NCBI GenBank assembly: GCA_016763755.1
Contig: JAESTD010000074.1
Span: forward strand, 1-33,961
Origin: Mucilaginibacter sp.
Lineage (GTDB): Bacteria; Bacteroidota; Bacteroidia; Sphingobacteriales; Sphingobacteriaceae
Length of the DNA stretch: 33,961 nt
Direction of reading: 5' to 3'
This document shows, piece by piece, positions 1 to 33,961 of this stretch; position 1 is the stretch's first letter; every line of letters starts with the position of its first letter. Both the position numbers and the translations under genes were made by a program. The notes beneath the pieces were generated by a model that was given only the letters and a program-made list of their open reading frames with translations, was not told the origin of the DNA and did no database searches.

Positions 1-83
1 AGGAAAAACTGGAAGGCGGCGAGCCGCCGAAGGAAGAAACTGAAACGGATCCTGAGGACGCAGATATTTCCCGGAGCGAATAA
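1..83 (+). CDS. C-terminal tail of an unidentified protein (partial)
   Basis: An open frame enters from the left edge (first full codon at position 3) and stops with TAA at 81-83. The 26 visible residues are very acidic and hydrophilic (many E and D, ending in ISRSE), typical of a disordered C-terminal tail. A strong hairpin terminator follows 30 bp later, so this is probably the last gene of its transcript. The family cannot be told from this fragment. Confidence 0.55.
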   Translation, partial: EKLEGGEPPKEETETDPEDADISRSE

Positions 84-113
84 ACAAATGATCAAAGCGG
101 CCTTTACAGCCGC

Positions 114-146
114 AGAGCACCCTCCGGTATCTCCGGTGGGTGCTCT
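114..146 (+). terminator. Rho-independent-type terminator hairpin
   Basis: AGAGCACCC (114-122) pairs perfectly with GGGTGCTCT (138-146). The loop can add an inner CCGG/CCGG pairing after a T-T mismatch. It is followed by TCTT and lies about 30 bp after the stop of the left-edge gene, so it probably ends that transcript. Confidence 0.7.
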
Positions 147-342
147 TCTTCGTAGCAACTGGGTTTTCAGCGCCTGAGATCGCTCGCTTCACAACCCAAA
201 GATATTCCTGCTTCTCTTTGATTTTACTTAACAACTATCCTTAAGGTTGCGCATTGAACGCCACGTTTATGTGATCAGCTTTATAATAAAACTACTGCCT
301 GTCTGCCGCAGCTGCGGGAAGGTATTTTTGCGAAGGGAGGCG

Positions 343-426
343 ATGTCCGACCTTCAGGAAATAGGTCAGGGGATGCAAAACAGTATGACTATACTGGAAG
401 CTTTGTCAGAATGCAGCAAAACCTGA
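343..426 (+). CDS. Possible 27-aa short ORF
   Basis: A short ATG frame (343-426) is preceded by a good purine-rich ribosome-binding site (AGGGAGG, 334-340). It encodes 27 residues starting MSDLQEIGQGMQNSM, with an amphipathic pattern. No family is recognised. It could be a real small protein, a leader for the downstream receiver gene, or the 5' remnant of a decayed gene. The rest of the 147-485 gap shows no gene. Confidence 0.25.
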   Translation: MSDLQEIGQGMQNSMTILEALSECSKT

Positions 427-485
427 TCATCAAATTTTTTACACCGCCAATCAAATCGGGGAACTTATTGTTGTACTCTCTACCA

Positions 486-851
486 ATGATTATGAGGAAA
501 AAAATTCTGATCCTGGAAGATAACCAGGAGATCATCGATATATTGACGGATTGGTTGGGTTCGCTGGGCTACGAGATTGCAGCGTATACCACCTTATCAG
601 ATATCATCGCGTTAGCGCAGGAGTTGAAACCCGATTTAGTGATGCTGGATTATTTTATCGGTGATATCAATGGCGGTGAATATTGCCATCAGCTTAAGCA
701 TAACCCGCTGACCAGACATTTGTCGGTAATCATGCTCTCAGCCCATCAACGGGTGATCGATTCTTTAGGTCATTATGGATGGGACGCTTTCGTGGCTAAG
801 CCGTTCGATCTGGAAGACCTGGCCCGACGGATCAAATCTTTCATGGAGTAG
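486..851 (+). CDS. Single-domain response regulator (CheY-like receiver)
   Basis: This is a stand-alone phosphoacceptor receiver domain of about 120 residues with no output domain. It would accept a phosphate from a sensor kinase and signal by protein contact in the cytoplasm. Numbering from the Met at 492, the acidic pocket is E9-D10, the phosphoacceptor is D53 (VMLDYF), the switch Ser is S83 (MLSA) and the conserved Lys is K103 (AKPF), all in normal CheY order. The frame is open back to 411, but homology begins at the MIMRKK/MRKK start, so 486 or 492 is preferred. No kinase gene is visible in the window. It converges on the minus-strand operon and shares a terminator with it. Confidence 0.88.
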   Translation: MIMRKKILILEDNQEIIDILTDWLGSLGYEIAAYTTLSDIIALAQELKPDLVMLDYFIGDINGGEYCHQLKHNPLTRHLSVIMLSAHQRVIDSLGHYGWDAFVAKPFDLEDLARRIKSFME

Positions 852-933
852 CGAGGTCGTAGCGGCCGGTAGCCGTAAGGAAGTGAGGGAGAGGGAGGAC
901 GAAGGGAAGTAATAAAAATACTGTTTTGGGAAA

Positions 934-958
934 GCCCCGGGCCAAGTGGTTCCGGGGC
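934..958. terminator. Bidirectional terminator between convergent genes
   Basis: GCCCCGG (934-940) pairs with CCGGGGC (952-958) around an 11-nt loop and is followed by CTTATTTT on the plus strand. It lies between the receiver gene (+) and the end of the seven-gene minus-strand operon, so it can serve both transcripts. Confidence 0.65.
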
Positions 959-1056
959 CTTATTTTAATTATGCAGGAAATAAGACGATGGGTCATCAGA
1001 TGATCGTTCAAGCGTGTTGTTGTTCGAAACATCACGGCATATCGTTCTCTCTCCTT

Positions 1057-1476
1057 TTAGATACCCTCAATCATCAAGCGGAGCGCCCTGTGCATCGTCT
1101 CGTCATCCATCCCGGTAAGTCGGATGCGGCCGGCCGGCGGTCCTTCGAGTCCGCAGAAGAGATGGGCGACGTGGAGCCGGCACAGCAGGCGGTTCCGGCG
1201 CACTTCGATACCTTTGAGTTGGCACAGGGCCCGGTATTGAATGTCTTTGCAGACGACGCCACGGCTGATGATCAGCAAATCGCGGGTGAAAAAGTAGCTG
1301 ACCGAAGACAGTTCGAGCAGGCGCCAGGCCGAGATCAGGGCCAGGATCACAAAGATCAGCCGCCAATAACCGCCGAAATGAAGCGCCACGTGAACGGTCG
1401 CAAACGTCAACAGCAAATAGGGTGCGATCTGCGCGGTGATGTATTTAACAGAGTGTTGAAAGGGAATCAATACCAT
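1057..1476 (-). CDS. Small membrane protein with bacterial PH-like (bPH2) domain
   Basis: This 139-aa protein has two N-terminal hydrophobic segments (about residues 12-33 and 37-55). They are followed by a soluble stretch resembling bacterial PH domains of the YdbS/DUF304 type: YFFTRDLLIISRGV, then a CKDIQYRALCQLKGIEV strand-turn and a LHVAHLFCGLEG motif. These domains usually sit on the cytoplasmic face of small membrane proteins, and their ligands are mostly unknown. It is the last gene of the minus-strand operon, overlapping its upstream neighbour by 10 bp and ending about 100 bp before the bidirectional terminator. The domain call rests on motif resemblance only. Confidence 0.55.
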   Translation of the reverse strand: MVLIPFQHSVKYITAQIAPYLLLTFATVHVALHFGGYWRLIFVILALISAWRLLELSSVSYFFTRDLLIISRGVVCKDIQYRALCQLKGIEVRRNRLLCRLHVAHLFCGLEGPPAGRIRLTGMDDETMHRALRLMIEGI

Positions 1477-2063
1477 GATGATCGGTGTTTGAGTTGTTCG
1501 AGAAATGAGTGGTAATGCCTGGGGGCAGCCGTCCGGATGCCGGTCCGGATGCCGAGGCCCTTTTCAGCGGCACTGAGGCTGAGCAAGCGTTCGCCCAGTA
1601 TGATCTTACGGTCCAGGCAGTTGAGCAGGTATTGCTCTTCCGGCAGGTAACGGATCGCTATTTTTTTCTTGCGCAGGCCAAGCGCAGACCGGATGGCATT
1701 TAAACGGCCGAGGGCGTCGCTGCCCATCAGCAAGCACGTTTTGGGTCCTGTTGCTGATGCCGGGACTTGCTGCGTAATACCGGTTGCGGTAAACTTCAGT
1801 TGATGCAGGTCATTGAACCGATGGGTATGGATCGCTAAGTAAGCTATGCATTCCATCGCCGAGAAGGCTATGAACCGGACCGGCCCGCTGCCCGCTGTCC
1901 AGGGGTGGACAGACATAGGAACCCGGTGAAAGCTGCTGCTGAAATGTTCAAAGTCCTGGCCGAAAGCAAAGCGGAGGCTGCCATCCGGCAATAATTGGTA
2001 ATAGGGTTTAAAGAAAAGCCGGACGTTTTTGGGAACGCCCAGCTTTTCAAGTAAGGCGGACAT
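1467..2063 (-). CDS. Conjugative-element protein of unknown function, possibly TOPRIM-like
   Basis: This 198-aa soluble protein starts at a TGATG junction, sharing one base with the stop of the DUF4099 gene, so translation is probably coupled. No signal peptide or membrane segment is seen. The middle (FSAMECIAYLAIHTHRF) and end (SDALGRLNAIRSALGLRKKK, later PRHYHSFLEQL) loosely recall the fold order of DUF3991/TOPRIM primase-like proteins found on the same elements. The acidic metal-binding residues of an active TOPRIM are not evident. The resemblance is weak, and the safe call is an unknown protein of a mobile-element operon. Confidence 0.6.
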   Translation of the reverse strand: MSALLEKLGVPKNVRLFFKPYYQLLPDGSLRFAFGQDFEHFSSSFHRVPMSVHPWTAGSGPVRFIAFSAMECIAYLAIHTHRFNDLHQLKFTATGITQQVPASATGPKTCLLMGSDALGRLNAIRSALGLRKKKIAIRYLPEEQYLLNCLDRKIILGERLLSLSAAEKGLGIRTGIRTAAPRHYHSFLEQLKHRSSWY

Positions 2064-2863
2064 CAGCGTCTGCGGTTGCGCGGCTGCAATTCTTCGTCAT
2101 CCGGTCCGCCGCTGACCAGTTTGAGTTGAGGGACGGGCCGGTCTGCCTGATTTTGTTCCATCTCCCGCAAAGCATCCTGGTAGCCGGCGCTTTGCTGCAG
2201 GGATTCGCCGTTGTGCCGCTGCCCGCTGAGGGCTTTGATGCCATGGAACAGCAGGTAGGAAATGCCGCCATCAAAGATGATTGAGGCGATCAGGGAGATG
2301 CGGTTGGCGCGTAATCCCTCGCGGGTGGTCGCCGTGTACCGCAATTTGGTGCCGTCCTTCAGTTCAACCGTCAGGCCTTTGCGGAAACGTTCTTTTTGTT
2401 CTTCGCTCAGTGATTCATTGTTGACCTTTTCCGGGGCGATCAGTCTGTCGAGATCGGTTTGCAGGAACTGGTTGGTTTCTTTGTCGAATTCAAAGAGTAC
2501 ACGCTTAGGCTGCCCGTTACCGTCAACGATGGCCTTTTCGAAGCTGATCTCTTCCCCGCTTTCGAGTGCTTCCGCTTCGGTATCGCTGAGGTAGCGCGGT
2601 GCCACACCTTGCCGGTAGGCCGGGTGTAAGAGGATTTCAGCTTTCCCGTCGGCACCCGGGACCAGCTGGAGCTTGACCTTCAGCGATGCTATCTTCATGC
2701 CGGCGGACTCCAGGTTTTCCAGGGTGATCATTTGGGTGCGCCTGCCGGAAAGCAGCGCTTCAAGGTCGGCAGCTTCCAACTGCAGGCGTCCGTCCTGCAC
2801 CAGGCCGGCCGCCGCCAGGTCCCCCAGCGGCAGGTCGGTTTCGTCAAAGCGCTGCGGGTTCAT
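2063..2863 (-). CDS. DUF4099/DUF3945 domain protein of conjugative elements
   Basis: This 266-aa protein is recognisable by its N-terminal DUF4099-type signature (LPLGDLAAAGL, then DLEALLSGRRTQMI and LENLESAGMKI) and its later DUF3945-type repeats. These include LSDTEAEALESGEEI, LFEFDKETNQFLQTD and LSEEQKERFRKGLTVELKDG. A terminal region (RANRISLIASIIFDGGISYLL) is also typical of the family. Function is unknown; the family is confined largely to Bacteroidota mobile elements. It overlaps the ArdC-like gene by an ATGA junction and hands over to the next gene by TGATG. The arginine-rich end (RNRRR) may bind nucleic acid, which is inference. Confidence 0.8.
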   Translation of the reverse strand: MNPQRFDETDLPLGDLAAAGLVQDGRLQLEAADLEALLSGRRTQMITLENLESAGMKIASLKVKLQLVPGADGKAEILLHPAYRQGVAPRYLSDTEAEALESGEEISFEKAIVDGNGQPKRVLFEFDKETNQFLQTDLDRLIAPEKVNNESLSEEQKERFRKGLTVELKDGTKLRYTATTREGLRANRISLIASIIFDGGISYLLFHGIKALSGQRHNGESLQQSAGYQDALREMEQNQADRPVPQLKLVSGGPDDEELQPRNRRR

Positions 2864-4110
2864 CTTTTCAGCCCGTTAGTGCGGTTCTCTCCATCTTCCT
2901 GGTTGAGGTTCAGCCTGGGAAAATCGTCGATATCCGGATCGTGTTCCAGTTCGTTTTCATGCTCGTAATGCATGCTGTTATCCATTTCCGCCTCCGGGCC
3001 GAGCACCTGTCCCTCTTCTGCCATCCTGCTCTCTTCGCGCTGTTGTTTCAGGGCTTCGTTCTTAGCGGTCAGCAGGGAATTGTACAGGCCATCGCCGCGG
3101 GTAACTTTAAAGCGGTTACCGGAGGATTGCTCCATGACCTGCAAATCGTTACCGCGCAGTTTGCCCATGACCTCGTACTGTCTTTCGTTGTAATCAATGA
3201 CATCCCCGACTTGTAAGCTGCGTTCCTGGCGGGCCGCCTGGCGCTGCTCCCGGGAATTGACCAGTCCGTAAAGGTAATCGGTAATATACTGTGCCTCATT
3301 GGCTGCCGTTTCGAGTTCATCGGGCGCGTAACGCGCGACCTGTTCGATCTCGGCCAGGTTGATCTGCGGCGCCAGTTGAGAAGGGATGCCCATTTCGCTG
3401 CCCAGGAACAGTGCTGCCAGCGCAGGCTTGATCTGCTCGGCGGGCGAAACGCTCATGGGATCGTGCAATTCCTTGCTCTGCCCGGCAAATTTGACCAGCT
3501 CGTACAGGAACGCGGCCTGGTGCTCCTGCGGGGTGCCGAAGTCGTCTTGCCCGGGCATATAAATAATGCGTTCATCCGGGTCATAACCGGGTTCGCCGTT
3601 GGTCGTGTCGACCCGGGCTTTGCTGAGCTCGGCAATTTTGGCCAATTGCTCCGCAGGCGTTTGCTGCTGCCGCGCCAAACGGTCGGCCTGGTATTCTTCC
3701 AGCGCCGGGATGCCCTCGATCTGCGCGGCGTTAAATACATAGGCTTGCGTTTCCACCGGGTTCTGCAGCTTGATCAGTTCGGTCTTCGGGTTACGGCGGC
3801 TGTTGAGCTGCGGGCGGCCTTGCTCATCCAGCAGCTGCACTCGGTCGGTCGTTTTCAGGAAACTGATCAGCGTACCTTTAGAGCCCTGTGCTACTTTCCA
3901 ACCGGCCCGGTTGGAGGCCTGGCGCAGGGTCATCCACCTCGGATCGGAGCGGTCCTGCATGGCCAGCCAAAGCGCGTTCATTCCGCGGTAGGACTTCCCG
4001 GTGGTCGGGTTGACGGGCATAAGGAAGCCTGGCTGGTCAAAGGGCGATTGCTGATCGCCGATCTTTTCGATCAGCTTTGTGGCGATCTGTTGGTTCATTT
4101 GTTTGCTCAT
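2860..4110 (-). CDS. ArdC-like protein with degenerate zincin domain
   Basis: In this 416-aa protein, residues 1-140 resemble the ArdC N-terminal ssDNA-binding domain (IATKLIEKIGDQQSPF, YRGMNALWLAM, TLRQASNRAGWKVAQGSKGT). Known ArdC proteins coat incoming single strands and counter restriction, and they carry a C-terminal HExxH metallopeptidase. Here the equivalent stretch at 203-207 reads YELVK instead of HELAH, so both zinc-binding histidines are missing although the flanking pattern (MPGQDDFGTPQEHQAAFL before, FLGSEMG after) is kept. The C-terminal ~120 residues are charged and low-complexity. The start is chosen to keep the complete N-domain, which gives a 74-bp overlap with the M23 gene. 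Confidence 0.78.
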   Translation of the reverse strand: MSKQMNQQIATKLIEKIGDQQSPFDQPGFLMPVNPTTGKSYRGMNALWLAMQDRSDPRWMTLRQASNRAGWKVAQGSKGTLISFLKTTDRVQLLDEQGRPQLNSRRNPKTELIKLQNPVETQAYVFNAAQIEGIPALEEYQADRLARQQQTPAEQLAKIAELSKARVDTTNGEPGYDPDERIIYMPGQDDFGTPQEHQAAFLYELVKFAGQSKELHDPMSVSPAEQIKPALAALFLGSEMGIPSQLAPQINLAEIEQVARYAPDELETAANEAQYITDYLYGLVNSREQRQAARQERSLQVGDVIDYNERQYEVMGKLRGNDLQVMEQSSGNRFKVTRGDGLYNSLLTAKNEALKQQREESRMAEEGQVLGPEAEMDNSMHYEHENELEHDPDIDDFPRLNLNQEDGENRTNGLKR

Positions 4111-4561
4111 AAAAATCGGAATTTGATGGATGGTTATTGCTGTTGATCATTCGCCATAAAAAGCGGAGCGGATCTATGGAATGTTGTTGGCAGGTGACTG
4201 CAAAATGAAGGTGCGGCCCGGTCGTTATGCCTGTCGCGCCGGAAATAGCGACGGCCTGGCCGGCCTGCACGGTGTCGCCCGGTAAAACGAGCCATTGCGA
4301 TAGATGACCGAAGGTCGTTTCCAGTTGGGCGGCATGACTGATCCGGATGTAAAGGCCCAGGCCGGGATCGTACCGGCAAGTGTTGACCACACCATCGAGT
4401 ACGGCGAAAACCGTATCGGAACGAGCGGAAAGGTCGACACCTGCATGCAGGATGATGCGGTGGACGACAGGATGCAGCCGGTAGCCATAGGCCGATGTCA
4501 GCCGCAGGCTGCGCAAGGGAAGGCAGCACAGGAGTGCCAGCCAGAAGACTTTAGCGCCCAC
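4037..4561 (-). CDS. M23 (LytM-type) zinc metallopeptidase
   Basis: This 174-aa peptidase has a hydrophobic N-terminus (about 4-18), so it is probably exported or membrane-anchored. It would cut peptidoglycan cross-bridges, a role expected in assembling a transfer channel. The active site is complete: H39 and D43 (HAGVD), H86 (FGHL), and H117 and H119 (GPHLHF). The catalytic domain ends near residue 135. The last ~35 residues (rich in N, D, K, R) are unlike the family and overlap the start of the ArdC-like gene by 74 bp in another frame. That suggests an extended C-terminus created by loss of an earlier stop. It overlaps the upstream gene by 11 bp. Confidence 0.85.
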   Translation of the reverse strand: MGAKVFWLALLCCLPLRSLRLTSAYGYRLHPVVHRIILHAGVDLSARSDTVFAVLDGVVNTCRYDPGLGLYIRISHAAQLETTFGHLSQWLVLPGDTVQAGQAVAISGATGITTGPHLHFAVTCQQHSIDPLRFLWRMINSNNHPSNSDFYEQTNEPTDRHKADRKDRRSAIAL

Positions 4562-4994
4562 GGCTTTGCTGAACGGTATGGGACTGCGCTTGCCGGATTT
4601 CTACATCCAGCCCGAGTTTTTCCTGCAATGTGGTCAATGCCCGGTCCTGGATAGCGGGATTTTCGGCCGCGATCTTCATGGCCTCTTTTATGCCTTCGCT
4701 GGTATGGTCGTCCAGCAGCATACCAATGCGGTACAGCGCCTTCATATCCGCCACCGGCAGTTCCCGGGTATGGGTCATCAGTTCCTGGTAAATTTCCTGC
4801 GGTGTTTTGAAAACGAGCAGGGCATCGCTGCTGTAAAGCGCCTGCTCCCCCTTGCCGAACGCGACGTAGGCGTCGTCTTTTTCGGGATCGAGGTAGAGCA
4901 GCAAGCCGGTTTGTCCCTGTTTGCTGACCGGGTCGTCTTTGAGCGCCGGATTGACCAGGACAAGGATCCCGGTCAGGTCTTCCTTATTTTCCAT
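4551..4994 (-). CDS. Conserved-looking conjugative-element protein, unknown function
   Basis: This 147-aa soluble protein has no signal peptide, membrane segment or recognisable catalytic motif. Its N-terminal part (GILVLVNPALKDDPVSKQGQ, LLLYLDPEKDDAYVAFGKG) suggests a small beta-barrel. The rest is mostly helical (IYQELMTHTRELPVADMKAL) and may be a protein-interaction region. It is embedded between the coupling-protein fragment and the M23 gene with 11-bp overlaps on both sides, so it is translated as part of the transfer operon. I do not recognise the family well enough to name it. Confidence 0.6.
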   Translation of the reverse strand: MENKEDLTGILVLVNPALKDDPVSKQGQTGLLLYLDPEKDDAYVAFGKGEQALYSSDALLVFKTPQEIYQELMTHTRELPVADMKALYRIGMLLDDHTSEGIKEAMKIAAENPAIQDRALTTLQEKLGLDVEIRQAQSHTVQQSRGR

Positions 4995-5838
4995 GTTTTG
5001 CTTGGTTTTGATTTTTCATGCTGGCTTTCGGGGTATCCACTTTGGGCGGCTGGTGGTCTTTAATGAGCTGCGCGATCTCGCGGTTGATGCGCCTGAAGTT
5101 CGCTGCCAGAATGCTGTCCTTCTCCTTCCCGAAATCATAATAGACCGGCAACGGCCGGTAACCGGCCTCTTCTTTTTTGATCTCGGCCATGTCGAGGTTG
5201 ATGCGGCAGTTGATGGCCGAACTGACGTACCCGCCGGTAAAGTCCTTTACGTCCGCCGCGACGACCCCGACCATCTCCCCGGCATTCAGCGTAGCGATCT
5301 TCCCGGCGGGTACCAGGCTTTCCAGCTTTTCATTTAAAGAGGTAGAGGTCTTGTTACGGTCAATGGATAAGCCCTCGGAGATCTGTTTGTTCCGGCCGAG
5401 CAGCTTTTCCAGCCAGTCCAGTGTTTCCCTGGAACGGACGGACCCGGATAGGACATTCCCCGTCACCGAGGTGATGGTCGCCGCCGTATCTTTCCCGTAG
5501 TTCTGTTGAAACTGCGGCAACTCCTGCAAACCCATCAGCACGGCCACCTTGTTCGACCTGGCCGTGGCGATCAGGTTCTCGATCTTGTGAACGAACAGCG
5601 TCGGCAGCTCGTCGATGATCAGGGCCGAGGGTAGGTTGCCTTTGCTGTTGATGAGTTTGGTGAGCCGGTTGATGATGACCGAGTAGCAAGCGGAATTGAT
5701 GTTCTGTGTCGCCGGATCATTCGCCAGTACGAGCATTCCCGGCTTTTCCCGGTTGGTGATCTTCAGATCGAAGTCATCGCCGGAAAAGACCCAGAACGTT
5801 AAATAACGTTGCTGCCTGCTCTTTGGCGGACGTGACAA
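4984..5838 (-). pseudogene. TraG/VirD4-type coupling protein, C-terminal fragment
   Basis: This is the C-terminal half of a type IV secretion coupling ATPase, which normally moves relaxase-bound DNA to the transfer channel. The Walker B region (ALIIDELPTLFV) is followed by the conserved NLIATARSNKVAVLMGLQEL stretch and the NVLSGSVRS and SLVPAGKIATL segments. The N-terminal membrane helices and Walker A loop are absent. Homology begins near YLTFWVFSGDDFDL, about 40 bp inside the frame. Upstream, the frame stays open to a TAG at 5911-5913 but encodes unrelated basic residues. The nominal start would be a TTG at 5836-5838. A full-length member is roughly 600 aa or more, so this is a 5'-truncated remnant, probably non-functional. 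Confidence 0.75.
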
Positions 5839-5900
5839 AGGTGGCTTGGTGCATAACTTTTTATTCAGGCGGGACTTCTTGCGGCAGGTACGATTATTTT

Positions 5901-5931
5901 TTTGAGTTATCTACCACTAGGGGATATTTTG
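5901..5931 (+). promoter_or_regulatory. Putative Bacteroidota-type promoter
   Basis: TTTG at 5901-5904 matches the -33 element. TATTTTG at 5925-5931 approximates the -7 consensus TAnnTTTG with one base short, and the gap between them is 20 bp. It lies about 33 bp before the DUF2116 start, in an AT-rich patch next to the truncated coupling-protein gene. The match is imperfect. Confidence 0.35.
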
Positions 5932-5963
5932 CGCTTTATCTTAGCGGGACGGAGGATAAAATC

Positions 5964-6380
5964 ATGGAAAAGAGCGTTTTACCGGTGACGGACCGTCATT
6001 GCAAGGACTGCGGGGCGGTGCTGGGGCCGGGCCGCGAAGACCGGCAGTATTGCGATGCGACCTGCCGGACGAATTTCAATAACCGGAAACGGCGGGAATT
6101 GCAGGAGGGGCAGGAGCAGCTGAGTGTGCCAAACTATATCACGCGGATCCAGGAGATCCAGTTGAAGAACCGTTCCATCCTGGAGGGGCTGTGTACGGAG
6201 GAACTGGCGGGCGTGATCGCGATGCGGGACCTGCTCGGGATGGGCTTCAACCCTAAGTTTTTTACGAGCGAGGCGGAACCGACAGACGAAGGGGTGGTCT
6301 ATCGTTTCTGTTTTGAGTATGGTTATAAGCGGGTAGACACCAAGGCCATCGTCGTTTGCCGCAGAAGGGAGGTGCGCTGA
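5964..6380 (+). CDS. DUF2116-type Zn-ribbon protein
   Basis: This 138-aa protein has an N-terminal treble-clef/zinc-ribbon: CKDCG ... QYCDATCRTNFNNRKR, i.e. four cysteines in a C-x2-C ... C-x3-C arrangement. It is followed by a helical and strand region (NYITRIQEIQLKNRSILEGL, LLGMGFNPKFF, RFCFEYGYKR) typical of Bacteroidota DUF2116-family proteins. Function is unknown, but the fold suggests nucleic-acid or protein binding. The frame is open upstream to 5823, but ATG 5964 is preferred because a GGAGG site lies at 5951-5955 and the zinc-ribbon starts just after. Its stop overlaps the TetR start (TGATG), so the two genes form an operon. Confidence 0.78.
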   Translation: MEKSVLPVTDRHCKDCGAVLGPGREDRQYCDATCRTNFNNRKRRELQEGQEQLSVPNYITRIQEIQLKNRSILEGLCTEELAGVIAMRDLLGMGFNPKFFTSEAEPTDEGVVYRFCFEYGYKRVDTKAIVVCRRREVR

Positions 6381-7003
6381 TGCCGGGGCAACGGAACGAG
6401 GAAGATAAGCGCCGGCGGCTGGTCGCGGCGGTGGGCAGCTTATTGGCCGAAGAGGGCCATACGGCATTAGGGCTGAACAAGATCGCCTGGAAGGCGGGTG
6501 TGTCGAAACCGATGATCTACCGTTATTTCGGCGGGCTGAACGGTTTGCTCAAAGCGTATATCGAGCGCCGGGACAGCTGGCTGCCTTGTTTTGAGCAGCT
6601 GGACCTGCCGGCGGAACCGACGGCGGAAGAACTGCAACGGTGTTTGACCAGGTTGCTGCAGGACCAGTTCCGCGCTTTGTATCAAAACAGGGAAATGCAA
6701 AAACTGGTCCTGTGGCAGATCAGCGGTTACGAGGCGCTGATGCGCGGGGCCTGCGAAGCCAGGGAGCGCGAGGGCGCCCGGCTGCTGCAACTGGCGGAGG
6801 CGCATTTCCGGGACAGCGGCATCAGTTTAAAATCGGTAATGGCTTTGCTGGTCGGTGGCATTTATGTGAATGTGCTGCATGCCAGCGCCGGGGCGGGGCC
6901 GATGGCCGGCGTGGATATCCGGAACGAAAAAGAGTTTGAGGGGATGCTGGCGACGATCGGCCAGGTCGTATCCTGGGCCTTCGGGTTGGCCGGAAAGGAA
7001 TAG
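6380..7003 (+). CDS. TetR/AcrR-family transcriptional regulator
   Basis: This 207-aa one-component repressor has an N-terminal helix-turn-helix (about residues 10-55): LVAAVGSLLAEEGHTALGLN, then KIAWKAGVSKPMIYRYFGGL, the signature recognition helix ending in YRYF. The C-terminal ligand/dimer domain is all-helical and not recognisable. ATG 6380 shares one base with the stop of the Zn-ribbon gene and has a GGGAGG site at 6368-6373, so the two are co-translated. Targets are unknown. The downstream permease fusion is a candidate, but it has its own AraC domain and lies 290 bp away. Confidence 0.88.
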   Translation: MPGQRNEEDKRRRLVAAVGSLLAEEGHTALGLNKIAWKAGVSKPMIYRYFGGLNGLLKAYIERRDSWLPCFEQLDLPAEPTAEELQRCLTRLLQDQFRALYQNREMQKLVLWQISGYEALMRGACEAREREGARLLQLAEAHFRDSGISLKSVMALLVGGIYVNVLHASAGAGPMAGVDIRNEKEFEGMLATIGQVVSWAFGLAGKE

Positions 7004-7172
7004 CCTGTCGGGCAGCGTTTCCATGGCGGCCACAGTTTATCGCCATTTTGTACCGGAAATGCCGGGACATCGGAATAGCAAAGCGATACGGCAATTGCCA
7101 CAATATTGGACAGCAGGGCCGGTAAGGACCGGAAAGTGAAAAAAAATATACAGGTGAAAAGGATCCATCAAA

Positions 7173-7185
7173 AGGTTTGAAACCT
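7173..7185. promoter_or_regulatory. Inverted repeat upstream of the AraC-permease fusion
   Basis: AGGTTT-G-AAACCT is a perfect 13-bp inverted repeat about 110 bp before the fusion gene. It could be an operator for the TetR protein just upstream or for the AraC domain itself. The rest of 7004-7292 shows no gene. Confidence 0.3.
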
Positions 7186-7292
7186 ATCTTAGTATCCATT
7201 CAAGCATTTCAGTCAAAACCGGGCAGCAGGTTGTTCCAATCGGCTGCAGGGTGAACCCCAGTCTGTCTTAAGTATCCGCTTATCAAAACGTT

Positions 7293-10200
7293 ATGAATTT
7301 GATACAAACTTTGCCGCTGCTGAACCAACTGGCGGCCATAAGCTTCCGGATTGGCCTTTTAGACCTGGCATGGCTTGGCCTGGTATTTACCGGGTCCGCT
7401 TTTGTGCTGCAGTTGACCATGGCAGGAGCATACCGGGGTACCGCGAACCGGTTTTTAGCATTGGCCCTTTCAACGGTGGTACTTTATGCCCTCGGACTGC
7501 TGATCTTGCCCGCCCACTCCGAAGCGTTCACCGCGCTTTTAGCAACAACGGGGCCGCTTGTCTATTTTTTCGTTAAAAAATTGATTCCTCAGGCTTCCGC
7601 CTTACACTGGAGAGATGGCATGCATTTGATCCCTCCGGTAGTCGCGTTTTGCTTGCCCGCTTGCTCAGGGTCTGTCGTATTCGCCGCAACGGCGATCTAT
7701 ATTGAGCTTTCACTACGGGAGATTGATGGGTATCATCACCGGCTTGAATTCACCGGCGGTGACCGTTACCGGGACGAACTGCGGTGGCTGTACCATTCGC
7801 TCCGGAACTTTGGGCGCCTGTGGTTGCTTTGGCTACCCTTTACCCTTCTGGATTATTTTGATGGTACGCGGGGATCCGGCATAGACGGGTATTTACAGTT
7901 CCTTTTCGCGGTTGCGTTTACCCGCATAGCGGTCACGGTATGCTTGAAACAGACTCCCGGGCAGCGGTTGTTGAGGAGGCCGGCCCCAACCGCCCAGGTA
8001 AGTACCCGGGCCGCCTGGCTGAAAGCAGCAATGAAAAGTAGCCGGTACTACGAAGATCCGGATTTGAGCTTGAACCTGCTGGCCGGGAAGCTGGGATTGC
8101 AGCCGCATGAGCTTTCGCGGATGATCAACACAACGCTCAAAAAAAACTTTAACGACTTCGTGAACGAATACCGGGTCAAGGCAGCAGCGGCCCGGATGCG
8201 CGACAGCGCCTTCGATCATCTCTCGCTGCTGGGCATCGCTTACGAATCCGGCTTTAATTCGCAAAGCAGTTTCAACCGCAGCTTCAGGCAGGTAACCGGT
8301 AAAAGCCCGGTAGCATATAAAAACAGTCTTAAAAAAGAGTTGTCAAATTATGATTTGGGCAGCCGGCGACCGTTCGAGCCGCTAGTTTTGGATCAAAAAC
8401 CTAACTACGGACGTATGTTCAAACATCACTTTAAAACCGCCTGGCGTAACCTCAAAAAAAACAAGGTTTATACAATCCTGAACATTGCTGGTTTGGCGGT
8501 AGGCACCGTATGCGCTGCCTTGATCCTGTTATGGGTGGAAGACGAAGTCACCTTTAACCACAACTTTAAAAAGCATAACGACCTGTACCACGTGATGCAA
8601 AATGAAAAAAGCGATGCGGGTATCCATACGAATGGCTCTACACCCGGACCGCTTGCTGCCGCTTTAAAAAATGAGGTGCCCGGGATCGTCAACAGCGGCC
8701 GCCTCAGCTGGGCCATGGATGAACTCGTTGTTTACGGAGATAAAACGATCAAGGAAAATGGCTTGTATGCGGATCCGTCAATTCTGGAGATGTACGGCAT
8801 GGACTTCATTTATGGCAACCGCGGGACCGCATTGAACCGTCCGGGTGATGTGGTGATCAGCGAAACGCTGGCCGGGAAATTTTTCGGTGATAAGGATCCT
8901 GTCGGCAGAACCATAAAAATGAATATCAACGGTTCCTACAGCGTCGACGGGGTTTACACCATAACCGGGGTTTTCAAAGACCTGCCGGCAAACTGTTATT
9001 ACCATTTTCAGTGGGTATCGCCGTATCGTACGTGGGAAGATGCGAACACCTGGCTCAAACCATGGAGCAATAATCTCACGGAGACCATTGTCGAACTTTC
9101 TGCAACAGCAAGCCCTGCATCCGTCAATGCCAAATTGAAGAACTACCTGGGTACAAAGGTGGACAACGCCGTCAACCAGCTTTTCCTCTTTAGCATGAAC
9201 GACTGGCATTTGCGGGCTAATTTTGTGAATGGACTCCCGGATGGCGGCACCATCAAATATGTAAGGCTCTTTACGGCGATCGCCATGATCATCTTGCTGA
9301 TCGCCTGTATCAATTTTATGAACTTAAGCACTGCACGCTCCGAGCAGCGTGCGAAAGAGGTAGGCGTGCTGAAAGTGATGGGTGCCGGCCGGACAAGCCT
9401 GAAGATGAAATTCATCAGTGAATCGCTGATGATGTCGTTCCTGCCATGTTATCGGCGATCGCTTTGATCTATGTCCTGATGCCCTTTTATAATCAATTGG
9501 TGGGTAAGCAATTATCATTGAATCTATTCAGGCCGGCATACCTGGGCACACTACTCGGCATGGGTCTCGTTACCGGCCTTCTTGCGGGCAGTTACCCGGC
9601 CTTTTTATTATCCTCTTTTAACCCGGTGACGGCTTTAAAAGGCAGCAAGCTGTCAAACGCCGCAAATGCGGTCACGGTCCGCAAAGTACTGGTCATCTCC
9701 CAATTCGCCGCTGCTGTCATCCTGATCGCAGCAACGATCGTGGTCTATAAACAGGTGCATTTCATCAGGCAAAGAAACCTGGGTTACAGTAAAAGCAACC
9801 TGTTGTACCTGGATCTGCAAGGCGGCATGAAAGCGAATTTCAGCGGGATCACCAATAGCCTGTTGGCAACCGGTGAGGTCGAAAACGCAGCGGTCAGCCT
9901 GCATGATGCCCTCCACGTTCACAGCTTCGGCGATGGATTTGGCTGGCAGGGAAAAAAACCTGGCACCAGGTTACCCATACATTCCAACGTCGTCAGTTCC
10001 GGATACATCAGGACGATGCATATGCAACTGTTGGACGGACGGGATTTTAACCCCGGGGACATGGACAGCAGCAGCGTGATCATTAACCAGCAAATGGCCG
10101 GGGTTATGGGTGAAAGCGGTAAAGTTGGCGGCTTGCTTTTTACGGGTAAGCATACGATGACCGTGGTCGGGGTGATCAGGGATTTTATTTTCAACGATAT

Positions 10201-10786
10201 TTACGGGAGCAGTGCGCCGATCGTATTGTTCAACGGGCATTCTTCTGCAACGGTTATGGCCTTGCGTTTAAAGGCGGGTAGCAACTTGCCACAGGCGCTG
10301 ACAAGGATCGCAAAAGTGATGAACAAGGAAAACCCGGGATTCCCGTTTGAATACCGCTTTGCTGACGAAGACTTTGGGAAACTTTTTGCAGACGAATCGC
10401 TGATCGGCAAGCTCGCCGGGATCTTTGCCATGCTGGCCATCTTCATCTCATGCCTCGGTTTGTTCGGACTTGCCGCTTATACGGCAGAACGCCGGACCAA
10501 GGAGATCGGCATCCGTAAAGTTCTGGGCGCCCCTGTTGCCAGCCTCAGCGGTCTACTGGCTAAGGAGTTCCTGGTACTGGTCGCGGTTTCCTGTCTCATC
10601 GCTTTTCCGGTGGCCTGGTGGTGCATGTATAACTGGTTGCAAAACTATGCCTACCGCACCACGATCGCCTGGTGGATGGTTCTCCTGCCGGCCTTGAGCG
10701 CCCTGGTGATCGCCTTGGTCACCGTTAGCGTCCATGCGGTAAAAGCTGCCCTCGCCAACCCCGTAAAAAGCCTTCGGAGCGATTGA
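7293..10786 (+). pseudogene. Membrane AraC regulator fused to FtsX/MacB-type permease, frameshifted
   Basis: Residues 1-230 form about six to seven hydrophobic segments. Residues ~240-345 are an AraC-type double HTH (DPDLSLNLLAGKLGLQPHEL; LGIAYESGFNSQSSFNRSFR). From residue 375 (MFKHHFKTAWRNLKKNK) it is a full MacB-like ABC permease with periplasmic MacB_PCD regions and FtsX domains, ending ANPVKSLRS. No stop separates the two parts. The frame breaks at 9441-9445: after SESLMMSFL it runs to a TGA at 9465-9467, while the +2-offset frame continues cleanly from 9446 to 10786. Restoring one base gives a 1164-residue protein. Such permeases typically work without a dedicated ATPase gene nearby, and none is seen here. 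Either a sequencing indel or a recent pseudogene would explain it. Confidence 0.8.
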
Positions 10787-10837
10787 TCAGACTTAGCTAT
10801 ACTTTCAACAATCAAATTAAACAATCAAAACTGAATC

Positions 10838-11317
10838 ATGCACAAGCCCTCTTACCTGGATTTCGATGTGAGCACGTATGCCTGGAAGCCGGATATCGAT
10901 TACCGACAGCATCCGGAATTATACCGGGTTGGCAAAGGCGAGCAGGGGGTGCTGATCTGTGAACCCTACAAGTCCGAGATCGGCCGGTACTGGCGGTTCC
11001 GGACGAAAGCCGTTGCCGAGGAAAGCAGCGAAAAGATATTCGGCTTGTTCAACGCTTACCTCGAAGCCGGTGATTTCGTGGGGGCCGATATGGCCCGGAA
11101 GTATTTACAGATGGGTTATACCCGTGCCCGTCGTTATGCCAATTACAAAGACGGTAAGAAATATGATGAAACGCGTGACTATGCACAGCTGGAACGCGGG
11201 ACGGGCGACCCGGAAAAGGCGGAATCGGCGAAAGTTTTCTATGTCAAATGGAAAGCGGCCGAGGCAAACCAGGTGTATGCGGCGATGAAAAGGGACTGGA
11301 AGCATGCGCGGGGTTAA
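10838..11317 (+). CDS. DUF4385 family protein
   Basis: This 159-aa soluble protein matches the DUF4385 pattern over nearly its whole length: YRQHPELYRVGKGEQGVLIC, EPYKSEIGRYWRFRT, AEESSEKIFGLFNAYLEAGD and GADMARKYLQMGYTRARRYA. These small proteins occur as single copies in many bacteria and their biochemical role is unknown. No signal peptide or membrane segment is present. It lies 51 bp after the permease gene on the same strand, possibly with its own promoter in the AT-rich spacer. Confidence 0.82.
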   Translation: MHKPSYLDFDVSTYAWKPDIDYRQHPELYRVGKGEQGVLICEPYKSEIGRYWRFRTKAVAEESSEKIFGLFNAYLEAGDFVGADMARKYLQMGYTRARRYANYKDGKKYDETRDYAQLERGTGDPEKAESAKVFYVKWKAAEANQVYAAMKRDWKHARG

Positions 11318-11379
11318 GCAATTGCAACCGGGCGGCGCCTGGCGGCATAGTTTTGGCTACGGTTTTCAAAACAAGAACG

Positions 11380-11820
11380 ATGAGTTGGACCTGCCCGGAA
11401 TGCGACCGTGAACTGCCCTGGAAGGATTACCGCCACTATTGCGCGCGGGTAAGCCTGGACAGTCTATTCGAAGGGCGTTCGCCGGAGCTGGTACTGGCTT
11501 TCGACAAGATCCTGGCCGAGGTGTCCGGTTGGGAGAAGGTACTGGTCGGCGTGACCCCGAACTGTATCGTTTTTACCCGCCGGGTCGGCTTCCTGATCAT
11601 CCGGCCGATGAAAAAATGGCTCGACATCAAATTCTATTCGGCGGTGCCGCACCCGGAAAAGCCCGTAATGAAGAGTGCTGCGGCCGGGAGAAAATTCGAG
11701 AACCATATCCGCGTGGACTCCCTGGATGATATCCGGCCGGCCTTATTTGTCTACATCCGGGAATCCTATGAGCTCATGCGGAAGAAAGCTGCCGGATCCC
11801 CTGCTCAGGATTTGTCCTGA
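11380..11820 (+). CDS. DUF5655-type protein
   Basis: This 146-aa protein begins with a short C-x2-C motif (WTCPECDRELPWKDYRHYC), a possible metal knuckle. A DUF5655-like domain follows: SLFEGRSPELVLAFDKILAE, NCIVFTRRVGFLIIRP and WLDIKFYSAV. DUF5655 domains are small alpha/beta modules of unknown function, sometimes found next to mobile or defence genes. The frame is open back to 11248 and would overlap DUF4385, but ATG 11380 directly precedes the cysteine motif and is preferred. The spacer after it (11821-11948) has a small CGGGT/ACCCG hairpin but no gene. Confidence 0.72.
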   Translation: MSWTCPECDRELPWKDYRHYCARVSLDSLFEGRSPELVLAFDKILAEVSGWEKVLVGVTPNCIVFTRRVGFLIIRPMKKWLDIKFYSAVPHPEKPVMKSAAAGRKFENHIRVDSLDDIRPALFVYIRESYELMRKKAAGSPAQDLS

Positions 11821-11948
11821 ATGAATTAACCCGGTGATTCTGCATGCCCTGAAAAAACAGGGAGCGGGTACGCACCCGTCGGAATAAAAGGACGACGCAG
11901 GAAAAAACTAAGGGCGCGGGTTTACCGTATCTCTTGGTACATACCATC

Positions 11949-12275
11949 ATGAAAAACAGTATCAGCCATAGGGTCAGCCAGGTCTTGACCAATATCCGGA
12001 TCGTGCGCGAACGCCGGAACTACACCCAGGACTACCTGGCCATGAAGATGAACATCTCTCAAAATGCGTATTCAAAGATAGAGTTAGGCAACTCAAAACT
12101 CTGTGTCATCAAACTGTTGGAGATCTGCGAAATCCTCGAAATACCTTTTGTAGATATGATCGATCCCTGTATCCGTAAGGTCAGCTACCGGCTCGATGAC
12201 CGGTCTGTCATTTACGGTGATCTGTACAGGCAGAAAGCCGGTCAAGATGTTGAATCAGATGTAGCGTTACCTTAG
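11949..12275 (+). CDS. XRE-family (Cro/CI-type) HTH regulator
   Basis: This 108-aa DNA-binding protein has the HTH_3 domain at about residues 8-65: LTNIRIVRERRNYTQDYLAM, KMNISQNAYSKIELGNSKL, then LLEICEILEIPFVDMIDP. The ~40 C-terminal residues are short and hydrophilic with no recognised partner domain. An ATG 15 bp upstream (11934) is also possible, but MKNSISHRVSQV fits the family start better. Target genes are unknown; single-domain XRE proteins are common in accessory regions like this. Confidence 0.85.
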   Translation: MKNSISHRVSQVLTNIRIVRERRNYTQDYLAMKMNISQNAYSKIELGNSKLCVIKLLEICEILEIPFVDMIDPCIRKVSYRLDDRSVIYGDLYRQKAGQDVESDVALP

Positions 12276-12353
12276 TAGCGTATCTGGAAGCTTTCCCGAT
12301 CGGCGTTCACATTGTGGCACATTTTTTGGTTGGGTTCGGCAACAATTTATTCC

Positions 12354-12704
12354 ATGATCAAATTATTTGTGGTCGGCTTTCCGCGCGACCTGGAGCAGGA
12401 AGAACTGCAGGAGATTTTCGCGCGATATGGTGAGGTGGCATCGGCTACGATCATTACCGATCAAAACACGGGCACCAGCAAGGCTTACGGGTTCGTGACC
12501 ATGGACGACGCAGGTGCGCTGAAAGCGATGAACGATCTGGATGGCGGGATGATCGACGACCGGACGATCAGTGTCCGTCTGGCGCATCAGGGGGCAAAAG
12601 CCGAGAAGGCCTTTTCAACGCGTGGCGGGCCGGTCGGCAAAAGACCGCGGGCCGTACCAGCCATTATGCCCGTTAAAACCAAACGGCCACGGTTACAGCG
12701 GTAA
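12354..12704 (+). CDS. RRM-type RNA-binding protein
   Basis: This 116-aa protein is made of one RNA-recognition motif (about 1-80). RNP2 is KLFVVGFP at the start and RNP1 is KAYGFVTM in the middle, each with the expected aromatic residue. A basic tail follows (KRPRAVPAIMPVKTKRPRLQ) that could add RNA affinity. Bacterial RRM proteins of this size are often cold- or stress-induced RNA chaperones; that role is known for the family, not shown here. ATG 12354 is chosen because the RRM begins at its second residue; the longer frame from 12312 adds nothing. Confidence 0.88.
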   Translation: MIKLFVVGFPRDLEQEELQEIFARYGEVASATIITDQNTGTSKAYGFVTMDDAGALKAMNDLDGGMIDDRTISVRLAHQGAKAEKAFSTRGGPVGKRPRAVPAIMPVKTKRPRLQR

Positions 12705-12712
12705 CAAAACAA

Positions 12713-12860
12713 TCAATACCTGATCCATTGCCCGGGGCGGTGCAGGTCCCTGATCTCTTTGCACCCGCAAAGGGCACAAACGCGTTTTTGACCGCTGACA
12801 TAGCTCCATTCATGCAGGCCGATCAGGCAGCCTATCCAGTTCACCATCCTTTTCATCATA
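12713..12860 (-). pseudogene. Frameshifted small zinc-ribbon protein (~48 aa)
   Basis: Read on the minus strand, ATG-ATG-AAA-AGG-ATG-GTG at 12860 leads into a frame that stops early. Removing one A from the AAA run at about 12840-12842 gives a convincing mini-protein. It would continue NWIGCLIGLHEWSYVSGQK, then RVCALCGCKEIRDLH and RPGQWIRY, ending at TGA 12713-12715. The W-x-Y ... R-x-C-x2-C-G layout is typical of small zinc-ribbon proteins of phages and mobile elements. As given, the frame with the cysteines has only a TGA just upstream and no start. It is either a recent pseudogene or a one-base insertion error. It is convergent with the RRM gene. Confidence 0.5.
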
Positions 12861-13016
12861 TCTCAACCCGGCCTGCGGAACCGTGATGCTCCTTATCCAT
12901 TGCCTGCTGCTGTTTACGTCGTTTCAGGAAACAGGTTTCATATTTCACAGGTCGTCGTTTTCTTTATGGTAAAAATTATTTCACAACCTCTTTGTTTATC
13001 TATCCGTATTAAGCCT

Positions 13017-13033
13017 AACAACTGTAAGTTGTT
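13017..13033 (+). promoter_or_regulatory. Inverted repeat in the leader of the exported protein gene
   Basis: AACAACT-GTA-AGTTGTT is a perfect 7-bp-arm inverted repeat 21 bp before the TTG start at 13054. It could form an RNA hairpin near the ribosome-binding region or act as an operator. The remaining sequence 12861-13016 shows no gene. Confidence 0.3.
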
Positions 13034-13053
13034 GACCCTTAATTTTTTTACGA

Positions 13054-13551
13054 TTGAATCATTTACGTTGTGCTGTTTTGATGGGGCTGTTCCTGGCGCT
13101 ATCTCTGAATTCCAAGGCCCAAACGACCGGTTATGGTTGTTTGATCGGTAGCGTGGTCTACACCAATTACCTGGGTACGAACTATCCTTACGGGCCTTTC
13201 AACGGCTCTTACAAAGTATACAAGAGTACGGGGGCAACGGTACAGGTGAATACCAATGGGAATAATGGCACCGCCGAGAATTACATCTGCGGCCGGATCA
13301 ATTACTACTATTGGTACCCTTATGGCTTTCGCCAGGAAATGACGATCCTCTCCTATGATTGCGTGATCGAGGCATCATTGGGCAGCCCGGCTATAAACAG
13401 CGGCTCTTACGTCAGTTATAGTTACAACAATCCAAGCAAATGCAGTTCAGTTCCAACGCCGATCGATGGTTATTTGTGGTTACTGGTCCCGTTTACAGCA
13501 ATGGCGTCATCCCACTTTCTCAGAAAGCGAAGGTTAAGCACTTACCTGTGA
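13054..13551 (+). CDS. Exported protein with PID-CTERM-like sorting tail
   Basis: This protein is 165 aa from a TTG start. An N-terminal signal peptide (RCAVLMGLFLALSLNSKAQ) is followed by a Tyr/Asn/Gly-rich mature region (GTNYPYGPFNGSYK, NYYYWYPYGF) with four or five cysteines that may form disulphides. The C-terminus has the three-part sorting-signal layout: a short PID motif (TPIDGYL), a hydrophobic helix (WLLVPFTAMASSHFL) and a basic end (RKRR). This layout is known from PEP/PID-CTERM proteins of Bacteroidota, which are processed at the membrane. An in-frame ATG at 13081 would leave only a very short signal peptide, so TTG is preferred. The mature domain is not recognised. Confidence 0.65.
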   Translation: MNHLRCAVLMGLFLALSLNSKAQTTGYGCLIGSVVYTNYLGTNYPYGPFNGSYKVYKSTGATVQVNTNGNNGTAENYICGRINYYYWYPYGFRQEMTILSYDCVIEASLGSPAINSGSYVSYSYNNPSKCSSVPTPIDGYLWLLVPFTAMASSHFLRKRRLSTYL

Positions 13552-13602
13552 TCGTTAAATGAGCAGGATTTCTTACAGCGATGGTCATTTGTTATCAAAA
13601 AA

Positions 13603-13624
13603 CCCCCGGACAGCTGTCCGGGGG
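13603..13624 (-). terminator. Strong terminator for the minus strand
   Basis: A perfect palindrome: CCCCCGGACAG (13603-13613) meets its exact complement (13614-13624). On the minus strand the stem is followed by TTTTTT (13597-13602), so it should end transcription of the small membrane protein gene; it may also stop the convergent exported-protein gene. A second stem-loop, ATGAGTT-CCCC-AACTCAT, lies at 13640-13657. Confidence 0.75.
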
Positions 13625-13731
13625 CCACTATTGATTCCCATGAGTTCCCCAACTCATTAAATATCGATTAGGGTCTGCATGAACTATGCCAGTAATACTG
13701 ATCTCACCATAAATGCAAAATAAAGATCCTA

Positions 13732-13971
13732 TTAGTCGATGATCGCAAATAAAAGTAATGCAAAAGATAAGATGTTAAACATCGTCAGCCAATTTCCAAA
13801 AGATGGCTTCCTGAAACCGGTCGCCAAAGTGAGGAGCGTTGCAGCAAATCCGACACCTGCTTTGATCGGATAGTGCGAATTCAGCATGCCTATCGCTTTG
13901 ACGATCAGCAATAACGACATGGATATACACGCAGTCCTAAAGGCGATAACGTTAAGCGTTGACAACTTCAT
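13732..13971 (-). CDS. Small multi-pass membrane protein, unknown function
   Basis: From ATG 13971 this is a 79-aa protein with about three hydrophobic segments (FRTACISMSLLLIVKAIGML, AGVGFAATLLTLATG, WLTMFNILSFALLLFAI) separated by short basic loops. No family is recognised. The frame is open further upstream (to 14049), but that extension is hydrophilic and overlaps the divergent HTH gene's promoter area, so the shorter start is preferred. It ends about 110 bp before a strong minus-strand terminator. The divergent layout with the HTH gene suggests shared regulation. Confidence 0.55.
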   Translation of the reverse strand: MKLSTLNVIAFRTACISMSLLLIVKAIGMLNSHYPIKAGVGFAATLLTLATGFRKPSFGNWLTMFNILSFALLLFAIID

Positions 13972-14072
13972 CGGTCTGATTAAAGGCTGAAAGGTACAAG
14001 TTTTCCTTAAAAGTAATTTTTTACTATTTTTAACGCGCCCATTTGGCAAACCCTAACCCCTTATCAGAACCT

Positions 14073-14429
14073 ATGAAAAAGCACCAGGGAGAAATCATAG
14101 AATATGTTGTTCGCCGCAACGGATACAACATCAGTGAACTGGCGAGAGCAATTGGGCTCAACAGGCGTACGTTGTACAATTACTTCAGATCACCATCAGT
14201 CAAAAGCAGCATCATTTACCGGATAGGAATTTTTTTGGGTCATGACTTCAGTAAAGAATTTCCGGAGTTGTTCACGGAAGGAGAGTTCCAAACCCGTTCA
14301 AAAGAATTAGTAAGAGGTGCCACCCGGCAAGAGCCATTCCGGGATGATGAGGCCATTTATAAAGCAAAGTATCTTGGGCTGCTCGAAAAATACCATGAAA
14401 TATTAAACTCACTATTGGAAACAAATTAA
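14073..14429 (+). CDS. Small helix-turn-helix protein
   Basis: This 118-aa protein has an N-terminal HTH at about residues 8-45: EYVVRRNGYNISELARAIGL, NRRTLYNYFRSPSVKSS, then IYRIGIFLGHDF. The pattern resembles Fis/XRE-like recognition helices. The C-terminal half is charged and helical (YKAKYLGLLEKYHEILNSLL), perhaps a dimerisation coiled coil. The frame is open back to a TTG at 14043; ATG 14073 is preferred. It is divergent from the small membrane protein gene and lies immediately before the two tandem hairpin elements. Targets are unknown. Confidence 0.7.
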   Translation: MKKHQGEIIEYVVRRNGYNISELARAIGLNRRTLYNYFRSPSVKSSIIYRIGIFLGHDFSKEFPELFTEGEFQTRSKELVRGATRQEPFRDDEAIYKAKYLGLLEKYHEILNSLLETN

Positions 14430-14479
14430 GATGAACAGCAGCCGCTTTTGGTAATAATTATAGTGTTAAATAATTATTA

Positions 14480-14577
14480 CTATATTGAACGCAATTCAAG
14501 TAAGTGCCTATGCATTTACATTGTGATAAAGTTTAGGTTAAAGTCCCTTGCAGCAAGTGTAAAGGGACTTTCTTTTT
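14480..14577 (+). ncRNA. Two-hairpin RNA element, copy 1 (candidate small RNA)
   Basis: Stem A is TAAGTGC-CTAT-GCATTTA (14501-14518), extended by G14500-C14519. After a ~21-nt linker comes stem B, AAAGTCCCTT (14540-14549) with AAGGGACTTT (14562-14571), a perfect 10-bp stem with the 12-nt loop GCAGCAAGTGTA. CTTTTT follows, as in an intrinsic terminator. A TATATTG -7-like motif sits at 14481-14487, 13 nt before stem A. Copy 2, 163 nt downstream, has the same architecture and loop with compensatory stem changes, so the structure itself appears conserved. Expression and function are unknown. It could instead be a structured leader or terminator. Confidence 0.55.
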
Positions 14578-14645
14578 GGCTTTCGTGGAAGTTATTGATT
14601 TAACAACAAATTAAATTTCTTGTGAACATTGTCTGAAAACTTTGC

Positions 14646-14740
14646 TAATTTGTAGCGTTGTTTTGAGTGTTGTAGCACTCACGTGTAATAAGATTGGAAT
14701 AGGAATCCCCGGCAGCGAGTGTTTGGGGATTTTATTTTTC
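14646..14740 (+). ncRNA. Two-hairpin RNA element, copy 2 (candidate small RNA)
   Basis: Stem A is TGAGTGT-TGTA-GCACTCA (14664-14681). The linker GTGTAATAAGATTGGAATAG resembles the copy 1 linker GTGATAAAGTTTAGG. Stem B is AATCCCC (14704-14710) with GGGGATT (14725-14731), plus a G-T closing pair, and has the 12-nt loop GCAGCGAGTGTT. TTATTTTT follows. A TAATTTG -7-like motif lies at 14646-14652, 11 nt before stem A. Against copy 1, stem A shows an A-T to G-C double change and two compatible changes. Stem B sequences differ almost completely yet both pair, while the loop GCAGCRAGTGT is kept. The remaining ~220 bp to the sigma gene shows no other feature. Confidence 0.55.
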
Positions 14741-14962
14741 ACTGATGGTCAGTTTGTACTGATTTTTTGTAATGGTCTATGTTGATGAAGCCGTAAATTG
14801 GAGTGACCGGTTCCACAAATCCTAACATTACTGCTGGATCTATCAGAGATCAAATGAATTCTCAGGTTTTGCTAACAAAAATTCAGGCAAGAAATTTAAG
14901 ATTTGATTAAAAGCGCTATATTAGTTTTACAAAACCGATTATCGATCTATATTATTTAATTC

Positions 14963-15541
14963 TTGGCCAAACTAAAAAAATATCAGCTGCTTAGCGATGA
15001 TGACCTTATCACTTTGCTCAGGCAGAGCGATATTGAGGCATTCAATTCATTGCATGACCGGTATTACGGTATATTGTACGCACACGCATACAAGCGCTAT
15101 CCTCAGCGCGAAGAGATCCGTGATATGCTGCAGGAACTATTTGTATTGATCTGGAGCGGTCGGGAAACGATCAATTTTAATGATAATATCGCGGCATATC
15201 TATACACCGCAGTACGGAATAAACTGCTTAATATTTTTAAGCACAATAAGGTAAAAGATACCTACATCAATTCGTTCAACTTTTTTATTACGAATCATAG
15301 TTCTACTACAGATGATGATTTGCGTTTAAAAGAGTTGATTTCGCTGGTAGAAGCCGAGGTAAGCTCGCTGCCCAATCAAATGCGTGTCGTTTTTAACCTT
15401 AGCCGTAAGGATAATTTATCGCATCAGGAGATTGCTAAGGTTTTGAATATCAGTCCGCTGACTGTAAAAAAGCACGTCAATAATTCGCTCAAAATACTCC
15501 GTTTAAAACTAGGGCATCATTTTTTTATGATTTTTTTATAA
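14963..15541 (+). CDS. ECF-type RNA polymerase sigma factor of the polysaccharide locus
   Basis: This 192-aa sigma-70 family member of the ECF class directs RNA polymerase to the adjacent SusC/SusD locus. Region 2 spans about residues 20-88 (DIEAFNSLHDRYYGILYAHA, RDMLQELFVLIWS). Region 4 spans about 133-182 (SSLPNQMRVVFNLSRKDNLS, HQEIAKVLNISPLTVKKHV). The start is a TTG at 14963; no ATG lies near the N-terminal homology. It sits 78 bp before the FecR anti-sigma gene, the standard sigma/anti-sigma pair of Bacteroidota glycan loci. Confidence 0.93.
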   Translation: MAKLKKYQLLSDDDLITLLRQSDIEAFNSLHDRYYGILYAHAYKRYPQREEIRDMLQELFVLIWSGRETINFNDNIAAYLYTAVRNKLLNIFKHNKVKDTYINSFNFFITNHSSTTDDDLRLKELISLVEAEVSSLPNQMRVVFNLSRKDNLSHQEIAKVLNISPLTVKKHVNNSLKILRLKLGHHFFMIFL

Positions 15542-15619
15542 TTCCACTACGCCCTTACTGCCTTTGAGTTGTCATGGTTATCATTACAGGAGAGTTTCTT
15601 TTTCCTTTTATAACCAATT

Positions 15620-16747
15620 ATGCAACAAAAAGACCTTCAGAAACTACTGGAACGGTACGCCAATGGCAATGCTTCTGATGAAGAGAAAGCGCTTTTGGAA
15701 AGCTGGTACCTGCAACATGCGCCCGAGGTAAGCGATATTCCACCTACCCAGTTGGAAGAAGACCAGCAACGAAGCAAACGGTTATTAGCTTTAGTGATCC
15801 ATAGTGGACGCAGAACCAGGCTTTGGCCATCTCTTGCCATTGCTGCATCCATACTGTTGGTGGTGAGCGTAGCTGCTTATCTGTCGGTAGCACCAAAATC
15901 GACACATCTGTTGTTAGTAAAGCATCAGCCCAGGAAGCACGACTTTTTACCGGGCGGCAATAAAGCCACGCTTACGCTTGCCGGCGGGCAGGTGATTATG
16001 CTGGATGGCGCGCAGGATGGGAAACTGGCCAGCCAAGGAAATATCACAGTAAGTAAAACCGGCGACGGCACAATAAGCTATGCCGTCGGCAAAAATGCTG
16101 ATGAGATAAGTCACCAGGATATTTATAATACCGCTGCCACACCACGCGGGGGGGAATATCGATTTATTTTAGCCGACGGTAGCAGGGTTTGGCTTAACGC
16201 GCAATCGTCGCTGAAATTTCCGGTTAATTTTTCGGGTAAGGAGCGTAAGGTAGAGTTGACTGGGGAAGCGTATTTTGAAGTAGTCCATGATGCCTCCAAG
16301 CCATTCAGGGTGGTATCAAACGGGCAGGTTGTTGAAGACCTGGGTACCCATTTCAATATCAACGCCTATTCAACAGAAAATACTGTAAAAACAACGCTGT
16401 TAGAAGGTAGCATCCGTGTTTCGGCCGGTGGTAAAGGTCGGCTGATCATACCCGGCGAAATGTCAGAAATTAAAGACGGCGTTATCAAAGTAAGCGCAGT
16501 TGATGTTGAGGATGCTATTGCCTGGAAAAAAGGGTATTTCCATTTTAACGATAATACGATACAGGAAGTTTCACAGCAACTTGCACGCTGGTATGATGTG
16601 GATATTGAGTTTGAGGGCACCCCAACCAGCAGGCTGTTTTCCGGTGATATACCCAAAAATCTTACCGCGTCCCAAATGATAGATATTCTCAGCTTTAAAA
16701 AGGTCCACTACCGTCTGGAGGATAAAAAAATAATAATCATGCCTTAG
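15620..16747 (+). CDS. FecR-family anti-sigma factor with DUF4974 domain
   Basis: This 375-aa single-pass inner-membrane protein has a cytoplasmic N-terminal ~65 residues (LQKLLERYANGNASDEEKAL), which would hold the sigma factor, and one membrane helix at about 68-90 (LWPSLAIAASILLVVSVAAY). The periplasmic FecR domain starts at about 170 (TPRGGEYRFILADGSRVWLN, KVELTGEAYFEVVHD). A C-terminal DUF4974 domain follows (GYFHFNDNTIQEVSQQLARW, FSGDIPKNLTASQMIDIL). It would receive the signal from the STN domain of SusC through the periplasm and release the upstream sigma factor. Confidence 0.95.
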   Translation: MQQKDLQKLLERYANGNASDEEKALLESWYLQHAPEVSDIPPTQLEEDQQRSKRLLALVIHSGRRTRLWPSLAIAASILLVVSVAAYLSVAPKSTHLLLVKHQPRKHDFLPGGNKATLTLAGGQVIMLDGAQDGKLASQGNITVSKTGDGTISYAVGKNADEISHQDIYNTAATPRGGEYRFILADGSRVWLNAQSSLKFPVNFSGKERKVELTGEAYFEVVHDASKPFRVVSNGQVVEDLGTHFNINAYSTENTVKTTLLEGSIRVSAGGKGRLIIPGEMSEIKDGVIKVSAVDVEDAIAWKKGYFHFNDNTIQEVSQQLARWYDVDIEFEGTPTSRLFSGDIPKNLTASQMIDILSFKKVHYRLEDKKIIIMP

Positions 16748-16964
16748 TACCACGATCCAATTAAAACGATTAAACAAAAAAATTATGAAGAAAGAATTAC
16801 AAAGAAGTCCTTGAACCCATTTGCACATGTGCAACATCACCTGGCTCTAAAAAAAAGCGCACCCCGACGGCCATCGGGATGCGCAAATAATAGAGTTAAC
16901 CTTCCCGTATGAACGGGGATAATCTTTTTCGTCCAATTATCATTAACCCTAACATTACAAAAGT
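16748..16964 (+). promoter_or_regulatory. Structured susC leader: short ORF, palindrome and two hairpins
   Basis: The 217-bp gap between fecR and susC holds four ordered elements. A 9-codon ORF at 16785-16814 (MKKELQRSP) is followed by a perfect 14-bp palindrome, TTGCACATGTGCAA, at 16821-16834. A long hairpin at 16857-16884 (GCGCA and CCCGA pairing with TCGGG and TGCGC around one mismatch) comes next. The last is a short hairpin, CCCGT-ATGA-ACGGG, at 16904-16917, with CTTTTT shortly after (16924-16929). The second hairpin resembles a terminator. The arrangement suggests attenuation or terminator control of SusC/SusD expression, which is inference. Confidence 0.5.
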
Positions 16965-19900
16965 ATGAAATTATGTACTTTTTCGTCGTTGTTCCCTAAA
17001 CAACGGCAAAAAAAATTCCTATTGATTATGAAACTTGCTACAATGATGATGCTGACATTCCTTTTGCAGATTCATGCAAAGGGTTTCGGTCAGGTCGTAA
17101 GTTTAAATGAGCATAGAACGCCTTTAAAAAAGATATTTCGGGAGATCAGTAAACAAACAGGCTATACTTTTTTTTACGAATCGAAAGATGTAACTCAAAA
17201 AACCGTTGATGTAACGCTTACCAATGCCCCGCTGACCGATGTTTTGGTGGCATGCTTAAACAATACGGCTTTAACCTATAAAATTATTGGCAAAACCATT
17301 ATTCTGCAGCAGATCAGCGAAACCCTTGCCGAAAACAAAACTCAGGCTAAAAGGACCGCGCAGAAGGTTACCGGCCAGGTGATTGATGAAAAAGGCGCAG
17401 GGCTGCCGGGCGTAACCATCTCGCTAAGCAGCGGGAAACCCGTAGGCGTTTCGGGCGAAGGTGGTAAGTTTAGCGTCGCAGTACCCGATGGTCAAACCAT
17501 ATTGGTATTTACCTTCGTAGGCTTTGAAAAAAAGGAAGTAAAAATAACTACAGGAGAGCCGATGCTGGTCAGCCTCGCGCTGGCATCAAACGCTTTGCAA
17601 GAGGTGGTACTGGTAGGCTACGGCAGCCAAAGCAAAACAAAACTCGCCAGCGCATCATCAACCGTTACTGCAAAGGATTATAAAACTGCGGTGGTTACCA
17701 CTTTAGACCAGGCGCTACAAGGCCGCGCAACAGGTGTACAGGTTACCCAAAGTTCGGGCGAGCCGGGTTCAGACGCGGTGATCAGGATCAGGGGGAATAA
17801 CTCCCTTAGTGGGGATAATCAGCCTTTATATGTGGTTGATGGGTTTGTTATGCCGCCTTATGTCGAGGCCTCTTCAAACGCGTCCGGCTCTTTGCCGCAA
17901 AACGGTTTGGCAGGTATCAATCCCAATGATATAGAAAGCATTACTGTTTTAAAAGATGCTTCGGCCACCGCTATTTATGGCTCACGGGGTTCAAACGGTG
18001 TGATATTGATCAAAACAAAATCAGGGAAGGCAAACGATCAAAAGATCGAATTGGTGAATAAAACCTCTTTTGGAAATATCACCACACCATACAAAATGGC
18101 CGATTCAAAAGCCTACGCAGATCTGCTCAATCAGAGTTTTGTGTATATGAACGTGCCCGCGCCGTTCACCGCTCAGGATATCGAGAAGCTAAACTCATCT
18201 ACTGACTGGTTTAAAGGCATTACGCGCAACAGTTTAAGAGAAGATGTATCCCTAAATATATCGGGCGGTAGCCAGAAAACAACGTATTTCATCTCCGGGA
18301 ATTATTTGATGGATAAAGGCGTTATAAAGGCCTCGCAAAATAATCGTGCCTCTATACGCGCCAACATCAATAGTGATGTTACCCCATGGTATACCATAAG
18401 AGGGCAATTATCGCTATCGAAACAGAATACCGCCCGCGCTGTGTCATCTTCCAGAAGCTTTCCGGATAATGGCGGCGTAATTCTGGATGCTTTGAGGGCT
18501 TCGCCAATAGCCCCGCTTGACTATTTCGGGTATAACGGAGAGGGAATACCCGGATTTAGCGGTGGATATATTTTCTCTAATCCGCTGACAGAACTTACTC
18601 AAAAGACAGATAAAACGCTGAATGATTTTACCATTGTAAATTTTGAGAACGTATTTAAGATCATACCGGGCCTGCAATTAAACATCAACCTGGGAAGCAA
18701 CCAGACACTATCAAGGCGCCAGCTGTTTTATCCGCCCGTTACGGCCATCGGCTCAATACCTAAAGGAACTGGCAGCTACAATACCTCAAACACGAACAGC
18801 TATAATGTCAACGCCTATTTAAACTATATCAAGGATTTTGATGGCGGCCACAACCTGAATGTAACTACAGGTGTAGAATATAACAAACAAATTGTTGAGG
18901 TATTGAACACCAGCACATCAGGTTATGATATCCCTAAATTTGGTGTTTACAACATCGGCAGCGCGTCTATACAAAGCGTAGGGTCTGCCCGGCAAGACCG
19001 CACCATCCAATCTGCCTTCCTGCGTACCAACTATACCTACAAAGACCGTTACGTGCTGAATGCATCGCTGCGCGTGGATGGCGCATCGCCCTTTGCCGAA
19101 AATAAAAAGTACGGCGTATTTCCTGCAGTTGGTTTGGCCTGGAACCTTAACCGGGAAGATTTCATGAAAAATATCAGCTGGCTAACCAATACCAAGATCC
19201 GCTCGTCATACGGGCAGACCGGTAGCCAGGCCATTGCACCGTACAGCTCGCTCTCGCAGTATGGCAACGCATTTTATCAAACCGGGGCCAGCAGCACCAT
19301 CAACACCGTGTTGTTCCCGATCAGCCTGCCTAACGCTAACCTATCCTGGGAAAGAACCAAACAGCTGAATGTCGGAACGGATTTCAGCGTGCTGGATAAC
19401 CGCCTGAATGTGAGTTTTGATTACTATGATAAACGTACCGAAGGTTTGCTGCAGCAGCGGCAATTGCCAAGCCAAACCGGCTTCGGGTCTATCATTGATA
19501 ATTATGGGACAATGCGCAACAGAGGTATTGAGTTAACGCTTGGCGCGACCGTGATACAAGGACATAATTTTTCATTTGATACCCGTGTTACCTTCTCTAA
19601 AAATAAAAACATCCTGCTTGATCTGGGCGAATTTACCGCTCCGCAGTATGTTGGCATAGGTGGCAATTTACTGGGCGGTGTTTCGGGCATTTTGCAACCG
19701 GGTAAGGAGATAGGTTCAATATATGGCGAACGCGTTATAGGTTTAGTGCAAACCGGTGATATTGTTAACGGTGTACCCAACTATCCATATCCCGGCGATG
19801 CGACCAACCAGGTACCTGGCCAATGGAAATATGAAGATAAAAACGGTGATGGTAAAATAGATTTTGATGATGCCCAGGTGTTAGGTAAATCAAACCCTGA

Positions 19901-20402
19901 TTTTACCTACGGCTGGAACAATGATATCCGCTATAAAAACTTAGGTATCAATTTGTTTTTCACCGGCTCGCAGGGCAACTCGGTCGTAAACTTAACCCGC
20001 TTATATCTGAGCACAGGTATCGCCAACCTGGCCGGTGTATACTTCAATCAAACAAAAGACTGGTATCAAAACCGCTGGACACCAACAAACCCTACCAACG
20101 ATATCAGGTATCCCGGCGTTCAGAAAGCAATTTCCCTTAGTGATGTCAATAACTCCTACGTAGAAAATGCAAGTTTTTTCAGGTTAAAGACGGCGTCCGT
20201 TTATTACGATCTGAACTTGGGGAAATTTATCAAAAGCGCGCGGATTTTTGTGACCGGAACAAATTTGTTCACGATTACAAAATATACCGGCGCCGATCCT
20301 GAAGTGAGCTCTTTTGGACAGTCAATATTACAGCAAGGCATCGATTATGGCTCGTACCCTTCTTACAAAACCTATACTATCGGCCTTTCAGCAACCTTTT
20401 AA
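16965..20402 (+). CDS. SusC/RagA-family TonB-dependent outer membrane transporter with STN domain
   Basis: This 1145-aa outer-membrane importer of oligosaccharides works with SusD as its lid and is energised by TonB. In order it has a signal peptide (about 17-41), a secretin/TonB short N-terminal (STN) domain (about 45-115, REISKQTGYTFFYESKDVTQ), a carboxypeptidase-regulatory-like barrel (about 133-215, GQVIDEKGAGLPGVTISLSS), a plug (LKDASATAIYGSRGSNGVIL) and a 22-strand beta-barrel ending in GLSATF. The STN domain marks it as a transducer that signals to the FecR anti-sigma. The length is normal for the family and the frame is intact. Confidence 0.97.
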   Translation: MKLCTFSSLFPKQRQKKFLLIMKLATMMMLTFLLQIHAKGFGQVVSLNEHRTPLKKIFREISKQTGYTFFYESKDVTQKTVDVTLTNAPLTDVLVACLNNTALTYKIIGKTIILQQISETLAENKTQAKRTAQKVTGQVIDEKGAGLPGVTISLSSGKPVGVSGEGGKFSVAVPDGQTILVFTFVGFEKKEVKITTGEPMLVSLALASNALQEVVLVGYGSQSKTKLASASSTVTAKDYKTAVVTTLDQALQGRATGVQVTQSSGEPGSDAVIRIRGNNSLSGDNQPLYVVDGFVMPPYVEASSNASGSLPQNGLAGINPNDIESITVLKDASATAIYGSRGSNGVILIKTKSGKANDQKIELVNKTSFGNITTPYKMADSKAYADLLNQSFVYMNVPAPFTAQDIEKLNSSTDWFKGITRNSLREDVSLNISGGSQKTTYFISGNYLMDKGVIKASQNNRASIRANINSDVTPWYTIRGQLSLSKQNTARAVSSSRSFPDNGGVILDALRASPIAPLDYFGYNGEGIPGFSGGYIFSNPLTELTQKTDKTLNDFTIVNFENVFKIIPGLQLNINLGSNQTLSRRQLFYPPVTAIGSIPKGTGSYNTSNTNSYNVNAYLNYIKDFDGGHNLNVTTGVEYNKQIVEVLNTSTSGYDIPKFGVYNIGSASIQSVGSARQDRTIQSAFLRTNYTYKDRYVLNASLRVDGASPFAENKKYGVFPAVGLAWNLNREDFMKNISWLTNTKIRSSYGQTGSQAIAPYSSLSQYGNAFYQTGASSTINTVLFPISLPNANLSWERTKQLNVGTDFSVLDNRLNVSFDYYDKRTEGLLQQRQLPSQTGFGSIIDNYGTMRNRGIELTLGATVIQGHNFSFDTRVTFSKNKNILLDLGEFTAPQYVGIGGNLLGGVSGILQPGKEIGSIYGERVIGLVQTGDIVNGVPNYPYPGDATNQVPGQWKYEDKNGDGKIDFDDAQVLGKSNPDFTYGWNNDIRYKNLGINLFFTGSQGNSVVNLTRLYLSTGIANLAGVYFNQTKDWYQNRWTPTNPTNDIRYPGVQKAISLSDVNNSYVENASFFRLKTASVYYDLNLGKFIKSARIFVTGTNLFTITKYTGADPEVSSFGQSILQQGIDYGSYPSYKTYTIGLSATF

Positions 20403-20415
20403 AGCACATATCATC

Positions 20416-22004
20416 ATGAAAATTAAACATATAAAGGCATTAATGGTAACCGTTATTAGCCTTACCATTATACTTCCGTCTTGTAAAAAAAATTTACAGG
20501 AAGACCCCTATTCATCATTATCGGCAGATGCTGTATTTACCAACGAGGACGGTTTGAAAAAAGCTACCCTCGGTATTTATCAGGGCTTTACGTCTGATGC
20601 CTTTACGGCATGGTACCGTTTCGGGTTATCAGAAACAGGGCACCAGTATGCCGCGCAAGGCATATTCGGCGAGGCCTTCTGGGGCGATCAAAATAAATTC
20701 ATCGGCACATCCTCATCACAGGTTGCCGGAGAATGTAATTCCATCTGGTCTCAGGATTATAACATCATTGCCAGGGCCAATACCGTTATTGACAATGCCT
20801 CAAAAGCGGTTACTGATGCCGCTTTAGCTAGCCAATACATTGCGGAGGCCCGTTTTTTAAGGGGATTTACCTATTTTGATCTGGTAAGGCACTTCGGAGG
20901 TGTTCCTTTGGTTGATAAGCAGATCACCTCCTTAGGTCAAAGCGATCTGCTTTTCGGGCAGCGGGCTACCATTCAGCAAACCTATGATTTTATTGTGGCC
21001 GACTTACTGGCCGCTATTCCGAACCTGCCTGATAAGCGGGAAGGTAGTGATGTAGGCAGGGTAAGCGCGGGTGCAGCTAAAGCGATGTTGGGCAAGGTTT
21101 ATCTCAACATGGCAGGTAAACCGCTTAACCTTACGGCCAACTATCAAAAGGCGATAGAGATACTTAATCAAGTCGTTGGTCCGGCTAACGAGAGCAAATA
21201 CAATTTTTCGCTATTGCCGAATTTTAAGGACGTGTTCTCGTTCTCTAACGAAAGGAACCCGGAAATCCTGTTATCATTCAGCTGGAACTATACCACCACC
21301 AGCGGCGGTGCGATCACACCGTTCTTTTCCCTGCCGCGTAATTTTGTAAGTCCGGATGAGCAAACCTTTTATGGGCTTACCTATCAGTTTTATCAGTTGT
21401 TTGAAAACAAAGATACCCGGCGGGATCAAACCGTGGTCACCCGCTACAAATCGGTTAGTAGTGGTGATGGCGCGCTTGTTGGCGATAGTATTATTTATAA
21501 TGCTGGCCGCATGAAATATATCGATACGGTTACCCACACGGTTTTCGGCAATGCTACGGTAAACCAGGGTATATCCTATGCTAAGTTTGACAGAAGCCCA
21601 CGCGCAACGGGTAACCCGTTCAGTTTCTCGCAGGATGTGGTGATGCTGAGATTCTCTGATGTTTTATTATGCTTAGCCGAGGCAATGATCGAGAACGGCG
21701 ACCCGGCAAGCGCCTTACCGCTGATCAACCGGGTCAGGGCCCGCGCCGGTGCAACGCCTTACGTGGGACTGACAGCTATGCGCGACCGCGAAGGCTGGAG
21801 CGCCGCCTGGAATTAACGGGCGAGTTTACGACGGTATTTGACATCAGACGGTGGGGCACCTTGCAAGCCGAAATAGCAGCTATGGATCCCAAACAGGTAA
21901 GTGGCGGCGTAAAGGGCACCTACAATGCCAAATATGAGCTGTATCCTATTCCTTTGGCGCAAATACAAACTAATCCTAAGCTAACGCAAAATCCGGGTTA
22001 TTAA
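20416..22004 (+). pseudogene. SusD/RagB-family glycan-binding lipoprotein, frameshifted
   Basis: This surface lipoprotein binds glycan over the SusC pore. It begins MKIKHIKALMVTV with lipobox LPSC (C23). SusD_RagB regions follow (ADAVFTNEDGLKKATLGIYQ; YIAEARFLRGFTYFDLVRHF; VMLRFSDVLLCLAEAMIENG). The frame ends early (TAA 21814-21816) after LTAMRDREGWSAAWN. The +2-offset frame supplies the missing end, ERRLELTGEFTTVFDIRRWG to YPIPLAQIQTNPKLTQNPGY, stopping at 22004. The break lies at about 21781-21800; restoring one base gives a 529-aa protein. The gene starts 13 bp after susC. Either a sequencing error or a recent null allele would explain it. Confidence 0.9.
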
Positions 22005-22011
22005 ACACACG

Positions 22012-22052
22012 ATACTTGATCATAGCTGCGGCATGAAGCTGTGATCAAGTAT
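22012..22052 (+). terminator. Long hairpin between SusD and the downstream glycosidase genes
   Basis: ATACTTGATCATAGCT (22012-22027, first bases shared with the flank) pairs along 16 positions with AGCTGTGATCAAGTAT (22037-22052) around a 9-nt loop, with a single G-U pair. No long T run follows, so it may be a weak terminator, a transcript-stabilising or processing hairpin that separates susCD from enzyme expression, or an operator. Confidence 0.45.
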
Positions 22053-22123
22053 TGAATTTGATGCAGAGGAACTTATAGGCGATGTCTTCAGACTGTCCGT
22101 ATGCAATTTATAGCCTCACACCT

Positions 22124-23743
22124 ATGCTAATATATTATCAATACTCAAAAAGCTATTTTACAAGAAATATCACGGTGATCATGCTATATATGACGGCGAC
22201 TTGCAACCTGGTCTGTGGCCAGGTGCTTAATAAATCGTTTTACAAGCATTATATTGATAATTTCAATCAGCATGATCATGAAAATTATCAGCCGGGTGAT
22301 TTTAATAATAAAAAGGCCTGGAGTTTTCTTAAAGCCAATATTCCGTTTTTTGATTGCCCCGACAAGCAGTTGGAAAAGACCTATTACTTTCGGTGGTGGA
22401 CTTACCGTAAACATATACGGAATACGCCCGAAGGCTATGTTATAACGGAGTTTTTGCCCGATGTGCCCTGGGCAGGTAAATATAATGCGATCTCTTGCGC
22501 TGCGCCTCACCACTTTATGGAAGGCCGCTGGCTAAAAGAAGGCAATTATCTTAAAGAATATGCCAACTACTGGTTAACCGGAGCAGGTAAACTGACCTTA
22601 CGTAAGTATTCCGTATGGATTGCCGATGCACTTGTCAACTATACCAATGTGCACCCCGACGATGCCCTGTTGCATGAATTGTTTCCTTACCTGGAACAGA
22701 ACTTTAGGCAATGGGAAAAGGGACATCGTGATTCGACCGGCTTGTTCTGGCAGACAGACAACGCAGACGGAATGGAGGTCTCGATTTCCGGCTCTTACCC
22801 AAATGCTGATACAAAAGGATACAGGGCAACCCTAAACAGTTATATGTATGCCGAAGCGAAAGCCCTGATGCAAATCTCGCTTAGTTTAAAGGATCCTTTA
22901 AAAACCAGTTATTACCAAAAGGTAGCCGATAGTGTCAGGGAAAATATCAATCAAAAGCTTTGGGACAATCAGGCTCAGTTTTATAAAGTGATACCGCTTA
23001 ACAACAGGATGGCGTTTTCCAGGTCGTATGAATTGCATGGCTATACGCCATGGTATTTTAATATCCCACCGGCGGCTTATTCGATCGCCTGGAAATACCT
23101 GATGGACCCCCGGTATTTTTATGCACCTTACGGACCTACCAGTGCTGCCCGCAACGATCCGGATTTCAAAATTTCCTACCAGGGACATGAATGTCAGTGG
23201 AACGGCCCCAGCTGGCCCTTCGCCACGTCCATAACGTTGACGGCAATGGCCAATCTGCTGAATAATTATCAGCAATCCTATCTTTCAAAAGCCGACTTTG
23301 TAAGGTTACTGACCATTTACAGCCGGTCACATCGTATCACCTTAGAAAACGGGCAATCACAGCCCTGGATAGATGAAGATCTAAACCCTTTTACAGGCGA
23401 CTGGATAGCCAGGACGGTCTTGAAAAAAGCCGGGCATGATGAGCAGGCAGTGGAACGCGGAAAGGATTACAATCATTCCACATTTAATGATATCATCATT
23501 AATGACCTGATCGGGGTCCGTCCGGCAGCAACAGCTAACGTCATCATTAGCCCGCTTATACCTGCTAACAAATGGGATTACTACTGCCTGGATGATCTCA
23601 ATTTAAAGCATAAGCGCATAAGCATTTTTTACGATAAGACGGGCCTGCGTTATCACAGGCATAAGGGCTATTACATCCTGATTAATGGCAAAACTGTATT
23701 TAAAGCCAATACGCCCAAACGCGCCGTACTTGATCTGAAATAA
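22124..23743 (+). CDS. MGH1-like (alpha/alpha)6-barrel glycoside hydrolase
   Basis: This exported protein of about 539 aa has a signal-like N-terminus (ITVIMLYMTATCNLVCGQ). The body resembles (alpha/alpha)6 hydrolases of the GH63/MGH1-like group: TYYFRWWTYRKHIRNTPEGY, PWAGKYNAISCAAPHHFMEG, LFWQTDNADGMEVSISGSYP, GYTPWYFNIPP and QWNGPSWPFATSITL. These acidic-rich loops line the active site in the family. The substrate is not predictable; in this locus it probably removes a sugar from a rhamnose-containing glycan. The start is uncertain: ATG 22082 adds 14 residues before the signal, and a later ATG at 22181 would leave a minimal signal peptide. Confidence 0.78.
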   Translation: MLIYYQYSKSYFTRNITVIMLYMTATCNLVCGQVLNKSFYKHYIDNFNQHDHENYQPGDFNNKKAWSFLKANIPFFDCPDKQLEKTYYFRWWTYRKHIRNTPEGYVITEFLPDVPWAGKYNAISCAAPHHFMEGRWLKEGNYLKEYANYWLTGAGKLTLRKYSVWIADALVNYTNVHPDDALLHELFPYLEQNFRQWEKGHRDSTGLFWQTDNADGMEVSISGSYPNADTKGYRATLNSYMYAEAKALMQISLSLKDPLKTSYYQKVADSVRENINQKLWDNQAQFYKVIPLNNRMAFSRSYELHGYTPWYFNIPPAAYSIAWKYLMDPRYFYAPYGPTSAARNDPDFKISYQGHECQWNGPSWPFATSITLTAMANLLNNYQQSYLSKADFVRLLTIYSRSHRITLENGQSQPWIDEDLNPFTGDWIARTVLKKAGHDEQAVERGKDYNHSTFNDIIINDLIGVRPAATANVIISPLIPANKWDYYCLDDLNLKHKRISIFYDKTGLRYHRHKGYYILINGKTVFKANTPKRAVLDLK

Positions 23744-23800
23744 GAATGCATTCCGCTACGGTATTTAACAATAACATCAAGTATCCTAATTAAAAATATA

Positions 23801-24658
23801 ATGAAAGCTATCAAAACTATCCTATTGATCATATTCACTACCCTAATGACCCATCTTGCGCCGGCGCAGGATTTTAAAGTGCCGGACGTCGATGGCAGGG
23901 GTAAAACCGTCATACTTACTTTTGATGATGCCAGCCAAAGTCATTACAGCGTTATTCCTCAAATGCTAAAGCCTTACCATTTCGGCGCGACTTTTTACGT
24001 TTGCGAGTTTCCGCCTGATTTTGCCGACACCACCAAGTATATGAACTGGCGTCAGATAAAAGCTTTGTCAAAAATGGGTTACGAAATTGGCAATCATACG
24101 CGGTTCCATAGTAACGTGGCCGAATTAAAACCGCAGGAATTGGAAGCCGAACTCAGCTATATGGAGAACAAATGCCAGGAGTTGGGCATACCCAAGCCAT
24201 CAAATTTTGCCTATCCGGCATATTTTACTGACAGTGCAGCAGTTCCGGTCCTGAAACACCATGGCTATTTGACTGCGAGGATAGGTGGAGATAAAGCATG
24301 GCAACCGGGAGAAGATGATCCATATTATATTCCAAGCTTTGGTATCAGCGGAAATGTTCCACATGTCTTTTACGGAGCACTTGAACAGGCCCGGAAGGAT
24401 AATGTCATTTTATTTTGCATTCATGGAGTACCCGATAATGCCCATGACTGGGTCAATACGGAGCCGGCTTTATTCCGGTCATACCTCCGGTATTTGAATG
24501 ATCATCATTTTAAGGTCGTATCCATGCAGACTTATTTAAAATCTGCGGGCAAACGGATGAAACATCCGCTGAAAAACCAACCAAAAAATTCAGGAAATTC
24601 CTTTGATGTTATTTATCCCCTAAAAATCAGACAAGCGCATCAAACACGTCGCCAGTAA
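23801..24658 (+). CDS. Exported polysaccharide deacetylase (NodB/CE4-like)
   Basis: This 285-aa protein has a signal peptide (KTILLIIFTTLMTHLAPAQ) followed by a NodB-homology domain. Motif 1 is TFDD (T40-D43) and motif 2 is NHTRFHS with zinc-binding H99 and H103. A later FCIHGVPD segment is equivalent to motif 5. The canonical R-x-P motif 3 is replaced by FAYPAYF, a divergence seen in several subfamilies. It would remove acetyl groups from a glycan outside the cytoplasm. It lies 57 bp after the glycosidase gene and 28 bp before the esterase gene, consistent with one transcript. A basic C-terminal tail (RQAHQTRRQ) is unusual. Confidence 0.87.
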   Translation: MKAIKTILLIIFTTLMTHLAPAQDFKVPDVDGRGKTVILTFDDASQSHYSVIPQMLKPYHFGATFYVCEFPPDFADTTKYMNWRQIKALSKMGYEIGNHTRFHSNVAELKPQELEAELSYMENKCQELGIPKPSNFAYPAYFTDSAAVPVLKHHGYLTARIGGDKAWQPGEDDPYYIPSFGISGNVPHVFYGALEQARKDNVILFCIHGVPDNAHDWVNTEPALFRSYLRYLNDHHFKVVSMQTYLKSAGKRMKHPLKNQPKNSGNSFDVIYPLKIRQAHQTRRQ

Positions 24659-24686
24659 CCACATTCCAATAATTTAATAACTCAAT

Positions 24687-26186
24687 ATGATGTCAGGATT
24701 TATATTCTGTGTAAAGTTCAAAAACACGCTTTGCGCGCTCAGCATTATGGCTTTGGCGATGATGATGGATAGTACTTTTGCCGCTGCGCAAACGCGTTTG
24801 CCGGCTATTGTTGGTTCAAACATGATCTTACAAAGAAATCAGCCCGTTCCGGTTTGGGGCTGGGCAGCGCCGGGAGAAAAGATCGTTGTTGAATTCTCCG
24901 GGCAAGCTATAAAAGCGGTAGCCGGGAAGGATAGCCTTTGGCGAGTGAATCTGTCGCCATTGGAAGCCAGTACCGTTGCCAAGATCATGACGATCACTGC
25001 AGGGACAGCTAAACAAACCCTTAAAAATATCCTTGTCGGGGAAGTCTGGCTGTGTTCAGGACAATCTAATATGGAGTACCCGATGGATAAAGGCGAATTT
25101 AATGCTGCCGGTCCAAAAATTGGGGCCGACAGCGCGGCGCTTTCCCTGCTGACTGGGCACGCGGGTATACGGGTAGTAAAAATAGAAACGAAATATAGCT
25201 TACCCGATGCTACCACCACCGGCTGGCACGAATGCGATGGGAAGAATTTCGCCCGTTCCTCCGCAGTAGCATTTTACTTCGCCCGGCAGCTGCAAGAAAA
25301 ACTGCATGTACCGGTCGGCGTGATCACATCAGCATGGAGTGGCAGCCGGATAGAACCATGGGCGCCCCGCGAGGCTTTTGCCAAACTGCCGGTCTTCTCC
25401 GGCGAGTTAACGGAACAGGATAGCACGCTCGATGGCGAAGTTTTAGGAAAAATGTACCGAAGCCTTATTGCGCCCTTGATACCGTTTGGCATCAAGGGTT
25501 TCATTTGGTACCAGGGCGAATCCAACTGTTTGGCAGAAGAACATGATATGCGTTATGCTTACAAAATGCAGGCGACCATAGCATATTGGCGAAAGCAATG
25601 GGGGGCCGAACTTCCTTTTTATTACGTGCTGATCGCGCCCCATATGTACTCTTTATGGACTAACAAACCGCACACCGTAGAAACGCTGCCAGCTTTTTGG
25701 GAACAGCAAGTTGCGGCATCAGCGATACCCAATACCGGATTTATTGCTACAACAGATCTGGTAGATGACCTTAAAGATATTCATCCATCCTACAAATGGA
25801 CCGTAGGCCGGCGTCTGGCGGATCTCGCCTTAGCGAAAGCTTACCAAGTGAAACATTTAGCTTATCAATATCCGGTTTATGATCACCAAAAAATCATAAA
25901 AGATAAAATCGTGGTCTATCTTAAAAACGCAAAAGGCCTTAAAACCAGGGACGGCCGGCCACCGGATGAGTTCACTATTGCCGGCCGCGACAATGATTTT
26001 AAGCCGGCTGTAGCCATCATCAATGGAGAAACCATAACCGTGTATAGCCCTGAGGTAAAAGATCCCGTAAACGTACGTTTTGGCTGGAAGGAAACGGCCA
26101 TGCCTAATCTGATCAACGGCCATGGTTTGCCTGCCGTTCCTTTCAGATCAAATGGGATCCCATTTATTTATAGATCTATTCTATGA
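24687..26186 (+). CDS. Sialate O-acetylesterase-type SGNH esterase
   Basis: This 499-aa exported esterase has an N-terminal hydrophobic signal (about 12-35), a beta-domain (NMILQRNQPVPVWGWAAPGE) and an SGNH hydrolase fold. The nucleophile block is WLCSGQSNMEYP (S127), the oxyanion blocks include TSAWSGSRIEPW and GFIWYQGESN, and the catalytic D-x-H is D364/H366 (KDIHP). The family is named for sialic acid, but many Bacteroidota members in pectin and xylan loci act on other O-acetylated sugars, and no sialic-acid genes are present here. With the CE4 enzyme it points to an acetylated substrate. Confidence 0.9.
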   Translation: MMSGFIFCVKFKNTLCALSIMALAMMMDSTFAAAQTRLPAIVGSNMILQRNQPVPVWGWAAPGEKIVVEFSGQAIKAVAGKDSLWRVNLSPLEASTVAKIMTITAGTAKQTLKNILVGEVWLCSGQSNMEYPMDKGEFNAAGPKIGADSAALSLLTGHAGIRVVKIETKYSLPDATTTGWHECDGKNFARSSAVAFYFARQLQEKLHVPVGVITSAWSGSRIEPWAPREAFAKLPVFSGELTEQDSTLDGEVLGKMYRSLIAPLIPFGIKGFIWYQGESNCLAEEHDMRYAYKMQATIAYWRKQWGAELPFYYVLIAPHMYSLWTNKPHTVETLPAFWEQQVAASAIPNTGFIATTDLVDDLKDIHPSYKWTVGRRLADLALAKAYQVKHLAYQYPVYDHQKIIKDKIVVYLKNAKGLKTRDGRPPDEFTIAGRDNDFKPAVAIINGETITVYSPEVKDPVNVRFGWKETAMPNLINGHGLPAVPFRSNGIPFIYRSIL

Positions 26187-26246
26187 TCGAATAGGTAACC
26201 GATAGCTGTATCTGTTTATTACCACACCATTTAAGCGACCTGATAT

Positions 26247-29200
26247 ATGAAATTTTTGTCTCCGCTATTTGCTTTAGGCTTTGTACTGACCGGATACTTT
26301 GCAAGTGCACAGCCAACCGGCAAAAAATCAGCTTTTAACACACAGCTTCCGGATATAGTCAAGTCATTCGAGCACATCCCAGATGCTGTGCAAACATCCG
26401 TTTACTGGTATTGGATGTCCGGCAATATATCAAAGGAAGGCGTAGTTGCAGATCTTGAGGCGATGAAAAAAGCCGGGATCAACCGGGCGTTCATTGGCCA
26501 GATCGAGTGGCCCGGTACGCCTCCCGGCAAAGTTAAGCTATTCACGGAAGAATGGTGGGACATTTTACATCTGGCATTAAAAACAGCAACCAAACTCCAT
26601 ATTGAAATAGGAATGTTCAATGCGCCGGGCTGGAGTCAGTCCGGAGGCCCATGGATCAAACCTGAACAAGCGATGCGCTATCTCACATCATCTGAATTAT
26701 TTGTTAGCGGCCCGGGAACACTGGAAAAAAAACTGGTATTGCCTATTGAACAGTCCAATGATGTAAAGGTAATTGCTTATCCTGTACCGGCAGACTTCAA
26801 AAAAGACATTACCTCAAGCAAGCCTGTTATGACCTCGGTACCCAAAATCGATTCTCTGAACAATTTATTTGATGATGATCTTGCTACCTGGGTAAGTTTA
26901 ATCCCGAGCAAACGATATTTAATTGAATTTAATGTCGTGAAGCCCTACGCGGTAAGCAGTGCCACGTTTATACTGGTTAAAGAAGGTGCAAAATTGGAAA
27001 GTGATATTCAAGCTGAGATAAACGGACAGTACAAAACTTTTAAGCACTTTATAGTTGATCGCTCCAATCCTGTATTAAATGTAGGGTTTTCGCCTTTTGG
27101 TCCGGGAGCGGTAGCTGTTCCGTTAACCACAGCTAAGAGGTTCAGAATTTCATTAAATTCAACTACTAAAGCGATGCTCGCAGAGGTAAAGCTTTCGGCA
27201 ACACCGGTGGTCGAAAACTATCTGGAGAAGTCTTTGGGTAAAATGTGGCAGACGCCTTATTTATCCTGGAATTCTTATACTTGGGAAACCCAACCCGTTC
27301 AGCCATCAAAGCAAATCATAAATCCTGATGAAGTAATAGATATCTCTAAACACATGAGGGCCGACGGCACACTTTTGTGGAATGTTCCCGACGGGAATTG
27401 GGTTATTGAACGCATCGTGGCCACACCTACACGAACTAAAAATACGCCCGCACCAGCCGAAGCCACCGGTCTTGAAGTGGATAAAATGAGTAAAGCCAAT
27501 ATTGAGTTGCACTTTCATGCCTACATTGGGGAGATCCTGAAAAGAATCCCTTCAGAAGACAGAAGAACCTTTAAAGTAGTTGTTCAGGATAGTTATGAAA
27601 CAGGCGGACAAAACTGGACCGAAAACTTTATTTCAGAATTTATTCAGGAATATAAATACAGCCCTATCCCTTATTTTCCCACCCTTTCGGGTAAAGTGGT
27701 CGGCAACGAGGAAATGTCAAACAGGTTTCTTTGGGATATGAGGCGATTAATAGCGAATGATGTTTCATTCAAATATGTTGGTGGAATGCGTGAGATCTGC
27801 CATCGTTACGGCCTGACCACCTGGCTTGAAAATTACGGACATTTTGGTTTTCCCGGGGATTTCCTGCAATATGGCGGTCAGTCTGATGAGGTGGGGGGTG
27901 AATTTTGGAACGAAGGAAGCCTGGGAGATATTGAAAACAGGGCTGCTTCATCTGCCGCGCACATCTATGGAAAAAACAAAGTGTCCGGTGAATCCTGGAC
28001 GTCTGCGGGCAATGCTTTTGGCAGATACCCGGCGGCTCTTAAAATGCGGGGAGATCGTTTTTTTACCGAGGGCATCAACAATACCGTATTGCATGTTTAT
28101 ATCCATCAGCCGGATAGGAATAGTTTCCCGGGATTGAATGCTGAATTCGGCACCGAATTCAATCGTAAAAACACTTGGTTCGATCAAATGGATGTTTTTA
28201 CCGATTATATAAAAAGATGCAATATGATGTTGCAGCAAGGTACATACGTTGCTGATGCCGCATATTTTATAGGTGAAGATGCCCCGAGAATGACGGGAAT
28301 TACCGATCCTCCTTTACCAAAAGGCTACTCATATGATTATATCAATGGAGATGTGATCAAGGAGCGGCTAACGGTTAAGAACGGCAAATTGGTACTGCGT
28401 GGGGGTGTGAGTTATCGTGTACTGGTGCTGCCAAAACAAAAAACCATGCGGCCGGAATTATTGGCGCGATTAAAAGAGTTGATAGGCATGGGCGCCGTTG
28501 TGTTAGGACCGAAGCCTGAGCAATCACCCAGTCTTGCCGATTACCCTAATGCTGATCATGTTGTACGAACGATGGCTGATGAACTTTGGGGCAACGCCGA
28601 CGGAAAGAAGATAAAGGTACACCCATGCGGCAAGGGTGCTGTATTAGTGGGTATGCGCATGGAAGAGGTGATGAAGTTTTTAGCTATCGCTCCTGACTTT
28701 GAAGCTCAGGGAACCGATAGCATTCTTTTTATTCATCGCAAGTTAGATGGTGGTTCATTATACTTTATTTCAAATCAAAACCATAAGCCAGTGAATTTTA
28801 AGGCATTGTTTCGCGTAACCGGTAAAGTTCCGCAGCTTTGTGATCCGGTTACCGGCAAGATCCGGGAGTTACATGCTTACCAGCAAAACGATCACCATAC
28901 AACTATACCTATGCAGCTTGAAGCCGGTGAAAGTGCGTTTATTCTCTTTGATCGTAATAGCCGGGGAAACGGATCCAAAAAAACAAATTACCCCGTTCCG
29001 GCAGAAATTATCGATATTAAATTACCCTGGCTGGTAGCTTTCGATAAAAAGATGCGTGGCCCCGATCAAGTAAAATTTAAAACACTGGATGACTGGTCCA
29101 AAAACGATAACGACAGTATTCGTTACTATTCCGGTAAAGCCTTGTATAAAAATGAATTTTCTCTTGTCAAAAAAAAATCAGGGTTTAATTACCTGTTAGA

Positions 29201-29483
29201 ATTTGCCCGGATAGGGGTAATGGCGAAAGTAAAGATAAATGGTGTTGACGCAGGGGCCATGTGGACACCACCCTATCGTACAGACATCACGAGGGCCTTA
29301 AAAGCAGGTAAAAACAAGATCGAGGTTGAAGTAGTCAATACATGGATTAACCGGCTTTATGGGGATCATTTACTACCGCAGGCAGACAGGCAGCTATCAC
29401 CAGTGGTTCATCCTGAATACAAACTTGGTTTGGCACCTTCCGGGTTAATTGGGCCGGCGAGGATCAGCGTGGTCGGGTATTAG
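26247..29483 (+). CDS. GH106 alpha-L-rhamnosidase
   Basis: This 1078-aa exported enzyme removes terminal alpha-L-rhamnose from glycans. A signal peptide (about 1-21, LFALGFVLTGYFASAQ) is followed by the GH106 opening YWYWMSGNISKEGVVADLEA (53-72) and NAPGWSQSGGPWI (125-137). Central conserved parts include VVQDSYETGGQNWTENFISE, WLENYGHFGFPGDFLQYGG and KVSGESWTSAGNAFGRYP. The C-terminus is a beta-sandwich of sugar-binding type (YLLEFARIGVMAKVKINGVD, AGKNKIEVEVVNTWINRLYG). The length fits the family. It is the last full gene of the locus and the best clue that the target glycan contains rhamnose. Confidence 0.92.
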   Translation: MKFLSPLFALGFVLTGYFASAQPTGKKSAFNTQLPDIVKSFEHIPDAVQTSVYWYWMSGNISKEGVVADLEAMKKAGINRAFIGQIEWPGTPPGKVKLFTEEWWDILHLALKTATKLHIEIGMFNAPGWSQSGGPWIKPEQAMRYLTSSELFVSGPGTLEKKLVLPIEQSNDVKVIAYPVPADFKKDITSSKPVMTSVPKIDSLNNLFDDDLATWVSLIPSKRYLIEFNVVKPYAVSSATFILVKEGAKLESDIQAEINGQYKTFKHFIVDRSNPVLNVGFSPFGPGAVAVPLTTAKRFRISLNSTTKAMLAEVKLSATPVVENYLEKSLGKMWQTPYLSWNSYTWETQPVQPSKQIINPDEVIDISKHMRADGTLLWNVPDGNWVIERIVATPTRTKNTPAPAEATGLEVDKMSKANIELHFHAYIGEILKRIPSEDRRTFKVVVQDSYETGGQNWTENFISEFIQEYKYSPIPYFPTLSGKVVGNEEMSNRFLWDMRRLIANDVSFKYVGGMREICHRYGLTTWLENYGHFGFPGDFLQYGGQSDEVGGEFWNEGSLGDIENRAASSAAHIYGKNKVSGESWTSAGNAFGRYPAALKMRGDRFFTEGINNTVLHVYIHQPDRNSFPGLNAEFGTEFNRKNTWFDQMDVFTDYIKRCNMMLQQGTYVADAAYFIGEDAPRMTGITDPPLPKGYSYDYINGDVIKERLTVKNGKLVLRGGVSYRVLVLPKQKTMRPELLARLKELIGMGAVVLGPKPEQSPSLADYPNADHVVRTMADELWGNADGKKIKVHPCGKGAVLVGMRMEEVMKFLAIAPDFEAQGTDSILFIHRKLDGGSLYFISNQNHKPVNFKALFRVTGKVPQLCDPVTGKIRELHAYQQNDHHTTIPMQLEAGESAFILFDRNSRGNGSKKTNYPVPAEIIDIKLPWLVAFDKKMRGPDQVKFKTLDDWSKNDNDSIRYYSGKALYKNEFSLVKKKSGFNYLLEFARIGVMAKVKINGVDAGAMWTPPYRTDITRALKAGKNKIEVEVVNTWINRLYGDHLLPQADRQLSPVVHPEYKLGLAPSGLIGPARISVVGY

Positions 29484-29535
29484 TGACGGATGAATGATCT
29501 GAGCGCTTTTTGATTAGCAATTTTATTTTGTTTAG

Positions 29536-29766
29536 CACAGTAGCTATTATTCAAGGACAAAGTTTTTAGGTCGTGATCAACCCTATGTCAGTATTTCCAA
29601 TAACAAGCTGACGAAGCTTGTCGGGCTCAATGGCGATTTATCTTCAACGGATTGCGTCGGCAACAAGGCCTCTGTCCAGGCGAACGATATCCCGCTGTCC
29701 ATGGATGAAAGCATCTTGTATTTTACCGATCAGAACGAGAGCGTCAGGAAACTGGTCCTGAGGTAA
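29536..29766 (+). pseudogene. Orphan 3' gene fragment
   Basis: An open frame without a start begins after a TAG (29533-29535) and ends at TAA 29764-29766. It encodes about 76 residues, including KFLGRDQPYVSISNNKLTKL, NKASVQANDIPLSMDESILY and FTDQNESVRKLVLR. The pattern suggests a beta-sandwich or the C-terminal end of a larger enzyme. No 5' part is present next to it; the GH106 gene ends 53 bp upstream in another frame. This suggests a deletion that removed most of a gene after the GH106. It is convergent with the FtsX permease, 15 bp away. Confidence 0.45.
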
Positions 29767-29780
29767 GCTTGCATGACATT

Positions 29781-32195
29781 TTATTCGGAACGCAGGCTCT
29801 TGACCGGGTTGGCCAGCGCGGCTTTTACCGATTGGAAACTTACGGTGATGAAAGCCACACCCAGGGCCATTGCGCCGGCGGCTGCAAATACCCACCACTC
29901 TATATCGATGCGGTAAGCAAACTCCTGCAGCCATTTGTGCATGGCGAACCAGGTTAAAGGCATCGCAATGAATATGGCCAGCGCTACCAACCTAAGGAAC
30001 TGCGCGGATAACATACCGGTAATACTGCCCGGTGATGCACCCAATACTTTACGGATACCGATCTCTTTTACCCTTCGGCGAATGGTGAAAGCGGATAGTC
30101 CGAATAATCCTAAACCGGCAATGATCACGGCCAACACCGCAAAGGCAGTGAATATTTTGCCTGTGCGGGCTTCCGCAACATACAGGTGGGCAAACTGATC
30201 ATCCAGGAAATTATAACTGAACGTACTGCCCGGGTTAAAGCTAACCCATATTTGTTTCATATCGGTCATGAGGCCGTGCACATCAGCCGTTTTAACTTTA
30301 ACCATCATGGCGCCGTTGCTGTGGCCGTAAAGCATCATCAATGGTGCAATTTTATCCTTGGCTGATGCGTAATGGAAATCTTTGACCACTCCAACGATGT
30401 TGAATGCACGCTGGCCTGAGCGGACGATGGTTCTGCCAACCGGATCACCGGTGATACCGAGGTCTTTTATAGTGGTTTCGTTCACAATAACCGATGCTGA
30501 ATCTGCCGGGTAAGCAGGCAAAAAGTTACGACCGGCTGCCATCTTCATGTCCAGGGTTGGCAGATAAGTTTCGTCTATGTGGTAGATGTTGGCATGGATC
30601 TCGCTGTGCTGGCTATCACTTGCTGACGATTTTAAATAGATTTGCGTGCCATCAGAGATCTTAACCGGTACGTCGCTTGATATGGTGGCGTTAACGATAC
30701 GGTTATCCTGTAAAAGCTTGTTTTTAAAGGGCTCCAGGTTGTTTTGCAAAGTGTAGGTGTCATTTAACACGAGAACCTGCTCTTTATCGTACCCAAGCGT
30801 CTTGTTCTGCATGTAATGCAATTGCTGGTAAACCACAAATGTGGCAATGATGAAGCTGGTAGAGATCGCAAATTGAAATACGATGAGCCCGCTTCTTAGC
30901 ATACTGCGGCCGGCTTTGCGATCGCTGCTGCCATTCCCTTTTAAAACGTTTAGTATCTTGAAAGATGAGATAAAAAACGCCGGGTAAATGCCGGCCAGTA
31001 CACCCACAACAAGCGCCACAAATATTTCGATAGCGATAGCGGCGGCGCTTAAATAAAATTTGATGGTGATCTGTTTGCCGGATAAATCGTTAAAATAGGG
31101 CAATAGCAGGTACACCAATCCTAACGCAAATACCATGGCCAGCGAGGTCAATAACACCGATTCTGTCAAAAACTGGGAGATCAGACTGCTTTTTAGTGAG
31201 CCCAATACCTTGCGTATGCCAACTTCTTTTGAACGTTTAGCTGATGCCGCGGTAGAAAGATTGGTAAAATTGATACAAGCGAGCACCAGGATAAAAGCCG
31301 CCAAGGCACCAAATATGTAAACGTAGCTGATATCGCCATTGGCCTCTTTTTCAAATTTGGTATGCGAGTGCAGGTGGATAGCTGTTACAGGCTGCAGTGT
31401 AAACAGGAACGTATTCACGGATTTCTGCGCTTCCGCAAGACTGACACCCATATCGTTTTGTATCTCCGGTACCACATATTTGGCAACCAGTTGCGGGAAT
31501 TGCTTTTCCAGTTTTTTTGGATCGGCACCTTCACGCAGCTGCAAATAGGTGTAAAAATTAACATTGCTCCAGGTTTGGCGGGCCTTAGCGGTAAAAGTGA
31601 TCATGCTTAAAAAAGCATCCGCATGGAAGTGCGAATTATCCGGGACTTTGTCAATAACGCCGGTTATTTTGAACGGTTGTTTGGATACCAGCAAACTTTT
31701 ACCAACAACATCGGTGGTGCCGAAATATTTTTTGGCCATCTCTCTGGTCACGACCATGGACAACGGATCTTTCAAACATCCCTGTTGATCACCATCGAGC
31801 AAAGGAATAGAGAATACCTGCAAAAAATTGGCGTCAGCGCGTACGATGTTGCTTTCCTTAAATTGCTTCGGGCCGTTTTCGACGAACACCGGCTGGTTGG
31901 TTGCTAACCTGGTCTCAGCTTCGATTTCGGGAAATGCGTTTTTCATCCCTTCGCCTACGGCAATATCGACCACCGGGTAGGTGTCAGAACTGCCATTGCC
32001 AAGGGTGGTCAAGTTTACACGGTACAATTGCTCAGCATGGGAAGAATAAGTATCGTAAGTAAGCTCCTGGTAAAGGTAGCCGCTGATCAGCATGCAGCAG
32101 GCCAGGCCGATAGCGAGCCCAAAGGTATTGATGAAAGAGAATACCCTGTTTTTGGTAAGGCTTCTCCAGGCGATGGTTAGGTAATTCCTGATCAT
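29781..32195 (-). CDS. MacB/FtsX-family ABC transporter permease
   Basis: This 804-aa inner-membrane protein starts MIRNYLTIAWRSLTKNRVFS. It has the duplicated layout of Bacteroidota permeases: a first membrane helix, a periplasmic MacB_PCD domain, a three-helix FtsX domain (IFGALAAFILVLACINFTNL, RSKEVGIRKVLGS), then a second half ending EIGIRKVLGASPGSITGMLS and ANPVKSLRSE. The family exports or senses peptides, lipoproteins or antimicrobials using a separate ATPase, but no ATPase gene is in the window. The frame is open to 32246 but ATG 32195 begins the family sequence. Its intact frame contrasts with the broken homologue at 7293-10786. Confidence 0.93.
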   Translation of the reverse strand: MIRNYLTIAWRSLTKNRVFSFINTFGLAIGLACCMLISGYLYQELTYDTYSSHAEQLYRVNLTTLGNGSSDTYPVVDIAVGEGMKNAFPEIEAETRLATNQPVFVENGPKQFKESNIVRADANFLQVFSIPLLDGDQQGCLKDPLSMVVTREMAKKYFGTTDVVGKSLLVSKQPFKITGVIDKVPDNSHFHADAFLSMITFTAKARQTWSNVNFYTYLQLREGADPKKLEKQFPQLVAKYVVPEIQNDMGVSLAEAQKSVNTFLFTLQPVTAIHLHSHTKFEKEANGDISYVYIFGALAAFILVLACINFTNLSTAASAKRSKEVGIRKVLGSLKSSLISQFLTESVLLTSLAMVFALGLVYLLLPYFNDLSGKQITIKFYLSAAAIAIEIFVALVVGVLAGIYPAFFISSFKILNVLKGNGSSDRKAGRSMLRSGLIVFQFAISTSFIIATFVVYQQLHYMQNKTLGYDKEQVLVLNDTYTLQNNLEPFKNKLLQDNRIVNATISSDVPVKISDGTQIYLKSSASDSQHSEIHANIYHIDETYLPTLDMKMAAGRNFLPAYPADSASVIVNETTIKDLGITGDPVGRTIVRSGQRAFNIVGVVKDFHYASAKDKIAPLMMLYGHSNGAMMVKVKTADVHGLMTDMKQIWVSFNPGSTFSYNFLDDQFAHLYVAEARTGKIFTAFAVLAVIIAGLGLFGLSAFTIRRRVKEIGIRKVLGASPGSITGMLSAQFLRLVALAIFIAMPLTWFAMHKWLQEFAYRIDIEWWVFAAAGAMALGVAFITVSFQSVKAALANPVKSLRSE

Positions 32196-32220
32196 GATAG
32201 TTGAGGGTGAAAAAAGATAC

Positions 32221-32228
32221 CAAATATA
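32221..32228 (-). promoter_or_regulatory. Putative -7 element for the FtsX permease
   Basis: On the minus strand TATATTTG matches the Bacteroidota -7 consensus TAnnTTTG exactly and lies about 25 bp before the permease ATG. The nearest TTG upstream is only 15 bp away, shorter than the usual ~20 bp, so the -33 element is uncertain. Confidence 0.35.
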
Positions 32229-32434
32229 TAAATTACTGTAAGTCAATTATTTAAGTCTATTCGATTCGCTGTGTCCTGTTCACTTCTGTACAGTGGCCGT
32301 TCGTTTTTGATACACTAAAGAAATCATTCTTATTTTTTTAAAACAAATGAGAATATGCTTTGTGGTAGTACATAAGCAATGAGTTGTCTTTCAGTCTATT
32401 AGTAAGACCAACCGCATTAACGACTGAAAGCATC

Positions 32435-32956
32435 ATGGAAAACCTTGTTCAACCTTTACAGCAGCAACAGCAACTATTAACAAAGGTCGATATCTTGGAC
32501 TCGTTCGTCAAAGTGATCACTGACACCCGCGTGTTAAAGAAATACCTTTTAAATCAACTGCCTGCGCTGTCAAGCGTAACCCGTCATGCGGACCTTAAAA
32601 TGCTGATCGTGTTTGGTGGTGTTTCGCTTCAGAATCAGATCATGCGCATGGATATAGCGATGCACCAATTAGGGATAGAATATTTAGCGGGTAAATCCTT
32701 GCGCGGGGATGGTCTGGATGTCCCCAAATTTCTTTGGAAAGATATTGAACAAAACTTAAATGCGAACGAGGTAATTTTACTTCAGCGCCTGGTCCTTATT
32801 GTTGGAATAGAAGTTAACTCGTTCAGGTTGCTGGAGTCATTATCACGTTCCATTTACCCTAAGACCGTTAACAGGCTGATGAAAGCAAACCTAAGTGAAG
32901 CGCTGATCAATGAGCGTTCGCTACTCAAAACCTATCACAGCTACCTTAAGGCATAG
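32435..32956 (+). CDS. Helical protein, possibly a divergent DUF892 (YciE/YciF-like) member
   Basis: This 173-aa all-helical protein begins MENLVQPLQQQQQLLTKVD. The stretch KKYLLNQLPALSSVTRHADL followed by KMLIVFGGVSLQNQIMRMDI and AMHQLGIEY loosely follows the first two helices of DUF892 ferritin-like proteins (pattern: leader, LP-x-L, then a helix and Q-x6-LG). The iron-binding acidic residues of that family are not evident, so catalysis is unlikely even if the fold is right. The ATG at 32435 is preferred over the open extension to 32384. It is divergent from the FtsX permease across about 240 bp with no other gene. The family call is weak. Confidence 0.5.
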   Translation: MENLVQPLQQQQQLLTKVDILDSFVKVITDTRVLKKYLLNQLPALSSVTRHADLKMLIVFGGVSLQNQIMRMDIAMHQLGIEYLAGKSLRGDGLDVPKFLWKDIEQNLNANEVILLQRLVLIVGIEVNSFRLLESLSRSIYPKTVNRLMKANLSEALINERSLLKTYHSYLKA

Positions 32957-32989
32957 CGTTACAAGAAACATATGCTTACGCAGCTTAGG

Positions 32990-33127
32990 TTACCGTTTGA
33001 TTTCCCCATCTGATGCAAACAACACGCCAATGGCTAACGAGCATCCGATCCCGATGGCGACGTCTTGAGCGATGATGCCCAGAGCAATTCCGGCGGCTAT
33101 GCCGATAGCAAAATAGGTCCTTCTCAT
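32990..33127 (-). CDS. 45-aa glycine-rich membrane miniprotein
   Basis: An ATG frame on the minus strand encodes 45 residues. A basic start (MRRTY) leads into two alanine/glycine/isoleucine-rich hydrophobic helices (FAIGIAAGIALGII and VAIGIGCSLAIGVLFA) joined by AQD, then a polar end (SDGEIKR). The spaced glycines are typical of tightly packing small membrane proteins, and similar miniproteins are common in Bacteroidota genomes. It is convergent with the preceding helical protein gene. No function can be given. Confidence 0.6.
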   Translation of the reverse strand: MRRTYFAIGIAAGIALGIIAQDVAIGIGCSLAIGVLFASDGEIKR

Positions 33128-33134
33128 AGCATAT

Positions 33135-33257
33135 TTAAATCATTGGAGAAAGTAATTCTTGTTTGGCTGTGATGATATAAGCGTAGATCTTCCTGATACG
33201 GTTCAGATCATTGAAGGTAGCTGAAAATATTAACGTAGTCAATACTGCATAAAACAA
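33135..33257 (-). CDS. Possible 40-aa short ORF
   Basis: A TTG-initiated frame lies just upstream of the 45-aa miniprotein gene. It encodes a hydrophobic start (FYAVLTTLIFSATF) and an amphipathic basic-helical part (NDLNRIRKIYAYIITAKQEL). It could be co-transcribed with the miniprotein or be a gene remnant. The start codon is weak and no family is recognised. Confidence 0.25.
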   Translation of the reverse strand: MFYAVLTTLIFSATFNDLNRIRKIYAYIITAKQELLSPMI

Positions 33258-33295
33258 TCAGGAATATCAAATGTCATATCCTAAAGCACTTGGAC

Positions 33296-33649
33296 ATGAG
33301 ATCCTTAATGTTGGTTCTAATCATCGGAATATTGGGTTCATGCACGAACGGGAAACCAAATATGGCCATCACTTTAAGGCCTTATCATATCAGGTTGGTA
33401 GCTGCTAACAGAGATATCATGGTAGATACGCTGATGAGAAGCAACGATACCAGTGCCTACTACGATGCTTTAGTGCGGTTTCGTTCAACGTTAATCGCTT
33501 CCAGGATTTTCAGGAATGCCGCCGGCCATGTCTCAGATTTCCACGTGAACGATTACCAGGGTAATGACCTGCTAGATAAATTAAGCAATGCGTTGGTCGA
33601 TAGCCTTTCAAACGATGTTAACGACATCCAGCATCGATTACACTACTAA
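33296..33649 (+). CDS. Small lipoprotein, unknown function
   Basis: This 117-aa protein has a lipoprotein signal, MRSLMLVLIIGILGSC, with the lipobox LGSC (C16). The mature part is hydrophilic (ITLRPYHIRLVAANRDIMVD, VSDFHVNDYQGNDLLDKLSN) without a recognised domain. It would be anchored in the inner or outer membrane. A TTG 6 bp upstream is an alternative start. Its end overlaps the end of the convergent partial gene by 12 bp. Confidence 0.6.
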   Translation: MRSLMLVLIIGILGSCTNGKPNMAITLRPYHIRLVAANRDIMVDTLMRSNDTSAYYDALVRFRSTLIASRIFRNAAGHVSDFHVNDYQGNDLLDKLSNALVDSLSNDVNDIQHRLHY

Positions 33650-33961
33650 CGTTTTATCAATGACAACTGTTGGATGTAATCCTTTGACCGTCAACTGTTG
33701 TTCTATTTTTGTGTAGCAGATTTTCTGTGGGGTTTGATAAATTTGAGTAACCGATTCTAAACACCTACCATTACCTCTATGAAAATACAGCAAGGCTTGT
33801 CCTGTATATGGGGTTGGTGGAAGCATACCAAAACTAGCTATGTTATGAGATCCAACGTATGTTATTGATCCTGCTCCGTGATAATGAGCATTAGCACCAC
33901 TTGCTGAGTAATAAACATTATAAGGTAAACCTCCAATATAAAAAGCAAGGCTATCATTAGG
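33638..33961 (-). CDS. C-terminal part of an unidentified protein (partial, runs off the window)
   Basis: The minus-strand frame is open from the right edge to TAA 33638-33640, giving 107 residues of a larger protein. It includes SLAFYIGGLPYNVYYSASGA, HYHGAGSITYVGSH and GQALLYFHRGNGRCLESVTQ. The Tyr/Gly/Ser-rich strands suggest an extracellular beta-rich protein. An internal ATG (33824-33826) gives a misleadingly short 62-aa ORF. The base composition is noticeably more AT-rich than its neighbours, suggesting a different origin. No family is recognised. Confidence 0.55.
   Translation of the reverse strand, partial: PNDSLAFYIGGLPYNVYYSASGANAHYHGAGSITYVGSHNIASFGMLPPTPYTGQALLYFHRGNGRCLESVTQIYQTPQKICYTKIEQQLTVKGLHPTVVIDKTLVV

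Follow-up and report, generated by a model that had tools for sequence, protein, structure and literature searches.

The window, a stretch of 33,961 nucleotides of Mucilaginibacter DNA, carries two short hairpin elements in tandem. The question that this locus raises is what such a pair may do, and whether its role lies with the adjoining genes or elsewhere in the genome.

Two tandem elements in the window

Copy 1 (14500–14577) and copy 2 (14664–14739) share one layout, consisting of an upstream box, a stem A, an unpaired linker, a stem B and a T-rich tail. An earlier note had described them as two-hairpin elements with pairing stems, and direct reading and folding of both copies confirmed that these are real. 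In copy 1, hairpin A (14500–14507/14512–14519, + strand; reading and folding) has 8 bp and the loop CTAT, and the 5′ end of the RNA is predicted near here. The linker ATTGTGATAAAGTTTAGGTT (14520–14539, + strand) is the predicted seed and, by linker comparison, the common sequence of the genus with one change. Hairpin B (14540–14577, + strand; reading, folding and covariation) has 10 bp and 3 inner bp, with stem arms at 14540–14549/14562–14571 and a GCAAG pentaloop at 14553–14557, and is the predicted terminator together with its T-rich tail. In copy 2, hairpin A (14664–14670/14675–14681, + strand; reading and folding) has 7 bp and the loop TGTA. Its linker CGTGTAATAAGATTGGAATAGG (14682–14703, + strand) is diverged and partly common to copies on contigs C83 and C16 of the same genome. 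It is followed by a second predicted terminator with T-rich tail, a hairpin B of 8 bp and 3 inner bp (14704–14739, + strand; reading, folding and covariation) with arms at 14704–14711/14724–14731 and a GCGAG pentaloop at 14715–14719. Hence, the 7-bp stem A with a 4-nt loop that had been claimed for both copies holds for copy 2, whereas the stem of copy 1 has 8 bp; both loops are of 4 nt. Likewise, the tandem arrangement stands, but the copies are spaced by 162 nt from loop start to loop start rather than by 163 nt.

A TAnnTTG motif had been placed 11–13 nt 5′ of each stem A, and direct reading found it there on the + strand as promoter-like −7 boxes: TATATTG at 12 nt from copy 1 (14481–14487) and TAATTTG at 11 nt from copy 2 (14646–14652). 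Folding was more stable than that of shuffled sequences, with z = −2.77 for copy 1 and −2.53 for copy 2 (equally good shuffles 2/200 and 4/200). The reverse strands of both copies folded about equally well (z = −2.53 and −2.47), and the + strand was therefore assigned from the T-tails and the boxes. By reading and folding, hairpin B and its T-tail are terminator-like; a generic terminator scan, of which the rule takes loops of 3–8 only, reported no sites in the window.

A multicopy family in Mucilaginibacter

Thirteen copies from the window's own genome were aligned to build a covariance model of 63 positions. In this genome the model gave 28 matches at E ≤ 1 and 21 at E ≤ 1e-4, of which the 13 training copies match by construction. 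Contig C16 has four copies in a head-to-tail row, and a TAnnTTG box is evident at three of these. The search that the earlier note had proposed was then extended to 60 genomes, and all 37 Mucilaginibacter genomes matched, the 36 other than the window's own having between 1 and 19 matches each. Among the same 60 genomes, 7 of the 23 from other families of the class also matched, but only weakly (E 0.0055–0.026). When 201 genomes of the family were searched, 75 matched at E ≤ 0.01, comprising 40 rows from Mucilaginibacter and 35 from other genera; the latter were mostly weak, the best having E 1e-10 and 9e-8. The rows listed leave out 106 that had no match. The exact hairpin occurred in 21 records, 17 of them from Mucilaginibacter, and the loci L089/L113 and L090/L122 are identical to M. 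roseus and M. aquatilis records over the printed stretch; copies of both species have the common linker described below. Matches to the hairpin pattern in Arthrobacter (4 of the 21 loci) were rejected, as they share the loop but set it in a different sequence that lacks linker and T-tail; a single viral match was rejected on the same grounds.

At the gathering score, Rfam returned no match for the window or for 18 other loci. The weak matches to FopS, ctRNA_p42d, manA-II, His_leader and BTnc049 lie far below their cut-offs and were rejected. No description of this family was found among the literature matches listed. The suggestion of a duplicated small RNA whose structure is under selection is supported, and extends to a genus-wide multicopy family without an Rfam gathering match.

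Hairpin B and its cap

The earlier note had laid its stress on a 12-nt loop shared by both copies. This loop is really a 3-bp covarying inner stem and a bulge that close a GCRAG pentaloop, and the stress lay in the wrong place: no single strand is as constrained as the linker, and the loop forms a small structured cap. The closing pairs of the cap could be parsed in 85 of the 88 copies compared (CA/TG in 71, CG/CG in 7, GA/TC in 5, TG/CA in 1 and unpaired AA/TG in 1). Because these pairs change together, the cap is read as a structured part, and the loop was rejected as a seed. Two copies have the cap GCGAT instead of GCRAG. With one mismatch allowed, the loop pattern matched twice in the window against 0.43 expected, which is weak on its own since 8 of 100 shuffles reach two matches; genome-wide it gave 65 + 66 matches compared with 19 + 29 in the control. 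The exact loop occurs in 11 places in the genome, nine of which are inside this hairpin by inspection.

Covariation had been taken as a sign of selection on RNA structure, and hairpin B supports this. In the alignment of 13 copies, six of its pairs were changed on both sides compared with 2.2 in shuffled alignments (0/500 reach six), although the count of further pair types was not unusual (72/500 shuffles). In an alignment of 66 rows, RNAalifold showed double changes in 9 of the 12 pairs of hairpin B, although at each of two pairs close to the cap 20 rows have a break or a gap. Stem A was not drawn from this alignment, in which MAFFT leaves the stem A arms out of register.

Stem A and the linker

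Stem A was judged copy by copy. All 68 copies with the common linker have at least five predicted pairs in stem A (mean z −3.9), and in 66 of them at most 5 of 100 shuffles were as good. The same 68 copies contain 41 different arms. By these comparisons, the sequence on either side of the linker is free while the predicted pairing is kept.

The linker itself is strongly conserved. An exact 13-mer, GATAAGGTTTAGG, within TTGTGATAAGGTTTAGGTT, was present in the linker of 66 of 88 distinct copies, a biased sample that consists of the window's own genome and mostly the best-scoring loci of other genomes (30 per search). The columns flanking the 13-mer were not selected on, and of the 66 copies they show T in 58, T in 66, G in 65 and T in 65 before it, and T in 66 and T in 64 after it. 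Usually AA precedes TTGTGATAAGGTTTAGGTT, with A in 42 and 55 of the 66. Among the 25 copies listed for the window's own genome, the exact 17-mer GTGATAAGGTTTAGGTT occurs in five and differs by one letter in three, including copy 1; the other linkers, that of copy 2 included, have diverged. Hence, the common linker is in the minority in the window's own genome. A search with the 18-nt linker, allowing at most one mismatch, found it in 8 of 392 genomes of the phylum (3 matches in the reversed control). It was present in 6/6 Mucilaginibacter genomes and in 2/386 of the others, with an exact occurrence in a different genus of the family and one with a single mismatch elsewhere.

A TAN2-3TTG box lies upstream of 36 of the 68 copies with the common linker, compared with a mean of 9.3 and a maximum of 16 in 1000 shuffles. 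The first promoter test, with TANNTTTG and one mismatch, had given 35/68 compared with 18.3 in shuffled sequences (maximum 27).

Other RNA genes with the same linker

Further occurrences of the linker were searched for by its complement after two non-T letters, a pattern that excludes most known copies. This search found 32 places in 27 of 121 Mucilaginibacter genomes and none with the reversed control. By inspection, 20 of the 30 resulting loci are further RNA genes on the opposite strand. Nine loci (L218, L221, L224, L225, L231, L232, L236, L239 and L241) have a second architecture, in which a hairpin comes after the linker and a separate terminator of the CCCCTGCCGCCAGGCAGGGG type (CCCCTGCCGCC type) after the hairpin; L237, cut by a contig end, is probably a tenth case. 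Six of the second-architecture loci lie upstream of and antisense to a gene of 292 aa. Rfam returned no match up to E 5 for the one second-architecture locus submitted. A third architecture, a hairpin with an AGCGAGT cap and then a separate terminator, was found in L242, L243 and L247 (L210 is the same place as L243). That three architectures carry one linker points to the linker as the active part.

Candidate target sites

A relaxed search with the complement VVNNNCCTAAACCTTATCAC found 60 places in 45 of the 121 Mucilaginibacter genomes, and none with the reversed control. Together with the 30 loci of the previous search, 14 new loci were examined, 44 in all; no locus was available for 16 of the 60 places. 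Of the 44, 22 were recognized by eye as RNA genes and dropped, and the other 22 were kept as candidate sites. In nine of these 22, an ATG that opens an ORF of at least 60 aa follows in sense after 1–20 nt (counted within 25 nt), whereas only 8.0% of all control positions and 7.4% of the intergenic ones in the same loci fall within 25 nt of an ATG. The binomial p is 2.6e-5 against all and 1.4e-5 against intergenic positions, with some loci not independent. The other 13 sites are more than 25 nt from an ATG, that of L219 being inside a gene. The enrichment depends on how RNA genes are called. For the first 30 loci, a script rule gave 16 RNA genes and 14 sites compared with 20 and 10 by eye, with six disagreements. 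Sites near an ATG were 3/14 under the script rule (p 0.10), 4/10 under the by-eye rule (p 0.006) and 5/12 among the new loci (p 0.002).

The candidate sites precede different kinds of genes. In L227 (1518–3017), an exact complement of the linker lies 1 nt before the ATG of a Nif11 peptide gene, with a DUF4135 gene next; the pair reads as a lanthipeptide precursor and its synthetase. Related proteins (24% identical) of different genomes, in L235 and L245, have the site at +12 and +10. In L246 and L299, proteins of 90 and 95 aa (62% identical) follow an ssb-like gene, by reading, with a site at +10 in one genome and two tandem sites at +59 in the other. The protein of L304, HNH-like by reading and without a Pfam match, has its site at +5, and a protein of the window's own genome that is 42% identical to it (L204) has an exact one at +8. 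An ORF with a weak ABC2-membrane match also carries a site at +8. In L222 and L226 (96%), from two genomes, the site comes after a KduI-family gene, with the next start at +45 in one and a possible GTG at +23 in the other. One exact site, in L233, lies between a gene that reads as fecR-like and a SusC-type gene. More exact sites, ahead of ORFs of 308 and 443 aa, came from a search preselected for ATG.

Within the window's own genome, SusC genes are weakly supported as a general target: pairing with 29 SusC start regions was weakly better than that of shuffled seeds, 9/200 of which were as good. The window genes were not supported as targets of the two window copies, as the 21 gene starts tested showed no convincing pairing with either linker (best-site P 0.07 and 0.46). 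Leaders of helix-turn-helix paralogues (L278–L296) gave a mean duplex energy of −11.3 with the common linker compared with −9.4 for shuffled seeds, 3/300 of which were as low; this test used 18 usable of 20 loci and mononucleotide shuffles, and is a lead only. The window has such a gene, and its leader (14023–14072) contains AAACCCTAACCCCTTATCAG directly before the ATG, so that this helix-turn-helix neighbour may itself be a target of the linker.

Neighbouring genes

The helix-turn-helix gene (14073–14429, + strand) encodes a small protein and adjoins copy 1. Genes like it gave 24 matches in the own genome. Six contigs have such a gene and an RNA copy no more than 2 kb apart, and two of the RNA copies concerned are weak matches (C270, E 0.003; C86, E 0.13). 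Neighbours of other copies could be compared in the 68 of 95 loci that could be oriented. A single conserved gene, which has no NCBIfam or Pfam match and is GreA-like by its letters, comes after the RNA gene at 15 loci in other genomes. An RRM gene comes third in 12 of the 15 (L062, L071, L075, L078, L079, L084, L097, L251, L259, L263, L266 and L267); it is absent from the stretch in L086 and L101, and L074 is cut short. The one RRM protein that was scored matched NF058537 with 119.5 bits (cut-off 100). On C111 of the window's own genome, the RNA copy precedes the same GreA-like gene, after which the contig ends. Other copies follow conjugative-transposon or phage/plasmid-like genes, with TraK and TIGR03299 above the NCBIfam cut-offs and TraM, a partial sequence, below its own.

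Downstream of the two window copies lies a polysaccharide-utilisation locus (14963–29483) with genes for an ECF sigma factor, FecR, a SusC-type receptor, SusD, an MGH1-like glycoside hydrolase, a SASA esterase and a GH106 rhamnosidase. The own genome has 57 SusC-family matches (TIGR04056), 51 over the cut-off outright and one more when counted with its neighbours, a large glycan-uptake repertoire as judged from these matches. A structured regulator upstream of the ECF-sigma locus had been suggested, but as a cis function this is unsupported: the sigma ORF follows the terminator-like ends at 386 and 224 nt, and the genes beside other copies are unrelated, among them conjugative-transposon genes, the pair that ends in an RRM gene and others.

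Proposed function and alternative explanations

Our preferred reading, which we regard as probable, is that the copies are multicopy small-RNA genes of which the RNAs act in trans, the linker pairing before start codons and blocking ribosome binding. Each copy would be transcribed as an RNA of ~80 nt that starts at hairpin A and is ended by hairpin B. Its linker would pair with mRNA directly before the start codon and block access of the ribosome, such that translation is repressed, and the RRM protein may be a partner. Copy 1 would act through the common linker with one change, whereas copy 2 keeps the architecture with a different linker and would have other targets. An accessible conserved seed and complementary mRNA sites, which together generally characterize trans-acting sRNAs, are both present as far as sequence can tell (9/22 sites, with RNA genes dropped by inspection). 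Exact matches of at least 17 nt are long for bacterial trans-acting RNAs. Our confidence was lowered because the linkers of the window's own genome have mostly diverged and because the script rule for RNA genes disagrees.

A conserved single-stranded motif in many copies per genome could also be a binding site for a protein such as the RRM protein, of which the gene lies downstream of one copy in 12 genomes (one scored, NF058537). The RNAs would then be protein sponges rather than antisense RNAs. We consider this unlikely, as a sponge would give no reason to expect the exact complement of the linker just ahead of start codons on the mRNA strand. Both roles are compatible, however, since RbpB of Bacteroides binds FopS RNAs and counteracts their pairing (PMC11697453). 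It is also conceivable that the start-codon matches are decayed RNA genes or generic leader sequence instead of targets. Leaders in Bacteroidota are rich in A, and the exact match of the own genome (L132) was scored weakly as an RNA by the model (18.9 bits, E 0.83). Yet the counted sites have no hairpin B upstream by inspection, the reversed pattern had no matches in 121 genomes, and the site recurs at +1 to +20 before different genes, which makes this explanation rather improbable.

Copies do lie upstream of genes, and the RRM-linked copy is co-directional with its neighbour in 12 loci, as would be expected of cis-acting attenuators or leaders of the downstream genes. However, hairpin B and the T-tail form an apparent end point, copies occur in tandem arrays, neighbours vary between copies and RNAalifold gave no alternative structure, so that a cis role is very improbable. 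Least credible is that the copies are REP-like or element-end hairpins, mobile or repetitive DNA with no function as RNA, even though copy number varies and several copies have conjugative-transposon or phage/plasmid-like genes beside them. Passive repeats would not be expected to show compensatory changes in hairpin B, a stem A that is kept despite its letter changes, the promoter-like box in 36/68 copies, a common linker between free stems and complements before start codons on the sense strand.

The trans-acting reading can be taken a step further, though only tentatively, and we regard the result as possible rather than probable: a genus-wide network of translation control built on one antisense word of 17–19 nt. 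Such a network would comprise RNA genes of at least three architectures, as many as about two dozen in a genome, and scattered mRNAs with a perfect complement, many with the site right before the start. These mRNAs would include those of a lanthipeptide precursor, a SusC-type transporter (in its leader), a KduI-linked gene and membrane proteins. A protein of the RbpB kind would tune it, conjugative elements would carry extra copies, and diverged copies such as copy 2 would be new seeds in the making. To our knowledge, multicopy sRNA families in which the seed has been defined are scarce in Bacteroidota outside Bacteroides. The present family, which belongs to environmental bacteria, offers a seed, candidate targets with exact sites and a candidate protein as partner. 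It thereby becomes directly testable, in a second and distant group, whether Bacteroidota use same-seed RNA families and RRM proteins to control their surface and carbohydrate genes.

Comparison with known systems

Weak similarity to ctRNA_p42d (RF00489), a plasmid antisense RNA, is confined to hairpin B, with 20.3 bits for copy 2 and 16 bits for L089 compared with a gathering score of 50. GibS of Bacteroides thetaiotaomicron resembles the family in its seed-based antisense action, binding at translation starts and association with RbpB (PMC11697453). In contrast, that paper describes it as one RNA that has two seeds (R1, R2) and a promoter with the PM2 motif, and this description sets it apart.

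The closest parallel is FopS of Bacteroides thetaiotaomicron (RF04319), as presented in PMC11697453. Both are sets of paralogous multicopy RNAs, 14 there and 21 here at E ≤ 1e-4, with a terminator hairpin and a conserved unpaired seed. Pairing at the translation initiation region is shown there and inferred here, and an RRM protein is bound there and encoded near one copy here. FopS RNAs were shown experimentally to repress translation initiation in Bacteroides (PMC11697453), and by this analogy antisense repression of translation initiation is the likely mechanism in Mucilaginibacter. FopS represses SusC-like transporters at the translation start; here, pairing with SusC start regions was weakly better than that of shuffled seeds, as given above. 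Nevertheless, copy 1 scores 20.1 bits compared with the FopS gathering score of 56, and L089 gives no match up to E 5. The Rfam alignment sets the linker against the 5′ part of FopS, with similar letters but without a significant score, and the FopS seed appears to differ from the linker. That 5′ part is described as single-stranded without a 5′ hairpin (PMC11697453), whereas hairpin A is predicted here in 68/68 copies. Hence, as judged from sequence and predicted structure, the Mucilaginibacter family is one that would work like FopS, yet is not a member of it by score or by structure.
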